Shown here piece after piece: positions 1-64,000 of a DNA stretch of 64,000 nucleotides. Within the stretch, counting starts at the first letter, position 1. Every line of letters begins with the position of its first letter. The stretch covers positions 1-64,000 of the forward strand of contig CABZDW010000001.1 of assembly GCA_902524545.1 (NCBI GenBank), given 5' to 3'. The notes beneath the pieces are model-generated. The model saw nothing but the letters and a program-made list of their open reading frames with translations. It made no database searches and was not told where the DNA came from. The position numbers were made by a program, and so were the translations under genes. This DNA comes from an uncultured Pelagibacteraceae bacterium. Its GTDB lineage: Bacteria > Pseudomonadota > Alphaproteobacteria > Pelagibacterales > Pelagibacteraceae.

Positions 1-128
1 AAAAATTTGACAAAGAATTCATATTTTATGAAGTTTTATTTAATGGAACAGTCCAAAATTTTATTAATATAATGAAAAATAAAAAATATAATTTAAATAC
101 ACAAAAAAAAGTTTGGATAATTGAATGA
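1..128 (+). CDS. C-terminal end of an upstream gene (partial, possibly DUF2066-like)
   Basis: An open frame enters from the window edge (first full codon at base 3) and ends at TGA 126-128. That stop overlaps the ATG of the next gene in an ATGA, which suggests translational coupling. About 41 residues are visible. The pattern (hydrophobic strand, Asn-Gly, alternating hydrophobics, terminal VWIIE) resembles the tail of DUF2066 proteins, which often precede hda in alphaproteobacteria. The family call is inference from pattern and context; the coding call is better supported. Confidence 0.6.
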   Translation, partial: KFDKEFIFYEVLFNGTVQNFINIMKNKKYNLNTQKKVWIIE

Positions 129-787
129 GAGACTTAGAACAAACAATAATCAAATTTGATTATGACAAAAATTTTAAAAATGATGATTTTTATCTTTCTA
201 AAAGTAATAAACATGTTTTTGATTTTTTGAACTTATGGCCAAAATGGGAGAGAAATTTTGTAAATATAACAGGAGAAAAGCTTTCTGGAAAAACTCATTT
301 AATTAATATTTTTTTACGAAAAAATAAAGGTGTCAAGTTAGAGGGCAAGTCTTTAACAAATGATGATCTAAAAAAAGTAAAAATTTATGAGAACATTATA
401 ATTGAAAATTTGTCTCCAGAAGTTGATGAAAATTTGCTTTATAGTCTTTTTAATTTAATAGAACAAGATAATAAATTTATTATTATCACTTCCGCGACAC
501 CAATAGTTAACATCTCTTTTGAATTAAAAGATTTAAAGTCTAGATCAAAAAATTTTATTTTGTTAAATATCGAAAAACCAGATGACGAGTTGATATTTGC
601 AATTATATTAAAAAATTTATCAGATCGGCAAATCTCTTTGGACGATAAATTCATTGAGTTTATTATCAAAAGAATTGAGAGATCGTATAGTAAAATATAT
701 GATTTCATATATAAGATCGACCAATTAAGCTTAAAAAAAAAAAAATCAATTGATTTTAAAATTATAAAAGAAGTCTTAGGAGAATAA
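125..787 (+). CDS. hdaA: DnaA-related regulatory inactivator, Hda/HdaA-like
   Basis: 220 residues, similar in length to Hda-type DnaA paralogs. A Walker A motif (GEKLSGKT) lies near residue 50 in a AAA+ fold. A DnaA-like start, with folded segment after 'FL', is visible, but the DnaA C-terminal DNA-binding domain is absent. This matches proteins that, with the beta clamp, stimulate DnaA-ATP hydrolysis after initiation (RIDA). The N-terminal EQTIIKF could be a degenerate clamp-binding motif. The ATG overlaps the upstream stop, and aspS begins directly after this stop. The call rests on length, P-loop and context; a generic DnaA-like ATPase is the alternative. Confidence 0.75.
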   Translation: MRDLEQTIIKFDYDKNFKNDDFYLSKSNKHVFDFLNLWPKWERNFVNITGEKLSGKTHLINIFLRKNKGVKLEGKSLTNDDLKKVKIYENIIIENLSPEVDENLLYSLFNLIEQDNKFIIITSATPIVNISFELKDLKSRSKNFILLNIEKPDDELIFAIILKNLSDRQISLDDKFIEFIIKRIERSYSKIYDFIYKIDQLSLKKKKSIDFKIIKEVLGE

Positions 788-2572
788 TTGAATAAATTTA
801 GAACTAATAAATGCAACGAATTAAGAAAAGAAAAAGTTGGAGATGATGTAATTCTTTCGGGCTGGATAAATAAAAAAAGGGACCATGGAAATCTTTTGTT
901 TATAGATTTAAGAGATAACTATGGAATAACACAGTGTACTATAGACAAAGAAAATTCTAATTTTAAAAAATTGGAAAAAATACAATTAGAAACAGTAATT
1001 AGAATTAATGGAAAAGTAGTAGCAAGATCTAAGGAGTCAATCAATAAGGATATTGAAACTGGGGAAATTGAGGTAGTAATCAAAAATTTTCAAGTTCTTG
1101 GTGAATGCAAAGAACTTCCTTTACCAGTTTTTACTGACCGTGAGTATGCAGAGGAAATTAGACTTAAGTATCGTTTTTTAGATTTAAGAAGAAAAAAAAT
1201 TCACGAAAATATAATATTAAGATCAAAAGTAATTTCATTTATTAGAAATGAGATGATTAAATTTGGATTTTTAGAATTTCAAACACCAATTTTAACATCT
1301 TCAAGTCCTGAGGGAGCAAGAGATTTTTTAGTACCAAGTAGACTAAATCCTGGAAAATTTTATGCGCTTCCACAAGCGCCACAACAATTTAAACAATTAG
1401 TAATGGTTTCTGGCTTTGATAGGTATTTTCAGATTGCTCCTTGCTTTAGAGATGAAGATGCAAGAGCCGATAGAAGTCCTGGTGAGTTCTACCAACTTGA
1501 TTTAGAAATGTCTTTTGTTGAGCAAGAAGATGTATTTAATGTAGTAGAAAAATTGTTTGTTATCACTTTCAAAAAATTTTCAAAAAAGAAATTGTTATCT
1601 GATCAATTTCCAAGAATTACTTTTAAAGAATCAATGTTGAAGTATGGAACAGACAAACCAGATCTGAGAAATCCACTTACTATAAATGATATCACCGAAA
1701 TTTTTTTAAGAGATGATGTTTCATTTGAAATATTTAAAAAACTAGTTAAATCTGGATCTAAAGTAAGATGCATTGTTACGAAAAATACAAAAGATAAACC
1801 TCGAAGTTTTTTTGACAGCATTGATAAATGGGCCAAAGAACAAGGTGCCTCAGGACTTGCTTACTTTACTATTGTAAAAGAAAAAGAAATTTCAGCAAAA
1901 GGTCCAGTAGGTAAATTTTTCTCAAAAGACTCTTTAAATGAAATAATGGTAAAAACTAAGGCCGAAGTAGGGGACAGCATTTTTCTTGCTTGTGGCAAAC
2001 AAGAGGAAGTTGAAAAGATTTCCTCACTAGCTAGAGATAAAATTGGTAAAGATTTAGATCTTATCGATGAGAATGTTTTTGCATTCTGCTGGATTGTAGA
2101 TTATCCAATGTATGAAGTAGATAATCAAACTGGTAAAATTAAATTTAGTCATAATCCTTTTTCAATGCCACAAGGAGATATCAACAAAATTGATTTTGAA
2201 AAACCATTAGAAATTCTTGCATATCAATATGATATTGTTTGTAATGGTATAGAGTTGTCATCAGGTGCAATAAGAAATCATATTCCAGATCTTATGTATA
2301 AACTATTTGATATTGCAGGTTATTCAAAATCTGATGTTGATCAAAAATTCAGCGGCATGATAAATGCACTGAGTTATGGTGCACCTCCACATGGTGGAAT
2401 TGCCCCCGGTATTGATAGAATAATTATGTTACTTGCAAATGAAAAAAATATTCGTGAGGTTACCATGTTTCCGATGAACCAAAATGCGCAAGATTTAATG
2501 ATGAATGCACCTTCTAGCGTAACTGAAAATCAACTTAAGGAATTAAACTTATCTATAAACAATAAAAAATAA
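788..2572 (+). CDS. aspS: Aspartyl-tRNA synthetase
   Basis: 594 residues, the normal length for bacterial-type AspRS, which charges tRNA-Asp with aspartate. The order is an N-terminal OB-fold anticodon domain (LSGWINKKRDHG near residue 25), class II catalytic motif 2 (FRDEDARADR near 220), the bacterial GAD insertion, and motif 3 (GIAPGIDRI near 545). The start is TTG at 788, immediately after the hda stop, preceded by AGGAGAA; no in-frame ATG gives a complete OB fold. The bacterial type may be non-discriminating (also Asn) in alphaproteobacteria that have GatCAB; this cannot be decided here. Confidence 0.96.
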   Translation: MNKFRTNKCNELRKEKVGDDVILSGWINKKRDHGNLLFIDLRDNYGITQCTIDKENSNFKKLEKIQLETVIRINGKVVARSKESINKDIETGEIEVVIKNFQVLGECKELPLPVFTDREYAEEIRLKYRFLDLRRKKIHENIILRSKVISFIRNEMIKFGFLEFQTPILTSSSPEGARDFLVPSRLNPGKFYALPQAPQQFKQLVMVSGFDRYFQIAPCFRDEDARADRSPGEFYQLDLEMSFVEQEDVFNVVEKLFVITFKKFSKKKLLSDQFPRITFKESMLKYGTDKPDLRNPLTINDITEIFLRDDVSFEIFKKLVKSGSKVRCIVTKNTKDKPRSFFDSIDKWAKEQGASGLAYFTIVKEKEISAKGPVGKFFSKDSLNEIMVKTKAEVGDSIFLACGKQEEVEKISSLARDKIGKDLDLIDENVFAFCWIVDYPMYEVDNQTGKIKFSHNPFSMPQGDINKIDFEKPLEILAYQYDIVCNGIELSSGAIRNHIPDLMYKLFDIAGYSKSDVDQKFSGMINALSYGAPPHGGIAPGIDRIIMLLANEKNIREVTMFPMNQNAQDLMMNAPSSVTENQLKELNLSINNKK

Positions 2573-3397
2573 TTATTTTTTACCTTTCAGATTAATTTTA
2601 ACATCAGATAAATCCACCAGGTTTTTTTTGTAATTATTTCTAACAAATCCTTTACTTGTTATATCTTTTACTATTTTCAGCAATTGATTTTGCTCATCGG
2701 AACCTTTTTCATCTGGTGATATAGTGTCTATATTGCCTATAGAGGGAGTGTGTGCTAAATCCTCTCTGTTAAGATAAGATATTGCGAGTTCTCTAAATAT
2801 ATAATCAAGAATTGAAGAGGCACTTAAAATTCTGTCATTACCATTTACTTTACCTGAAGGTTCAAACTTAGTACCTATAAAAGCGCTTACAAACTCATCC
2901 AGTGGAACTCCGTATTGAAGACCAAGCGATACAGCTATTGCAAAATTATTCATTAATGCTTTTACTAGCTCTCCCTCTTTGCTTGTATCGATAAAGATTT
3001 CACCAATCTTACCATCCTCGTATTCACCTGTATGTAAATAAACCTTATGGTCACCAATTGTTGCTTTTTGAATATATCCTTTTCTTCTGTCAGGCATGCT
3101 AAATCTTTTTCCAGATTTTTCTGAATTTGAAAAAGATTGAGTAACAATTTTCTCAACACTTGTTGTTTTGCTCTCATTTTGAGTTTGAACTAAATCAATT
3201 TTTTTATTTTGACTATTTTTGTTGTTGTTGGGATCAAGACTTTTTGTTTTTCTATTATCTAATTTTACATCCAGAACCTCAAATTTTCCATCATCTCTTT
3301 TTTCTAGTTTCTTGAGTTCTGTTTCATTAATATCATCTAGATAATGATTTACTTTAAAAGTACATGTATAATAAGTTTCTACAAGATATTTTGCCAT
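2573..3397 (-). CDS. Orphan C-terminal domain of class II (B12-dependent) ribonucleotide reductase, NrdJ-like
   Basis: 274 residues. From about residue 101 ([12 protein letters not shown], then [65 protein letters not shown]) it matches the C-terminal part of NrdJ that follows the catalytic barrel. The catalytic barrel itself is absent. The first about 55 residues ([26 protein letters not shown]) form a separate conserved-looking block, joined by a 45-residue Asn/Lys/Ser-rich linker. Cys12 is the only cysteine, so the zinc-binding and redox cysteines of the NrdJ tail are missing. Function unknown; it is probably not a reductase. It lies convergent with aspS, with no gap. Confidence 0.8.
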
Positions 3398-3510
3398 TTT
3401 TAAAATTCCTTAATTTAAATTTGAAATTTGAATCATTTTACTTATATACATTTACATATTTTAGTCTAATTTATTTTATACAATTTTAAATTGAAATTAT
3501 AAAATTTTGT

Positions 3511-3870
3511 ATGTTGACTTTTTTAAAAAAAATTTTCACTTGGTGGAACCGTGATACATTCGGCACTAGAATCAAAACTATCTTATCTGGCAAACTCATT
3601 GGATCAGATGAGTATGGAAATAAATATTATCAAAATAAAAAAGGAAAAAGATGGGTTATTTATGCGAATGAGATTGATGCATCAAAAATTCCTGTTGAAT
3701 GGTACTCATGGATTCATTTTATGCCAAATAAAATTGAAAATATTCATGAATTAGAAAAACATGATTGGCAAAAACCTCATCAGCCAAATTTGACTGGTAC
3801 CGACTCAGCTTATTATCCAAATAAAAACAATAAAGATGCAACTGAAAAAAAATATAAAAGTTGGAAATAA
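3511..3870 (+). CDS. NDUFA12-family complex I accessory subunit
   Basis: 119 residues, matching alphaproteobacterial homologs of mitochondrial NDUFA12 (B17.2). Visible hallmarks are GSDEYGNKYYQ near residue 31, GKRWVIYANEIDASKIPVEWYSWIHF at 45-72, and a C-terminal KPHQPNLTGT. The protein is an accessory subunit or assembly partner of NADH:ubiquinone oxidoreductase on the cytoplasmic side. The 3' end overlaps the DUF2155 gene by 35 bases, a pairing common in alphaproteobacteria. Confidence 0.93.
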   Translation: MLTFLKKIFTWWNRDTFGTRIKTILSGKLIGSDEYGNKYYQNKKGKRWVIYANEIDASKIPVEWYSWIHFMPNKIENIHELEKHDWQKPHQPNLTGTDSAYYPNKNNKDATEKKYKSWK

Positions 3871-4240
3871 TTTAAACCTATTTTTATTTGTATATTTATT
3901 TACTATATTAATAACATTTAAGATCAATGCTGAAATTAATCTTGATGGAAGTAATACTGATATAAAGATATTGGATAAGATTAGCTCTAAAAATGAGTTG
4001 ATAAAATTAGTAAATGACAAGGAGTTTATTTATAAAGATTTAGCAATTAAAAGTATAAAATGTACAGACTCTAAATTTGATGATAATCCTGAAGTTAAAG
4101 CGTATATTCAAGTGAGAGATTTGACAAAAAAAGATAGAAATAATGTTTTTGTTTTTAATGGATGGATGTTTTCATCAAGCCCTTCCATAGCACCATTTGA
4201 TCATCCAGTTTATGATATTTGGCTTGTTGGCTGTTATTAA
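3836..4240 (+). CDS. DUF2155 exported protein
   Basis: 134 residues. An N-terminal hydrophobic stretch (residues 13-31) ends at NAEIN and looks like a signal peptide. The C-terminal half carries the DUF2155 signature: cysteine in KSIKCTDS, FNGWMFSSSP, then HPVYDIWLVGC. The two cysteines may form a periplasmic disulfide. The start codon lies inside the NDUFA12 gene, so the two are probably co-translated. Molecular role is unknown. The stop overlaps the convergent accC stop in TTAA at 4237-4240. Confidence 0.85.
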   Translation: MQLKKNIKVGNNLNLFLFVYLFTILITFKINAEINLDGSNTDIKILDKISSKNELIKLVNDKEFIYKDLAIKSIKCTDSKFDDNPEVKAYIQVRDLTKKDRNNVFVFNGWMFSSSPSIAPFDHPVYDIWLVGCY

Positions 4241-5574
4241 AGTATTTTATCTTTATCTAACCAACTGACATTGAAATCAGAATCAATAAATTTTTTATGG
4301 TTGAGTAATTTTTTATGTAATGGAATTGTTGTTGTAATTCCCTCTATTACAAACTCATCTAAAGATCTATTCATTCTTTGAATCGCCTCAGACCTATTTC
4401 TACCGTGACAAATTAATTTACAAATCATGCTATCATAATAAGGTGTTACTTTATAACCTTGATATATTGCACCATCAACTCTAGTTCTGAAGCCTGATGG
4501 CTGATGACACATGCCAATCAATCCAGGTGATGGTTGGAAATTTTTACTAGCATCCTCGGCATTTATTCTACATTCTATCGCATGGCCTCTTGGATTTATA
4601 TCATTTTGGTTTAAAGCAGTTTCCCCTGAAAATGCTATCCAAATTTGTTCCTTAATTATGTCTATGCCTGTTACCATTTCAGTGACTGGATGTTCAACTT
4701 GAACTCTTGTATTCATTTCAAGGAAATAAAATTTTCCATTTTCATAAATGAATTCAACAGTCCCAGCACCCATATAACCAATTTTCGATACCATATTTAC
4801 AGTTTTTTCAAAAAGATCTTTTCTTATCTCATCAGTTAAAACTGGACTAGGAGTTTCCTCAATTAATTTTTGATGTCTTCTTTGAACAGAGCAATCTCTT
4901 TCATGAAGATGAACAACTCTATTTTTTCCAGCTAAAATTTGGACCTCAATATGTCTAGGATTTTGAAAAAATTTTTCTATATAAACTTTATCATTACCAA
5001 AATATTTTTGAGCTTCAGATTTTGCAGTTGCAAATAAAGACTCAAATTCACTTTCTTTATAAACAATTTTCATACCTTTCCCACCACCACCGCCAGAAGC
5101 TTTAATTAGAACTGGAAAACCAATTTTTTTACACAATTCTTTAGCTTCCTTAATATCTTTAACTCCACCCTCCGATCCCTCAATAACAGGTAAACCATTA
5201 TCATTAGCAATTTTTTTTGCTTGTATCTTATCACCCATCATCTCTATTAATTTTGAAGATGCACCTATGAATCTAATATTATTATCTTCAAGCGCCCTCG
5301 CAAAATTAGCATTTTCTGATAGAAAACCATAACCAGGATGAACAGCTTCAGAATTCGTGATTTCAATTGCTGATAATAGAGCTGGGATATTTAAATAACT
5401 ATTTGCTGGTTGGTGAGAACCTATACAGACACTTTCATCTGCCATTCTTACATGCATACTCTCTTTATCTACATCTGAATGAACAGCTACAGTTGAGATT
5501 CCCCATTCTTTACAGGCTCTTATTATTCTAACCGCAATCTCTCCACGATTAGCTATCAAAATTTTTTTAAACAT
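4237..5574 (-). CDS. accC: Acetyl-CoA carboxylase biotin carboxylase subunit
   Basis: 445 residues, the usual AccC length. It carboxylates the biotin on AccB using ATP and bicarbonate, the first half of malonyl-CoA formation. Visible are the N-terminal KILIANRGEIAVRI, the ATP-grasp glycine loop (GGGGGKGMK near residue 163), the HERDCSVQRRHQK segment near 236, and MNTRVQVEHPVTE near 288. ATG overlaps the accB stop by one base (TAATG), so the two are coupled. The order aroQ-accB-accC is standard for alphaproteobacteria. Confidence 0.97.
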   Translation of the reverse strand: MFKKILIANRGEIAVRIIRACKEWGISTVAVHSDVDKESMHVRMADESVCIGSHQPANSYLNIPALLSAIEITNSEAVHPGYGFLSENANFARALEDNNIRFIGASSKLIEMMGDKIQAKKIANDNGLPVIEGSEGGVKDIKEAKELCKKIGFPVLIKASGGGGGKGMKIVYKESEFESLFATAKSEAQKYFGNDKVYIEKFFQNPRHIEVQILAGKNRVVHLHERDCSVQRRHQKLIEETPSPVLTDEIRKDLFEKTVNMVSKIGYMGAGTVEFIYENGKFYFLEMNTRVQVEHPVTEMVTGIDIIKEQIWIAFSGETALNQNDINPRGHAIECRINAEDASKNFQPSPGLIGMCHQPSGFRTRVDGAIYQGYKVTPYYDSMICKLICHGRNRSEAIQRMNRSLDEFVIEGITTTIPLHKKLLNHKKFIDSDFNVSWLDKDKIL

Positions 5575-6005
5575 TAATCAAGAATTAGCAGATTTTGTCC
5601 AAATTCAACAGGTTGGCCATCTTCAACACAAATTTCTTTTACAACTCCATCTGCCGTAGAGGGCACATGGTTCATAGTTTTCATTGCTTCCACAATCATT
5701 ACCGTATCACCTTTTTTAATCTTTTTACCAACTTCAACAAATTTTTTTGCACCAGGTTCAGGAGCATGGTATGCTGTCCCAATTATTGGTGATTTAACTT
5801 CTACCCCTATTTTAATTTTCTCTGATAAATTAATATTTGAATTACTTATATCATTTTTTTGACTTGGAATATTTTGGTTATTTACTGATATGTTATTTTT
5901 AGAAACTTTTATCCTTGTGTCTTTTTCAGTATATTCTAGTTCAGTAAGATTAAATTCTTCTAAGTAGTCGCTTAATTCTTTAATGATTTTCTTATTAATT
6001 TTCAT
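5574..6005 (-). CDS. accB: Biotin carboxyl carrier protein of acetyl-CoA carboxylase
   Basis: 143 residues. It has an N-terminal helical segment, a low-complexity Asn/Ser linker (about 37-60), then a biotinyl/lipoyl domain from about residue 70. The EAMKTMN biotinylation motif places the modified lysine at residue 109. It carries carboxybiotin between AccC and the carboxyltransferase. The start overlaps the end of aroQ by 11 bases and the end overlaps accC by one base, so the three genes form a tight operon. Confidence 0.96.
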   Translation of the reverse strand: MKINKKIIKELSDYLEEFNLTELEYTEKDTRIKVSKNNISVNNQNIPSQKNDISNSNINLSEKIKIGVEVKSPIIGTAYHAPEPGAKKFVEVGKKIKKGDTVMIVEAMKTMNHVPSTADGVVKEICVEDGQPVEFGQNLLILD

Positions 6006-6441
6006 TTTGTAAGAGCTTTTGCATTGAAATTATGGCTAAAATATAACCATCAGCACCTAACCCAAATATACCTCCTGTAACTACATCACTTATCAAAGAT
6101 TTATGTCTAAATTCCTCACGTTTATATATATTTGAAATATGTAATTCTATGATTGGTTTTTTAAAAATACTTAATGCATCTCTAATTGCCACAGAAGTAT
6201 GTGTAAAAGCTGCAGCATTAATAATCATACCATTAAAGTTTTTCCGAGAGTTTTGTATCAAACTAACTATTTCACCTTCAATATTCGATTGAGAAAAATC
6301 AGCTATCAAACCTAGCTCTTGCGACTTATTCAAACAAATTTCTTTCAATTCTTCAAATGTTGTGGATCCATATTGTGATTGTTCTCTTTCACCTAATAGA
6401 TTAAGATTTGGGCCATTAATTATAATTATCTTATTGCTCAT
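5995..6441 (-). CDS. aroQ: Type II 3-dehydroquinate dehydratase
   Basis: 148 residues, the length of the small dodecameric class II enzyme. It removes water from 3-dehydroquinate in the shikimate pathway. Visible motifs are NGPNLNLLGERE (residues 9-20, followed by the catalytic Tyr region SQYG), INAAAFTHTSVAIRDAL (near 73-90), and ELHISNIYKREEFR. First gene of aroQ-accB-accC. Divergent from thiS with only a 16-base gap, so both promoters must overlap coding or lie very close. Confidence 0.96.
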   Translation of the reverse strand: MSNKIIIINGPNLNLLGEREQSQYGSTTFEELKEICLNKSQELGLIADFSQSNIEGEIVSLIQNSRKNFNGMIINAAAFTHTSVAIRDALSIFKKPIIELHISNIYKREEFRHKSLISDVVTGGIFGLGADGYILAIISMQKLLQNEN

Positions 6442-6457
6442 TTAACATTTATATACG

Positions 6458-6670
6458 ATGAAAAAAAAAATAAAAATAAAAATAAACGGTAAAATAATTA
6501 AAATCGACGATAAAACTAAATTATCTGATTTAATCAAAAATCTAAAAGTCCCTTTGAAAAAGGTTGCCATTGAGTTAAATAGAGAAATAGTAGATAAAAA
6601 AAATCTTAATAAAATTGATTTAAAAATTAATGATAAAATTGAAATTGTTCACTTTATTGGAGGTGGTTAG
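6458..6670 (+). CDS. thiS: Thiamine biosynthesis sulfur carrier ThiS
   Basis: 70 residues ending in Gly-Gly-Gly, with the ubiquitin-like beta-grasp pattern (IKINGK, LSDLIKNLKV, VAIELNREIV, NDKIEIVHFIGGG). The C-terminal thiocarboxylate donates sulfur for thiazole synthesis by ThiG, encoded directly downstream. The very high lysine content follows the local AT bias. Retained thiazole genes fit organisms that take up the pyrimidine half of thiamine but make the thiazole; that organism-level statement is inference. Confidence 0.93.
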   Translation: MKKKIKIKINGKIIKIDDKTKLSDLIKNLKVPLKKVAIELNREIVDKKNLNKIDLKINDKIEIVHFIGGG

Positions 6671-6672
6671 TT

Positions 6673-7446
6673 CTGAAAAAAGATAATTTTATAATCTCAA
6701 AAAAAAAATTTAATTCAAGATTAATTGTTGGCACTGGCAAATATAAAAGTATGACTGAATGTGCTAGGGCAATAAAAATATCTGGCGCTGATATTGTAAC
6801 TGTTGCTGTTAGAAGAGTAAATATAACTGACAAAAAGAAACCTTTATTGATGGATTATCTAGACCCAAAAAAAATAACTTATTTGCCTAATACAGCTGGA
6901 TGTTTTAATTCAATTGAAGCATTAAGAACACTAAGACTGGCAAGAGAAATAGGAGGATGGAAATTGGTTAAGCTTGAGGTTTTAGGTGACAAAAATAATC
7001 TTTTTCCGGAAATGATAGAAACTCTTAGATCAACAGAAATTTTAACAAGAGAGGGTTTTAAGGTAATGGTTTATTGTAATGATGACCCCTTAATGGCCAA
7101 AAGACTAGAAGATGTTGGAGCGGCAGCTATTATGCCACTAGCAGCGCCAATTGGATCTGGTTTAGGTATTTTAAATAAAATCAATATTCAAATAATAAGA
7201 AATCAAACAAAATTACCTTTGATAATAGATGCTGGTTTGGGACAAGCATCAGACGCAACAATTGCAATGGAATTAGGTTGTGATGGTGTTCTAGTGAATA
7301 CAGCAATCGCCAAAGCAAAAAAACCATTTGAGATGGCAAAGGCATTTAAAAATGCTGTAATTGCTGGAAGACAATCTTTTTTATCTGGAAGAATTGAAAA
7401 AAAAGTGATGGGAAGCGCTTCATCCCCAAAAAAAGGGATTATTTAA
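6673..7446 (+). CDS. thiG: Thiazole synthase, probable CTG start
   Basis: Makes the thiazole phosphate of thiamine from deoxyxylulose phosphate, ThiS thiocarboxylate and dehydroglycine. The conserved opening FNSRLIVGTGKYK lies upstream of the first in-frame ATG (6751), so that ATG cannot be the start. The best candidate is CTG at 6673, nine bases after GGAGG (6659-6663), which sits in the thiS Gly-Gly codons. This gives about 257 residues, the normal length. VKLEVLGD carries the Schiff-base lysine, and DAGLGQASDA and GVLVNTAIAKA are ThiG motifs. The 3' end overlaps rne by 8 bases. Confidence 0.93.
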   Translation: MKKDNFIISKKKFNSRLIVGTGKYKSMTECARAIKISGADIVTVAVRRVNITDKKKPLLMDYLDPKKITYLPNTAGCFNSIEALRTLRLAREIGGWKLVKLEVLGDKNNLFPEMIETLRSTEILTREGFKVMVYCNDDPLMAKRLEDVGAAAIMPLAAPIGSGLGILNKINIQIIRNQTKLPLIIDAGLGQASDATIAMELGCDGVLVNTAIAKAKKPFEMAKAFKNAVIAGRQSFLSGRIEKKVMGSASSPKKGII

Positions 7447-9211
7447 TTTTTTTATAAAACTTCCTTTTCCTATAAGTTTTTTTTCTTTTTTTTAAATCTA
7501 TTATTTTTTTATCTTTGGCTAAGTCATCCAGATTTTTAAGTTTTTCAAAGTATTCTATTAGTTCAATTGTTTTTTTTGATTTATTTTTTACATCAATTAT
7601 ATACTCTGGGATAATCAAACTGTTGTCAGAAATTATATCTATTTTCATTTTATTTTTCTTTTCAAAATAATTTAAGTCTTCAATAAAGTTTTTTTTTAAA
7701 AATTCTGAAATTTTATCACATACTTTTAACTCTACAAATTTAGCTTTATTTAAAACTGCTTTCAATTCAACTAACTTTAATATCTTTTGAGCAAACGATT
7801 CGTCTGTTAATGCAACTTTCCATTTCACAGCACTTTCCCTGAGTCTTTGCCTTGACATCTCTAATAATCCAAAATTACTTATTCTTCCAATTTGAATTCT
7901 TGCTCTATCAGATCTACATTTTTCTTTAAGTCTTCTTTCGACTGTTTTTCTGTTTCCATAGCTTAACATATCTATAAAGTCGATAATAATTAGTCCTGAC
8001 AGGTCTCTAATTTTAATTTGTCTCGCAATTTCTTCTGCTGCTTCTAAATTTGTATCCAATGCTGTACTTTCAACATTTTTTTGTTTAATTGAACTTCCTG
8101 AGTTGATATCAATCGAAACTAAAGCCTCTGTTGGATTTATTACTAAATAACCTCCGGAATTTAGTTTTATTTCAGTATCAAATATTTGGTTTAATTTTTG
8201 TTCTATACCCTCCTCAAAGAATAGTGGAGTCTTTCCCCTATACTTTTTGATTTTTTTTACTTGTGAAGGCATTAGCATCTTCATAAAATTTTGTGCCTTT
8301 TTATAACCCTCGTTTCCCTCTATTAAGATACTTTTTGTATTTTCATCGTACATGTCTCTTAAAGTCCTATTTATTATCTCACTTTCTTGATGAATTAGTG
8401 AAGGTGCAATCGCATTAATTGCATTGTCTTTAATTTGGTTCCAAGATTTGATTAAAGTTTCTAAATCGTGACTAATTTCATTTTTAGTTTTGTTGCTACC
8501 CGCAGTTCTTACAATCAATCCCATCTCTTTGGGTATTTCAATCTCATTCAAAATTGATCTTATTTTTTTTCTCTCTGCTGGATTGAAAATTTTTCTGGAT
8601 ATACCACCTCCTTTAGGTGTATTTGGCATTAGAACAATGTATTTACCCGCAACAGAGATGAAGGTGCTAAGTGCAGCACCTTTTTGACCTCTTTCGTCTT
8701 TGATAACTTGAACAAGTATGACCTGGTTTGGTTTAATTACCTCTTGAATTTTATATCTTTTAAATTTATTTTTACTTTCGATTTTTTTCTCTTTATCATC
8801 TGAATCTCTTTCTTTTTCCTCATTTTCTCTCTTTTTTATTTCTATAGGATCATCAACTTCTAGTTTACCCTTGGCTAAATTTTCTTCCTCTTTTTCTTCA
8901 ACCTTTTTTGATAACTCTTCTCTTAATTTTTTTTCCTCTTGTTTAATTTTTTCAAGGTCACTTTGTGGTATTTGATAGTAATCTGATTGAATATCATTGA
9001 AAGATAAGAAACCATGACGCTCTCTTCCAAAATCAATGAAGGCCGCTTGCAAGGATGGTTCAATTCTACTTACTTTACCTAGATAAATATTGTTTTTTAT
9101 AAGGTTACTTTTTGAACCTTCATATTCATAATCTTCAATATTATCTTTTGACTTAAGAACAACTCTAGTTTCATTAGGATGCGAAGCATCAATGTATAAA
9201 TTTTTTTCCAT
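7439..9211 (-). CDS. rne: Ribonuclease E/G, short form without visible zinc-link
   Basis: 590 residues. It opens with the RNase E/G start and an S1 domain (NIYLGKVSRIEPSLQAAFIDFG, residues 41-62), interrupted by a highly charged insertion (about 85-150) typical of alphaproteobacteria. Catalytic aspartates lie in SIDINSGS and IIIDFIDM. The long C-terminal degradosome scaffold is absent. After MSRQRLRES, where the CPxC zinc-link of RNase E normally follows, the sequence runs AVKWKVALTDES with no cysteine pair. Role: endonuclease for mRNA decay and rRNA/tRNA processing. The tail is basic (KKRKKTYRKRKFYKK). Divergent from mrcA. Confidence 0.93.
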   Translation of the reverse strand: MEKNLYIDASHPNETRVVLKSKDNIEDYEYEGSKSNLIKNNIYLGKVSRIEPSLQAAFIDFGRERHGFLSFNDIQSDYYQIPQSDLEKIKQEEKKLREELSKKVEEKEEENLAKGKLEVDDPIEIKKRENEEKERDSDDKEKKIESKNKFKRYKIQEVIKPNQVILVQVIKDERGQKGAALSTFISVAGKYIVLMPNTPKGGGISRKIFNPAERKKIRSILNEIEIPKEMGLIVRTAGSNKTKNEISHDLETLIKSWNQIKDNAINAIAPSLIHQESEIINRTLRDMYDENTKSILIEGNEGYKKAQNFMKMLMPSQVKKIKKYRGKTPLFFEEGIEQKLNQIFDTEIKLNSGGYLVINPTEALVSIDINSGSSIKQKNVESTALDTNLEAAEEIARQIKIRDLSGLIIIDFIDMLSYGNRKTVERRLKEKCRSDRARIQIGRISNFGLLEMSRQRLRESAVKWKVALTDESFAQKILKLVELKAVLNKAKFVELKVCDKISEFLKKNFIEDLNYFEKKNKMKIDIISDNSLIIPEYIIDVKNKSKKTIELIEYFEKLKNLDDLAKDKKIIDLKKRKKTYRKRKFYKKIK

Positions 9212-9311
9212 AATTTTAAGCTTAAATGTTTCATTTAGTACAAATTTTTAAAAATTTTGTTTATTAATAATGCCTTATCTTTACCAAATTCCTGTATATA
9301 ATTAAATCAAA

Positions 9312-11651
9312 ATGACAAAGTTGTTCAAAAATATTTTAGTTATATTTTTAAGCATTTTCTTATCAACGATTATTATAATTTTTGTTATTTTATGGACCTT
9401 TTCTAACAATATCCCTGATTATAAATTTCTTAAAAATTATAAGCCTCCTGTATCTAGTAAAATGTATTCAGGAAATGGAGATTTGGTTGCTGATTTTTCA
9501 AAAGAGAAAAGGATTTTTGTTCCTTATAGTGCTATTCCATTAAATGTAATTAATGCTTTTTTATCAGCAGAGGATAAAAACTTTTTTACCCACCCTGGTG
9601 TTGATGCAAAGGGTGTTTTACGAGCGATATTAAATAATATAAAAAATATCATGACTTCAAAAAGACTAGAAGGAGCATCCACTATCACCCAGCAGGTTGC
9701 AAAAAATTTTCTATTAACTAATGAAGTAAGTATTAATCGAAAAATTAAAGAGGCAATTCTAGCTTTTAGAATAGAAAGAGCTTTAAATAAAGAGAGAATA
9801 TTAGAATTATATCTTAATCAAATATATCTGGGTAGCGGAGCATATGGTGTTGCTGCTGCAAGTTTAGAATATTTTGACAAGTCAATTAAAGAATTAGATT
9901 ATGCTGAAGCAGCATTGTTAGCTGCTTTACCAAAAGCACCCAGTAAATATAATCCTTATAACAATATTGATCTAGCAAAATTTAGAAGAGATTTAGTTTT
10001 AAAAAATTTGAGTCAAAATGACTTTTTAAGTTTAGAAAAATATAAAGAGTATAAAAATCAAAATATAAAATTAAAGAAAAAGAAAAAAATCTATTTAGAA
10101 GATGCTCAGTACTATATCGAAGATGTCAGAAAAAATATAATAGATAAACTTACTTATGAGAAAGTTTACAAACAAGGATATAATATAAATACGCCAATCA
10201 ACTTAAAACTGCAAAAAATTGCAACCGAGTCTTTGAGAAATGGTTTAATTGCATATGACCAAAGAAAAGGGTGGCGTGGACCTATTACAAATATTAAAAA
10301 TGTTAATAACTGGCACAAAAACGTAAATAAAAAATATAAACTAGAAAATTCTATCAACTGGGAAATAGCGATCGTTAAAGAATTAGGTCAATTTCGCACA
10401 AAAATTGAAACTATTAACAAATCAAATGGCTTTATAAATTATAATGAAATCTCGTGGACTAAAAAGGAGTTTGAAGATTTATTTACAGTTGGTGATTTAA
10501 TCTATGTTAAAAAGGTTAAAGATAATTTCTATAGTCTAAAACAACTTCCAAAAATAAATGGTGGTATCGTTGTAATGGATCCTTACACAGGACGTGTTTT
10601 AGCTCTGAGTGGTGGGTTTAGTTTCAAATCAAGTGAATTTAATAGAGCTACTCAAGCATTAAGACAACCTGGTTCAGCTTTTAAACCTTTTGTATACGCG
10701 TTAGCACTAGAAAATAAATATACTCCCTCATCTTTAGTGCTTGACGCACCTTTAGTTTTAGATCAAGGGGTTGATTTAAAAAAATGGAAACCTGAAAACT
10801 ATGGTAAAAAGTTTTATGGACCTTCTACACTTAGAGTAGGACTTGAAAAATCAAGAAATCTAATGACTGTAAGAATTGCTCAAAACTTAGGCGTTGATAA
10901 AGTGACTAGATTTTCTAAAGCTTTAAAAATTTATGATGACCCTGAAGAGTTGCTTTCAATTTCTCTAGGTTCAGCTGAAACAACTCTTTTAAATTTAACT
11001 TCAGCGTATTCATCATTTGTAAATGGTGGAAAATTGATTAGTCCTATTATAATAGATAGAATCCAAGACAGTGAAGGAAATACAATAATTAATAATGAAA
11101 ATAGAAAGTGCACGAATTGTGATAAAATTTCATTTACTGGTAAAGATTACCCTAAAGTAGAGGATAACTATGATCAAGTTATGTCGAAGCAGACTGCATA
11201 TCAGGTAACTACAATCTTAGAAGGTGTTATTAAAAGAGGAACTGGTAAAAAATTAAGAGATTTACAACTAAACCTAGCTGGAAAAACTGGAACTACTAAT
11301 GAAAACACAGATGCATGGTTTATTGGCTTTACTTCAAATTTAGTTATTGGAGTTTATGTTGGAATGGATAATCCTAAACCATTAGGTAAATTTGAAACCG
11401 GATCAAAAGCTGCGTTGCCGATCTTTAGAGAATTTATTGAAAAGTCAGTCAAAAAATCTGATGCGAGACCTTTTAAGGTACCTGAAAAAATGACATTAAT
11501 GGTTGTTGATCCGCTGACCGGAGAAAAGGCTAAATTTAATTCAAAAAATACGATTATTGAGGCTTATAAAAGTGAAAATGTTTTAAATGGAAAAGTATTG
11601 TATTCAGATAATAATAGATTAGATACAAATAATATATTAAAGTTTTATTAA
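9312..11651 (+). CDS. mrcA: Penicillin-binding protein 1A, bifunctional peptidoglycan synthase
   Basis: 779 residues. One N-terminal membrane anchor (about 7-30) leads to a glycosyltransferase-51 domain with the catalytic EDKNFFTHPG (near 92) and ITQQVAKNFLL. An OB-like insert follows, then a transpeptidase domain with the SxxK in GSAFKPF (near 456), SRNL, and KTGTTNENTDAW (near 658). It polymerises and cross-links peptidoglycan in the periplasm. In many alphaproteobacteria an amidase gene lies between rne and mrcA; here it is missing. The mrcA TAA shares one base with the prfB ATG. Confidence 0.96.
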   Translation: MTKLFKNILVIFLSIFLSTIIIIFVILWTFSNNIPDYKFLKNYKPPVSSKMYSGNGDLVADFSKEKRIFVPYSAIPLNVINAFLSAEDKNFFTHPGVDAKGVLRAILNNIKNIMTSKRLEGASTITQQVAKNFLLTNEVSINRKIKEAILAFRIERALNKERILELYLNQIYLGSGAYGVAAASLEYFDKSIKELDYAEAALLAALPKAPSKYNPYNNIDLAKFRRDLVLKNLSQNDFLSLEKYKEYKNQNIKLKKKKKIYLEDAQYYIEDVRKNIIDKLTYEKVYKQGYNINTPINLKLQKIATESLRNGLIAYDQRKGWRGPITNIKNVNNWHKNVNKKYKLENSINWEIAIVKELGQFRTKIETINKSNGFINYNEISWTKKEFEDLFTVGDLIYVKKVKDNFYSLKQLPKINGGIVVMDPYTGRVLALSGGFSFKSSEFNRATQALRQPGSAFKPFVYALALENKYTPSSLVLDAPLVLDQGVDLKKWKPENYGKKFYGPSTLRVGLEKSRNLMTVRIAQNLGVDKVTRFSKALKIYDDPEELLSISLGSAETTLLNLTSAYSSFVNGGKLISPIIIDRIQDSEGNTIINNENRKCTNCDKISFTGKDYPKVEDNYDQVMSKQTAYQVTTILEGVIKRGTGKKLRDLQLNLAGKTGTTNENTDAWFIGFTSNLVIGVYVGMDNPKPLGKFETGSKAALPIFREFIEKSVKKSDARPFKVPEKMTLMVVDPLTGEKAKFNSKNTIIEAYKSENVLNGKVLYSDNNRLDTNNILKFY

Positions 11652-12746
11652 TGGAAGATAAATATTTAGATCTTAAAAAAGAAATTGAAAAAATTAATCA
11701 AAGAGTTAAGGAGTATCTTTGAAAAAAATAAGATTTATTCAAAACTTGAAAATATAGATAAAGAAATGCTTGATGCCAATTTTTGGCAAGATAAAGCAGT
11801 CTCCCAAAAAACAATTAAAGAAAAAAAACTTTTTGAAGATTTAATCAATTCATACACAGACTCAAATAATCAACTTAAAGATTTAGATGACCTTTACTCT
11901 CTGGCTACAGATGAAAATAATCTTAATGTGAAAAAAGAAATTATGGAAAGTATTAGAGAATTAAAATCAAAAGTTAAGAAAAATGAGGTACGATGTTTTT
12001 TATCGAATGAGGTAGACTCATTTAGTTGCTATGTAGAAATTCATGCTGGTGCAGGCGGCACAGAAAGTCAAGATTGGGCCAGTATGTTGAGAAGAATGTA
12101 TATGAAATGGTCGGATGATAAGGATTATAAATGTAATTTAATAAGTGAACACAAAGGTGAGGAAGCAGGAATAAAATCCTCAACTATTAAAATAGATGGG
12201 GATTATGTATTTGGATGGCTTAAAAAAGAGTCAGGAATTCATCGCCTCGTAAGAATATCTCCTTTTGACTCTGGAGCAAGAAGACATACTAGTTTTGCAA
12301 GTATTTGGGTTTATCCAGTTGTAGATGAAAATTTAAACATTGAAGTATTAGATAAGGATTTAAGGATTGATACTTATCGTTCTAGCGGTGCAGGCGGGCA
12401 ACATGTAAACACAACTGATAGTGCAGTAAGAATAACACATATCCCATCGAAAATAGTTGTACAATGTCAAAACGAGAGATCACAACATAAAAATAAAGAA
12501 ACTTGTATGAATATGTTGAGAGCAAGACTTTATGATTTTGAAATGAAAAAAAAAGATGAGAAAAATCAAAATAATGAGGCGTTAAAATCAGAGATAGGAT
12601 GGGGTCATCAAATCAGATCTTATGTGCTTCAACCTTATAGGTTAGTTAAAGATAACAGAACAAACTTCGAAAGCACAAGTCCGGATAAAGTTTTAAATGG
12701 TGACATTGACGCTTTTTTAGAGAAATCTTTATATCAAATTAAATGA
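11651..12746 (+). CDS. prfB: Peptide chain release factor 2 with programmed +1 frameshift
   Basis: The gene starts at ATG 11651 (overlapping the mrcA stop) and reads 23 codons to an in-frame TGA at 11720-11722. Around it lie an internal Shine-Dalgarno AAGGAG, then TAT CTT TGA A, the same spacing as the E. coli prfB site. Skipping one T (11720) joins the long frame ending at 12746, for 364 residues. The main frame shows SPF (ISPFDSGARR) for stop recognition and GGQ (SGAGGQHVNT) for peptidyl-tRNA hydrolysis. It releases at UGA and UAA, and low RF2 raises frameshifting. A TTG at 11685 opens the long frame but omits the conserved first helix. Confidence 0.95.
11708..11723 (+). promoter_or_regulatory. 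prfB autoregulatory +1 frameshift site
   Basis: The sequence AAGGAG-TAT-CTT-TGA-A has an anti-SD-binding element three bases before the CTT slippery codon, followed by the UGA that RF2 itself reads. It matches the known RF2 frameshift signal except for the base after UGA (A rather than C). Confidence 0.93.
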
Positions 12747-14941
12747 AAAAAATAATTTATAGATTTTCAATATTCACATTATTATTAATCTTTGTTTTGG
12801 TAGCTTATTTAAGTACAGTTGGTATAAAAACAGATGTTTTTAACAATCAAATATCTAAAGAAGTTAAAAAAATAAATAATCAATTAGAATTAGATTTAAA
12901 TGAGATAAACATTATTTTAGATCCATTTAAATTAAAATTAGTGTTAAAAACGATCGGCGCAAACCTTAAGAATAAAAACAAATTAATTAAACTCGAAAGT
13001 ATAAAATCTAATATTGATATAAAGAAATTTATAAATAAAAGATTTTCATTGTCTCAACTAGATATCACTACGAGGACTATAGAAATAAAAAATTTAATTG
13101 CATTTATAAGATCAATTGAAGACAACCCTCAAATTTACATATTAGAAAAGTTTGTAAAAAAAGGATATTTGATAGCAGAAATAGGTCTTAAATTTGATCA
13201 AAAGGGAAACATTGAAAATGATTTTACAATAAAAGGATTTGTAAAAGATGGTGAACTAAGATCTTATAAGAAAATAGATTTATCAAAAATAAATTTTATC
13301 TTTAATATTCAAAATAATAAATTTGAGTTTAAAGATATAAAACTGTCGTATGAAAGTAATGATTTGTTATTTCCAGAATTGAATTTATTAAAAGAAAAAA
13401 ATGAATTTTTAATCTCAGGAAAAAGCAAAAATAAAAATATTATTTTAGATGATAAAAAAATTAGACTGTTATTAAATAAAGAATTTTCTAATTTAAAAAT
13501 TAAATCAGCTAAGTTTGATTTAGAAAATACTTTTTCATTTAAAATTAACAATAAATATAAGATAGATAGTTTAAAGATAAATTCTTTATTAAATTTAAAG
13601 AAATCTAAATTGGCAAGTTCACTAAATTTAAAGGAGTTTTTTCCAAAAATAAATGACACTCTTGAGTTATCAAATCACCAAATACAAATTCAATATGAAA
13701 AAGATCTTCTAAATATTAATGGTAATGGAAATATACTTCTTCAAAATGAAAAAGATAATATTAAATATAATTTTTCGAAATCAAAAAAAAACTTAAAATT
13801 TGATACATTATTAGAAATCAAAAAAAATCCATTTTATCTTAATTTTTTAAATTATGAAAAAAATCAACGTAATAAATTAGAGATCATTATTCTTGGAGAT
13901 AAAGATTTATTATTAAATGAAATTAATTTTAAGAATATTTCAATAAAAGAAAAAAATAATAAATTTGGTGTCAAAAATTTATTATTATCGAAGAAAAATA
14001 AGATTGAATCGATAAACACTATAAATTTAAGTTATTTTGATAACGACTTAATAAAAAACGAATTATCTATTCAAAAAAAAGGCAAAAATTATTTATTAGC
14101 TTCTAATAGTTTTAATGCCACTAAAATTATAAATGATTTATTGAAAGCTGACAAAAGTTCAGATGGTAAAAAAATTTTTTCTAAAAACTTTAAATTAGAT
14201 ATTAAGATAAAAGAAGCATTCCTTGATAAAGATCATTTAATAAACGATTTAGACGGATATTTAACATTTAAAGATAGTGAGGTAATTGATGCAAATTTAG
14301 TGGGAGATTTTTCTCGTAATCAGAGGATTAATTTCACCATTAGATCTACATCAAATGAGAAAATTACAACTCTTTATTCTGATGTAGCTAAGCCTTTTAT
14401 TAACAGATATAAATTTATAAAAGGTTTTGAGGAGGGTAGTTTAGATTTTCATTCTATTAAACAAAGCAATGTATCTAATTCGAAATTAATAATAGATAAT
14501 TTTAAAGTGCAGGAGGTACCAGCTTTAGCAAAATTATTAACATTAGCATCTCTTCAGGGTATCGCTGACTTGCTAACTGGTGAGGGAATAAGATTTACAG
14601 ATTTTGAGATGAAGTTTTCAAATAAGAACGAGTCGATGCAAATAGAGGAATTATACGCTATTGGTCCTGCTATTTCTTTGTTAATGGAAGGGTACATTGA
14701 AAGCGATGATTTGGTTAGTCTTAGAGGAACAATGGTACCAGCAACAACAATCAATAGAACTATATCATCAATTCCTCTCATTGGAGAAATTTTAGTAGGA
14801 AAGAAAGTTGGAGAAGGGGTTTTTGGTGTAAGTTTTAAGATTAAAGGTCCACCACAAAAATTAAAAACAACTGTAAATCCTGTTAAAACTCTTACACCAA
14901 GGTTTATCACAAGAACTCTTGAAAAAATAAAAAAAAATTAA
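12743..14941 (+). CDS. AsmA-like / DUF3971 envelope protein
   Basis: 732 residues. It has an N-terminal membrane helix (about residues 6-25) followed by a long beta-rich, Asn/Lys-rich periplasmic region. The C-terminal block (about 590-715: VQEVPALAKLLTLASLQGIADLLTGEGIRF, then GTMVPATTINRTISSIPLIGEILVG, GVFGVSFKIKGP) is the AsmA_2/DUF3971 signature of the YhdP/AsmA group. Members are thought to bridge inner and outer membranes and move phospholipid. ATG overlaps the prfB stop (ATGA). The middle is poorly conserved in composition, so only the ends are diagnostic. Confidence 0.82.
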   Translation: MKKIIYRFSIFTLLLIFVLVAYLSTVGIKTDVFNNQISKEVKKINNQLELDLNEINIILDPFKLKLVLKTIGANLKNKNKLIKLESIKSNIDIKKFINKRFSLSQLDITTRTIEIKNLIAFIRSIEDNPQIYILEKFVKKGYLIAEIGLKFDQKGNIENDFTIKGFVKDGELRSYKKIDLSKINFIFNIQNNKFEFKDIKLSYESNDLLFPELNLLKEKNEFLISGKSKNKNIILDDKKIRLLLNKEFSNLKIKSAKFDLENTFSFKINNKYKIDSLKINSLLNLKKSKLASSLNLKEFFPKINDTLELSNHQIQIQYEKDLLNINGNGNILLQNEKDNIKYNFSKSKKNLKFDTLLEIKKNPFYLNFLNYEKNQRNKLEIIILGDKDLLLNEINFKNISIKEKNNKFGVKNLLLSKKNKIESINTINLSYFDNDLIKNELSIQKKGKNYLLASNSFNATKIINDLLKADKSSDGKKIFSKNFKLDIKIKEAFLDKDHLINDLDGYLTFKDSEVIDANLVGDFSRNQRINFTIRSTSNEKITTLYSDVAKPFINRYKFIKGFEEGSLDFHSIKQSNVSNSKLIIDNFKVQEVPALAKLLTLASLQGIADLLTGEGIRFTDFEMKFSNKNESMQIEELYAIGPAISLLMEGYIESDDLVSLRGTMVPATTINRTISSIPLIGEILVGKKVGEGVFGVSFKIKGPPQKLKTTVNPVKTLTPRFITRTLEKIKKN

Positions 14942-16167
14942 TTTATTTCAACTTTAATATGTCTTTTTTTACCTAGGGATATTTTGATTGTATTATTTTT
15001 AAATAACTGCTCACTGACTAATAGCTTTTCATCATCGATAACTTGATTATTGATTCTAACACCACTTCCTTTTATCAGTCTTCTTATCTCACTTTTAGAT
15101 TTTTCCAACTTAGAAAGGATTATTAAATCAATAATAGTTAACTTATCATTTAGTTGGTTCTTTTTAATTGAAACAAAAGGTAATGCAGAACCCATAGAAT
15201 TTTCAGAAAAAGTTTTCTTTGCAGTTTCCTCACTTTTCATTGCCTCTTCTTTACCATGTAGCATAGAAGTGGTTTGATTTGCTAAAACAATTTTTTGCTC
15301 GTTAATATCTTTCTCTTTAATTTTTTCTATTTCATCAAGACTTAAATCTGTGAAAAATTTCATGAATTTTGATACATCTCTGTCATCTATATTTCTCCAA
15401 AATTGCCAATAATCATATGGTGACAAAAATTTTTTATCTAACCATATGGCCCCATTTTCAGTTTTTCCCATTTTAGCACCGGTCACCAATGTTATTAAAG
15501 GAGTAGTTAAGCCATAAGTTTGTTTTTTAGAATGTCTTTTTATTAAATCTACACCATTAACTATATTACCCCATTGATCAGATCCGCCTATCTGTAACTC
15601 ACAGTTTTCTTTTTTATTTAATTCTAAAAAATCATAAGCTTGCAAAATCATATAGTTAAATTCCATATAACTTAGGGATTGTTCTCTATCCAATCTTGTT
15701 TTAACACTTTCAAAAGTTAACATCTTATTTATTGTAAAATGTTTTCCAATATCTCTCAAAAAAGAAATATAATTTAAACTTTTTAGCCACTCAAAATTAT
15801 TTACAAATACTGGTTTTGTATTTTTATCATTGGTGTTCAGAAATTTTTTTAAAATTTTTTCTATATTTTTAGAATTTTTCTCAATTTCGTTTTCACTTAA
15901 AATTTTCCGGGTTTTATCTTTTCCAGAGGGATCACCAATTCTTGTAGTCCCTCCACCCAATAATACTATCGGTTGGTGCCCATGTTTTTGAAGCATTCGT
16001 AAACACATAATTTGCAAAAGGCTTCCAACATGCAAACTTTCAGCTGTACAATCAAAACCAATATAGGCTTTAATTTTTTTTTTATCTAATAAAGATGATA
16101 ATTTATTCTCATCAGTACATTGATAAAAACAACCTCTATCTTTAAATTCTTTTAAAAATTTATTCAT
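14938..16167 (-). CDS. tyrS: Tyrosyl-tRNA synthetase
   Basis: 409 residues, class I aminoacyl-tRNA synthetase for tyrosine. Visible are YIGFDCTAESLHVGSL (HIGH-equivalent HVGS, near 36-52), the tyrosine pocket YMILQAYDF and QIGGSDQWGNI (near 170-200), a KMSKS-equivalent KMGKTENG (near 233), and a C-terminal S4 RNA-binding segment (SKSEIRRLIKGSGVRINNQVI, about 355-375). The stop overlaps the AsmA-like gene in TTAA at 14938-14941. Divergent from anmK. Confidence 0.97.
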   Translation of the reverse strand: MNKFLKEFKDRGCFYQCTDENKLSSLLDKKKIKAYIGFDCTAESLHVGSLLQIMCLRMLQKHGHQPIVLLGGGTTRIGDPSGKDKTRKILSENEIEKNSKNIEKILKKFLNTNDKNTKPVFVNNFEWLKSLNYISFLRDIGKHFTINKMLTFESVKTRLDREQSLSYMEFNYMILQAYDFLELNKKENCELQIGGSDQWGNIVNGVDLIKRHSKKQTYGLTTPLITLVTGAKMGKTENGAIWLDKKFLSPYDYWQFWRNIDDRDVSKFMKFFTDLSLDEIEKIKEKDINEQKIVLANQTTSMLHGKEEAMKSEETAKKTFSENSMGSALPFVSIKKNQLNDKLTIIDLIILSKLEKSKSEIRRLIKGSGVRINNQVIDDEKLLVSEQLFKNNTIKISLGKKRHIKVEIN

Positions 16168-16208
16168 AAGCGTATAATTCTACAATATACAAATTTTATT
16201 AAAAAAAA

Positions 16209-17360
16209 ATGATAATGAAAAAAAAGATGTTTACATCTATTGGTTTGATGAGCGGTACTTCGATGGATGGAGTGGATTTATCTGTTATAAAATCAGATGG
16301 TAATGATCAATTTTCAAGTATTTATGATATTTATAAAGAGTTTGACGATGGACTTTACAACCAATTAATTGGTTTACGAGAAAAAATCCACAATTTTAAA
16401 GACTTAAAAACTCATTCGAAAGAAATTAATGATGTAGAAAAAAAATTTACACTATTCAACAGTCACCTAATAAATCAGGTAATTAAGGATATTAATGAGG
16501 ACGTTGATTTAATAGGTTTCCACGGTCAAACTTTATTTCATAATCCAAAAATTCAAACTTCAAAGCAGTTAGGAGATGGAAAGTTATTATCCAGTTTATT
16601 TACAAAAATTGTAATTAATAATTTTAGACAAAATGATTTAAATCACGGAGGTCAAGGTGCTCCACTTACACCAATATTTCATAGTTTAATTTCAAAAATA
16701 ATTCAAAAAAGATATAAGCTTAAATTCCCAATTAGTATAATCAATATTGGAGGTATTACTAATATTACGCAAATCAATAAAGGTCCTAATAAATCAATAA
16801 ACTTTTTTGCTTATGATGTGGGCCCAGGAAATTGTTTAATAAATGAGTGGGTAAGAAATAATATAAAAGCTAAATTTGATAAAAATGGAAATTATGCAAA
16901 TGCTGGAAACGCAGATGATCTAATTTTAAATCAAGCGATAGACAACTTTGAGATTAAATCTTATGAAACCTCATTAGATGTTAAAGATTTTGATATATCA
17001 TTTGTAAAAGGTCTATCTTTTGAAGATGGATGTGCGACTATTTCAAAATTTACTGCATATTTAATTGCTGATGGTCTTACAAAAATTAATAAAAAAAACA
17101 ATTTAAATCCACACCAATATATATTTTGTGGAGGAGGAAGAAAAAATAAATTTTTAATGCAATCGATTGTAAATTATTTAGGAAATAAAAATATATTTAT
17201 AAAAGATATCGATGAATATAATTTTGATGGGAATTTTATTGAGTCCCAAGCTTTTGCTTATCTAGCTATAAGATCATATTTAAAATTACCAATTTCATTT
17301 CCAAATACTACAAGATGTAAAAAAGCTATTTCAGGTGGTGATATTATACAAAATTTTTAA
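16209..17360 (+). CDS. anmK: Anhydro-N-acetylmuramic acid kinase
   Basis: 383 residues. It cleaves and phosphorylates anhydroMurNAc to MurNAc-6-phosphate during cell-wall recycling. The family signature GLMSGTSMDGVDLS is at residues 12-25. GFHGQTLFHNP (near 115), NIGGITNI (near 180), VGPGNCLINEWV and FCGGGRKNKFL (near 310) follow the actin-like ATPase fold. Two close ATGs (16209, 16215) are possible starts. Convergent with a hydrolase gene, overlapping in TTAA at 17357-17360. Confidence 0.95.
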   Translation: MIMKKKMFTSIGLMSGTSMDGVDLSVIKSDGNDQFSSIYDIYKEFDDGLYNQLIGLREKIHNFKDLKTHSKEINDVEKKFTLFNSHLINQVIKDINEDVDLIGFHGQTLFHNPKIQTSKQLGDGKLLSSLFTKIVINNFRQNDLNHGGQGAPLTPIFHSLISKIIQKRYKLKFPISIINIGGITNITQINKGPNKSINFFAYDVGPGNCLINEWVRNNIKAKFDKNGNYANAGNADDLILNQAIDNFEIKSYETSLDVKDFDISFVKGLSFEDGCATISKFTAYLIADGLTKINKKNNLNPHQYIFCGGGRKNKFLMQSIVNYLGNKNIFIKDIDEYNFDGNFIESQAFAYLAIRSYLKLPISFPNTTRCKKAISGGDIIQNF

Positions 17361-18013
17361 TAAAGTGCGGTTTCTTTTTTAATATAGTTATTTAAACATT
17401 TATTTAATTCAGACTCATTTTTTGTAAAAAAGTGATTTGCTTCAGCTATAGTTTCAAATTCTACTTTTATCCCTTTTTGTGCCCTAAGTTTGTTGTCTAA
17501 GTCTTTAATAAATTCTAAAGGTACTAGCTCATCTTTTTTTCCATAAACCATTAAGCCAGATGATGGACAAGGTGATAAAAAAGAAAAATCATAAACATTT
17601 GGCTGAGGTGAAATTGCAACAAACCTATTTATCTCGGGTCTTCTCATTAACAATTGCATTGCAATTAAAGAACCAAAAGAGAATCCTGAGACCCAACATT
17701 GAGAGTTGTCAAAATTTTCTCTTTCTAACCAATCTAAAGCTGCTGCTGCGTCAGCTAATTCACCTTGTCCATTGTCAAATTCTCCATCACTTTTACCTAC
17801 TCCTCTAAAGTTAACTCTACAAACAGAAAAGTCATTTTCCATAAAAACATGGAATGTTTCAACGACTACTTTATTATTCATCGTTCCACCATATTGAGGA
17901 TGAGGTTGTAACACTAAGGCAATCGGTGAAGTACTTTTTTTACTTTTAAAATATTTTGCCTCAAGCCTTCCAGCAGGACCAGGAATAAATATTTCTAAAA
18001 TTTTGTTATCCAT
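17357..18013 (-). CDS. Alpha/beta hydrolase, CinA/dienelactone-hydrolase-like
   Basis: 218 residues with an alpha/beta hydrolase fold. Visible are LQPHPQYGGTMNNKVV (oxyanion region), RVNFRGVGKSDGEFDNG (near 68), the nucleophile elbow GFSFGS (near 110), an acidic position in YGKKDELVP (near 158) and a catalytic histidine in EANHFF (near 195). No signal peptide, so cytoplasmic. The substrate cannot be told from sequence. Divergent from the iscR-suf operon with 136 bases between. Confidence 0.82.
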   Translation of the reverse strand: MDNKILEIFIPGPAGRLEAKYFKSKKSTSPIALVLQPHPQYGGTMNNKVVVETFHVFMENDFSVCRVNFRGVGKSDGEFDNGQGELADAAAALDWLERENFDNSQCWVSGFSFGSLIAMQLLMRRPEINRFVAISPQPNVYDFSFLSPCPSSGLMVYGKKDELVPLEFIKDLDNKLRAQKGIKVEFETIAEANHFFTKNESELNKCLNNYIKKETALY

Positions 18014-18096
18014 AATTGATATTGATAATTATTCTCAAAAAAAAAGTTACGTTTATCACATGTGCGTGACAAAATGTTAGTGTTTTTTTTTGTTAG

Positions 18097-18128
18097 ATAC
18101 TTGACTATTTTAGTCGGGTTTATATATA
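18097..18128 (+). promoter_or_regulatory. Type 1 IscR box overlapping the suf operon promoter
   Basis: Positions 18097-18121 match the 25-base E. coli type 1 IscR consensus at 24 of 25 positions (core GACTATTTTAGTC is palindromic). The TTGACT at 18101-18106 can serve as -35, and TATATA at 18123-18128 as -10 with 16 bases between. Bound [2Fe-2S]-IscR would therefore block the promoter. Consensus from published IscR work; the match was made by eye. Confidence 0.85.
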
Positions 18129-18149
18129 CCCTTGTAAAATAAAGGTTTT

Positions 18150-18575
18150 ATGAAATTAACATCTAAAGGCAGATATGCGGTGATGGCTTTAGTCGATTTG
18201 GCAAGATTTAACAATATTAACCCAGTATCTTTAAGAGACATCTCGCTTAGACAAGGTATTTCGCTTGATTACTTAGAGCAAATTTTTTCTAAACTTAGAA
18301 AAAAAGAGATTGTTCAAAGTGTTAGAGGAAATCAAGGTGGCTATGTTTTGAATAAAAAAGCTAAAGAGATCAAGCTTACAAATATTTTTGATGCTGTTGA
18401 TGAAAAAGTTAAAACAGTCCAATGTAAAAAAGAGTCCAAAAAAGGCTGCAACGGTAAATCTACAAAATGTTTAACCCATAATTTATGGGATGAGCTTGAA
18501 AACCATATTAACGATTTTTTTGAAAAAAAGAGTTTAGAGGATCTTATCAAAGATAACACGGAGAGAAGAATTTAA
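18150..18575 (+). CDS. iscR: Rrf2-family Fe-S cluster regulator, IscR type
   Basis: 141 residues. An N-terminal winged helix ([18 protein letters not shown], then [18 protein letters not shown] and [10 protein letters not shown]) is followed by a cluster-binding loop with Cys92, Cys100, Cys107 and CLTH (His110), close to E. coli IscR Cys92/98/104/His107. It senses [2Fe-2S] supply and represses its own operon. A type 1 IscR box in the promoter supports autorepression. Two bases separate its stop from sufB. Confidence 0.93.
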
Positions 18576-18577
18576 AA

Positions 18578-20020
18578 ATGGATACTAGAGAAAAAGATAT
18601 AGAAAAATTAAAAGATTATAAATACGGTTTCACTACTGATATTGAAAATGTTAAAGCTCCAAAAGGCTTAAACGAAGATGTGATCAAGTTTATTTCTAAT
18701 ATTAAAAAAGAACCAAAATGGATGTTAGATTTTAGATTAAAGGCTTATGAGAGATTAAAACTTTTAAAAGAACCTAATTGGCAAAAACCAAAATATCCTA
18801 AGATTGACTATCAAGATTTATATTATTACTCGGCACCAAAAAGCATGAGTGATAAACCAAAAAGCTTAGACGAACTTGACCCTAAACTTTTAGAGACATA
18901 TAAAAAACTTGGAATTCCATTACAAGAACAAGCAAGACTAAATGGAATTGCTGTCGATGCTGTATTTGACTCAGTTTCAGTAGCAACTACTTTTAAAGGT
19001 GAGTTGACTAAACATGGAATAATTTTTTGTTCAATGTCAGAAGCAATTCAAAAACATCCTGATCTTGTAAAAAAATATTTAGGTACAGTAATACCAGTTA
19101 CTGACCATTTCTTTGCTACACTAAATTCAGCTGTTTTTACAGATGGATCATTTGTTTATATTCCTGAAGATGTTAAGTGCCCTATGGAACTATCTACTTA
19201 TTTCAGAATTAATGCATCAGAGACAGGACAGTTTGAAAGAACATTAATTATTGCTGATAAAGGGAGTTATGTGAGTTACCTCGAAGGATGCACTGCTCCA
19301 ATGAGAGATGAAAATCAATTGCACGCAGCGAATGTTGAATTAATTGCTTTGGACGATGCAGAGATAAAATATTCTACTGTACAAAATTGGTATCCCGGTG
19401 ATGAGAATGGCAAAGGAGGAATTTATAATTTTGTAACTAAAAGAGGATTATGTAAAGGAAAAAATTCTAAGATTTCTTGGACACAAGTTGAAACAGGTTC
19501 AGCTATAACTTGGAAATATCCAAGCTGTATATTAAAAGGTGACAACTCAATTGGTGAATTTTATTCTATAGCAATTACTAACAATCATCAAAAAGCAGAT
19601 ACTGGAACAAAGATGATTCATTTAGGAAAAAATACTAAAAGTAAAATTATTTCAAAAGGTATAAGTGCTGGATTTTCTGATATGACTTACAGAGGTTTAG
19701 TAGATATTAATTCAAAAGCAAAAAATTCTAGTAACTACACACAATGTGACTCTTTATTAATGGGTAATAAATGCGGTGCGCACACAGTACCTTATATTAA
19801 AAATAAAAATTTTGACTCAAATATTGCACACGAAGCTACGACATCAAAAATTAGTGAAGAACAATTGCATTATTGTCAACAAAGAGGACTCAACCCTGAA
19901 GAAGCCGTAGGATTAATTGTTAATGGTTTTTGTAAGGAAGTATTACAACAATTACCAATGGAGTTTGCGGTCGAAGCTCAGAAACTTGTAGGTATAAGCT
20001 TAGAAGGGAGCGTTGGTTAA
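18578..20020 (+). CDS. sufB: Fe-S cluster scaffold SufB
   Basis: 480 residues, the normal SufB length. It is the cluster-assembly core of the SufBC2D complex. Visible are the N-terminal [28 protein letters not shown], the beta-helix region ([22 protein letters not shown]), [12 protein letters not shown] and [20 protein letters not shown]. SufB-specific cysteines are present in the C-terminal half. Coupled to sufC by a one-base overlap (TAATG). Confidence 0.97.
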
Positions 20021-20754
20021 TGCTTAAAATAAGTAATCTAAATGCGAATGTTGAAAATAAATCGATATTAAAGGGTTTTTCATTGAATATAAATCCTGGT
20101 GAAGTTCACGCAATTATGGGTCCAAACGGATCAGGAAAAAGTACATTATCTAACATTCTATCAGGGAAAAAAGGTTATGAGGTATCAGGTGAAATCTTAT
20201 TTGAAAATAAAGATTTATTTGATCTTGAGACAGAAGAGAGAGCTCACAAAGGAATATTTTTAGCCTTCCAATATCCATTAGAAATTCCAGGTGTGAATAC
20301 AAATATTTTTTTAAAAACATCTTTAAATGCAATTAGAAAAGCACGAGGTGAAAAAGAGCTAGATGCCATTGAATTTTTAAAACTTGTAAAAGAAAAAGCT
20401 AAAGAACTAAAATTTGATGAAGAAAAATTAAATAGACAATTAAATGTTGGGTTTTCAGGTGGAGAAAAAAAGAAAAATGAAATTTTACAGATGTCTATGT
20501 TAGCTCCAAAATTATCCATTTTAGATGAGACAGATTCAGGCCTAGACATAGATGCGCTAAAAATAGTTGCAGATGGAGTTAATACTTTAAGAAATAAAGA
20601 TAATTCTTTTTTAATAATAACTCATTATCAAAGATTATTAGATTATATCAAACCAGATTTTGTTCATGTTTTAATGAATGGAAAAATAATTAGATCTGGT
20701 GGTCCAGAATTAGCAATGGAATTAGAAAAAAAAGGATACGAAAATTTTAATTAA
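20020..20754 (+). CDS. sufC: Fe-S assembly ATPase SufC
   Basis: 244 residues, ABC-type ATPase of the SufBCD complex, soluble rather than a transporter. Walker A GPNGSGKST (near 35), signature VGFSGGEKKKNE (near 143), Walker B SILDETDSGLD (near 164) and the switch histidine in IITHYQRLL are present. ATP binding drives rearrangement of SufB-SufD for cluster formation. Abuts sufD exactly. Confidence 0.97.
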   Translation: MLKISNLNANVENKSILKGFSLNINPGEVHAIMGPNGSGKSTLSNILSGKKGYEVSGEILFENKDLFDLETEERAHKGIFLAFQYPLEIPGVNTNIFLKTSLNAIRKARGEKELDAIEFLKLVKEKAKELKFDEEKLNRQLNVGFSGGEKKKNEILQMSMLAPKLSILDETDSGLDIDALKIVADGVNTLRNKDNSFLIITHYQRLLDYIKPDFVHVLMNGKIIRSGGPELAMELEKKGYENFN

Positions 20755-22002
20755 ATGAGTGAACAAGTACAATCAGATTTTGATAAAATAACAAAAACCT
20801 CTAAAATTTCTGAGGAAGAAATTCAAATAAAAAAAAATTTTTTGAACAAATTCATTAAAAGTGGTTTTCCAAACAGAAAACAAGAGGATTGGAAGTTTTT
20901 AGATATTAGTCAAATCATTAAAAAAAACATAAGCGATTTAAGTTTTTTTAATGATTACTCACAGCCTAATAAAATTGATACATCTACCTTTGTTGATGGT
21001 TTAGAACATAATAAAATTATTTTTGTTAATGGAAAAATAGAAAAAATTGACTTTAATTATGAAGATCAAAATAAAATTGAGATAAGTGACGAAACTAAAA
21101 AAGATATATCTTTTAATTACGAAAACTCATTAATTAACTTAAATAACGCATTCACTCATAAAGTTTTTAAAATTTTAGTTAAAAAGAATTATTATTTAAA
21201 GAAACCTTTAATAATTTATCACTCAACAAACGATAAAATAAAGTCAACAAATATAAATTTGAGATTAGATTTTGAATTAGGTGAAAATAGCTGCTTAAGG
21301 CTCATTGACTTTTTTACTGATAACAAAGCTAAAAATTTTATTAATATTTTTTACAATTTTATTTTAGAAAATGATTCAATTCTTAAAAATTATAAAATTG
21401 ATAAATTTAGAAATGACAATTTAAAATACTCTTTTAATAATATTGAACAGGGTAACAATAGTGTTTCAGAAACATTTATATTATCTGCTGGTTCAGACTA
21501 TTTTAAAAATGAAATTAATTGTAATCTAAACGGTGAATATTCCTCTGCTTTTATTAACGGAGTATTTTCATTAAAGGAAAATCAACAACATGAAATAAGA
21601 ACTGTAATAAACCATTTGGTTGAGAATACTAAAAGTTATCAACTCATTAAAAGTGTTCTAGGAAAATATTCAAAATCTGCATATCAAGGAAGAATATTTG
21701 TAAATTCAAAAGCTCAAAAAACTGATGGGTATCAATTAAGCAAAGCAATATTATTAGATGAAACATCTGAATTTAATGCAAAACCAGAATTAGAAATTTA
21801 TGCGGATGATGTAAAATGTTCTCATGGATCAGCATCCGGCAGCTTAGATGAAAATTCAATTTTTTATTTAATGTCTCGTGGTTTAAATTATCAACAGTCA
21901 AAAGAACTACTAATTAACGGATTCTTATTGGATGTTGTTGAAAAAATCACTGACCTTGAAATAAAAAAATTAATAAAAAATATTATCGGATTAAAAAAAT
22001 GA
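20755..22002 (+). CDS. sufD: Fe-S assembly protein SufD
   Basis: 415 residues, partner of SufB. The N-terminal part has NRKQEDWKFLDI (near 40), typical of SufD. The C-terminal beta-helix has YQGRIFVNSKAQKTDGYQLSKAILL, then CSHGSASGSLDENSIFYLMSRGL, with the conserved His of SufD. It has weaker conservation and a higher Lys/Asn content than sufB. Its stop overlaps the sufS ATG (ATGA). Confidence 0.95.
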   Translation: MSEQVQSDFDKITKTSKISEEEIQIKKNFLNKFIKSGFPNRKQEDWKFLDISQIIKKNISDLSFFNDYSQPNKIDTSTFVDGLEHNKIIFVNGKIEKIDFNYEDQNKIEISDETKKDISFNYENSLINLNNAFTHKVFKILVKKNYYLKKPLIIYHSTNDKIKSTNINLRLDFELGENSCLRLIDFFTDNKAKNFINIFYNFILENDSILKNYKIDKFRNDNLKYSFNNIEQGNNSVSETFILSAGSDYFKNEINCNLNGEYSSAFINGVFSLKENQQHEIRTVINHLVENTKSYQLIKSVLGKYSKSAYQGRIFVNSKAQKTDGYQLSKAILLDETSEFNAKPELEIYADDVKCSHGSASGSLDENSIFYLMSRGLNYQQSKELLINGFLLDVVEKITDLEIKKLIKNIIGLKK

Positions 22003-23219
22003 ATATAAATAACGTTAAAAAAGAATTTCCAATTTTTGATGAAAAAATTCAAAACAATGATTTAGTTTATTTGGATAGTGCTAATTCATCTCAAAAACCC
22101 AAGGTAGTTCTAGATAGAATTAATGATTTTTACTCTAAACAATTTTCAAATGTGGGGAGAAGTATTCATTATTTGGCTGTGGCAGCTACAAATTTGTATG
22201 AAAATACAAGGACTTCTGTTCAAAAATATATAAATGCAAAAGATAAAAATGAAATCGTATTTACCAAAGGTGCCACAGAGGCCTTGAATTTAGTCGCTAA
22301 TACTCTGGGTCAAGCAATATTGGAACCGAACGATGAAATTTTAATTACAGAATTAGAGCATCATTCGAATTATGTTCCATGGCATTTTTTAAGAAAATCA
22401 AAAAATATTAAAATAAAGTTTGCAGAAATAAATGAAGATGGAGATATCCCTATTGAAAATATAGAGAAGGAAATTACGGAGAAAACCAAAGTAATAGCTA
22501 TAACTCATTTATCTAATGTTACTGGTGCAGTTTTACCAATTAAAGAGATAACTCAATTAGCACATTCGAAAGGTATTGTAGTTGTAGTAGATGGGTGTCA
22601 GGGCGGACCACATTTAAAATTAGACATGCAAGACCTAGATTGTGATTTTTATGCAATATCATGTCATAAAATGTATGGCCCAACAGGACTTGGAGTTTTA
22701 TATGGAAAAAAGAAATGGTTAGAGCAACTCCCACCATACCAAGGAGGTGGAGGAATGATAAATGAAGTAAAAAAAGATAGAATTTCTTATGGCGAACTTC
22801 CAAATAAATATGAAGCTGGAACAATGGCTACAGCCCAAGTAATTGCATTTGATCAATCAATTAAATTTTTAGAAAGTATAGGGATCGAAAATATAATTAA
22901 GCATGAAAAGGAATTAATAGAATACGGCCAAGAAATTTTAAAAAAGAATAATTCTGTGAAACTAATTGGAAATCCTAAAGAGCGAGGTGGAGTGTTATCT
23001 TTTACTTTAGAAGGAGTTCATCCACATGATATTGCTACTATTCTAGATGAAACTGGAGTTGCTATAAGAGCTGGTCATCACTGTTGTCAAATACTTCATG
23101 ACAAATTAGGTATTCCTGCAAGTGCACGTGCATCATTAGGAGTTTATAATACAAAAGATGATTTAGATAAATTAAATGAAGGTATTAATAATTGTAAAAA
23201 AATTTTTAATTTAAAATGA
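21999..23219 (+). CDS. sufS: Cysteine desulfurase SufS
   Basis: 406 residues, PLP-dependent class V aminotransferase fold that takes sulfur from cysteine for cluster assembly. The PLP lysine is Lys224 in SCHKMYGPTG, and the persulfide cysteine is Cys362 in RAGHHCCQ. ELEHHSNYVPW and VDGCQGGPH contribute to the cofactor site. Coupled by ATGA overlaps to sufD and to the sufU-like gene. Confidence 0.97.
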   Translation: MNINNVKKEFPIFDEKIQNNDLVYLDSANSSQKPKVVLDRINDFYSKQFSNVGRSIHYLAVAATNLYENTRTSVQKYINAKDKNEIVFTKGATEALNLVANTLGQAILEPNDEILITELEHHSNYVPWHFLRKSKNIKIKFAEINEDGDIPIENIEKEITEKTKVIAITHLSNVTGAVLPIKEITQLAHSKGIVVVVDGCQGGPHLKLDMQDLDCDFYAISCHKMYGPTGLGVLYGKKKWLEQLPPYQGGGGMINEVKKDRISYGELPNKYEAGTMATAQVIAFDQSIKFLESIGIENIIKHEKELIEYGQEILKKNNSVKLIGNPKERGGVLSFTLEGVHPHDIATILDETGVAIRAGHHCCQILHDKLGIPASARASLGVYNTKDDLDKLNEGINNCKKIFNLK

Positions 23220-23680
23220 ACTTAAAAGAATTATATCAAGAAATAATTTTAGAACATGGAAAGAATCCTAGAAATTTAGGAAAAACAGAAAATTTTAATA
23301 AAGATGCAAAAGGTAATAATCCTTTATGTGGAGACAATGTGCATGTGTATTTAAAATTAAATGATCAAAGAAAAGTGGAGGATATATCGTTCGAGGGAAG
23401 TGGATGTGCAATATCAATGGCATCAGCCTCTATAATGACTGATTTGATAAAAGGAAAAAGTGACAATGAAGCCAAGGAGATAATTGAAGACTTTTTAGGA
23501 ATGATTAAAGAAAATCCTGAGCTTAAAAATAATATCTTAAAAGAGGACGATAAAACAAAATTAATGTGTTTATCAGGTGTGAAACAATATCCAATGAGAG
23601 TTAAATGTGCTACCTTATCTTGGCATACTTTGGTATCTGCGATGGAAAATGATGGGAAAGAAATAACCACAGAAAATTAA
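23216..23680 (+). CDS. sufU: SufU/IscU-like Fe-S scaffold or sulfur acceptor
   Basis: 154 residues. Three conserved cysteines sit in NPLCGDNV (near 41), GSGCAISMASASIM (near 64) and MRVKCATLSW (near 131); the 18-to-21-residue insertion between the second and third is typical of SufU rather than IscU. It probably accepts persulfide from SufS, which would explain why no sufE is seen in the operon. ATG overlaps the sufS stop. Confidence 0.93.
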   Translation: MNLKELYQEIILEHGKNPRNLGKTENFNKDAKGNNPLCGDNVHVYLKLNDQRKVEDISFEGSGCAISMASASIMTDLIKGKSDNEAKEIIEDFLGMIKENPELKNNILKEDDKTKLMCLSGVKQYPMRVKCATLSWHTLVSAMENDGKEITTEN

Positions 23681-23682
23681 TT

Positions 23683-23979
23683 ATGGAAGTTAAAAATAAA
23701 ATAATTGAGGAAATTAGGAAAATTTACGATCCAGAATTACCAGTGAATATATATGAACTTGGTTTAATCTATGATATTCAAGTAGAGGGTCGAAAGGCCG
23801 AAATTAAGATGACACTAACTTCACCAAATTGTCCTGTAGCTGAAAGTTTGCCTAAAGAAGTAAAAGAAGGTGCCATGCAAGTGGAGGGAATAGACAATGT
23901 AGATCTTCAATTAGTTTGGGATCCGCCATGGACAAAAGATATGATGTCAGATGCTGCCAAATTGGAGTTAAATTTATAA
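23683..23979 (+). CDS. sufT: SufT (MIP18/DUF59 family) Fe-S maturation factor
   Basis: 98 residues with the MIP18 pattern: DPELPVNIYELGLIYDI (residues 13-29), the conserved cysteine in TSPNCPVAES, and WDPPWTKDMMSDAAKLEL at the C-terminus. SufT aids maturation of Fe-S proteins under high cluster demand. It lies inside the suf operon, two bases after sufU and sharing one base with the next start. Confidence 0.94.
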   Translation: MEVKNKIIEEIRKIYDPELPVNIYELGLIYDIQVEGRKAEIKMTLTSPNCPVAESLPKEVKEGAMQVEGIDNVDLQLVWDPPWTKDMMSDAAKLELNL

Positions 23980-24311
23980 TGAGTCAAATAATTAAGTTAA
24001 GTGATAATGCTGCCTTAAGAATAAAAGAAATATTGTCTAATGCTGAAAAAAATGCGATTGGTGTCAGAGTTTCTGTAAAGTCAGGTGGCTGTGCAGGTAT
24101 GTCATACGTGATGGAATACTCAAAAGAAATCAACCCTAATGATGAGTTGATTGAGGACAAAGGAGTAAAAGTTTACATTGATGCAGCTGCAGTTATGTAT
24201 CTTCTAGGGACAGAGATGGATTATAAAAAAGAAGATTTTTCTTCTACCTTTGTTTTTAATAATCCTAATGAAACGGAAAGATGTGGCTGTGGAGAATCTT
24301 TTAAAATTTAA
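23979..24311 (+). CDS. sufA: A-type Fe-S carrier SufA/HesB family
   Basis: 110 residues. ATG at 23979 overlaps the sufT stop by one base and gives the normal A-type protein; an earlier in-frame ATG would add residues lying inside sufT in another frame. Three cluster-ligand cysteines are visible: SGGCAGMSY (near 39) and the C-terminal CGCGESF. It transfers clusters from SufBCD to apo-proteins. Stop overlaps that of glnA in TTAA (24308-24311). Confidence 0.95.
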
Positions 24312-25714
24312 CAGCTATAATACATTTCAAATTCAATTGGATGCGGCGTATGCTCAAAATTATGAATTTCCTCATATTTTAAAGATATGTATGCATCAAT
24401 TTGGTCGTCAGTAAATACATTACCTTGCTTTAAGAAATCTCTATCTTTATCAAGACTTTCCATTGCTTCTCTTAGAGATCCACAAACAGTAGGTATTTTT
24501 TTAACCTCGTCTTCAGACAACGCATAAAGGTCTTTATCAAATGATTTACCTGGATCAATTTTATTTTTAATCCCATCTAAACCAGCCATTAACATTGCAG
24601 CAAAAGTTAAATAAGGATTACCAGCTGCATCACCAAATCTAATTTCACATCTAGCAGCTTTTTTACTCAATGTAATAGGAATCCTACAAGATGCTGATCT
24701 GTTTCTTGCTGAATAAGCTAATAATACTGGAGCTTCAAAACCTGGGATTAATCTTTTGTAGCTATTTGTTGTAGCGTTTGAAAAAGCGTTTATTGCTTTA
24801 GCATGTTTTAAAATTCCGCCTATGTAGTTTAAAGCTGTATCTGATAAACCTGCGTATTTATCGCCTGAAAATAATGCAGTATCGCCTTTCCAAATCGATT
24901 GGTGAACGTGCATACCTGAACCATTGTCACCTTTAACAGGCTTTGGCATAAATGTAGCTGTCTTACCAAATGAGTTAGAAACCATGTGAACTGCGTATTT
25001 ATAAAGTTGTAAGTTGTCAGCTTGATCCACAAGAGTTCCAAAGTACATTCCAAGCTCGTGCTGACTTGGTGCAACTTCATGGTGGTGCTTCTCTACCTTG
25101 ATACCCATTTCTTTCATGGCTTTTAAATATTCACTTCTCATGTCCTGCTCACTATCAACTGGTGGAACTGGAAAATAACCACCTTTAATACCTGGTCTAT
25201 GACCTAAATTTCCATTTTCATATTCTTTACCAGTATTGTAAGGACCTTCCTTACTATCAATTTTAAACCCAGTTTCGTTCATATCATTTTTAAATCTTAC
25301 ATCATCGAATACAAAAAATTCTGCCTCAGGACCAAAAAATGCTTTATCTCCTATCCCTGAACTTTTTAAGTAAGCCTCAGCTTTTTTTGCTGTACCTCTA
25401 GGATCTCTTTCATAAGGATCTTTTTTGATTGCATCTAAAATATCGCAAAAAAGATTTAACGTATTATGAGATGTAAATGGATCTACTATTGCTCTTGATG
25501 TATCTGGTTTAAGGATCATGTCAGACTCGTTAATTGCTTTCCAACCTGCAATTGATGATCCATCAAAAAAAATTCCCTCGTTTAACATTTCATCATCGAC
25601 CATTTTTGCATCCATGGTTACATGTTGCAATTTGCCTCTTGGATCGGTAAACCTTAAGTCTACGTATTCTATATCTTTATCTTTGATAGTTTTTAATACA
25701 TCGTTTGCACTCAT
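24308..25714 (-). CDS. glnA: Type I glutamine synthetase
   Basis: 468 residues, the exact size of the adenylylated GSI type. It makes glutamine from glutamate, ammonia and ATP. Visible are [12 protein letters not shown] (near 50), the metal-site [12 protein letters not shown] (near 126), [22 protein letters not shown] and [10 protein letters not shown]. Tyr397 in KDLYALSED is the adenylylation site, so GlnE/PII control is expected. RBS AGGAGATA precedes the ATG. No glnB/glnK lies next to it in this window. Confidence 0.98.
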
Positions 25715-25741
25715 GTTATCTCCTTTATAATTCTGGACCTT

Positions 25742-25790
25742 GTGATATCAAATAAAGACTGTTAAATAATGTTCTTTTACTTAATATCAC
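25742..25790 (-). promoter_or_regulatory. Inverted repeat in the glnA leader
   Basis: GTGATATCAA at 25742-25751 and TTAATATCAC at 25781-25790 are inverted copies with one mismatch, 29 bases apart, 28-76 bases upstream of the glnA ATG. This could be paired operator half-sites or the stem of a leader RNA. No named riboswitch was recognised. Confidence 0.4.
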
Positions 25791-25855
25791 CTATGCACTT
25801 TTTACATGAGTTTACAATTAAATCTAAAAAAAAACTAACACTCATAAGTTGAATA

Positions 25856-26335
25856 ATGACATTAATAGATAAAGAACCAGTACAAAGAGTTCAGAAAATA
25901 TTAAAAAAATTTAACACAAATTCTGAGGTAATTGTTTTAAAAAGTTCTGCAAGGACTGCTCTTGAAGCTGCTAAATCTTTAAATTGTGAGGTTGGTGCAA
26001 TCGTCAAAAGTTTACTTTTTAAAACTGAGCAAAACTTTACTTTGTGTCTTGTCGCTGGGGATAAAAAAGCTTCACTTAATAAGATTAAAAAAATTTTAAA
26101 CAAAAAAGATGTATCTATGGCTTCAGCAGATGATGTTAAAAGTGTTACAGGTTTTACAATAGGGGGTGTATCACCGATTGGTCATTTAAACAAAATCGAA
26201 ATTTTAATAGATCTTTCTTTAGATAGATTTAAGGAATTGTTTGCTGCAGCTGGTCATCCTAACTGTATATTTAAAATTAGCTTTGAGGACTTGAGTAAAA
26301 TTACCAAAGGATCAGTCAAAGAATTAGTAGAATGA
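25856..26335 (+). CDS. YbaK/EbsC-family aminoacyl-tRNA deacylase
   Basis: 159 residues, normal for free-standing INS-like editing domains. Visible are the catalytic lysine in GAIVKSLLF (near 50), AGDKKASLNKI, and TIGGVSPIGH (near 103). Such proteins hydrolyse misacylated tRNA (for example Cys- or Ala-tRNA-Pro); the exact tRNA cannot be read from sequence. Its stop overlaps the next ATG (ATGA). Confidence 0.88.
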   Translation: MTLIDKEPVQRVQKILKKFNTNSEVIVLKSSARTALEAAKSLNCEVGAIVKSLLFKTEQNFTLCLVAGDKKASLNKIKKILNKKDVSMASADDVKSVTGFTIGGVSPIGHLNKIEILIDLSLDRFKELFAAAGHPNCIFKISFEDLSKITKGSVKELVE

Positions 26336-27219
26336 CACAGCCAAAATTATTAGATTATTTATTACTAGTTTTGTTAGCACTAATTTGGGCTTCTGCTTTT
26401 TTTAATATTAAAATTGCAACTTATTCATTTGGACCAGTAACAATTGCTTTTTTAAGAGTTTTTTTTGGAGCAATACCCGTTTTAATACTTTGTTACTGTA
26501 AAGATATAAAGATAGAAGCATTTTCAAAAGATTGGTACTGGTTTGCCTTAATAGGTTTTATAAATCTAGTTGCACCTTTTTTTCTTATCGCTTATGGAAT
26601 CAAATCTGTTCAAAGTAATCTAGCAGCAATTTTAATGTCTACCACACCCTTAAGCTCCACTGTTCTGGGTCATTTTTATATAAAAAATGAGAAGTTCAAT
26701 TTTATTAAAACCTTTGGAATTTTAATTGGTTTTTCTGGTATCCTTTATCTATTTTCAGATAACTTATTGATTGATGAGAATAACTTTATATCTGCTTTAT
26801 TAATACTCTTAGGTTCTACCTGTTATGTAATTGGTGGTGTTTTAACTTTAAAAATAAGTAAAAAGAAAAATGAAAATGTGACTGGCTCTATATTAATTTG
26901 GGCAACGATTATTTTGATACCACTTGTCAGTTTTATAGAACAACCCTGGAATTTATCACCAAGATTAGATTCAACTATTTCAGTTGTTTATTTAGGACTT
27001 GTTTCAACTGGAATAGCTTGGCTTTTAAGATTTAGAATTTTAGTAAACAATGGCTTAATTTTTCAATCACAAGTATCTTATTTAATTCCTATTTTTGGCA
27101 CTATTTTAAGCTATATATTCTTAAAGGAATTAATTACAACAAAAGTATTAGTTTCTTTAATTGCTGTTTCGATTGGTATTTATTTTGTAAGAAAAGCAGA
27201 TTATAAAAAAATTACTTAA
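26332..27219 (+). CDS. DMT-superfamily EamA transporter
   Basis: 295 residues with ten predicted membrane segments arranged as two EamA repeats; the first has LALIWASAFFNIKIATYSFGPV and the second GLVSTGIAWLLRFRIL then LIPIFGTILSYIFLKE. It is an inner-membrane metabolite exporter or permease of unknown substrate. Coupled to the YbaK-like gene. Overlaps the convergent homocysteine methyltransferase gene by 8 bases. Confidence 0.9.
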   Translation: MTQPKLLDYLLLVLLALIWASAFFNIKIATYSFGPVTIAFLRVFFGAIPVLILCYCKDIKIEAFSKDWYWFALIGFINLVAPFFLIAYGIKSVQSNLAAILMSTTPLSSTVLGHFYIKNEKFNFIKTFGILIGFSGILYLFSDNLLIDENNFISALLILLGSTCYVIGGVLTLKISKKKNENVTGSILIWATIILIPLVSFIEQPWNLSPRLDSTISVVYLGLVSTGIAWLLRFRILVNNGLIFQSQVSYLIPIFGTILSYIFLKELITTKVLVSLIAVSIGIYFVRKADYKKIT

Positions 27220-28111
27220 GTGATGCGAAAGCTCTGATATGTTGTGGACTGGTCTCACAGCACCCACCTAAAATAGTAGCACCTCCATTCTTAAATTTTT
27301 TTACGAACTCAAACATTTTTTCTGGAGATAAATCATCTCTTTTACCTAAAAACTTATTAGGTTGTAAATAGTCATTTTTTTTATTGTTTATGTTTAATGG
27401 TACAGTTTTTAAATATCCATTTAACTTAAAACCAAATGGAACACCTAAACTTTTGATTTCTTTAAAATTTAATTCGTAATTTTCAGGGGAAATACATGAA
27501 AGAATAACACCAAGGGTTTTCTCTTTTTCAAAAATATTTTTTAATTCTGAAATTAGCTCTCCACTTGGCATTTTGATGCCTTCTGAAATATGTGCTCCTA
27601 TCAAATAAGGTTTATTGAACTCTTCTATACTATCAATCGCAATCCTGATTTCTTTTAAACTACTTAAAACATCAAAATAAAAAAAATCCACATAAGGGTT
27701 TAATACTTTTGCTTGATTGAAAAAATCTGTCTTTATTTCATCCTCGGATCTGTCGTCAACTTTATAAGTTGAGTCTTGAGGAGGCAATCCTCCAGCAACT
27801 AGAATTTTGGGAAAAAAATCCTTTGTTTTTTTGGCAATCTCTCCAGCTTTTTTATTTAGATATTCAAACTTATTATCTATTTTATTTTCTTTTAATCGAA
27901 CTCTTCTTGTTGCAAATGTATTTGTAACGATGACTTCTGCACCAGCTTTGATGTAATCTAAATGAGCGTTTAATAAAAGATCATGATAATTTTCATTTAA
28001 TAAAGCACTTGCGCTCCATAAACTTCCTTGAGGTTCCATTCCCCTCGCTAGAAGTTCTTGACCCATTCCACCATCTAGAATTCTTGTTTGTGTAAAAAAA
28101 TTTATATCCAT
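27212..28111 (-). CDS. Homocysteine S-methyltransferase family protein
   Basis: 299 residues, single-domain Pfam S-methyl_trans type (MmuM/BHMT-like). The opening ILDGGMGQELLARG, TNTFATRRVRL, a zinc-ligand cysteine in ILSCISPEN (near 205) and the paired cysteines of GGCCETSPQHI (near 283) are the zinc site. It transfers methyl from S-methylmethionine, betaine or a similar donor to homocysteine; the donor is unresolved. The upstream region was checked for a SAM riboswitch and none was recognised. Confidence 0.87.
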   Translation of the reverse strand: MDINFFTQTRILDGGMGQELLARGMEPQGSLWSASALLNENYHDLLLNAHLDYIKAGAEVIVTNTFATRRVRLKENKIDNKFEYLNKKAGEIAKKTKDFFPKILVAGGLPPQDSTYKVDDRSEDEIKTDFFNQAKVLNPYVDFFYFDVLSSLKEIRIAIDSIEEFNKPYLIGAHISEGIKMPSGELISELKNIFEKEKTLGVILSCISPENYELNFKEIKSLGVPFGFKLNGYLKTVPLNINNKKNDYLQPNKFLGKRDDLSPEKMFEFVKKFKNGGATILGGCCETSPQHIRAFASLK

Positions 28112-28158
28112 TTAGAATTCTTTAATTGCACAAATAAAAATATTAATCACCTGATTAA

Positions 28159-28176
28159 TAGACACAACATATAGTA
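28159..28176. promoter_or_regulatory. Motif shared with the upstream region of the second aldehyde dehydrogenase
   Basis: An 18-base element beginning TAGACACAAC matches one at 31321-31338 at 16 of 18 positions. It sits between the divergent homocysteine methyltransferase and aldehyde dehydrogenase genes. Possible operator or promoter element; inference from repetition only. Confidence 0.4.
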
Positions 28177-28249
28177 GTCGCACAATCCAAGGTAGAAATT
28201 TAAATTATAAAAAATAGACACGGATCATGATTGCTAGTTTAATAAGATA

Positions 28250-29986
28250 ATGGCTATTAAGAGAAAAAAAATAGCAAAAAAAAAGGCCAAAAAAAAAATT
28301 AAGTTGGTCAAATCATCTAGAAAAAAAATAAAAACGAAAAGTAAGGTTAGACGAAAAGTGTCTGCGACCAAGAAACGTTTAAATAAATCTAGAAAAAACA
28401 ATAACATCAATACAACTAACAAAAAAAAGAGGAGAAAAAAAATGAGTGCAGAAGCAATGAAAGTGTCATCTGTATTAGATACTTCTCATTTAAAGGTGAA
28501 ATTTCCGTTTAAAGCTAAGTATGGAAACTACATTAATGGAAAATTTGTAGAGCCTAAATCTGGTAAATATTTTGATAATGTTAGCCCGATTTCTAATGAG
28601 AAAATCTGTTCAGTAGCACGATCAAATGAACAAGACGTTGAGGCAGCATTAGATGCAGCTCACGCAGCTTTCCCAGAATGGGGAAAAACTGACATCACTA
28701 CAAGATCAAATCTCTTGTACAAGATCGCTGACGTTTTAGAAAAAAATCTAAACTTATTAGCAGTTGCTGAATGTTTAGATAATGGAAAACCTATCAGAGA
28801 ATGTATGGCAGCAGACTTACCATTGGTCGTTGATCACTGGAGATATTTTGCTGGAGTTATTAGAGCAGAAGAAGGATCTATTGCTGAAATAGCTAATAAT
28901 CAATACTCATACAATTTTCATGAACCGCTAGGTGTAGTTGGTCAAATAGTTCCATGGAATTTTCCATTATTGATGGCAACATGGAAATTAGCACCAGCAC
29001 TTGCTGCAGGAAATTGTTCGGTTTTAAAACCAGCTGAGCAAACACCAGCATCAATCATGGTAATGATGGAACTTATTGGAGATTTATTACCTCCAGGAGT
29101 TGTCAATATTGTTAGTGGTTTTGGATTAGAAGCAGGTAAACCTCTGGCATCTTCTAAAAGAGTTGCTAAAGTTGCATTTACCGGAGAAACAACTACTGGA
29201 AGATTAATCATGCAGTATGCTGCACAAAACATAATTCCTATTACTTTGGAATTAGGTGGAAAATCTCCTAACATTTTCTTTGAAGATATCATGGAAAAAG
29301 ATGATGACTTCTTTGATAAGTGTATAGAGGGTTTTGTTATGTTTAATCTAAATCAAGGTGAGGTTTGTACTTGTCCAAGTAGAGCTCTAGTTCAGGAGTC
29401 TATCTATGATAAGTTCATGGAAAGAGCTGTAGCAAGAACAAAAGCTGTTGTTCAAGACAATCCTTTAAAAATGGAAACTATGATTGGAGCTCAAGCCTCA
29501 GTTGAACAGATGGAGAAAATAAAATCTTATCTTGAACTAGGTAAAAAAGAGGGCGCTAAAGTTCTAACTGGTGGAAGTGTTGGTAAACTTAATAGTGGAT
29601 TGGAAAAAGGTAATTACATTCAACCAACTATTTTTGAAGCTAACAACCAGATGAGAATCTCTCAAGAAGAGATCTTTGGACCAGTTGTATCAGTGATCAA
29701 ATTTAAAGATGAAGCAGAAGCATTAAAAATTGCTAATGATACTCTTTATGGTTTGGGAGCTGCTGTATGGACTAGAAATGGGAATATAGCTCACAGAATG
29801 GGTAGAGCGATACAAGCAGGAATAGTATGGACAAATTGTTATCATGCTTATCCAGCACACTCACCATTTGGTGGTTACAAACAATCAGGAGTTGGAAGAG
29901 AAACTCATAAAATGATGCTTAATCATTACAGACAGAATAAGAACTTACATGTGTCTTATGCTGAAAAGAAATTAGGCTTCTTTTAA
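28250..29986 (+). CDS. Aldehyde dehydrogenase (ExaC/AldB-like) with lysine-rich N-terminal extension
   Basis: The core from Met65 (28442) is a 514-residue NAD-dependent aldehyde dehydrogenase: [22 protein letters not shown], the catalytic glutamate in ELGGKSPN, and the catalytic cysteine in [15 protein letters not shown]779 gene follows, the usual partner of the ExaC-type acetaldehyde dehydrogenase. The first 64 residues are almost only Lys, Arg, Asn, Ser and Ala and resemble a histone-H1-like tail. A good RBS, GAGGAG, precedes ATG 28442, so the core may be translated on its own. Start at 28250 versus 28442 is unresolved. Confidence 0.9.
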
Positions 29987-30020
29987 TCAAATAATATATA
30001 CTGGTCCATGATTCGCTATC

Positions 30021-30392
30021 ATGGGCCAGAGAAAAAATATGAAAGTATCTGCAACACATTCGGCATTAAACTTACTATCGGAATTAAAACAGAAATACGG
30101 AGAAAAACTGATGTTTCACCAATCTGGGGGTTGTTGCGATGGGAGTGCACCCATGTGTTTTCAAGAGGGCGAATTTCCTTTAGGAGATAATGATATAAAG
30201 CTGGGAGAAATTGGTGGGGTTCCTTTTTATATGAACGGTGATCAATATGAAAAGTGGAAACACACAGATCTTACAATAGATGCAGTAAAAGGTATTGGCG
30301 GAATGTTCTCGCTGGATAATGGCACAGGTAGACGATTTTTAACAAAATCTGAGATATGTCTTGTGGTAGACAACGATAATCCTAACCACTAA
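30021..30392 (+). CDS. DUF779 protein associated with acetaldehyde dehydrogenase
   Basis: 123 residues (117 if the start is ATG 30039). The DUF779 hallmark is MFHQSGGCCDGSAPMCF near residues 35-51, with adjacent cysteines, then GGVPFYMNGDQYEKWKHTDLTIDAV and GGMFSLDNGTGRRF. It regularly follows exaC-type aldehyde dehydrogenase genes, as here 34 bases downstream. Its biochemical role is unknown; the cysteines could bind a metal. Two bases separate it from the convergent thioesterase. Confidence 0.88.
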   Translation: MGQRKNMKVSATHSALNLLSELKQKYGEKLMFHQSGGCCDGSAPMCFQEGEFPLGDNDIKLGEIGGVPFYMNGDQYEKWKHTDLTIDAVKGIGGMFSLDNGTGRRFLTKSEICLVVDNDNPNH

Positions 30393-30394
30393 TT

Positions 30395-30865
30395 TTACTT
30401 TTTTAATTTAGCTGTAAATTTTAAATCTTTATTTTTAAAGAGAGATTTATTTTTCTCAATATATTCGTCCATTAAAAGACTTTTTTCCTTATCAAATTCA
30501 ATGACTTTTCTATTGTTTAGATCAACGTGAAGAGCCAGCACCTCAATAGTAGAGGCTAAAAATTTTTTTTCTTTGTGTACCATTTCAATTTTGTATTGAA
30601 GACGTTTTTTATCATGATCAAAATAGACCAAATTTATGTCGACTTCATCATTTAGTTTAAGCTCTTGATTATAAGTCATGTGGGATTCAACAATCATGGT
30701 ACTCTTACCAGTGGTTTTTGCTGAATTTTCTCCCATTTTAAATTTATCATTTAAAACATCAGCGCCATATTTATCAAAAATTAAAAGATAATATGAAACA
30801 TTAAGATGGTTATTATAATCGATCCAATCTTTAATGATTTTCTGAGAACTTAAAAAGATTGACAT
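30395..30865 (-). CDS. Hotdog-fold acyl-CoA thioesterase
   Basis: 156 residues. DWIDYNNHLNVSYYLLIFD (residues 14-32) is the 4-hydroxybenzoyl-CoA thioesterase/YbgC-type active-site stretch (Asp-Tyr-x-x-His-x-Asn). SHMTYNQELKLNDEVDI then gives the second strand set. Likely releases CoA from a small acyl-CoA; similar proteins act on betainyl-CoA in carnitine breakdown. Substrate not determined. Confidence 0.8.
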   Translation of the reverse strand: MSIFLSSQKIIKDWIDYNNHLNVSYYLLIFDKYGADVLNDKFKMGENSAKTTGKSTMIVESHMTYNQELKLNDEVDINLVYFDHDKKRLQYKIEMVHKEKKFLASTIEVLALHVDLNNRKVIEFDKEKSLLMDEYIEKNKSLFKNKDLKFTAKLKK

Positions 30866-30882
30866 AGGTTTTTGACTTAATT

Positions 30883-30920
30883 TTCATCTATGCCTGAAAG
30901 TTTAATCAGGCACAGATGAA
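30883..30920 (-). terminator. Hairpin between the GYD-domain gene and the thioesterase gene
   Basis: A 15-base stem, 30883-30897 with 30906-30920, has one non-Watson-Crick position and an 8-base loop. It lies six bases after the stop of the upstream GYD-domain gene. On the minus strand no U-run follows; on the plus strand TTTTGATT follows. It may stabilise an mRNA end rather than terminate. Confidence 0.5.
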
Positions 30921-30926
30921 TTTTGA

Positions 30927-31250
30927 TTATTGACCTACACCTTTGTACTTCTGTGCAATCTTAGCAGCGTGAGCAGCAATATCATTTAGATTTGTTTCTT
31001 CTAAAATCACAAGATTACATAAAGTTCCACTTGCTTCGGTTGCCATTTTAATTCCAGCACCTTGTTCAAAGCTACCTTCAAACACAGCCATAAAATCATA
31101 AGCACCTCTTAGTCCGCAAAATGATACCATCTTTGCCCCTACTGCTTCCGCAGCAATTTGAGCAGCCTTTGATCTATCTGACCCAGGATCTTTACAAAAT
31201 CCTTGGAAGCCTTGTGTAGTATAATTTCCTAAAGCATAAAATTTTGCCAT
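30927..31250 (-). CDS. GYD-domain protein
   Basis: 107 residues, small alpha/beta-barrel. RGAYDFMAVFEG (residues 49-60) is the family's GYD-like motif, preceded by AVGAKMVSFCGL and followed by the helix GAGIKMATEASG. Strong RBS (AAAGGAG). The function of the family is unknown. It resembles in size and predicted fold the barrel proteins at 38-40 kb. Confidence 0.75.
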   Translation of the reverse strand: MAKFYALGNYTTQGFQGFCKDPGSDRSKAAQIAAEAVGAKMVSFCGLRGAYDFMAVFEGSFEQGAGIKMATEASGTLCNLVILEETNLNDIAAHAAKIAQKYKGVGQ

Positions 31251-31320
31251 GGAGACTCCTTTTGTTAATTTTATATGCTAGCATTGATAAACAAATTTTT
31301 TAATAGTAAAAATTACACAG

Positions 31321-31338
31321 TAGACACAACCTACAGTA
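31321..31338. promoter_or_regulatory. Motif shared with the upstream region of the first aldehyde dehydrogenase
   Basis: The second copy of the TAGACACAAC element (see 28159-28176), here ending 16 bases before the ATG of the aldehyde dehydrogenase at 31355 and within the divergent gap to the GYD gene. Conservation against an AT-rich background suggests a binding site. Confidence 0.4.
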
Positions 31339-31354
31339 ATGCTAAGCTAAACAC

Positions 31355-32797
31355 ATGTACGAAAAATTTGGGCAATTTATTGATGGTAAATGGTGTCAGT
31401 CATCTGACAAATCAACATATGAAGTAATAAACCCTGCCAACGAGGAAGTGATAGGACACGCATCAAAAGCTACGGCTCAAGATGTAGATAGGGCATTAGA
31501 GTCAGCAGAAAAAGGATTAGAGGTTTGGAAAAAAACTGCTCCCTGGCAAAGATCTTACATTATCAGACGGATTGCAGACAAAATGAGGGAGAAGCAAGAT
31601 GTGCTTGCAAAATGGATGACCTTAGAGGTTGGAAAACCTTTTGCAGAGGCTAAAGGTGAAGTAGGAGGTGCTGCAGATATATTTGAGTGGAATGCTGAAG
31701 AAACAAAAAGAATTTATGGTCAAACGGTTGAAAGCAGATTTGAAGATACTAGAGTGCATGTATATTACCAACCTGTTGGTGTTGTTGCAGCTTTAACACC
31801 TTGGAATTTTCCAGCAGTTTTGTCAGCAAGAAAAATTTCAACAGCTTTAGCAGCTGGCTGTTCAGTAATAGTTAAACCTGATGTAATTACTCCTGGTATT
31901 GTAATGGAAATGGTTGATATCTGTAGAGAATGTGGTGTGCCTCCAGGTGTTGTTAATCTTTTATCAGGTGATCCACCAAGTATTGCACAACAATTAATAG
32001 CCTCTGATATCATAAAAAAAATTTCAATAACAGGATCTTCAAGAGTTGGAAAATTAATATTAAAACAGGCTGCTGATAAAGTTCAAAGAGTCACAATGGA
32101 ACTTTCAGGTCATTCACCTTTTATAGTATTCGATGATGCAAATATTAAAAAAGCCGCTGATATGGCAATTGCTGCAAAATTTAGAAACAATGGGCAAGTC
32201 TGCATATCCCCTAACAGATTTTATATTCATGAAAGTAAGAAAGATGAATTTGTAAATTTGTTTATTGAAAAAACAAAAAAATTAAAAATCGGAGATGGTA
32301 TGGATCCCACAACTAAATTGGGTCCATTAACTACAAAAAAAAGATTGAATGAAATTGAAGAATTGGTTGAAAAAACAAAACAGGAGGGTGGCAAAGTTTT
32401 ATTAGGTGGCAAAAGACCTGCTGGATTCAATAAAGGCTTTTTTTATGAACCCACTATATTTGATGATATTAAGGATGATTTTACAATCATGAAACAAGAA
32501 CCATTTGGACCATTAGTACCCATGTTATCTTTTAATTCTTTTGATGATGTTATCAAAAGAGCTAATAACCATGAACTTGGATTATGTAGCTATGTTTGTA
32601 CTAACTCTATGGAGACTGCTCATTTAGCCTCTGAACATTTAGAGACAGGTTCAGTTGCAGTAAATACCCCAATGGTTGCATTAGCCGAAGCACCCTTCGG
32701 AGGAATTAAGCAAAGTGGATATGGTCGTGAAGGTGGATCAATGGCAATTAAAGATTACCTAAATATAAAGTATACCCATCTTGGTATTAAAGGGTAG
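31355..32797 (+). CDS. NAD(P)-dependent aldehyde dehydrogenase, succinate-semialdehyde type
   Basis: 480 residues. Visible are TPWNFPAVLSARKISTALAAGC (near 148), the catalytic glutamate in MELSGHSPF (near 249), the catalytic cysteine in NNGQVCISPNRF (near 283) and EAPFGGIKQSGYGREGG at the C-terminus. It belongs to the GabD/lactaldehyde-type clade and oxidises a small aldehyde to the acid. Three bases separate it from a FAH-family gene, suggesting a shared catabolic route. Substrate is inference. Confidence 0.92.
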   Translation: MYEKFGQFIDGKWCQSSDKSTYEVINPANEEVIGHASKATAQDVDRALESAEKGLEVWKKTAPWQRSYIIRRIADKMREKQDVLAKWMTLEVGKPFAEAKGEVGGAADIFEWNAEETKRIYGQTVESRFEDTRVHVYYQPVGVVAALTPWNFPAVLSARKISTALAAGCSVIVKPDVITPGIVMEMVDICRECGVPPGVVNLLSGDPPSIAQQLIASDIIKKISITGSSRVGKLILKQAADKVQRVTMELSGHSPFIVFDDANIKKAADMAIAAKFRNNGQVCISPNRFYIHESKKDEFVNLFIEKTKKLKIGDGMDPTTKLGPLTTKKRLNEIEELVEKTKQEGGKVLLGGKRPAGFNKGFFYEPTIFDDIKDDFTIMKQEPFGPLVPMLSFNSFDDVIKRANNHELGLCSYVCTNSMETAHLASEHLETGSVAVNTPMVALAEAPFGGIKQSGYGREGGSMAIKDYLNIKYTHLGIKG

Positions 32798-32800
32798 TTA

Positions 32801-33646
32801 ATGAAACTTTTAAGGGTTGGAGAGCATGGTAAAGAAATGCCTGCAATTATTGACAGCCAAAATAATTTACGAAATTTATCTAAAATTATAAATGATTTTA
32901 CACCTGAAAATTTAAATTTTGAAATTTTAGATAAAATAAAAGAGTTAAATTTAAACTCTCTTCCTTTAATTAATAATAATCAAAGAATAGGACCTTGTGT
33001 AATTAAACCAGCAAATTTCATAGCAATTGGTTTAAATTATAAGGCTCACGCTGAAGAGACTAATTCTGATGCTCCAAAAGAGCCAATTGTTTTTAATAAA
33101 TCACCAAATTGTATTATTGGACCTAACGACAATATTTTAATACCAAAAAACTCGAAGTCTTTAGATCACGAAGTTGAAATTGCATTAGTTATTGGAAGTA
33201 AAGCTAAATATATAAAAGAAGATGAAGCACAAGATTATGTATTAGGTTACTGTATTTGTAATGATATAAGTGAGAGAGAATGGCAAAAAAACAGAGGAGG
33301 TCAATGGGTAAAAGGAAAATCTGGAGATACCTTTGGTCCATTGGGTCCTTACTTAGTAACAAAAGATGAAATAGATGATTTGTTTAATTTAAATTTATCA
33401 TTAGATCTCAACAAAAAAAGAAGACAAACTGGTAATACTAGTTTAATGATATTTAATTTTAATTTCTTAATTTCACATATAAGTCAATTTTTAACATTAA
33501 TGCCAGGCGATGTAATTACAACAGGCACACCAGCAGGAGTAGGAATGGGAATGAATCCACCAGATTATTTGAAAGATGGTGATGAAATGATTTTAAGAGT
33601 TGATAAATTAGGTGAACAGAGGTCGAAAGTTGTTAAAGAGGAATAA
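32801..33646 (+). CDS. Fumarylacetoacetate hydrolase family protein
   Basis: 281 residues. AIGLNYKAHAEETN (near 75), FNKSPNCIIGPND (near 99), the metal-binding glutamates in DHEVEIALVIG (near 122) and the GDVITTGTPAGVGMGMNPP loop (near 232) mark the FAH fold. Members hydrolyse or decarboxylate 2-oxo acid type substrates such as oxaloacetate or acylpyruvates. Lies between the aldehyde dehydrogenase and ccdA, with a one-base overlap to ccdA. Confidence 0.9.
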   Translation: MKLLRVGEHGKEMPAIIDSQNNLRNLSKIINDFTPENLNFEILDKIKELNLNSLPLINNNQRIGPCVIKPANFIAIGLNYKAHAEETNSDAPKEPIVFNKSPNCIIGPNDNILIPKNSKSLDHEVEIALVIGSKAKYIKEDEAQDYVLGYCICNDISEREWQKNRGGQWVKGKSGDTFGPLGPYLVTKDEIDDLFNLNLSLDLNKKRRQTGNTSLMIFNFNFLISHISQFLTLMPGDVITTGTPAGVGMGMNPPDYLKDGDEMILRVDKLGEQRSKVVKEE

Positions 33647-34353
33647 TGATTGAATTAATTATTGCTTTTGGTGCTGGATTGATAAGTTTTTTGTCACCGT
33701 GTGTTTTACCACTCATACCAGGTTATATTTCATATATTTCGGGTAGCTCAATTAATGAGCTTGTAGATAAGAAAAATATCAATTTATTTCCTATTATTTT
33801 ATTTACAGTTGGTTTTTCCTTAGTCTTTATAATCTTTGGAGCAGCCTCAACTTTTTTAGGACAAATATTTTTAGAAAATTCTTACGAGCTAAGAATAGTT
33901 GCAGGATTAATAATTATTATTTTGTCTCTTCATATAATTGGCATAATAAATCTAAAATTTTTGAATTATGAAAAAAGAATTCAAACAAATATTAATAAAA
34001 GTGTTTTTAGTCCTATATTAATAGGAATGGCTTTTGCATTTGGGTGGACGCCATGTATCGGCCCTATTTTAGGATCGATTTTAGTGTTAGCAGCAACTGA
34101 ACAAAGTTTAAGCCAAGGAATATTGTTACTATCTTTTTATTCTATTGGTTTAGCTTTACCTTTTATTTTATCAGGCTATTTAATACAAAGGTTTCTTATA
34201 TTTTCAAAAAACTTTAGAAAAAATATTAATCTAGTTTCAAGAATAGGAGGAATAATACTATTGATCACTGGTATTTTGATATTAACTAATCAATTACAAG
34301 CCTTAGGATATTATTTACTAAATATTTTCCCTTTCTTACAAAATTTTGGTTAA
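33646..34353 (+). CDS. ccdA: CcdA-type thiol-disulfide transmembrane electron carrier
   Basis: 235 residues, six membrane helices. The two conserved cysteines are in FLSPCVLPLIPGYI (near 20) and GWTPCIGPILGSI (near 134), the standard CcdA/DsbD-beta pair. It passes electrons from cytoplasmic thioredoxin to the periplasm for cytochrome c maturation or disulfide reduction. Its presence in this gene string may serve the periplasmic MsrB or c-type cytochromes; that link is inference. Confidence 0.93.
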   Translation: MIELIIAFGAGLISFLSPCVLPLIPGYISYISGSSINELVDKKNINLFPIILFTVGFSLVFIIFGAASTFLGQIFLENSYELRIVAGLIIIILSLHIIGIINLKFLNYEKRIQTNINKSVFSPILIGMAFAFGWTPCIGPILGSILVLAATEQSLSQGILLLSFYSIGLALPFILSGYLIQRFLIFSKNFRKNINLVSRIGGIILLITGILILTNQLQALGYYLLNIFPFLQNFG

Positions 34354-34361
34354 ACTAAATT

Positions 34362-34943
34362 ATGAAAATTTATCAAATAGACTCTAGTGCTAGAAAAGAT
34401 GGTTCAACCTCAAGAGCTTTAGCGAAAAAACTTTTAAATAAAATAAAAAAACCTGGAGATGAGGTTATCTATAGAGATCTAAATGATGAGATGGTTTTCG
34501 TATCTAATTTGACAGAGTCGGGAATGAAAATAGATCCTAAGGATCAAACAGAAACACATAAAAAAATGTTTAAGCTCTCAGATACTCTTGTAAAGGAATT
34601 GAAAGAAAGTGATATCATAATTATATCAGCCCCTATTTACAATTATGGACCTCCTGCAACCTTAAAAGCCTGGTCCGATCTTGCTGCTAGAATTGGGGAA
34701 ACCTTTAAATTTAAACCGAATGGAAGGAGAGAAGGTTTATTAAAGAATAAAAAAGCTTATTTAGTAATTACTTCAGGAGGCACCAAGCTTAATAGCAATG
34801 AAGATTTTCTTACTCCTTGGTTAAAGTTTATTTTAAACTTTTTTGGTATAGAAAAGGTAGAGGTGGTGAGTGCTGATCAAATGTCACTAGATTATGAAAA
34901 ATCAATAAGAGATGCTGAAAAACAGATAGAAAATATATCTTAA
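34362..34943 (+). CDS. FMN-dependent NAD(P)H oxidoreductase, AzoR/flavodoxin-like
   Basis: 193 residues with the flavodoxin_2 pattern: QIDSSARKDGSTSRALA (phosphate loop, residues 4-20), SAPIYNYGPPATLKAWSDLAAR (near 88-109) and ITSGGTKLNS (near 139). It reduces quinones or azo compounds using an FMN cofactor. No membrane segments. It ends in a 4-base TTAA overlap with the convergent dioxygenase gene. Confidence 0.87.
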   Translation: MKIYQIDSSARKDGSTSRALAKKLLNKIKKPGDEVIYRDLNDEMVFVSNLTESGMKIDPKDQTETHKKMFKLSDTLVKELKESDIIIISAPIYNYGPPATLKAWSDLAARIGETFKFKPNGRREGLLKNKKAYLVITSGGTKLNSNEDFLTPWLKFILNFFGIEKVEVVSADQMSLDYEKSIRDAEKQIENIS

Positions 34944-36040
34944 TAATTAAATTTTCTCTTTAAATGTTTTAGTCTTCCTTCGGTGCTATCGTAGTCAATA
35001 TAACAACCCTGAAGAAAGCGATTACCTTCACTTGCATCATACTTGGTTCTACCATGTAATAATCTATAATTGTCCATCATTAATAAGTCTCCAGGTAATA
35101 ACTTAAATTCAATTTTATAATTTTCAGAATTATATAGCTCAGACAATTTTTTTCTCGCAGAATAAAATAACTCTAATTTCTTTTTGTCTATTAGTGGAAC
35201 AAAATCTAGCCTTGGACTGAAGCGAACTTGTTTAAATTTTCCACTTTCATCTAATTTAATCATTTCAGCCCAGTCCTCTAAAACTATCGTTTGATCTATA
35301 AATTGAAATCGTATTTTAACTTCAGTTAAAATTTTATAGTAATCTGGAAAATCGTATTTGAGTTTTTCAGAAACAGTGTATCCATCAACAAGAGTTGATA
35401 AACCACCAGTTACCTCATTTTCAATGCATTGAAGAATTTGAATACATGGCACAGGATTTCTATAAGGGTTATCAGTATGAGGGGCCAGATCTAAAGATGT
35501 ATAAGCTAAATCATTTGGGTTTGGCTTTGATTGTACATTAAAAAATTCCCCAAAATTTGTTCGCCTAACACTACCGATTGAGTTAGCAAACTTTACAATA
35601 AAATTATCTTTTGTAGGTACATTTTTAAAGATTACAAAACCATATTGATAAAAATTTATTAAAGCTTTGTACATTTCATCGGTCTCAGATAAATTTTCAT
35701 CAAACTCGAAAGTATTTTGCTCGCTGAATGAAGAGTCCCATTTCATTTTTTCTATTTGTTTAATCTCATTGATATTTGAAAATTCTTTAAAAATATCGAT
35801 AACAGAAATTTTTGTTGAGGTTCCATCATTAAATCTTACATTTAAGAAATCACTAGATAAATTTAAGTCTTTTATTTTAATATTTTCTTGTAATTGAGTA
35901 GGATCAAATAATCGCTGTTTAGTTGATTTATCAACAAAATTTTCTCCATTTACTCTCTCCCTTAGCCAAAAAGGATGAATTTCTTTTTTTAGACCCTTAC
36001 TTTCAAAAAATACCTTGTTATTTTTTAACTCCAATTTCAT
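34940..36040 (-). CDS. Gamma-butyrobetaine hydroxylase-like Fe(II)/2-oxoglutarate dioxygenase
   Basis: 366 residues. An N-terminal GBBH-like domain (HPFWLRERVNGENFVD near 22, LFDPTQLQ) precedes a TauD/TfdA catalytic domain. The Fe ligands are in APHTDNPY (HxD, near 192) and the distal histidine in RLLHGRTKYD (near 330), with the 2-oxoglutarate arginine following in NRFLQGCYIDYD. It probably hydroxylates a trimethylammonium compound (butyrobetaine or trimethyllysine). Osmolyte use fits this genome type. Confidence 0.88.
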   Translation of the reverse strand: MKLELKNNKVFFESKGLKKEIHPFWLRERVNGENFVDKSTKQRLFDPTQLQENIKIKDLNLSSDFLNVRFNDGTSTKISVIDIFKEFSNINEIKQIEKMKWDSSFSEQNTFEFDENLSETDEMYKALINFYQYGFVIFKNVPTKDNFIVKFANSIGSVRRTNFGEFFNVQSKPNPNDLAYTSLDLAPHTDNPYRNPVPCIQILQCIENEVTGGLSTLVDGYTVSEKLKYDFPDYYKILTEVKIRFQFIDQTIVLEDWAEMIKLDESGKFKQVRFSPRLDFVPLIDKKKLELFYSARKKLSELYNSENYKIEFKLLPGDLLMMDNYRLLHGRTKYDASEGNRFLQGCYIDYDSTEGRLKHLKRKFNY

Positions 36041-36105
36041 TTAATTTTAAATCATTATAAAAAATTTAGCTTTAATCAATAGTAATAAAATAGTATTAGA
36101 GCGAT

Positions 36106-36909
36106 GTGCAAATTGTAAAATCATCAGATTATAAACTTTATTCTAAATTTATTGAAAATTTAGCTTATAAATTAACAAGATTTTATTATTCCAAATTAAA
36201 TAAACCATTTAAAGTATCTAATAAACTTAGAGGTGGCTATGATCCCGTGACAACTGCCGACAGAGCATTTGAAAGATTTATAAGAAATGAGATTAAAAAA
36301 AAATTTCCGAATCACCAAATTATAGGTGAAGAATTTGGCACGAAAAAAACTAAAAGTGATTACTCTTGGATTATTGATCCAATAGATGGAACCAGATCAT
36401 TTGTGATAGGAAACCCAACATGGAGCAACTTAATATCTCTAAATTACAAAGGTGCTCCAATAATAGGTCTCGCAAACTTTCCAATTCTTAGAAAATTTTA
36501 TTTTAATACCTCAAGTGATTTTTCGTATGTTTCAGAGAATGGAAAAAAAAAGAGAATACTTGTTAATCAAAAAGCAACTTATTCAAGTATGAAATTATCC
36601 GCAGCCTTTCATGGAAGTTTATCACTAAAAAAACAAAAAAAAATTCCTCAAATTTTAAAGAGGATGCAATTTCCTTGTTCAGATGCTTTAAGCTATTCAC
36701 ATTTAGCTGAGGGAAAACTTGATGTAGTAATTCAATGTGGAAACAAAATTTGGGATATCCACGCCTTAATTCCAATTATTGAAGCTGCGAACGGCATAGT
36801 TTCAACTTGGAAAAATGATAATGCTAAGAAAGCTGGGAATATTATTTGCTCAGCAAATAATAGTCTGCATAAAAAAATGCTCAAAATTTTAAAGCCAGTT
36901 TCTAGTTAG
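36106..36909 (+). CDS. Inositol-monophosphatase-fold phosphatase, HisN-like
   Basis: 267 residues. Metal-binding motifs are GEEFG (near 79), DPIDGTRSFVIGNPTWSNL (near 96-114) and the C-terminal WDIHALIPIIEAANG (near 222). The pattern fits the HisN-type histidinol-phosphate phosphatases. The start is GTG at 36106; an ATG two bases earlier runs into a stop in another frame. Overlaps the convergent SMR gene by 8 bases. Confidence 0.87.
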   Translation: MQIVKSSDYKLYSKFIENLAYKLTRFYYSKLNKPFKVSNKLRGGYDPVTTADRAFERFIRNEIKKKFPNHQIIGEEFGTKKTKSDYSWIIDPIDGTRSFVIGNPTWSNLISLNYKGAPIIGLANFPILRKFYFNTSSDFSYVSENGKKKRILVNQKATYSSMKLSAAFHGSLSLKKQKKIPQILKRMQFPCSDALSYSHLAEGKLDVVIQCGNKIWDIHALIPIIEAANGIVSTWKNDNAKKAGNIICSANNSLHKKMLKILKPVSS

Positions 36910-37237
36910 TTTTACCTAAAGTATTTAAAAGAATTACACCAATAATTATTAAAACAATTCCAATTATTCCATAAAGGTTTGGAATTTGTTGATATTTATA
37001 AACCCCAAACAATGTTACTGCTGTAATTGTTAAACCTCCATAAGTTGCGTATGTAAAACCAACTGGAATAATACTCATGGCTTTTGATAAACAAAAAATA
37101 CAAGCAATTATTGAAATTATACAAAAAATAGTTGGAGCTAGGATTGTAAATCCGTTAGTAGATTTTAAATACCCATTTGAAGTTATTCCTAGGATAATTG
37201 CTAATATGAGAAAAATATATCCTGAAAAATTACTCAT
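36902..37237 (-). CDS. Small multidrug resistance (SMR) family membrane protein lacking the usual helix-1 glutamate
   Basis: 111 residues, four membrane helices, and the SMR landmarks IPVGFTYATYGG and GIIGIVLIIIGVILLN. Aligned to EmrE by eye, the proton-coupling Glu14 position holds Gly (in LAIILGITSNGYLK), and the WSG of helix 3 is YGG. It is therefore unlikely to be a standard proton/drug antiporter. Forms a minus-strand run with a DUF2798 gene. Confidence 0.85.
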   Translation of the reverse strand: MSNFSGYIFLILAIILGITSNGYLKSTNGFTILAPTIFCIISIIACIFCLSKAMSIIPVGFTYATYGGLTITAVTLFGVYKYQQIPNLYGIIGIVLIIIGVILLNTLGKTN

Positions 37238-37251
37238 TATAAAGAATAAAA

Positions 37252-37473
37252 CTATTTAATAATTTTATCTACAATTTTTTGTACCATGGGTGCTACTAAT
37301 GATATTGCAACTAATGCTACAGGCAAACTTATAGACCAAGCTTTGAAGAATCTCATATAGTACATTTCATCAAAACCCGTATTAATATATGTAATTATTA
37401 AAGTCATAATTAAACTCATACTGAAACTCATAAGACAGATAAATAAAATTTTAGTATATTTTTTTGGTAACAT
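37252..37473 (-). CDS. DUF2798 small membrane protein
   Basis: 73 residues with two membrane helices (about 8-29 and 42-65). FFKAWSISLPVALVAISLVAPMVQKIVDK is the DUF2798 signature half. Function unknown. It lies 5 bases after the TPR gene and 14 before the SMR gene, so may be co-transcribed. Confidence 0.8.
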   Translation of the reverse strand: MLPKKYTKILFICLMSFSMSLIMTLIITYINTGFDEMYYMRFFKAWSISLPVALVAISLVAPMVQKIVDKIIK

Positions 37474-37478
37474 AATTT

Positions 37479-38028
37479 CTAAATACTTTGTTTTTGCAAT
37501 TGTAACATGAGTTTTTCAATCATGATCATAGGAGATTTCATATATGGATGAACTTTGTGAGCTTCAATATAACTATCAATAGCTTTTTGATAATTTTGTA
37601 ACGCAGTTTGTACTAAACCTTGACCTGTGAGTGCTCCGAAATGTCTTTTTTCAATATCAAGCACTTTATTTATGTCAGCTTGTGACATTTCATATTTACC
37701 CATTAAATACAATACTGTGGCTCTTTTATTCCAAGCCTCTGCCCAATTTGGATCTACTTCGATTACCTTTGTAAATATATTATAAGCATCCTCGAGTTTG
37801 TTTTGAGACATCGAAGAAGATCCATCAGCTAAAAGATTTGTAAGACTATCTTTAGTAGGGTGGGTGGTCCAAAGACTCCATATTTTTGACTCAATTTTTT
37901 CCGAATTCTCAAAATTTGCAGCTTTTTTTAATTGATCAAATAGTTCATCAATTTGTTTTTGATGATACTCATCAGCACATAAAGATGTTGTAAAAAAAAT
38001 AAGAAAAAAAGAATAAAATGTTTCGCAC
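37479..38028 (-). CDS. Secreted TPR protein, one-base frameshift in the signal peptide
   Basis: The main frame holds three TPR-like repeats (AYNIFTKVIEVDPNWAEAWNKRATVLYL, then HFGALTGQGLVQTALQNYQKAIDSY) preceded by an Ala/Lys-rich helix. Upstream of the first internal Met the frame stays open for about 70 residues to a signal-peptide-like TTSLCADEYHQ but reaches no ATG or GTG. A GTG at 38026-38028, just after the previous stop, starts MRNILFFFSYFF in the neighbouring frame. Removing one base from the 8-A run at 37992-37999 joins the two into a 182-residue exported protein, the form common in alphaproteobacteria. Confidence 0.75.
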
Positions 38029-38349
38029 TTATTTCGACATTGGGGTAGCGCCAGTTTCTAAACTAACAATTTTTCCGTCTTTATATCTGTAAACTGCCAT
38101 TACAGCTTCAACATTTCCGTCATTAAATGTAACTAAAGAATGGTGTACACCCACTTCATCATTTTCATATACAACTCTAGCTTTATCTTGATTTATATCT
38201 CCACTCATTGCCCATTTAATAACATCAGCTTTTCCTAAAGAATTTCCAGATTTATGCATTGTGAATCTAAAATCATCATGCAAAAGTTCATTCATAGTTG
38301 CTTCGTCTTTCTTGTCTATTGCATCAGTATATCTTTTTAATATCGACAT
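38029..38349 (-). CDS. NTF2-like (SnoaL) family protein
   Basis: 106 residues of the nuclear-transport-factor-2 fold: LKRYTDAIDKKDEATMNELLHDDFRFTMH, then GKADVIKWAMS and a C-terminal AVYRYKDGKIVSLETG strand. Cytoplasmic. Such proteins are often cyclases, isomerases or stress-related binding proteins. RBS AAAGGAG precedes the ATG. Neighbours are small barrel proteins in the same direction. Confidence 0.8.
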   Translation of the reverse strand: MSILKRYTDAIDKKDEATMNELLHDDFRFTMHKSGNSLGKADVIKWAMSGDINQDKARVVYENDEVGVHHSLVTFNDGNVEAVMAVYRYKDGKIVSLETGATPMSK

Positions 38350-38350
38350 C

Positions 38351-38638
38351 TTATACTCCTTTAATTATTATTCCGTTACCTATTGAGTTTTCTAAACGGA
38401 TTTGTTTTATTGGTTTATATTCATCAGAATTATACCACTCTAAAGCTTTTTCGTAACTTGGAAATTTAATTACAACTGTTCTAGGATACGTCCAAGTTCC
38501 TTCTAACACTTTAGTTTCGCCACCCCTTACAACATATTCGCCACCAAATTTTTCAGTAATCGGCTTTACCTTTTCTACGTATTCTTTGTATTCTTCAGGT
38601 TTTTTTACCTCTATGTTGAATATCGCAAATCCAGACAT
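38351..38638 (-). CDS. DUF1330 protein
   Basis: 95 residues, dimeric alpha/beta-barrel. The DUF1330 pattern is IFNIEVKKPEEYKEYVEKV (5-23), GGEYVVRGGETKVLEG (34-49), VVIKFPSYEKALEWYNSDEYKPIKQIRL (56-83). Function of the family is unsettled. It starts one base inside the end of the next upstream gene and sits in the barrel-protein run. Confidence 0.9.
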   Translation of the reverse strand: MSGFAIFNIEVKKPEEYKEYVEKVKPITEKFGGEYVVRGGETKVLEGTWTYPRTVVIKFPSYEKALEWYNSDEYKPIKQIRLENSIGNGIIIKGV

Positions 38639-39054
38639 TAGGTATAAATTTTATCAGTTAGACCATAAATTAGAATTGCACTCATAATTGTAAATACAAA
38701 CGGTGCAATAACACCCTCGTTTGTAGTTTTCTCATTCACACCTGTTTTATTTATTTTTATAGAATAAAAATTACATAAAAAAATACATAGATTATTTATA
38801 AAAACTAAATTTAAGAATCCCCATGTATTTTCCAAACCTCCAGGTCTTATAAAACCTACGTAGATTGACATTAAAAATACAGCAAGCATAAATGCTCCTG
38901 CCATTCTAATCATTATTGCTCCACTTGGATCTATACCAAATCTTTCCATAAAACTTTTTGTACCAAAAATGGTTTGAAAAGCGTAAACACCAACTCCTAA
39001 AAAATGAACCAAATATATTATTAGATAGAATATCCCATTAAATTTTTCTAACAT
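38638..39054 (-). CDS. Four-helix membrane protein, unknown
   Basis: 138 residues with four hydrophobic helices: about 7-29, 44-67, 77-97 and 117-135. No family recognised by eye. The loop between helices 3 and 4 is polar (KINKTGVNEKTTNE). Size and shape resemble DoxX- or DUF4345-like proteins, but no motif supports naming it. Lies between DUF1330 and a barrel protein in the same operon. Confidence 0.75.
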   Translation of the reverse strand: MLEKFNGIFYLIIYLVHFLGVGVYAFQTIFGTKSFMERFGIDPSGAIMIRMAGAFMLAVFLMSIYVGFIRPGGLENTWGFLNLVFINNLCIFLCNFYSIKINKTGVNEKTTNEGVIAPFVFTIMSAILIYGLTDKIYT

Positions 39055-39062
39055 TTTGTGTC

Positions 39063-39377
39063 CTAGTCGTTAAAAACCATTCTCATCTCGTCCTGAATTG
39101 TACCTTCTTTAAAAACATCCTTCATTTTTTTTTGAAGTTCAATGAATTCAGGATCAGCTGACATATTTGTATCATTTTCAAATGCTTTATCAGTAAACTG
39201 CTCGCCCACAAGTGTTTCTCTTACCGTCCTTGGGTTTCCACCAATTTGAAATGAAAAGTAAACTTCATGATCTGGATAATGTTTTTTTCTAACTTTTGCC
39301 AAGCCTTTGGAGATTTCCATAGCCTCACCAAGTTTATCATCGTAAACGCCAATGGTTCTTGTATAGATTGCTTTCAT
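39063..39377 (-). CDS. Predicted dimeric alpha/beta-barrel protein, unknown
   Basis: 104 residues. The strand-helix-strand pattern is IYTRTIGVYDD, LGEAMEISKGLAKVRKKHYP, VYFSFQIGG, then a long C-terminal helix (PEFIELQKKMKDVFKEG). No catalytic motif known to me. RBS AAAGGGA. It sits in the run of similar-sized proteins at 38.3-40.4 kb. Confidence 0.7.
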   Translation of the reverse strand: MKAIYTRTIGVYDDKLGEAMEISKGLAKVRKKHYPDHEVYFSFQIGGNPRTVRETLVGEQFTDKAFENDTNMSADPEFIELQKKMKDVFKEGTIQDEMRMVFND

Positions 39378-39388
39378 TAATTTCCCTT

Positions 39389-39676
39389 TTAAGCGTTATA
39401 GTCCATCACCTGGTCAGTACACTCAGTAAATTTATGAGGTTCAAAAAAGTCATTCATAGATGCTAATTGTTTATTAATAGCCTCTGGATTTTTACCTTTC
39501 CACCAACAAAACATTTGCATTGTATCTCCTGGAGTATTCCAAGTCATTTGACAAGCTGCATCTTCACTAGTCATTGATTTTACAATATCTTCCATCTTCA
39601 TTGACGCAACTGTCTCTGAAAATTTATCTTTCATCTCCTTTGATTTGAAAGTGTGAGTCACCATGTAGTTTTTCAT
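39389..39676 (-). CDS. Predicted dimeric alpha/beta-barrel protein, unknown (second)
   Basis: 95 residues: MVTHTFKSKEMKDKFSETVASM, then CQMTWNTPGDTMQMFCWWKGKNPEAINKQLASM, and EPHKFTECTDQVM. Three cysteines and a WNTPG/CWW stretch stand out. The fold pattern is ferredoxin-like. RBS AAAGGAGAA. Function unknown. Confidence 0.72.
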   Translation of the reverse strand: MKNYMVTHTFKSKEMKDKFSETVASMKMEDIVKSMTSEDAACQMTWNTPGDTMQMFCWWKGKNPEAINKQLASMNDFFEPHKFTECTDQVMDYNA

Positions 39677-39686
39677 ATTTTCTCCT

Positions 39687-39977
39687 TTATAGATTTATTT
39701 TAGATAGTTCAAATAACTGAGCACTCTCTACACACTCTGCATAGATCGCTTTTGCAGTAGGATTATTACCAGTTACAAATTCTTTCATTCCAGCTTCATT
39801 ATGAACATTAACTTTGAATAACATACCACTCTTATCTGGTATCATAGCCCCAATAGTTTTTTCAGGATAAGCAACACTTTTTCTGACACTCATACCTTCA
39901 TCTGATTGCATCCAACCCATGAAAGTTTCTAATTTACCTTCTTTAAGTTTAAGATGTACTAACATTTCTTTTTCCAT
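39687..39977 (-). CDS. Predicted dimeric alpha/beta-barrel protein, unknown (third, ABM-like)
   Basis: 96 residues: EMLVHLKLKEGKLETFMGWMQS, VRKSVAYPEKTIGAMIPDKSGMLFKVNVHNEAGMKEF. The strand-helix-strand layout is like antibiotic-biosynthesis monooxygenase (ABM) domains, but no diagnostic residues are seen. RBS GGAGG is one of the strongest in the window. Confidence 0.72.
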   Translation of the reverse strand: MEKEMLVHLKLKEGKLETFMGWMQSDEGMSVRKSVAYPEKTIGAMIPDKSGMLFKVNVHNEAGMKEFVTGNNPTAKAIYAECVESAQLFELSKINL

Positions 39978-39995
39978 TTTCCTCCTTTTTTAATT

Positions 39996-40367
39996 TTATC
40001 TTATTGAATGATATATTTCTCCACCCAAGCTTCGAGCAACACCATATTTTTCCATTATTTCACCAAATTTTGGAAAGTAATCGTTTTTCATTGCATTTTC
40101 CACGTGACGTTTAACACTATCCATTGAGGTAAATCTCTCATTAATTGTAAAAACAACATTTCCAGTCAATCCTTGGCTTGGATCCGCAGGATTTACAAAT
40201 TCATCTGCTTTTGTGAAAAATGAGCTTATCAAATACTTAGAACCATCATTTGAGTCTGAGTAAAATTCTTGCATCCATGCAGCATGTGTTTTGAATAATT
40301 CTAGAACCTCATCAGCCTTATCTTTTGGAACAACATATCCTAAATTTATACATTTAATTTCTGACAT
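39996..40367 (-). CDS. Predicted dimeric alpha/beta-barrel protein, unknown (fourth)
   Basis: 123 residues: CINLGYVVPKDKADEVLELFKTHAAWMQEFYS, SKYLISSFFTKA, VVFTINERFTSMDSVKRHVENA. The fold resembles ABM/NIPSNAP-like barrels. RBS AAAGGAG. Unknown role; the upstream neighbour is an exported protein. Confidence 0.72.
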   Translation of the reverse strand: MSEIKCINLGYVVPKDKADEVLELFKTHAAWMQEFYSDSNDGSKYLISSFFTKADEFVNPADPSQGLTGNVVFTINERFTSMDSVKRHVENAMKNDYFPKFGEIMEKYGVARSLGGEIYHSIR

Positions 40368-40386
40368 AATACTCCTTTATTGATTA

Positions 40387-40866
40387 TTAATATGTGTATT
40401 CACCCTTAAATATATTTAAAGTTGATGCAAAACCCTTTTTCTTCGTTTTTAGATTAGTTCTACTACTGGTTCCACTACCTTTAATATTTTCATATTTTCC
40501 AGTTCCTCTTACAAATACAAAAGCACCAGATCCATCTACACCTGTAGTTCCTTTACCTGTATATTTTATAAATACGCTTTCACCATCAAAAAGATCAAAT
40601 CTACACATACCAGTTTCATCTACAAAGTTTCCACCTTGGGTAGTCAATCCTCCTACACAATGAACTGAAACATTATTAAATACTTGGTCACCGTTTTTAT
40701 CCTTCATACTTGCTATTCCATCATAAGTAATTGCCAAATCTCCTTTTCCAGCATTTATCGCGGTAATATCCCATGATCCAAAACCCTCTAAATTAATTTT
40801 ACCTGAATTAGCAAACGCAATGGTTGAAAGCATTGAAAACAATATTGTGAATATAATTTTTTTCAT
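40387..40866 (-). CDS. Exported beta-rich protein, unknown (allene-oxide-cyclase-barrel-like)
   Basis: 159 residues from ATG 40866, which has RBS AGGAGATA; an in-frame TTG 33 bases upstream is less likely. A clear signal peptide, MKKIIFTILFSMLSTIAFA-N, is followed by Gly-rich beta strands (GFGSWDIT, ITYDGIASMKDKNG, DLFDGESVFIKYTGKG, SGAFVFVRGTGKYENIKGSG) that look like a lipocalin/AOC-type barrel. Two cysteines may form a disulfide. Periplasmic or outer-surface location is likely. Function unknown. Confidence 0.8.
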   Translation of the reverse strand: MKKIIFTILFSMLSTIAFANSGKINLEGFGSWDITAINAGKGDLAITYDGIASMKDKNGDQVFNNVSVHCVGGLTTQGGNFVDETGMCRFDLFDGESVFIKYTGKGTTGVDGSGAFVFVRGTGKYENIKGSGTSSRTNLKTKKKGFASTLNIFKGEYTY

Positions 40867-40879
40867 TTTATCTCCTAGT

Positions 40880-41251
40880 TTAATATAAAGTTTGAACAAC
40901 TTTTTTTATTCTTTCGGCTCCATTTGGGACTAAAGCCTCAACAAATGTGTGACATTTGTCAGTTTTAGCTTTGTCGTATTTTGAACCGTAATGTTTATCT
41001 ACAGCTTTGTTGACTCCAGCATCCCAATCCTTTTCAGGTATACCTATTTCAAGAGCATACGTTTTAAGAACTTTTACGGTTGAAATAGATTTTTCTTTCA
41101 TACCGTATTCAAATTTTTCACCAGATGGAAGAAAGTAGTTAGCCATATAAATACCAACACAATCCCATGCTTTTGATTTATCGTTATCACTCATTTCTGC
41201 ATTAGCAGATGTGAAAATTAAAAAAGATAAAGTTATAAATAATTTTCTCAT
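40880..41251 (-). CDS. Exported alpha-helical protein, unknown
   Basis: 123 residues from ATG 41251 (an in-frame GTG at 41260 is also possible). The signal peptide MRKLFITLSFLIFTSANA precedes a helical domain with cysteines in AWDCVGIYMA and TDKCHTFVEAL, likely a disulfide. First gene of the minus-strand run 41.25 to 37.5 kb. No known family recognised. Confidence 0.78.
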   Translation of the reverse strand: MRKLFITLSFLIFTSANAEMSDNDKSKAWDCVGIYMANYFLPSGEKFEYGMKEKSISTVKVLKTYALEIGIPEKDWDAGVNKAVDKHYGSKYDKAKTDKCHTFVEALVPNGAERIKKVVQTLY

Positions 41252-41274
41252 AAACCCCACGTTAATTAATGTTA

Positions 41275-41302
41275 TTTTAAAAATGTAACTGTTTTGTTAC
41301 AT
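41275..41302 (-). terminator. Intrinsic terminator of cysE-cysK
   Basis: ATGTAAC (41283-41289) and GTTACAT (41296-41302) form a perfect 7-base stem with a 6-base loop. On the minus strand it is followed by ATTTTTAAAAT, a short U-run. It lies 15 bases after the cysK stop and just upstream of the next minus-strand gene. Confidence 0.65.
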
Positions 41303-41317
41303 GCCTGGTATGCGATA

Positions 41318-42319
41318 TTATAACCAGCTAGGAATTGGTAGGTTTTTTTCCTTTAGAAATGATTTGTTAAACATCTTTGAGTTGTATTTATCCGATCTAT
41401 CACAGAGGATGGTTACAATTGTTTTTCCTGGACCTAGTTCTTTTCCTAATCTAATTGCACCAGCTATATTTACTCCACAACTTGTTCCTAAACTTAATCC
41501 CTCATTTTGGATTAAGTCGTAAAGCACAGGTAAGGACTCTTGGTCACTGATTGAAAAAGCGCCATCAATTTTAGCTTCAGCAAAATTTTTAGTTATTCTA
41601 CTGGATCCAATACCTTCGGTAATTGATCCACCTTCAGCTTTAAGTTCTCCATTCATAATGTGATTATAGAGAGCAGAACCAGTAGGGTCTGAAAGATAAA
41701 TTTTAATATCTTTATTTTTCTCTTTTAGAAATCTACTTACACCACCAATAGTCCCACCTGTACCAGACGCACAAACAAAGCCATCTACTTTACCATCTGT
41801 TTGTTCCCAAATTTCTGGTCCTGTTGTTTTATAATGACCTTTTGCATTAGCAGTATTATCAAATTGATTGGCCCAAACTACACCATTGTTATTTGTACTT
41901 TTTAATTCTTCAGCTAAACGACCTGCAACTTTTACATAATTGCCATCATCTTTATAAGGTTTGGGTGGCACTAGTCTCAGATCTGCACCAATATTTTTTA
42001 AAGTATCTTTTTTTTCTTGAGTTTGGTTGTCATTCATTACGATTATTGTTTTATAACCTAAGGAATTTCCCAAGAGACATAAACCTATCCCAGTGTTACC
42101 TGCAGTGCCCTCTACAACTATTCCACCTTCTGAAATTAAATTTTTTTCTTGTGCATCTTTGACTAGTGCAAGAGCAGCTCTATCTTTTACTGATCCACCT
42201 GGATTAAGGTACTCAGCTTTACCATAAATATTACATCCAGTTATTTCAGAGGCTGCTTTTAATTTTATTAATGGTGTATTGCCAACTGACTCGATAAAGT
42301 TATTTTTAATTTGTGACAT
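41318..42319 (-). CDS. cysK: Cysteine synthase A (O-acetylserine sulfhydrylase)
   Basis: 333 residues, PLP-dependent. The PLP lysine is in GGSVKDRAAL (near 45), VEGTAGNTGIGL (near 70) and the phosphate-binding SGTGGTIGGVS (near 183) follow. The C-terminal region holds DRSDKYNSKMFNKSF. It combines O-acetylserine and sulfide to make cysteine. Starts on the last base of the upstream cysE stop. In SAR11 this fits dependence on reduced sulfur; that physiology is known for the clade, not visible here. Confidence 0.95.
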   Translation of the reverse strand: MSQIKNNFIESVGNTPLIKLKAASEITGCNIYGKAEYLNPGGSVKDRAALALVKDAQEKNLISEGGIVVEGTAGNTGIGLCLLGNSLGYKTIIVMNDNQTQEKKDTLKNIGADLRLVPPKPYKDDGNYVKVAGRLAEELKSTNNNGVVWANQFDNTANAKGHYKTTGPEIWEQTDGKVDGFVCASGTGGTIGGVSRFLKEKNKDIKIYLSDPTGSALYNHIMNGELKAEGGSITEGIGSSRITKNFAEAKIDGAFSISDQESLPVLYDLIQNEGLSLGTSCGVNIAGAIRLGKELGPGKTIVTILCDRSDKYNSKMFNKSFLKEKNLPIPSWL

Positions 42320-42888
42320 TAATCTTTATCTTTATCAGTAACAGCATAAGGTTGAAATCCTTTTGTAGCATCACCAACTTTTGTAGCTGGAATACCTACC
42401 ATTATTGATTTTTCTGCAACATTCTTAGTAATTACTGCATTAGCACCGATTAAGGAATTTTTTCCAATTGTGATTGGTCCTAAAATTTGAGCACCGGATC
42501 CAACTACAACATTATCCTCTAAAGTTGGATGTCTTTTGGTATTTCTTTGATCATTAGAGTTTATACTTGGAGCGACTCCTCCTAAAGTGACGTTATGATA
42601 AATTGTAACATTTTCTCCTATCTCAGAAGTTTCACCTATTACAACACCCATCCCGTGATCTATAAATAAATTTTTTCCAATTTTTGCTTTTGGATGAATC
42701 TCTATTCCAGTTAAAAATCTTGAAAATTGAGAAATGATTCTTGCAATTAAATCAAATTTAGCAATTGCAAAAAAGTTTGCAATCTTATGAAAAAAAATAG
42801 CTTTAACCCCTGGGTAAGTTAATATTAAACTTAGCTTAGATTTTGCCGCAGGATCTCTATTTATAATAGATTGTAAAAAGTCATTCAT
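42319..42888 (-). CDS. cysE: Serine O-acetyltransferase, short EpsC/CysE type
   Basis: 189 residues, shorter than E. coli CysE, as usual for the EpsC-like form. A left-handed beta-helix of hexapeptide repeats is visible from [44 protein letters not shown], with active-site His in IDHGMG and YHNVTLGG, then [19 protein letters not shown]. Makes O-acetylserine for the adjacent CysK. Forms an operon with it by a one-base overlap. Confidence 0.94.
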
Positions 42889-42961
42889 TAGTATTTGCCA
42901 GCTTGATAAAATAAATTATTGCTTATATAGTAATTATACTCAGTATTTAAAGGAGAAAAAT

Positions 42962-43372
42962 ATGTACAAAAACACTAATTGTTTTCATTTAGCAATCCCA
43001 TGTGGGGACTTAGAAACAGCAAAAAAGTTTTATAGCGAAACTTTAGGCTGTCGACTTGATAACTCAGCACAAGAATGGGCTGATGTAGATTTTTGGGGAA
43101 ATGAATTAACACTTCATGCAAGCGATCACAAATTAGACAGCGAGAGACATGATGTAGATATGGGTAACGTTTCAGTTCCGCATTTTGGCGTGCATCTATC
43201 AAGAAAAGATTTTGATACTTTAAAAAATAGATTAAAAGAGAAAGGGGCAAAATATTACGACGAGCCTTATTTAAGATTTAAAGGAACAAAATACGAGCAA
43301 GAAACATTTTTTGTAAAAGACCCTAACGAAAATATTTTAGAGATTAAAACTTTAACAGCTAATTCAGAATAA
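42962..43372 (+). CDS. VOC-family (glyoxalase/bleomycin-resistance fold) protein
   Basis: 136 residues of two beta-alpha-beta-beta-beta repeats: CFHLAIPCGDLETAKKFYSETLGC (residues 7-30), VPHFGVHLSRKDFDTLKNRLKEKGAKY, and the terminal FFVKDPNENILEIKTL. Metal-ligand candidates are His9, His77-region and the final Glu. RBS AAAGGAG. Substrate unknown. Confidence 0.88.
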   Translation: MYKNTNCFHLAIPCGDLETAKKFYSETLGCRLDNSAQEWADVDFWGNELTLHASDHKLDSERHDVDMGNVSVPHFGVHLSRKDFDTLKNRLKEKGAKYYDEPYLRFKGTKYEQETFFVKDPNENILEIKTLTANSE

Positions 43373-43380
43373 TCTGAATT
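43361..43380 (+). terminator. Short hairpin over the VOC gene stop
   Basis: AATTCAGA (43361-43368) and TCTGAATT (43373-43380) form an 8-base stem with a 4-base loop containing the stop codon, 3 bases before the lysE-like ATG. No U-run follows, so it may tune translation or mRNA decay rather than terminate. Confidence 0.35.
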
Positions 43381-43383
43381 TAG

Positions 43384-43998
43384 ATGGAATACCTGGTATT
43401 AGGTTTTTTTACCGGGCTTAGTTTAATCTTAGCAATAGGTGCTCAAAATATTTTTGTAATCGAGCAGGGGCTTAAGAAACAACATATTTTCTTAGTTTGT
43501 TTTGTTTGTTCTTTATCAGATTTATTACTAATATTTTCAGGTATACTTTTATTTCATTTTTTTCATCAATATTTTAATTTATTTATAGAATTAATTTTAA
43601 ACATTTCGTTAATAGTTTTTTTAATTTACTTTGTTTACTCAAAAATTAAATCTTTAAAAATTTATGTTAATTTTGATAGTGAAATAAAAGAGGTTTCAAG
43701 CGGAACAATTTTATTTAAAACTCTCGGTTTCACCTATCTTAATGCACACGTATATTCTGATACAGTTTTCTTTTTAGGAAATTTTTCAAAAAATTTTTTA
43801 TTGGAAGAAAAAATTTATTTTGGTTCTGGAGCATCAATTGCATCAATTATATTTTTCTTTTTACTTGGCTATTTATCAGTTTTTTTTTCTAAATATGTTT
43901 TAAGGAAGATAATATGGAAATATATAAACATATTTATAATTTGTTTTATGTCACTGCTAATAATCTATATTGCTAAAGAAACTTTATATTTTCTCTGA
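43384..43998 (+). CDS. LysE/ArgO-family amino acid exporter
   Basis: 204 residues, six membrane helices. The family start GFFTGLSLILAIGAQNIFVIEQGL (residues 7-30) is clear, and TLGFTYLNAHVYSDTVFFLG (near 114) is the second conserved region. It exports basic or other amino acids across the inner membrane. The exact substrate is not determined. Confidence 0.9.
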   Translation: MEYLVLGFFTGLSLILAIGAQNIFVIEQGLKKQHIFLVCFVCSLSDLLLIFSGILLFHFFHQYFNLFIELILNISLIVFLIYFVYSKIKSLKIYVNFDSEIKEVSSGTILFKTLGFTYLNAHVYSDTVFFLGNFSKNFLLEEKIYFGSGASIASIIFFFLLGYLSVFFSKYVLRKIIWKYINIFIICFMSLLIIYIAKETLYFL

Positions 43999-44065
43999 TA
44001 AATCAATATTTTTATAGACAATTATAGCGCATGTTAAATTTCAAATTTATTATTATTTTAAAAGT

Positions 44066-44755
44066 ATGAGTGATTTAGATACACATTTTAAACCAAAAAA
44101 TTTTAGTGATAAAGTTGCTTTATCATTTACTAAATTTTTACGTTTATTAGCAGATACCTTTTTTAAAAAAAGATATGGTCACAGAGCTGTAGTTCTTGAA
44201 ACTGTTGCTGCAGTTCCAGGGATGGTAGCAGGAATGTTACTACACTTAAAATCACTTAGAAAAATTGAGGACGACAAAGGCTGGATTAAAACTCTTTTAG
44301 ATGAAGCTGAAAATGAGCGAATGCATTTAATGACTTTTATACACGTCGCAAAACCAACTGCTCTCGAAAGATTTATAATAATGATTGCTCAATTTATATT
44401 TATTTTAACTTATGCAATTATATATTTAGTCTCTCAGAGAACTGCTCATAGAATTGTAGGTTACTTCGAGGAAGAAGCGGTAATTAGTTATACAGAATAT
44501 TTAAATGAACTTGAAGCAGGAACTATACCAGATCAACCTGCTCCACTAATCGCTATAAATTATTGGAATTTACCACTTCATGCTACACTTAAAGATGTTG
44601 TAAGAGTAATAAGAGATGATGAAGCAGGTCATAGAGATGTAAATCACAAGTTTGCTGATTTAATAAATTTAAAGAAATCTAAACTAGCCTACAAAAAAAA
44701 TAAAGCCAAAGAAAAAAACGCTGAAGAAAAAAGTGCTAAAGAAATTTTAGGTTGA
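44066..44755 (+). CDS. aox: Alternative oxidase
   Basis: 229 residues. All di-iron ligands of AOX are present in order: [23 protein letters not shown] (ExxH), [11 protein letters not shown] and [15 protein letters not shown] (ExxH). It oxidises ubiquinol and reduces oxygen to water without pumping protons, embedded in one leaflet of the inner membrane; a hydrophobic segment near 110-132 fits. A charged Lys/Glu tail follows. The mitochondrial AOX family is known in alphaproteobacteria. Confidence 0.95.
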
Positions 44756-44766
44756 TTAGATTTTAA

Positions 44767-45229
44767 ATGATTTTTCGAAGGAAATTTTTAAAAACAATTA
44801 GCCTATCATTTTTAACTTTTTTTTTACTTCCTTATAAATTTTTATATTCAGCAACAAAAAAAATCATAAATAAAAATCTTTCAAAAGAACAAAAAAATAT
44901 TATGTTTAACGAAGGTACCGAAAGACCTTTTACAAGTGAATTACTTAAGGAAAATAGAGAAGGATTTTATCATTGTGCAAATTGTGGAGCTAAATTATTT
45001 GCTTCAAGCGCAAAATTTGATAGTGGCACAGGATGGCCATCATTTTCAGAGGCATTACCAGGAGCTTTTAAAACTAAAATAGATTATTCCTTTGGAATGA
45101 GAAGAATGGAATATCATTGTGCAAATTGTGGTGCACACCATGGCCATGTTTTTTTAGATGGACCTACCGCTACTAAAAAAAAGATTTTGTAATAATGGAT
45201 TGTGTTTAATTTTTAAACCAGAAAATTAG
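44767..45229 (+). CDS. msrB: Tat-exported methionine-R-sulfoxide reductase MsrB, frameshifted at an 8-A run
   Basis: The frame starting at 44767 shows a twin-arginine signal (RRKFLKT at 4-10, then a hydrophobic stretch). The MsrB domain follows, with both zinc CxxC pairs (HCANCGAKLF, HCANCGAHHGHVF) and GTGWPSF. As written it ends at 45192 in TKKKIL, losing the catalytic cysteine. Dropping one A from the run at 45175-45182 continues TKKRFCNNGLCLIFKPEN to TAG 45227-45229, exactly the expected MsrB end with its RFC nucleophile. The restored stop overlaps the next gene in TTAG, as at other junctions here. Confidence 0.88.
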
Positions 45230-46512
45230 TTTGAAAAACCATATTTTCTAAGTCTTACATCTCCTGTTCTTGCATGAGCTTCCATTCCTTCATATCTAGA
45301 AATCCTAGCTGCAGCTGCGCCGACCAACTTAGTAGACTGTTTAGTCATTCTTTGAAAACTTAATGTTTTAATAAATTTCCCAACAAATAATCCACCAGTG
45401 TATCTTCCAGCTCCTTTTGTTGGTAAAATATGATTTGTCCCAGAACATTTATCGCCATATGCAACAGTTGTTTCCTCACCAACAAATAAAGATCCATAAT
45501 TTGTCAATTTTTCATGAAACCATTTTAAATTTTCAGTCTGCACTTCTAAATGTTCAGGAGCATATTCATCACTAATTTTAACCATCTCTTCATCGGTATC
45601 ACAAAGAATTACTTCTCCATAATCTCTCCACGCTGCATCAGCACTTTTTTTTGGAACTTCTGGGAGTTCTGCAATTAATTCTGGAACTCTTTTTATCACT
45701 TTTTCAGCTAATTCTTTACTTGTTGTGTAAAGCCAACATGGTGAGTTATATCCATGTTCAGCTTGTCCAACTAAATCTACAGCAACAATTTCAGGATCAG
45801 CTTTAGCATCTGCTATAATTCCAATTTCAGTTGGTCCTGCAAATAAATCAATACCAACTTTTCCATACAAAATTCTTTTAGCCTCAGCTACAAATTGATT
45901 TCCTGGACCTACAATTATATCTGCAGGGGGGTTTTTGAATAATCCATTTGTCATTGCTGCAATTGCGGGAACTCCTCCTAAATTTAAGATAACATCTGCG
46001 CCGCAAAGATCAGCTGTGTATACAATAGTAGGGTGAGCACCAACACCTTCTTTAGGAGGACTACATGCAATAATATTTTTTACTCCAGCAACTTTTGCTG
46101 TAGTTACACTCATTACAGCAGATGCAATATGAGCGTATCTTCCACCTGGGATGTAGCAACCTGCTGTATTAACAGGCACTAATTTTTGACCTGCATACAA
46201 ACCATCAGAAAGTTCTACCTCAAAATCTTGTCCATAATTTTTAAGTTGTGCTTCAGCAAATTTTCTAACTCTGTCAAATGAAAATTGAATATCATCTTTG
46301 GTTTTCTGATCTAACGTTTTTTTAATTTCCTCAATTTTATCTTTGGATACTATGATGTCCCCGTCATACTTATCGAATTTTTTAGTTAAATCGATGCAGC
46401 CTTGTTCTTTCGTTGTCTCGATATTTTTTAATAAATCTTGAACTATTCCAGTTGTCTTATTATCGTCAGTGGACGAAGTTTTTGGAGACTTTTTTAAATA
46501 AGTAATAGCCAT
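45226..46512 (-). CDS. Histidinol-dehydrogenase family enzyme, probable sulfopropanediol dehydrogenase (HpsN-like)
   Basis: 428 residues of the HisD fold: NTAGCYIPGGRYAHIASAVMSVTTAKVAG (near 117-145), VGPGNQFVAEAKRILYG, AGPTEIGIIAD, GQAEHGYNSPCWL and SGTNHILPTKGAGRYTGGLF. The RYAH variant and the absence of other his genes nearby fit the HpsN-like clade, which oxidises dihydroxypropanesulfonate. True HisD or another alcohol oxidation remains possible. Last gene of the tau-like operon. Confidence 0.85.
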   Translation of the reverse strand: MAITYLKKSPKTSSTDDNKTTGIVQDLLKNIETTKEQGCIDLTKKFDKYDGDIIVSKDKIEEIKKTLDQKTKDDIQFSFDRVRKFAEAQLKNYGQDFEVELSDGLYAGQKLVPVNTAGCYIPGGRYAHIASAVMSVTTAKVAGVKNIIACSPPKEGVGAHPTIVYTADLCGADVILNLGGVPAIAAMTNGLFKNPPADIIVGPGNQFVAEAKRILYGKVGIDLFAGPTEIGIIADAKADPEIVAVDLVGQAEHGYNSPCWLYTTSKELAEKVIKRVPELIAELPEVPKKSADAAWRDYGEVILCDTDEEMVKISDEYAPEHLEVQTENLKWFHEKLTNYGSLFVGEETTVAYGDKCSGTNHILPTKGAGRYTGGLFVGKFIKTLSFQRMTKQSTKLVGAAAARISRYEGMEAHARTGDVRLRKYGFSN

Positions 46513-46574
46513 TAATACATTTTTATAATTGATGAATTATTTAAGACAAATTTAATTTTATTGCAATCAAACAT

Positions 46575-47486
46575 TTAATCTAGTGCAACAACAGCTGCAG
46601 CTATTGATGCTAGTCTTGCAGGTGCTTCATCAGAACGGCTAGTTATTACCACAGGTACTTTGCCACCCACAACTACTCCCGCAGCACATGCACCACTAAA
46701 ATATGTCAACATCTTTACCAATGCATTACCTGCCTCAATACTCGGCACTAATAAAACATCAGCAATTCCCGCAACATCATTTTTAATACCTTTAATAGTT
46801 GCAGATTTTTTTGATATACTATTATCAAAAGCCAAAGGTCCAAATACATCAGCATTTAAATTTTCTTTTTTTGCAAGAATTGTAATTTCTTCAGCCTCTT
46901 TAGAACTTGGAACACTATCTAAAACTTCTTCTGTGGCAGACAATACCGCAATTTTTGGTCTTTTAATTCCAATTCTATGAGAAAAATTAATTACGTTTTT
47001 TAAGATATGCATTTTGGTTTTTACATTTGGTAATACATTTAAAGCACCATCAGTAATTATAAGAGGTTTATCGTCTTTTTCTAAAGTCATATGCCAGATA
47101 TGACTTAACCTCGTTTTACCCATCAAGTTGTATTCTCTTTTTAAAACCGCTTTCATCAAAATATCTGTATGAATATGTCCTTTGACTATAATTCTTATTT
47201 TTCCTTCACTAGCTAGTTTTGCAGCTATTCCTGCCGTATTATTTTCAACTGGCTCATTTATTATTTCGTATTTTGAGATATCCCACTTAATCTCTTCGGC
47301 ACATTTAAGAATTTCTTTTTCATCTCCAATAAAAATTGGATCAATTAAATTTTCTTTGACTGCATCTTGAACAGATATCATTGGCAATGGTTTACCCGCG
47401 TTAACAATCCCAGCTTTCACTCCTTTATTCTTTAGAGCAGTATTTAATAGATTATTTGGAACAATAATTTCTTTATTTGAAAGCAT
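46575..47486 (-). CDS. pta: Phosphate acetyl/butyryltransferase
   Basis: 303 residues, the PTA_PTB domain alone. Visible are KAGIVNAGKPLP, GHIHTDILMKAVLKREYNL (near 103), and GADVLLVPSIEAGNALVKMLTYFSGACAAGVVVGGKVPVVITSRSD-type C-terminal segments. No ackA is nearby. In taurine degradation Pta turns the acetyl phosphate formed by Xsc into acetyl-CoA, which suits this location. Two bases after the Ldh-family gene. Confidence 0.88.
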   Translation of the reverse strand: MLSNKEIIVPNNLLNTALKNKGVKAGIVNAGKPLPMISVQDAVKENLIDPIFIGDEKEILKCAEEIKWDISKYEIINEPVENNTAGIAAKLASEGKIRIIVKGHIHTDILMKAVLKREYNLMGKTRLSHIWHMTLEKDDKPLIITDGALNVLPNVKTKMHILKNVINFSHRIGIKRPKIAVLSATEEVLDSVPSSKEAEEITILAKKENLNADVFGPLAFDNSISKKSATIKGIKNDVAGIADVLLVPSIEAGNALVKMLTYFSGACAAGVVVGGKVPVVITSRSDEAPARLASIAAAVVALD

Positions 47487-47488
47487 AA

Positions 47489-48493
47489 TTAGTTTTTTAG
47501 AATTTCAAATTCTTTTTTAATAATTTTAGAGATTTTAATATCTTTTTTTAAATTCATTCTATATCTTTTATATTTATTTTGCCCTGGATACATTATTTCT
47601 TTTATTCCTTTTACTTTAGGTAGTCTTTTTACCTTTTTGATATTATCTTTAATTCTTTGGTTATAATCTTTTACAAATAAATTTGTTTTAAATGTGATGA
47701 ATAAATGTCCAATATTCTGTGGTCCAGAAAAATCTTCAAAAGGATCTTTAACTCTTCCAGCGTGATTACCACCAGTTAAAACACCACTCAATATATCAAC
47801 CATCCATGCTAATCCTGAACCTCTAAATCCTGCAATAGGTAACTGAACACCTTTAAGTGCTTTGTTCGCATCAGTTGTCGGTTTACCAAACTTATCTAGA
47901 GCAACACCGACTGGTAGTTTCTGATTATTTTTTGATGCAAATCTAATTTTTCCTCTATTGATCATTGAGATTGATGTGTCAAAAATAAAAGGTGTCTTTG
48001 ATCCACTAGGAGTTGCGAAGCAAACTGGATTTGTACCAAATAAACTTTTAAAAGCTCCATGTGGAGCCACAGCTGGTGGACCATTGGTATAAATCATGGT
48101 AACCAAATTTTTTTTTACGGCTTGTTCTGCATAATAACCAGACAGACCGTAATGACCACTTTTTCTAACAGCAACTAAGCCTATTCCAGTTTTTTTGGCA
48201 TTTGAAATAGCTTTTTTAATAGCTATATCAGCTGCAACAAACCCTATACTATTATCGGCATCAATGTGTGAAATTGATTGTGATATCTTTTTAATTTTAA
48301 TTTTGGGTTTTGGATTAATCACTTTTTTTGATATTCGATCACAATACATTTTTAATCTTGAAATACCATGACCGTAAGCACCGACAAGTTCTGCGTTGAT
48401 CAAAGCATTAGCAGAAATCTTAGCGTGGCCTTGACTTAGACCATATTTTTTAAATATTTTGATAACTTCTTTTTTTAGTATTGGAGCTTTCAA
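47489..48493 (-). CDS. Malate/L-lactate/sulfolactate dehydrogenase family (Ldh_2)
   Basis: 334 residues if it starts at TTG 48493, just after the tauC stop and behind GGAAAAGGG; an upstream ATG at 48529 lies inside tauC. Family marks are ANALINAELVGAYGHGISRLKMY, GLVAVRKSGHYGLSGYYAEQA, GTNPVCFATPSG and FRGSGLAWMVDILSGVLTGG. Members include malate, ureidoglycolate and (R)-sulfolactate (SlcC/ComC) dehydrogenases. Sulfonate context favours the last, by inference. Confidence 0.87.
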   Translation of the reverse strand: MKAPILKKEVIKIFKKYGLSQGHAKISANALINAELVGAYGHGISRLKMYCDRISKKVINPKPKIKIKKISQSISHIDADNSIGFVAADIAIKKAISNAKKTGIGLVAVRKSGHYGLSGYYAEQAVKKNLVTMIYTNGPPAVAPHGAFKSLFGTNPVCFATPSGSKTPFIFDTSISMINRGKIRFASKNNQKLPVGVALDKFGKPTTDANKALKGVQLPIAGFRGSGLAWMVDILSGVLTGGNHAGRVKDPFEDFSGPQNIGHLFITFKTNLFVKDYNQRIKDNIKKVKRLPKVKGIKEIMYPGQNKYKRYRMNLKKDIKISKIIKKEFEILKN

Positions 48494-48494
48494 C

Positions 48495-50420
48495 TTACCC
48501 TTTTCCACGCCATGGAATTGTTTTATCAATTATTTTTCTTAATGTTATATCAAATAACAATCCAAGCATTCCCATTATAAAAATTGTTATCCAAATCACC
48601 TCATATTGAAAATATTTCTTTGCTACATTCTCAACAAAACCAATACCGGTAGTACCAGCTAAAAATTCTGCAGCTACTAAGGTTCCCCAACACATACCCA
48701 CTGCTACTCTTATACCAGTAAGTATCTCTGGTAATGAGTTTGGGAAAATTACATGTCTTAATATTTGTTTTTTAGATGCACCTAATGAGTGAGCTGCATG
48801 AATTTTCGATAGTTGAGTTCCTGATGCTCCCGCTCGAGCTGAAATTATCATTATCGACAAAGAAACCATAAATAGTAAGAATACTTTACCAGTGTTATCA
48901 ATTCCCAAAACTGAAATAATAAGCGGAGCCCATGCAAGAGGTGGCACCGGTCTATAAAGCTCAATTAAAGGATCAAAGAAACCTTTTGCAAATCTATTTA
49001 ACCCCATAAATAAACCAAGTGGTACACCAATTAAAATTCCAAATACTAAACCAAGAAAAACTCTTAAAAAAGAGTCCCAAATATGTCCGTAGGGAACAGG
49101 CACTTTTAACAAATTAAAATCACCGGTTACAATTTTTAGAACTCCACCCTTGAAGTTCTGTTTTACTATTCCATCTTTAGTATGAACAGGATATTCTCCT
49201 GGTAGTATATCTGCAATCCAGTCTGGCAGAATAAAGCCAATCATTTTGCTCACATCAACCATTTGTATCCACAAAAGAGGGATATCTTTATAACCAACAC
49301 TAGGTTTTGACATTAATATAAATTTATTGAAAGTATCAGATGGTTTAGGTAACCATCTACCTGAACCTTGTTCTGAGCAACTTGGACCACTAGCTACTAT
49401 AGTTCCAGCCGGGAATAAAAATATATCTATTAATCTAAGCCCTCCTTGAGCATCTATTTGTGCATTTTCAAATTTTATAATTGCTGCTTGCATCTTATCT
49501 AATGCATTTGGAGGATAAATACTTGCAAATTCAATTCTTCTAGCAATCTTTATAATGTTTTTAGCGTATGTTGATGCCACTTCCTCATTGTCATTTAAAT
49601 CTTTTCTGTAAGATTTAATTTCATCTTTTAGTTCTTTAATTTTACTTTTAAATTGAGGGTTATGATTTCTTAATTTAAAAAATTCATCACTTATTAAATT
49701 TAGCTCTTGTGCTGCGGTATGAAACTTTAAACCCCTATACGTTGCTGGTACCAAAGGCACCTCTAATGTATTTTCAATAGATCCTGAGCCAGCATCTACT
49801 TTAGTTATACCCCAGCCACCTTCTTTATTTACATCTTCGAGTCTTTTATTAAGCTCTTGCTCAGTTTCAAAGGGATAATCTGGTTTTTTAAAATTCTCAG
49901 TTAAAAGATTAATTTTTCCAGTTATATCATCTATTTTTTGTTTGGTTTCATTCTCCAGCAAATCTTCATTAGTAAGTAATGGGATCAGTTGATTTGTTTT
50001 TCGGATATAACTAGTTAGTATAGTTTTTTGTTGACTACTTAATTCCTCTGAATTTTGAATTTCACTTTGAATTATTCTTAAGTTTTTATTTTCTTTTTTT
50101 ATTTGTGAAGTACTTTTAAATTCTCTTTCTTCTATTGGAAATTGATATTTTAATCCAAGCAAAGAGTCATTAACTTTTGCAACTTGGCATAGCTCATTAG
50201 CAGATTTTGGATAAAATCCTTTAGCAATATCCCAAGAATAATAGAGCCAGATTAAAAGTAAAAAACTGCTTCCAACAATTACCCAATGAGTACCACCCAA
50301 TGCTCTCTCAGGATTTCCAAATACCGCATCAACTTTTTCTGTCCTTATTAGTCGTCTTCCATAAAGAATACAGCCAACTACAGCAAAAAAGATTAGAAAA
50401 GTTAATATTTGAGTTAACAT
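48495..50420 (-). CDS. tauC: ABC transporter permease, TauC/SsuC type, with a very long N-terminal extension
   Basis: 641 residues against about 250-280 for ordinary TauC. The C-terminal about 195 residues are a normal binding-protein-dependent permease domain, beginning IWDSFLRVFLGLVFG, with the EAA loop in AAHSLGASKKQILRHVIFPNSLPEI. The first about 440 residues add a membrane helix (5-22), a second (47-63), a long charged coiled-coil-like region (about 100-320) and a hydrophobic LRLIDIFLFPAG segment. Abuts tauB with no gap. Confidence 0.9.
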   Translation of the reverse strand: MLTQILTFLIFFAVVGCILYGRRLIRTEKVDAVFGNPERALGGTHWVIVGSSFLLLIWLYYSWDIAKGFYPKSANELCQVAKVNDSLLGLKYQFPIEEREFKSTSQIKKENKNLRIIQSEIQNSEELSSQQKTILTSYIRKTNQLIPLLTNEDLLENETKQKIDDITGKINLLTENFKKPDYPFETEQELNKRLEDVNKEGGWGITKVDAGSGSIENTLEVPLVPATYRGLKFHTAAQELNLISDEFFKLRNHNPQFKSKIKELKDEIKSYRKDLNDNEEVASTYAKNIIKIARRIEFASIYPPNALDKMQAAIIKFENAQIDAQGGLRLIDIFLFPAGTIVASGPSCSEQGSGRWLPKPSDTFNKFILMSKPSVGYKDIPLLWIQMVDVSKMIGFILPDWIADILPGEYPVHTKDGIVKQNFKGGVLKIVTGDFNLLKVPVPYGHIWDSFLRVFLGLVFGILIGVPLGLFMGLNRFAKGFFDPLIELYRPVPPLAWAPLIISVLGIDNTGKVFLLFMVSLSIMIISARAGASGTQLSKIHAAHSLGASKKQILRHVIFPNSLPEILTGIRVAVGMCWGTLVAAEFLAGTTGIGFVENVAKKYFQYEVIWITIFIMGMLGLLFDITLRKIIDKTIPWRGKG

Positions 50421-51218
50421 TTAGTTATCTTTCCCCATAATTTCTTCTTCCATGTTCCAAATCATCTCAAGAATTTCCTCTCGTTTTTCAGAAAACTCCT
50501 TGTTTTTTTTGATTTCTCTTAGATCCTCTTTTAATCCCATTGAGGCAAATGGAAGATTGTATTCTTTATGTATTCGGCCAGGTCTTGGTGCCATTACGTA
50601 TAATCTTTCACCAAGTAACAAAGCTTCCTCAACAGAGTGAGTAATTAATATTATTGTTTTACCAGTTTCTTTCCAAATTTTTAAGACTAAAGATTGCATC
50701 TTTTCTCTCGTAAGAGCGTCAAGAGCTCCCAATGGTTCATCCATTAATATTAAATCTGGATCATTAATAAGACATCTTGCAAGAGCAACTCTTTGCTGCA
50801 TTCCTCCTGATAATTGATAAGTTGGGGTATTTCCAAAACCTTTTAAACCAACAATCTCTAACCATTCATCAACTTTTTTTTGAGTTTCAATAGGATCTTT
50901 TTTCTTCATTCTTAATCCAAAGTTCACATTTTCAGCAACTGTTAGCCATTCAAATAAAGCACCTTGCTGAAAGACCATTCCTCGTTCAACTCCTGGTCCA
51001 TCTATCTCTTTATTATTTAAAGTAATATTTCCTGAAGTTGGTCTAATAAACCCTGCAGTAATGTTAAGTAAAGTGGTCTTACCACAACCAGACGGTCCAA
51101 GAACAGTTAGAAGCTCTCCCTTTTTAAGAGTAAAATTTAAATCTTTTAATGCATGAACAGTTTCTCCTTTAGGAGTTTTAAAAATCATGTTTAAATTTTG
51201 TGAGATTAAATCACTCAT
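50421..51218 (-). CDS. tauB: ABC transporter ATP-binding protein, taurine/nitrate/sulfonate type
   Basis: 265 residues. Walker A GPSGCGKTT (near 41), Q-loop VFQQGALFEWLTV (near 83), signature QLSGGMQQRVALAR (near 140), Walker B LILMDEPLGALD and switch ITHSVEEAL. The ALFEW variant is typical of taurine/nitrate importers. Energises the permease encoded next. A hairpin separates it from tauA. Confidence 0.93.
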   Translation of the reverse strand: MSDLISQNLNMIFKTPKGETVHALKDLNFTLKKGELLTVLGPSGCGKTTLLNITAGFIRPTSGNITLNNKEIDGPGVERGMVFQQGALFEWLTVAENVNFGLRMKKKDPIETQKKVDEWLEIVGLKGFGNTPTYQLSGGMQQRVALARCLINDPDLILMDEPLGALDALTREKMQSLVLKIWKETGKTIILITHSVEEALLLGERLYVMAPRPGRIHKEYNLPFASMGLKEDLREIKKNKEFSEKREEILEMIWNMEEEIMGKDN

Positions 51219-51240
51219 AAGAGACTTTATATTTGAATTT

Positions 51241-51284
51241 TTAATAAAAAAATAGGCACCAATTAATTACAATTGGCGCCTATT
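51241..51284 (-). terminator. Attenuator/terminator after tauA
   Basis: A 14-base stem (51251-51264 with 51271-51284) and 6-base loop. Only one position is a G-U pair on the minus-strand RNA, and the hairpin is followed by a U-rich TTTTTATTAA. Located between the tauA stop (51306) and tauB start (51218), so partial read-through would give more binding protein than ATPase and permease. Confidence 0.8.
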
Positions 51285-51305
51285 AAAATTTAAATTACCC
51301 TTATA

Positions 51306-52247
51306 TTATAAAGGTAAGAAACTAGTATCTACATTTCCTTTTGGTGTTCCCATACCATCTAAGAATCCTTTAAGATTTCCACTTTCCATAGATTGCTTTG
51401 TTTCTTCAGGAGTTAGAAATTTAAAGCCGCTTAAAGTTTCTTTCATATCAGCAACTTTCATTTCAGAAGCTTTTGACATCGCATTCATATCAGCTTTACC
51501 AGCTTTATATCTTGCGTTAGCTTCATGAGTTACTTCTATAAAAGTTCTTAGCATTCCAGGGTTTTCCTTCATAAACTTTGTAGTTACTGAAGTAATATCT
51601 ATACCCAAGATCCCAGCATCTCTAGCTTCTTGAACTGTAAGTAATCTAGATCCAATAGCTGTAGCAGCCTTGATAGAGTTACCACCAAATAAACATGCCA
51701 TAACAACATCGCCGCTTACAAGTGCAGCAGCACCTTCTTCAGGATCCATTTGAATGATGTCCATTTTTTTTCTATCAGCGCCAACAACTTTCATACTTTC
51801 ATCAAATACGTATTCAGCCATTGTTCCTAGTGGCACTGCAACTTTTTTACCTTCAAGCTCTGTTGCATTTGCTTTTGTAATTCCTGAAGCATTTGAAGTT
51901 ACACAAGTTGTTCCACCCATTCCATATTCCATAGCTACATCTACAAGTTTGATTGGAGCTTTAGATTTAACCGCATTAATGAAAGGCACTAAACCTTGTG
52001 AATAAGAAATGTCGATATCCCCTGCCAACATTGCATCTGTCATCGCTCCACCATTTGTGAAGTTAGTCCATTTAACTGGCACCCCTAAAGCTTTTGCAAA
52101 GTTTTTCTTTTGCATGTCCTCAAGATTTGGACTAGGCCATTCTAAGAAGTAAGCAACTCTAACTTCATTAGCTGCTGAATTAGCAACTGAAATTGAAAGA
52201 CTAAGAGCTACAAAACATCCAAGAATAAAACTAATTATTTTTTTCAT
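51306..52247 (-). CDS. tauA: Taurine-type ABC transporter substrate-binding protein
   Basis: 313 residues from ATG 52247, which has RBS GGAAGAGG; an upstream in-frame start is less likely. The signal peptide is MKKIISFILGCFVALSLSISVANSA. The periplasmic-binding fold then shows VRVAYFLEWPSPN, LAGDIDISYSQGLVPFINAV, MGGTTCVTSNASG and KKVAVPLGTMAEY, as in TauA-like proteins. It captures taurine or a related sulfonate; nitrate/thiamine-type ligands belong to the same family. Confidence 0.9.
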   Translation of the reverse strand: MKKIISFILGCFVALSLSISVANSAANEVRVAYFLEWPSPNLEDMQKKNFAKALGVPVKWTNFTNGGAMTDAMLAGDIDISYSQGLVPFINAVKSKAPIKLVDVAMEYGMGGTTCVTSNASGITKANATELEGKKVAVPLGTMAEYVFDESMKVVGADRKKMDIIQMDPEEGAAALVSGDVVMACLFGGNSIKAATAIGSRLLTVQEARDAGILGIDITSVTTKFMKENPGMLRTFIEVTHEANARYKAGKADMNAMSKASEMKVADMKETLSGFKFLTPEETKQSMESGNLKGFLDGMGTPKGNVDTSFLPL

Positions 52248-52333
52248 TTTTCCTCTTCCTTGTTTATTTATATGTTCCAATTTTAAGATTAAATTGACCT
52301 AGAAGTAAAACAAAAAAACGATTATTCGAATTA

Positions 52334-52350
52334 CACAACTTAAAGTTGTG
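52334..52350. promoter_or_regulatory. Palindromic operator candidate between tauA and the aminotransferase gene
   Basis: CACAACTT-A-AAGTTGTG is a perfect 8+1+8 palindrome in the 178-base divergent gap. A TTGGACCCAA (52371-52380) nearby loosely resembles the CTGGACYTAA repeats bound by TauR, but a second clean repeat is absent. The remainder of the gap shows only AT-rich promoter-like sequence. Confidence 0.5.
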
Positions 52351-52425
52351 ACAATTATAATGGTGGTTTATTGGACCCAATTAGTCTAAGGATTAAATAG
52401 TTAAGCGTTTTAAAAAATATTTAAT

Positions 52426-53772
52426 ATGAGCTCAGAAAAAAGAACTACAGTCCCTAATTCTTTAAATGAACATTGGATGCCATTCACATCTAATAAGGAT
52501 TTTAAAGAAAATCCAAAACTGATTGTAGAAGCTAAAGGTGTATATTTAAAAAATCACCATGGAAAAACACAAATCGATGCTAGCTCAGGACTATTTTGTA
52601 ATCCTTTAGGTCATGGACGTAAGGAAATTATTGAGGCAATAACTAATCAACTTAATACTTTAGACTACTGCCAACCTTTCCAACAAGGCTTTGGTGGATC
52701 ATTTGAATTAGCTACTAGAATTTCAAAACATACACCAGGAAATTTAAATAAAATTTTTTATACAATATGTGGATCAACGGCAGTAGAAACAGCAATTAAA
52801 ATTAGTGTTGCTTATCATAAAGCGAGAGGTGAAGGGCAAAGATTTAGATTTGTTGGAAGAGAACGTGCCTACCATGGAATGAACATAGGAGCAACTTCGG
52901 TTGGAGGAATGATTAATAACGTTAAAGCTTATGCGAGCGTTCTTATGCCAGGAGTAGTTCATATGAGACATACTCATCTGGATGAACACAAGTTTATATC
53001 AGGCCAACCTGAAACAGGAGCAGATATAGCTAATGACTTAGAGAGGATTTGTACCAATTTTGGTTCAGAAAATATAGCAGCATGCATAGTCGAGCCTATT
53101 GCAGGATCTACAGGTACGTTAGTTCCGCCGGTTGGATATTTACAAAGACTTAGGGAACTATGTGATAAACATAATATCCTTTTAATTTTTGATGAGGTTA
53201 TAACAGGTTGGGGCAGAACAGGCTCTGCCTTTGGAGCCCAAGAATTTGGAGTAACTCCAGATATAATGACAATGGCTAAAGCAACGACAAATGGTATTGT
53301 CCCATTTGGTGTGGTTGCTTGTAAAGAGGAAATTTATGACGCAGTTCTTGATGCAACTCCAAAAGGAGCCGTTGAATTATTTCATGGATATACATATTCA
53401 GGAATTCCGATTTCAGTAGCTGCAGCATTAGCAGTTCAAGATATATTTGAAAAAGATGATATATTTAATAGAGCAAAAGATCTTGCTCCTTATTTCCAGG
53501 AAGGTTTATTCTCTCTAAAAGATATTGATGTAGTTGATAATATAAGAGGATACGGAATGATGGGTGGTATCGATATTAAGATGGATGGCAGACCTGGTAA
53601 GGCTGGACTTGCAACATTTAAGCATTGCTATGATGCAGGAGTAAATTTCAAGGCTACAGGAGATGCTCTTATAATTGCACCAATGTTTATTTGTGAAAAA
53701 AAACATATTGATGAAATTATTGAAAAACTAAGAACAGGAATTACAAATTACGCTAAAAGTAAAAAGAATTAA
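52426..53772 (+). CDS. tpa: Class III aminotransferase, taurine (omega-amino acid):pyruvate type
   Basis: 448 residues, PLP-dependent. WMPFTSNKDFKENPKL (residues 18-33) is the start typical of omega-amino-acid:pyruvate aminotransferases. The PLP lysine is in TMAKATTNG (near 285), and DEVITGWGRTG (near 260) binds the cofactor. With the neighbouring ald, it would transfer taurine nitrogen to pyruvate, giving sulfoacetaldehyde and alanine. Beta-alanine or another omega amine is an alternative. Divergent from tauA. Confidence 0.88.
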   Translation: MSSEKRTTVPNSLNEHWMPFTSNKDFKENPKLIVEAKGVYLKNHHGKTQIDASSGLFCNPLGHGRKEIIEAITNQLNTLDYCQPFQQGFGGSFELATRISKHTPGNLNKIFYTICGSTAVETAIKISVAYHKARGEGQRFRFVGRERAYHGMNIGATSVGGMINNVKAYASVLMPGVVHMRHTHLDEHKFISGQPETGADIANDLERICTNFGSENIAACIVEPIAGSTGTLVPPVGYLQRLRELCDKHNILLIFDEVITGWGRTGSAFGAQEFGVTPDIMTMAKATTNGIVPFGVVACKEEIYDAVLDATPKGAVELFHGYTYSGIPISVAAALAVQDIFEKDDIFNRAKDLAPYFQEGLFSLKDIDVVDNIRGYGMMGGIDIKMDGRPGKAGLATFKHCYDAGVNFKATGDALIIAPMFICEKKHIDEIIEKLRTGITNYAKSKKN

Positions 53773-53781
53773 TTTTCATTA

Positions 53782-54900
53782 ATGAGAATTGGTGTACCTA
53801 AGGAAATCAAACCTCAAGAAAATCGAATTGGATTAACTCCTGCTAGTGTAAAAACACTTGTATCTGAAGGTCATGAAGTGTTGGTAGAAAATAATGGTGG
53901 TTTCGAAGCTGGTTTTGAGAACGATCAATTTATAAAGGCTGGAGCAAAAATTACCCAAAATGCTAATGATATTTTTAACGATGCAGAGATAATTGTTAAA
54001 GTTAAAGAGCCTCAAAAAGTTGAAGTAGATATGATTAGGGAAAATCAAATAATATATACCTATCTTCACTTAGCTGCTGCAAAAGGATTGACTGAGGGAT
54101 TGGTAAAATCAAAAAGTATTAATATTGCGTACGAAACCATTACTGATGATAATGGACGACTTCCTTTACTTGCACCCATGAGTGCAGTGGCAGGACGTAT
54201 GTCAGTTCAAGCAGGAGCACATTGTTTAGAAAAAAACCAAAAAGGTAGAGGAGTATTATTGGGTGGAGCACCTGGTGGTGAACCAGCAAATGTTTTAATT
54301 TTAGGTGGAGGTGTAGTTGGAGAAAATGCTGCAACCATAGCAACTGGTATGCAGGCAAAAGTTCATATTGTAGATAAATCAGAAACAAGACTTAAGCAAT
54401 TAGTTGAAGTATTTGGGGAAAAAATTATTCCAGAGCAAAGTGAAAAAATTGATTTAAAAAAGTTAGTTGCTGAGGCAGACTTAATAGTGGGAGGGGTTTT
54501 AGTCCCTGGAGCAGAAGCACCTAAATTAGTTACTAAAGATATGTTAAAATTAATGAAAAGAGGATCGGTGATTGTAGACGTAGCTATTGATCAAGGGGGG
54601 TGTGTAGAAACAAGTAAACCTACAACTTTTGACGATCCAACTTTTATAGTTGATGATGTAGTTCATTATTGTGTAGCTAACATGCCAGGAGGGGTCCCTA
54701 GAACCTCAACCATTGCATTAAATAAAGCAACACTTCCTTATTTAATTAAATTAGCTAATAAAGGTTATCAAAAAGCTCTTGAGGAAGATAAAAACTTTTT
54801 AGCAGGATTAAATGTTCATAAGGGTCATGTGACTTATAAAGCTGTTGCAGATGTTTTCGGATATGAATATGTTAATCCTCGAGACTCAATCAAAAATTAA
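53782..54900 (+). CDS. ald: Alanine dehydrogenase
   Basis: 372 residues. MRIGVPKEIKPQENRIGLTPA (start), LHLAAAKGLTEGL, the NAD-binding GGGVVGENAATIATGM (near 174) and VHYCVANMPGGVPRTSTIALN (near 295). It oxidatively deaminates alanine to pyruvate and ammonia, regenerating the amino acceptor for the aminotransferase encoded 9 bases upstream. Confidence 0.95.
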   Translation: MRIGVPKEIKPQENRIGLTPASVKTLVSEGHEVLVENNGGFEAGFENDQFIKAGAKITQNANDIFNDAEIIVKVKEPQKVEVDMIRENQIIYTYLHLAAAKGLTEGLVKSKSINIAYETITDDNGRLPLLAPMSAVAGRMSVQAGAHCLEKNQKGRGVLLGGAPGGEPANVLILGGGVVGENAATIATGMQAKVHIVDKSETRLKQLVEVFGEKIIPEQSEKIDLKKLVAEADLIVGGVLVPGAEAPKLVTKDMLKLMKRGSVIVDVAIDQGGCVETSKPTTFDDPTFIVDDVVHYCVANMPGGVPRTSTIALNKATLPYLIKLANKGYQKALEEDKNFLAGLNVHKGHVTYKAVADVFGYEYVNPRDSIKN

Positions 54901-54904
54901 CTAA

Positions 54905-57349
54905 ATGGAAAAAAAACTTCCAACTAGTACCAAAGTTATTATTATAGGAGGTGGCGTAGTAGGTTGCTCGGTAGCTTACCATTTAGCTAAATTTGGATGG
55001 AAAGATACAATTCTTCTAGAAAGAGATCAGCTCACATCGGGTACAACTTGGCATGCAGCAGGATTAGTTAGTCAATTAGGTCCCTCCGCAGCAATTACTA
55101 AAATTAGAAAATATACTTTAGATCTTTATAAAGAACTTGAGAAGAAAGTTGATCATTCTGCTGGACTTAGATTGAACGGCGCACTTTCAATTGCTGAAAA
55201 CAAAGGCAGATGGCAAGAACTTCAAAGACAAGCAACAACTGCACAGCTCTTTGATGTAGATGTAAGAATTTTAGATAAGGATCAAATTAAAAAAAATTAT
55301 CCAATTGTAAATACTGATGAAGTTTTAGGAGGTATTTTAATGCCAGGCGATGGTGCTGCAGATCCATCAGGCGTAACTCATATGTTGGCAAAAGCAGCTA
55401 GATTAGAAGGTGCAAAGATTTTTGAAAAATCTCCTGTAGATGAAATTTTAACTAAAAACGGAAAAATTTCTGGAGTAAAAGTAAACGGGCAAAAAATTGA
55501 TTGTGAATATATTGTTTTAGCATCTGGAATGTGGTCACGCCAAATTGGAGAAAAAGCTGGAGTAAGTATTCCTCTTTATCCCGCAGAACACTTTTACATT
55601 GTTACTGAACCAATTGAAAATCTCTCAAAAACTTTACCTGTAATAAGAGATTTTGATAATAGAACTTATATAAAAGAGGATGCTGGAAAAATATTAGTGG
55701 GAATTTTTGAGTCAAAATCTATTCCAGCATGGAATAAAATCAATAAAGTTCCAGAGGATTTTTCTTTTGGAGAATTTCAGGAAAATTTTGAGCATTTTGA
55801 ACCGTATTTAGCAACCGCAATTAAAAGATTTCCAGTTTTAGAAACAGCAGGAATTAGAAAATTTTTTTCAGGCCCTGAATCATTTACTCCAGATACTAAT
55901 ACATTACTGGGAGAAGTGCCTGAAGTGAAAAACTTTTTTGTATCTTGTGGATTAAATAGTATTGGAATAGGAAGTGGTGGAGGTGTCGGTAAAGTTACAG
56001 CCGAATGGTTAATCAACGGACATGTTAATGAAGATATTTTCTGTTACGATATTAAAAGATTCCAAAAATTTCACTCTGAGCTTGGTTTCATTAAAAAAAG
56101 AATTACTGAGTCATTAGGGGATTTATATGGAATGCATTGGCCTTATAAACAACACAACACTTCTAGAAATATAAAAATACTGCCATATCATGATGAATTA
56201 AAAAGTTTTGGTGCTTGTTTTGGCGTTGCCGGTGGATACGAAAGACCAATGTGGTTTGCTTTAGATGGAGAAAAAACAGAATACGAATATAGTTATAATT
56301 ATCAAAATTGGTACCCTTCAGCAGAATATGAAACAAGTAATACTATTAATAATGTTGGCTTATTTGATTTAACTCCTTTTTCAAAATTTGAGATAAGATC
56401 TAGTAAAGCTCACGAGGAATTACAAAAAATTTGTACAGCTAATATTAAAAATGAGTTAGGTAAATGTGTTTATACACATATGTTAAATCCTGATGGTGGT
56501 ATTGAAGCAGATTTAACTGTTGTTTGTTTAAATAAAGATCACTTTAGAATAATAAGCTCTGCAGCAACACGAGAGAGAGATAAATTTCATATAAAAAAAT
56601 ACCTTTCTAAAGATATAGAATTAAAAGATGTGACAGACAATTTATGTGTGCTCGGTTTGTTTGGCCCAAAATGTAGAGATTTAATGAAAACCTTAAGCAC
56701 AGACAATTTTGAAAATGATCAATTTAAATTTGGAACTGCAAGATTTATTTTAGTTGATGGGATTAAAATCTGGGCACAAAGATTATCTTATGTGGGTGAA
56801 CTTGGTTATGAGCTTTATGTTGAACTTAAAGATGCAAAAAAAATATACGAATTAATCATAAAAAAAGGTAAAGAATTTAACCTTAGTAACTGTGGTATGC
56901 ATGCAATGGATATTATGCGAATGGAAAGTGGTTTTTTACATTGGGGCCATGATATTTCTCCTGAAGAAAATCAATTTCAAGCAGGATTATCTTTTACAAT
57001 CAGCTCAAAAAAAGAAGTTGATTTTATAGGCAAACAAGCGCTTGAAAAAATTAAACAAGACAAAGTTAAAACTAGATTTTCAATGTTTACTTTAAAAAAA
57101 AGTGAACCAGGAAAACCATTATTACTCCATGACGAACCGATTTATGAGGGTGAAAAAATTATAGGAAGATCTACATCTGGAAATTATTCATTTAATTTCA
57201 AAAAAAATTTAGTATTTGGGTATATTCATAATAATTTTTCTAATGAAGAACTCCGTAATAAAAATTTATATATTGAAGTAGAAAAAAAGAAATATCCTAT
57301 AGAATTAATAAGCAAACCTTTAAAACAAACAAATTTTAAAAATAATTAG
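54905..57349 (+). CDS. Dimethylglycine/sarcosine-dehydrogenase-like FAD enzyme with GcvT domain
   Basis: 814 residues. The N-terminal DAO domain has the FAD motif GGGVVGCSVAYHLAKFG (near 15) and SGTTWHAAGLV, whose histidine normally binds FAD covalently. The C-terminal half is a GcvT-like folate domain (LFDLTPFSKFEIRS, then MHAMDIMRMESGFLHWGHD). It demethylates an N-methyl amine to tetrahydrofolate. Four bases after ald, so in the aminotransferase-ald operon. Confidence 0.92.
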   Translation: MEKKLPTSTKVIIIGGGVVGCSVAYHLAKFGWKDTILLERDQLTSGTTWHAAGLVSQLGPSAAITKIRKYTLDLYKELEKKVDHSAGLRLNGALSIAENKGRWQELQRQATTAQLFDVDVRILDKDQIKKNYPIVNTDEVLGGILMPGDGAADPSGVTHMLAKAARLEGAKIFEKSPVDEILTKNGKISGVKVNGQKIDCEYIVLASGMWSRQIGEKAGVSIPLYPAEHFYIVTEPIENLSKTLPVIRDFDNRTYIKEDAGKILVGIFESKSIPAWNKINKVPEDFSFGEFQENFEHFEPYLATAIKRFPVLETAGIRKFFSGPESFTPDTNTLLGEVPEVKNFFVSCGLNSIGIGSGGGVGKVTAEWLINGHVNEDIFCYDIKRFQKFHSELGFIKKRITESLGDLYGMHWPYKQHNTSRNIKILPYHDELKSFGACFGVAGGYERPMWFALDGEKTEYEYSYNYQNWYPSAEYETSNTINNVGLFDLTPFSKFEIRSSKAHEELQKICTANIKNELGKCVYTHMLNPDGGIEADLTVVCLNKDHFRIISSAATRERDKFHIKKYLSKDIELKDVTDNLCVLGLFGPKCRDLMKTLSTDNFENDQFKFGTARFILVDGIKIWAQRLSYVGELGYELYVELKDAKKIYELIIKKGKEFNLSNCGMHAMDIMRMESGFLHWGHDISPEENQFQAGLSFTISSKKEVDFIGKQALEKIKQDKVKTRFSMFTLKKSEPGKPLLLHDEPIYEGEKIIGRSTSGNYSFNFKKNLVFGYIHNNFSNEELRNKNLYIEVEKKKYPIELISKPLKQTNFKNN

Positions 57350-58197
57350 ACTTTATTTTTAATAAAAAAAACAAATATAAAACCAGTAATATACATAATT
57401 ATAGCATATGCAGCTGTTGGAGTTATATAGATTATATCTGTGCCGAATATTTGTGTAGAAACAAAAATGGCCAAAGTACCATTTTGTAACCCACATTCCA
57501 AAGCAATACACTTTTGCTGTTTTACTCCTGAGACAAAAGTTTTACCAAGATAATATGCTATCATCATCATTGTTACATTTAAGGTTAAAGTAATTAAACC
57601 TGCTTTTAATAGAAAATTTATAAAACTTTCTCTTTCTTCGTAAAATGCAGCTATAAAAAAAATGATAAATAAAAACAAATTAAGTTTTTCAAATATATGA
57701 ATTTTTGAATTAACAAAATTTTCAGCAAATTTTCTTATAATCATTCCCAAGATAACTGGCACGGTTACAACTGTAAACATTTTTAGTGCTATACCAGTCA
57801 TTGAAATATTTTGAGAAATACTTGTTATTCCAAATAAATCAGCAGATATAAAAATTATAAGAGGAACTGTAATGATGCTGATTAAACTAATAACAGCTGT
57901 TAAAGAAATGGACAAAGCAACATCTCCATTTGCAAACTTAGTTAATATATTTGATGTTACTCCTCCTGGTGCAGCAGCAATAATCATTACTCCAATCGCT
58001 ATTTCTGGGGTTATTTTTAAAATGACAATTAGTGAATAAGCAACAAATGGAAGGATAATTAATTGAGAAAAAAAACCTATAAAAAAATCTTTTGGGGTTT
58101 TTAATATTCTTGTAAAATCTTCAATTTCTAATCCCAAACCTAAACCCAACATTATTAATGCAAGTATGATAGGTGCTATTTTTGTTACTACTTCCAT
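57346..58197 (-). CDS. Bile acid:sodium symporter (BASS) family transporter
   Basis: 283 residues, about nine or ten membrane helices. LALIMLGLGLGLEIEDF (14-30), MIIAAAPGGVTSNILTKFANGDVALSIS (near 72-99) and EC-containing ALECGLQNGTLAIFVS (near 228) carry the polar Na+/substrate sites of the family. Convergent with the DMGDH-like gene. The substrate is unknown; an organic anion is expected. Confidence 0.92.
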   Translation of the reverse strand: MEVVTKIAPIILALIMLGLGLGLEIEDFTRILKTPKDFFIGFFSQLIILPFVAYSLIVILKITPEIAIGVMIIAAAPGGVTSNILTKFANGDVALSISLTAVISLISIITVPLIIFISADLFGITSISQNISMTGIALKMFTVVTVPVILGMIIRKFAENFVNSKIHIFEKLNLFLFIIFFIAAFYEERESFINFLLKAGLITLTLNVTMMMIAYYLGKTFVSGVKQQKCIALECGLQNGTLAIFVSTQIFGTDIIYITPTAAYAIIMYITGFIFVFFIKNKV

Positions 58198-58263
58198 TTT
58201 TTACCTAGATGAAATTAATAAATTTTAAATATTATATATGTAAAGATTATGAAAAAAAAGTTT

Positions 58264-59241
58264 TTATAAAATCGTAAGAAGATTTAAAATTTTACGTATA
58301 AACTTTGCTTTAAACCAAAAAACCTCTGTTTGATAGGGTAAAATTTTTTTAAAATTCATTGAAGATAAAACATATTGTTTTTTTGAATTTATCTTAACCA
58401 AATCTTCTTTTAACAAGTATTGGCATTTTCTAATAACTGTTGCCCGAGGGATACTTGTCATATCTGAAATTGACATTGCACTTATACCAGCATTTGATCC
58501 TAGATTATTAAAAAGAACATTGTTTGTTTTGAAGAAGTTTAAAGTTGTTTTACTATTATTTGTGTCTAATTGTTTTGAAACATTTAAAACTTGGTTCATT
58601 GCAACTGTTCCCCAAATATGAAAAGTTGTTAAATCTTTCATAAACTTATGGTATCCAATAACTAAAGGTATTTGCATTCTGTAAAACCATCTCCAACATA
58701 AGGTAAATCTTTTTTTTATAATATTTTCAATTGTTTTTTGATCAAGTTTTTTGGAATAAACTCTATTTTTGTTTAAAGCTTTTGAAACTAAATAAATATA
58801 TTTTGATGAAAATTTAATTTGGGTTTCTGGTTTTACGATATTGAATGCTTTTCTATCAATTATGATTTTTTTCTTGTTACGTGTTATAACTCCCTCATTT
58901 TCAAGTTCTAAAACCTTTCTCCTAACTGTTTCTTTTGGCAAATCCAATTTTTGACAAAGTTCTATAATACTGAACTTTTCAATTTCTAGATACGATTTTG
59001 AGTAATATTCATCATAGTCATACTGAATATTCATTTGGTCATAAAACTGTAAAGTCTTTTCAATTAAAGAAATTATTATCATGTGTTTATAATGATCATT
59101 AAATGACTCATAAACATTGTTCATCCAATTCCATTGATGAGATATCCAATCTTTACTCAGATCAGAGTAATTGGACATAATTATATTATATACTTTTTCA
59201 TCAGTTAGAGTTTTGGAAAAATCTATTTCTTGTATATTCAT
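58264..59241 (-). CDS. Regulator-like protein with two winged-helix motifs
   Basis: 325 residues from ATG 59241; an in-frame TTG 60 bases further up is also possible. One helix-turn-helix is FSIIELCQKLDLPKETVRRKVLELENEG (about residues 90-117) and the other is ISAMSISDMTSIPRATVIRKCQYLLKEDLV (about 250-280), each followed by a wing-like hairpin. Two complete wHTH units in one chain are unusual. Repeats of AAATTGAAC type lie in its upstream gap. No known family name. Confidence 0.75.
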   Translation of the reverse strand: MNIQEIDFSKTLTDEKVYNIIMSNYSDLSKDWISHQWNWMNNVYESFNDHYKHMIIISLIEKTLQFYDQMNIQYDYDEYYSKSYLEIEKFSIIELCQKLDLPKETVRRKVLELENEGVITRNKKKIIIDRKAFNIVKPETQIKFSSKYIYLVSKALNKNRVYSKKLDQKTIENIIKKRFTLCWRWFYRMQIPLVIGYHKFMKDLTTFHIWGTVAMNQVLNVSKQLDTNNSKTTLNFFKTNNVLFNNLGSNAGISAMSISDMTSIPRATVIRKCQYLLKEDLVKINSKKQYVLSSMNFKKILPYQTEVFWFKAKFIRKILNLLTIL

Positions 59242-59268
59242 AATCGAAATTTTAACCAATAGAGACCC

Positions 59269-59332
59269 AAATTGAACAGTTGTCAAATAATTTGCGACCA
59301 ATTTGAACTTTTTTTAAATTGTTCGTACGCAA
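59269..59332. promoter_or_regulatory. Repeated AATTTGAAC-type sites between regulator and micro-protein genes
   Basis: Three related elements lie within the gap: AAATTGAAC (about 59269), CAATTTGAAC (about 59299) and an inverted AAATTGTTCG (about 59316), with TTGCG and CGCAA flanking the last two. The arrangement suits an operator for the divergent winged-helix protein, but AT-rich composition makes chance repeats possible. Confidence 0.35.
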
Positions 59333-59352
59333 AAGAAATGGTTTAATAAATT

Positions 59353-59583
59353 ATGAATTATAAAGGCTTTACGGATGATAGCGATAAAATTGAAACTTCA
59401 AATGATATTAATGTTTCTGAAAAGCCTTCAAATTCAGAAAAAATTAATTCTGGCAGAGTTGACATTAATGTCTTGAAGTCAAAATTAGAAGCTCAACAAG
59501 GTAAAGAGCTTAGAAAAAATATTTTTATTTTTTTATTTTGCGTTCTACTACTAGGTTCAATTGGAATATTTCTATCTTTATAA
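59353..59583 (+). CDS. Tail-anchored micro-protein with GRVDINVL motif
   Basis: 76 residues: an acidic/polar N-terminus (DSDKIETSND, EKPSNSEK), the SGRVDINVLKSKLEAQQGKE block near 37-56, and a C-terminal membrane helix (about 57-75, IFIFLFCVLLLGSIGIFLSL). The block recurs in the next gene, so the two are probable paralogs. No known family. Confidence 0.7.
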   Translation: MNYKGFTDDSDKIETSNDINVSEKPSNSEKINSGRVDINVLKSKLEAQQGKELRKNIFIFLFCVLLLGSIGIFLSL

Positions 59584-59624
59584 TTTTATTTGCAAATGAA
59601 CTCAAACGATGGTTTACTAATTAG

Positions 59625-59834
59625 ATGAAAAATTTAACTAACACGCTTAAACAAAAGCTGGCTTCAAAATATACTGTTTCTGATAGTCCACACTCTTATT
59701 CTAGAAGGACAGATATCAATGTACTCTTAAACAGGGTAAAATCTGATAAAAAACAAGAGATTAAAAAAAAGTTTTATTTTTCTGCAGTAGCCTCTACAGG
59801 TTTGATTTTATTTGGACTAGTTATTTTTAGCTAA
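59625..59834 (+). CDS. Tail-anchored micro-protein with SRRTDINVL motif (paralog)
   Basis: 69 residues: a basic N-terminus, SRRTDINVLLNRVKSDKKQE (near 26-45) and a C-terminal membrane helix (about 50-68). It shares R-x-DINVL with the previous gene, 41 bases upstream, and the same order of segments. No known family. Confidence 0.7.
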   Translation: MKNLTNTLKQKLASKYTVSDSPHSYSRRTDINVLLNRVKSDKKQEIKKKFYFSAVASTGLILFGLVIFS

Positions 59835-59925
59835 AACAAGTCAATAATACTAAATTAACATAAATTAAATGATTTATTATTATTGAATCAAATTTAATAA
59901 ATATTATAAATCAACAAAGTCAAAA

Positions 59926-60002
59926 GGCGGGGTAGCTCAGTTGGTTAGAGCGCGGGACTCATAAGCCCGAGGTCAGTGGTTCGATCCCACTTCCCGCTAC
60001 CA
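59926..60002 (+). tRNA. tRNA with CAT anticodon (probably elongator Met)
   Basis: A full cloverleaf is readable: acceptor GGCGGGG with TCCCGCT, D arm GCTC/GAGC, anticodon loop CTCATAA with CAT, T arm AGTGG-TTCGATC-CCACT, and encoded CCA at 60000-60002. The first stem pair is G-T and the top of the anticodon stem has an A-G mismatch (31/39). It may be elongator Met or Ile2 (lysidine); elongator is preferred from overall resemblance. Two bases separate it from the convergent gene. Confidence 0.92.
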
Positions 60003-60004
60003 AT

Positions 60005-61447
60005 TTAGTCCTGTTTCATAATCGATTTTAAATTAATACTATTAAAAGATTTTTCGCTTGTTATTTGATAATCAAGAAACTTTGATGGTAATTCACAGTC
60101 AAAACCATTTAAATCATTTAAACAAATTATCCAATACTTATCGGAATATTTTTCTTGATCCAGAGTTAAATAGTTAAAATATTGAATATTCAAATTTTCA
60201 ATCTTAGAATAATTATTTAAGTAATTTTCAAAAGAATTTGAAATTTCTTTTTTTGATAAATATGTTTTTTCCAAATTTAATGTGACGTAAGTATTAGATG
60301 ATTCATTTATTCTTAATAATACCGATTTCAAATCAGGTTTATGCACAGGTCTTTCTTTAATGAATTGTTTAAATGTCGTTTCAGTAAAAAAATTACCTAT
60401 AGTAAATATTATTAACACTGAACAAAAAAATAGTCTTATTTTTTTTGATTTAATTTTATCTATTAGAATTACCATTAGCAAAACTATAATAAAAACTAAG
60501 TAAATTAAATATCTATCAACTACTGCTGGACTTATTAAGTAAGAGTAAATTATTGGTATTAAATAAGAAAAAAATAAAGAAATTAATAAAAATATTTCAA
60601 AATTTGATTCAAATAAAATATTCTTAATATATCTAAATAATAAAAAGAGAAACATTAAAAGATAAACACCACCTACCAATCTTGATCCAAAAAATTTTGA
60701 AAAGAAAAAATTTGTAAAAAATTTCCAGTCTATATTTTCAATCCAAATTGGTTGGTGTGTTGTATTTAAAATAAAAAAAATTACGAATAAAATTGAAAAA
60801 CAATTAATTATTATCAGGATACTAAGTAATCTTGTATCAAAATTTTTTTTTTTATTAAAAAAATATTCATAAATAAAAAAAATATTATATGAAAAAATTA
60901 TAATTAATGAAAAAGGATGGGTAAATATTAACAAAATACTTGTTATTAAAAAAAGACAAAATTTCAAATTTGATAAAGAATTTCTAAAATTTATTACTTT
61001 ATAAAAATAATAAACGTTAATTATAAAAACAAATAGATACCATGAGTACAACCTAAGCTCTTGAGAATATTTTATTAAATAAATATTAAATGCAAGTAGG
61101 ATAAATAGCAGAAGTGTTGATTTTCCTTTTAAAGTTTTTGTATAAAAATATATTAAAAAAAAGATAGATAAAGAATTTAATATTGATGGAAGGTATCTTG
61201 CTATTAAGGGGTCATATCCAAAAATTTGAAAATAGTTTCTTAAAATTAGATTAAATAAAAAAGGAGAATTTTCTAAAGTTTTATGTCTATAATAAAATTC
61301 ATCTAGTGTAATAGAAGGTTCAGATACGTAAAAACTTATAATTTCATCGATCCAAAAATCATCATAATTTATGTTATATAACCTGAATAGAATTGTTATA
61401 AATATTAACGTTGAATAATATACAAGATTTAAATTAATCTTATTCAT
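60005..61447 (-). CDS. GT-C fold glycosyltransferase-like membrane protein (GT39/ArnT type)
   Basis: 480 residues, about ten membrane helices. FWIDEI near residue 32 is the acidic loop of GT-C enzymes, followed by ENSPFLFNLILRNYFQIFGYDPLIARYLPSILNS, typical of the PMT/ArnT superfamily. It probably transfers a lipid-linked sugar in envelope synthesis. Very rich in Ile, Phe, Asn and Lys. Its 3' end faces the tRNA. Confidence 0.82.
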   Translation of the reverse strand: MNKINLNLVYYSTLIFITILFRLYNINYDDFWIDEIISFYVSEPSITLDEFYYRHKTLENSPFLFNLILRNYFQIFGYDPLIARYLPSILNSLSIFFLIYFYTKTLKGKSTLLLFILLAFNIYLIKYSQELRLYSWYLFVFIINVYYFYKVINFRNSLSNLKFCLFLITSILLIFTHPFSLIIIFSYNIFFIYEYFFNKKKNFDTRLLSILIIINCFSILFVIFFILNTTHQPIWIENIDWKFFTNFFFSKFFGSRLVGGVYLLMFLFLLFRYIKNILFESNFEIFLLISLFFSYLIPIIYSYLISPAVVDRYLIYLVFIIVLLMVILIDKIKSKKIRLFFCSVLIIFTIGNFFTETTFKQFIKERPVHKPDLKSVLLRINESSNTYVTLNLEKTYLSKKEISNSFENYLNNYSKIENLNIQYFNYLTLDQEKYSDKYWIICLNDLNGFDCELPSKFLDYQITSEKSFNSINLKSIMKQD

Positions 61448-61477
61448 AATGATTGGTTTAATACAGATAATGAAATT

Positions 61478-62491
61478 GTGAAATCAAAAATTTTAATTAC
61501 AGGTTCCCAAGGATTTATTGGAAAAATATTAGTCAATAAATTAAAAAAAAGCGAAAAATTAGTATTAATTGATAAAAAAAAAAATTTATCAAATCAAAAA
61601 AATTTCTATCAAATTAATCTATTTAATCTAGATGAACTTGAAAAAATATTTAAAAAAAATAAAATTAATACAATTATACATCTAGCTTCAGAAATTTTTG
61701 ATGATGATAAAAATGTATATAATTATAATGTAACAACATCGAAAAATTTAATTTTAATGGGGCAGAAATATAAGATCAAAAACTTTATATTTACATCAAC
61801 CTTCTCAATTTTTGAGAAAAATTACATCAAACCTATACTGGAAAATGAGTCCCCAAGTGCCAAAAATTTATATGGTAAATCAAAATATAAAGTAGAGAAA
61901 ATAATAAGAAGATCAAATTTGAAAAATTATACTATTTTAAGGGTACCCATAGTGGTTGGTAAATCTAGGAGTCATAGAATGGGAATTCTTTTTGAAATGA
62001 TTAGAAATAATTTTCCATTATTCCTTATTGGCAATGGAAATAACAGAATTCAATTTATTCAAGTTGATGACTTATGTTTAATTATTAAAAAATGTTTAAG
62101 CCTTAAAAAAAAAGATATATTTAATGTTGGAACAAAAAAATCCTTTACTTTCAAAGAAAATTTATTGCATATAATAAAAAATTCTAAATCTAAGTCAAAA
62201 ATTTTTAATATAAACTATTATTTAGGAAGTTTTGCTTTAAATTTGTTAATTTTTTTAAAGCTAATTGATATAAATTATTATCACAAAGCATTACTTACAA
62301 AAAATATAGTTCTGAACACAAAAAAAGTTTTTAAGACTCTGAAATTAAATTTTGATAGTTCCAGTAAAGACATACTTTTAGAAAATTATAATTATTATGT
62401 GAAAAATTTAGAAAGAATAAGTAAAATTAAGTCTGGATCAGATAAAAAACCAAATTTAAAAATTCTAAATATCTTTAGATTAATCTCTTGA
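61478..62491 (+). CDS. NAD-dependent epimerase/dehydratase (extended SDR)
   Basis: 337 residues. GTG start; the Rossmann motif ITGSQGFIGKI (residues 7-17), HLASEIFDD, and the active-site YGKSKYKVEKI (Tyr-x-x-x-Lys near 130) with TSTFSIFE upstream. It acts on a nucleotide sugar, like the UDP-glucose-4-epimerase relatives. Its end overlaps rfbA by 17 bases, convergent. Divergent from the GT-C gene. Confidence 0.88.
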   Translation: MKSKILITGSQGFIGKILVNKLKKSEKLVLIDKKKNLSNQKNFYQINLFNLDELEKIFKKNKINTIIHLASEIFDDDKNVYNYNVTTSKNLILMGQKYKIKNFIFTSTFSIFEKNYIKPILENESPSAKNLYGKSKYKVEKIIRRSNLKNYTILRVPIVVGKSRSHRMGILFEMIRNNFPLFLIGNGNNRIQFIQVDDLCLIIKKCLSLKKKDIFNVGTKKSFTFKENLLHIIKNSKSKSKIFNINYYLGSFALNLLIFLKLIDINYYHKALLTKNIVLNTKKVFKTLKLNFDSSSKDILLENYNYYVKNLERISKIKSGSDKKPNLKILNIFRLIS

Positions 62492-63341
62492 GATAAGATG
62501 AATATTCACAATTACCATAAAATTTTATAGAGTCTTTAATATTTTTTTTATTAATCCATTTGTTGTTAAACGAAATTTCTTCTAAACAGGCTATCTTTAA
62601 ACCTTGTCGATTTTCAATAGCAGATACAAATGCTGATGTTTTATAAAAATCTTTGATAGAACCTGTGTCTAACCAGGCTCCGCCTCTCCCAATGATATCT
62701 GCACTTAATTGTTTTTTAGATTTATAAAAATTTAATAAATCAACAATTTCTATCTCACCTCTTTTTGATGGCTTTAGTTTTTTTGCTAATTCAATCACTT
62801 TATTGTCAAAAAAGTATAATCCTGTTATCGCTAAATCTGATACGAATTTTTTAGGTTTTTCTCTGATCAACAAAATTTTATTTTTTTTATCTACTTTAGC
62901 TACACCAAATCCTTCAGGGTGCTGAACTTTATGTAAAATAATTCTTGCACCTTTTTTTAATTTAGTATTTTCCAGGAGTTTTGAAGTAAGATTTTGACCA
63001 TAAAAAAAATTATCTCCTAAAATCATTGCTACGTTATCTTTGCCAATAAATTTTTCCCCAATTATAAATGCATCAGGTAATCCTCTAGGTTTATCTTGCT
63101 CCAGGTAAGTTATTTTTATTCCTAAATTATCCCCATTTGGAATAAGTTTTTTATATTGATATAATTGTCCTTTATTAACAATTATTAAAATATCTTTTAT
63201 TCCTGCGAGCATTAAGATTGATAATGGATAAAAAATTAATGGTTTATCGTAAATTGGAAGAAGTTGCTTATTAACTGCTTTAGTTAAAGGACTCATTCTT
63301 GTGCCTTTCCCACCTGCTAAAATAATTCCTTTTTTAATCAT
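62475..63341 (-). CDS. rfbA: Glucose-1-phosphate thymidylyltransferase
   Basis: 288 residues. GIILAGGKGTRMSPLTKAVNKQLLPIYDKPLIFYP (5-39) is the nucleotide-binding signature, followed by LGDNFFYGQ (near 108), HPEGFGVAKVD and AWLDTGSIKDF (near 223). It makes dTDP-glucose, first step toward dTDP-rhamnose and related sugars. ATGA overlap with rfbB upstream. Confidence 0.95.
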   Translation of the reverse strand: MIKKGIILAGGKGTRMSPLTKAVNKQLLPIYDKPLIFYPLSILMLAGIKDILIIVNKGQLYQYKKLIPNGDNLGIKITYLEQDKPRGLPDAFIIGEKFIGKDNVAMILGDNFFYGQNLTSKLLENTKLKKGARIILHKVQHPEGFGVAKVDKKNKILLIREKPKKFVSDLAITGLYFFDNKVIELAKKLKPSKRGEIEIVDLLNFYKSKKQLSADIIGRGGAWLDTGSIKDFYKTSAFVSAIENRQGLKIACLEEISFNNKWINKKNIKDSIKFYGNCEYSSYLKRLI

Positions 63342-64000
63342 GATTGCCCCAGTCTTTTTACGATATCTTTTTTTGATAGGCTTTTGTAGTAACTTTTATT
63401 TTTATTATACCACTCAAATGTTAACTTAATTCCATCCATAAAACGAACTTCTGGTATCCAACCAAGTTTTTTAATAATTTTGTTACTGTTCAAAGCATAC
63501 CTAATGTCATGCCCTGGACGATCTTTAACGAAATTTATTTCTACATTATTTCCCACTTTCACCAATTTTCTTGAAATATTTAAGAGCTGCGAACACACTT
63601 GTAAGTTATTTAAATTTTTATTTGAACCAATGTTGTAAAATTCTCCAATTTTACCTTTTAAAAAAACTTTTATTAAAGCCTCACAATGATCTTTTACATA
63701 AATCCATTCCCTTGAATTTGTACCTTTTCCATAAATTGGTAAGGGCTTGTTATTTAAAATATTATAAATTAATTTTGGTATTAATTTTTCAGGATGTTGC
63801 TTAGGCCCGTAGTTATTTGAGCAGTTGGTTACTATAGCTGGAATTTTATAAGTTCTAATATATGAGCTCACTAAATGATCTGAGGCTGCTTTGCTTGCCG
63901 CATAAGGTGAACTAGGATTATAAGGAAACTTTTCATTTGAACGACCTATTAATATATCACCATAAACTTCATCAGTAGAAATATGAATGAGTTTACATTT
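63338..64000 (-). CDS. rfbB: dTDP-glucose 4,6-dehydratase (partial, runs off the window)
   Basis: The frame is open to the window edge and encodes the second half of RmlB. STDEVYGD (catalytic Thr-Asp-Glu) lies in the upstream part at 63.95 kb, then SPYAASKAASDHLV (Tyr-x-x-x-Lys), NCSNNYGPKQHPEKLIP, SREWIYVKDHCEAL and DRPGHDIRYALN. It turns dTDP-glucose into the 4-keto-6-deoxy sugar. The first Met in the window, at 63871, is internal. The N-terminal Rossmann half lies beyond 64000. Confidence 0.95.
   Translation of the reverse strand, partial: KCKLIHISTDEVYGDILIGRSNEKFPYNPSSPYAASKAASDHLVSSYIRTYKIPAIVTNCSNNYGPKQHPEKLIPKLIYNILNNKPLPIYGKGTNSREWIYVKDHCEALIKVFLKGKIGEFYNIGSNKNLNNLQVCSQLLNISRKLVKVGNNVEINFVKDRPGHDIRYALNSNKIIKKLGWIPEVRFMDGIKLTFEWYNKNKSYYKSLSKKDIVKRLGQS

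Follow-up and report, generated by a model that had tools for sequence, protein, structure and literature searches.

The closest described relatives of the protein analysed here are the C-terminal tails of class II ribonucleotide reductases (NrdJ). In Stackebrandtia, the available part of the published account states that the C-terminal domain of NrdJ bears the redox cysteines and is needed for the oligomers induced by dATP and dGTP, an effect of the whole C-terminal domain with its zinc finger included (PMC5704485). In Pseudomonas, the tail forms a subunit of its own, NrdJb, which is reported to act mainly in disulfide exchange (PMC4520616). Burnim et al. predicted that long class II tails contain an IscU-like domain, for which, as they state, no role had been described (PMC9669993). 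In the literature, thinly covered for subscription journals, neither a free-standing NrdJ tail of SAR11 nor an NrdJ decayed except for its tail appeared among the matches listed; the NrdJ passage of a Caulobacter study gave no lead (PMC6538847).

The window, a stretch of 64,000 nucleotides from an uncultured Pelagibacteraceae (SAR11) bacterium, encodes such a tail as a gene of its own. Its open reading frame occupies positions 2573-3397 on the minus strand and runs from ATG to TAA over 274 codons, against a longest frame of 100 amino acids across 300 shuffles of positions 2001-4500. Residues 110-205 match the TSCPD domain PF12637 (49 bits; Pfam cut-off 22.8), and residues 59-263 align to positions 932-1133 of the 1222 in NF005736, the NCBIfam model of NrdJ, with an E-value of 1.2e-68 and a score of 231.7 bits that lies below the curated full-length cut-off of 1737. 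The first-pass annotation had described this gene as a free-standing NrdJ tail behind a new N-terminal block, and the matches bear this out. It let the resemblance to NrdJ begin at residue 101; the resemblance is real, the strongly conserved part begins at residue 98, and the NF005736 alignment at residue 59. The catalytic barrel is gone as proposed: neither the barrel (PF02867) nor the NrdJ N-terminal domain gave a Pfam match in the 274-residue protein, and NPCxE, which we take to be the active-site motif of NrdJ, is absent. The zinc finger that comes after the C-terminal stretch in NrdJ is missing as well.

The family alignment resolves three conserved modules separated by two variable stretches, all on the minus strand. 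The N-terminal block covers residues 1-54 (positions 3236-3397) and corresponds to the different, conserved-looking segment of 55 residues noted earlier; it is followed by the equally anticipated linker rich in Lys, Asn and Ser (residues 55-97, 3107-3235). The TSCPD or IscU-like domain spans residues 98-219 (2741-3106), and a spacer (residues 220-235, 2693-2740) leads to a conserved C-terminal stretch (residues 236-274, 2576-2692), the first part of which, 17 residues long, aligns to NrdJ.

The sole cysteine of the protein is Cys12. It is also the only one in 82 of 84 SAR11 copies, the other two having none, and in all 20 copies from more divergent family members (L216-L235). As Cys12 sits in the N-terminal block, the cysteines of NrdJ are gone from the tail protein, again as first described. 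This bears directly on a redox subunit in the manner of Pseudomonas NrdJb, which would feed electrons to a class I enzyme. The same domain does occur elsewhere as a separate gene, as the available parts of two papers tell (PMC4520616, PMC9669993), and proteins of the alphaproteobacterial family f9 that have nearly lost the barrel retain CxxC pairs. However, the counted copies of the window's family hold no cysteine beyond residue 12, which contradicts a redox role there, and the NrdA of the window's genome retains its own C-terminal CLSCQ. We consider such a subunit very improbable.

The N-terminal block seems to be private to the family. A profile built from 29 members reached E-values below 1e-3 in four of 372 genomes of the class, all of them from the window's family, and the next best match (E 0.004) extended over only 28 columns. 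A second structure model predicts, at a low-confidence pLDDT of about 65, a strand at residues 4-17, a helix at 25-29 and a strand at 38-53. Derivation from the old NrdJ N-terminus was considered and rejected on profile comparisons, which gave E 0.26 against the N-termini and 0.09 against whole NrdJ, values that would still allow an undetectably distant relation. Membership of a known family was likewise rejected, as a Pfam search with the 29 members gave scattered matches with a best E of 0.056, and PDB sequences gave a best E of 0.35.

The TSCPD domain could be modelled with more confidence. A first model from 51 close sequences had a mean pLDDT of 35; once viral tails were added, the domain reached about 90, with 75 model residues at 90 or above and a whole-model mean of 66. 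Fold comparison placed IscU (1q48) in the top row (Z 5.2, rmsd 8.0, 109 aligned residues), while other rows of IscU, SufU and CsdE mostly had Z 3.4-4.5 and rmsd 2.9-4.8, for example 2z7e with Z 4.5, rmsd 3.1 and 91 aligned. Unrelated folds reach the same Z as the IscU-like rows, so that such values may reflect a common arrangement only. Against the PDB, Foldseek returned no match at E 0.001 or better and a sequence search with the whole protein gave a best E of 0.69; against viral models, reductase proteins lead the Foldseek matches, with a best E of 7.5e-9 for a 184-residue phage protein. The modelled fold agrees with the IscU-like prediction of Burnim et al., and PF12637 and the IscU-like domain of class II tails are presumably one domain.

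Such a fold invites the idea of an iron-sulfur cluster scaffold of the IscU/SufU kind, all the more as IscU, SufU and CsdE stand among the best rows and the accessible text of Burnim et al. describes the same likeness for other class II tails (PMC9669993). The domain has no conserved cysteine ligands, however, and on the absence of these residues we reject the role. The likeness itself consists of modest Z values that unrelated folds equal, and Foldseek alone finds no PDB match at E 0.001. A scaffold function appears very improbable.

The gene is widespread amongst the SAR11 family. Relatives without it would have spoken against the first-pass reading; a tail match was found in 136 of 148 family genomes of at least 80% completeness, including all 11 that consist of a single contig; the 12 genomes without a match are all broken into some 20 contigs or more. 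Apart from one copy split over two contigs (G405) and one broken frame (G513), all matching genomes hold it at full length, and the best 80 named Pelagibacteraceae or Pelagibacterales loci encode the protein at 82-95% identity, which suggests that the window's family is the Pelagibacteraceae. Across the order, 94 of 98 genomes match, 18 of these belonging to another family (f174) that matches via NrdJ with frames of about 1200 codons in 17 genomes and of 141 codons in the remaining one (G544). Within the class as a whole, 137 of 385 genomes lack a tail match (107 of 314 among those at least 90% complete).

Selection acts on the modules very unevenly. The dN/dS ratio is 0.0056 in the TSCPD domain, 0.016 in the C-terminal stretch and 0.017 in the N-terminal block, and rises to 0.22 in the linker and 0.29 in the spacer; the whole tail gene stands at 0.050, against 0.057 for aspS, 0.064 for NDUFA12 and 0.104 for the DUF2155 gene. 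No stretch measured here is under stronger constraint than the TSCPD domain, which lies about tenfold below aspS. These ratios (Nei-Gojobori) come from 65 of the 81 tail-bearing loci, those in which all four genes were present, and from the 258 of 2080 pairs with an aspS dS below 1, pairs that are not independent of each other; when all 2080 pairs are taken, dS approaches saturation and the conserved modules still lie far under the other genes. The gene is indeed a remnant of a larger one, and a single broken frame among 136 matching genomes could be read as decay. A decaying pseudogene or an annotation accident is nevertheless contradicted by the retention at full length in all but two of the matching genomes and by ratios of 0.05 for the whole gene and 0.006 for the domain, as neither relaxed selection nor widespread broken frames are seen; we give it a negligible chance.

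In order to trace the gene's origin, its place is informative. The tail gene lies between aspS (788-2572, plus strand; named from its sequence and from its use as a query), towards which it converges, and the NDUFA12 gene (PF05071; 3511-3870, plus strand), from which it diverges. In the family loci, it is divergent from NDUFA12 in 25 of 25 cases, with aspS seen convergent in 24. The same slot holds a full nrdJ frame of 1196-1203 codons in five of five loci of f174, the other family of the order, with aspS seen in four. Among intact nrdJ genes of further families, NDUFA12 was detected, divergent each time, at 11 of 19 loci chosen from the best tail matches; in a further set of five it was present at three (L171, L246, L248) and absent at two (L172, L173). 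These two neighbours border the old nrdJ place. The region upstream of both the tail gene and NDUFA12 (3398-3510) forms a divergent promoter region conserved over 81 SAR11 sequences, in which a conserved TTAGACTAA block is palindrome-like and unlike the NrdR box.

The reductases themselves have changed between the two families. The first-pass annotation had asked for a search for nrdJ or nrdAB in the same genome. In that genome, 89% complete, we found no NrdJ barrel and a class I NrdA (NF006577) from G000:C1:89287 onward, with NrdB (NF007186) adjoining. Tail and NrdA occur without an NrdJ barrel in five of five family genomes, four of which are single contigs of 99-100% completeness. All 13 f174 genomes have an NrdJ barrel and no NrdA match, the reverse of four of four genomes of the window's family. 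A full nrdJ in the f174 slot and a class I NrdA in the window's family together indicate that the tail stayed put after a switch from class II to class I. One could instead suppose that a split class II reductase is at work and that its catalytic half escaped notice, since NrdJa/NrdJb enzymes exist. In the four single-contig genomes this is contradicted; neither in these nor in the window's own genome was a barrel, an NrdJa partner or any intact NrdJ found of which the tail gene might be a duplicated fragment, and the idea has next to no probability left.

In a tree of the domain, the family tails form one clade (100/99) that stands beside the f174 tails at values that are not firm (92/33), the bootstrap of the careful run not having settled. 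Left out of this tree were duplicates or partial sequences (L150, L174, L176, L245, L013), a domain cut wrongly to a short 33 aa (L222) and long or uncertain branches (L257, L258, L259, L260, L167, L171, L172, L173), so that the tails of family f27 and of genome G100 are missing from it.

We therefore regard an origin in place as well supported and hold it with high confidence: an ancestral nrdJ between aspS and NDUFA12 lost its N-terminal domain, its barrel and its zinc finger where it stood, with class I NrdAB in charge, kept the TSCPD domain with the short segment that follows it, and gained the 54-residue N-terminal block, the order of these steps being inferred. This places the switch from a B12-dependent reductase to one that needs no B12 close to the stem of the SAR11 family, while the other family of the same order still has the full gene in that slot.

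The SAR11 tail is not alone in having outlived its enzyme. In 12 genomes of seven other alphaproteobacterial families the barrel is lost or decayed and the tail kept (f9: G008, G241, G322; f27: G026, G158, G334; f64: G278, G356; and G183, G218, G308, G100), which with the five genomes of the window's family makes 17 genomes in eight families among the 248 that have a tail match. These cases were called from the best E-value per genome against the tail matches and from reading of the frames; the count leaves out the fragmented G064, G173 and G315, and G040, G276 and G384, whose NrdJ scores lie below full-length level. Their state of decay differs. The f9 tail stands nearly alone, with 278 aa and kept zinc-finger cysteines in G008 and a copy cut by the contig end in G322. 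In f27, the frames of G026 and G158 have 526-530 aa and no Pfam barrel (part of G334 was read). Frames of 801-910 aa without a Pfam barrel occur in G278, G356 and G183, and NrdJ homologues of that length with a well-kept tail and no recognisable Pfam barrel at L170, L241 and L243; G308, G218 and G100, the last read nearly whole, retain barrel pieces without NPCxE. G278 and G183 also hold, beside the decayed NrdJ and an NrdA-like match, a third reductase-like frame (C1:1007471-1008877 and C4:49109-50536, respectively), an enzyme that the tail could serve there. Contrary to a simple rule, G142 (f9), G256 (f27) and G063 (f64) are relatives of tail-keepers without any tail match.

Viruses also carry the tail on its own. 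A tail relative is encoded at 54 viral loci, in 15 of them as a short free frame with zinc-finger cysteines (L312 being cut at its end), for instance at 3989-4633 in L291, 3905-4660 in L298 and 1748-2449 in L303. No barrel was seen within the flanking stretches of the 15 free tails, nor any reductase match in nine longer stretches from this group; the latter cover part of the viral contigs, several of them only 4-6 kb, so that a reductase elsewhere in them is possible. In L291, the free tail lies between genes for a DnaB-like helicase and an SSB (PHROGs), and the same gene order was judged by eye in L298, L301 and L303. As a separate observation, the viral NrdJ of L287, L289, L321 and L337 match in two pieces, with a break near query residue 480 and a gap of about 1.1-1.3 kb that looks intein- or intron-like. 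Plasmid matches came from 16 records, of which the annotated ones are NrdJ; one plasmid region that was inspected bore no annotation.

Extreme conservation and survival of roughly the final 150 residues of NrdJ at the same place suggest that the tail has its own job, which may be of two kinds. The alphaproteobacterial NrdJ tail may have another task outside nucleotide reduction, for instance with the replication machinery or another partner, that outlives the enzyme in several lineages. The 12 genomes in seven other families speak for it, and among 26 intact NrdJ (L171, L172 and L173 omitted) the tail beats the barrel in conservation in 325 of 325 pairs, with median identities of 0.795 and 0.682; the very low dN/dS of the TSCPD domain relative to aspS and the 15 viral free tails, four of them seen beside helicase and SSB genes, point the same way. 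Yet Sinorhizobium meliloti is viable without nrdJ when given the nrdAB of E. coli, going by the parts available of two reports (PMC6759758, PMC4230183), which makes it improbable that the tail is essential in that species; more than a third of the class genomes, including the tail-less relatives of tail-keepers, do without it, and the viral tails still have their zinc finger and could work for an NrdJ of the host. We see this role as a serious candidate somewhat short of even, and nearly as likely as an action in trans on NrdAB.

It is this action in trans, joined to the origin in place, that we tentatively prefer as the best explanation of the whole, with confidence that stays under one half. 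In a mechanism that is possible and to be held with clear reserve, the SAR11 protein would be a non-redox, non-catalytic binding domain that works in trans on the class I reductase, as a module of assembly or control responding to dNTPs. The TSCPD domain would supply what the C-terminal domain contributes to NrdJ in oligomerisation or nucleotide sensing, and the N-terminal block would be a new adaptor; binding to NrdAB, the response to nucleotides and the role of the block are each conjectural. The tails of Stackebrandtia and Pseudomonas described above lend this mechanism support. Since the SAR11 protein lacks the cysteines, the redox half of the C-terminal job of NrdJ is gone and a role in binding or assembly remains. 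Pfam found no ATP-cone in the NrdA of the window's genome and of six other tail-keepers, nor in its NrdB (300 of about 337 residues scanned), so that an external activity switch would be useful; seen in tail-keepers alone, this absence discriminates little. Against the mechanism counts the distance of 86 kb between nrdAB and the tail gene, with no operon link, as does the presence of the zinc finger in the C-terminal domain for which the dATP/dGTP effect is described. The best NrdR-like box upstream of the tail gene had 7 mismatches in 16, and the region upstream of nrdA itself did no better than 6, which makes this comparison weak. Many tail-less genomes of the class score at NrdA level only (e.g. 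G010, G012, G014), and the class I enzymes of the class thus seem able to do without a tail. The interpretation of the first-pass annotation is partly supported: its anatomy and origin were right, and the functions it offered, a regulator or scaffold of another reductase or a repurposed fold, are candidates; it lacked the origin in place, the parallel cases and the other family of the order with the whole enzyme.

More broadly, we speculate that the TSCPD domain of NrdJ has a conserved function independent of NrdJ catalysis, so that lineages drop their reductase or let it decay and yet keep the tail, and that the SAR11 family has in this way acquired a new protein of two modules, one of them unseen elsewhere in the class; to us this generalisation is evenly poised. 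A domain that outlives its enzyme in several lineages is a natural experiment that makes the role of the IscU-like domain testable, and the SAR11 protein, small and free of barrel and zinc finger, suits that question.

Altogether, a domain already known has in SAR11 become a separate protein that has lost its chemistry, carries a block private to the family and is under very strong selection. With alphaproteobacterial NrdJ (NF005736/PRK07562) this protein shares the aligned region from residue 59 to 263 and the slot that nrdJ occupies in f174, whereas the N-terminal domain, the barrel and the zinc finger are missing from it and the N-terminal block is new. It resembles NrdJb of the split class II enzyme of Pseudomonas aeruginosa in being a tail domain made as a separate protein, but NrdJb has redox cysteines and an NrdJa partner, neither of which was found for the SAR11 tail. 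As a TSCPD or IscU-like domain, it scores above the Pfam cut-off and gives IscU-like fold rows, and differs in being free-standing, cysteine-free within the domain and fused to a private block. Comparable, too, is the f9 tail (G008, L149), likewise little but a tail at the locus of NDUFA12, from a genome of 1.4 Mb that has a class I NrdA; a common group of this tail and those of SAR11 is weakly rejected (p-AU 0.0445), and in contrast to the SAR11 protein it retains the zinc-finger cysteines and is made without the N-terminal block.
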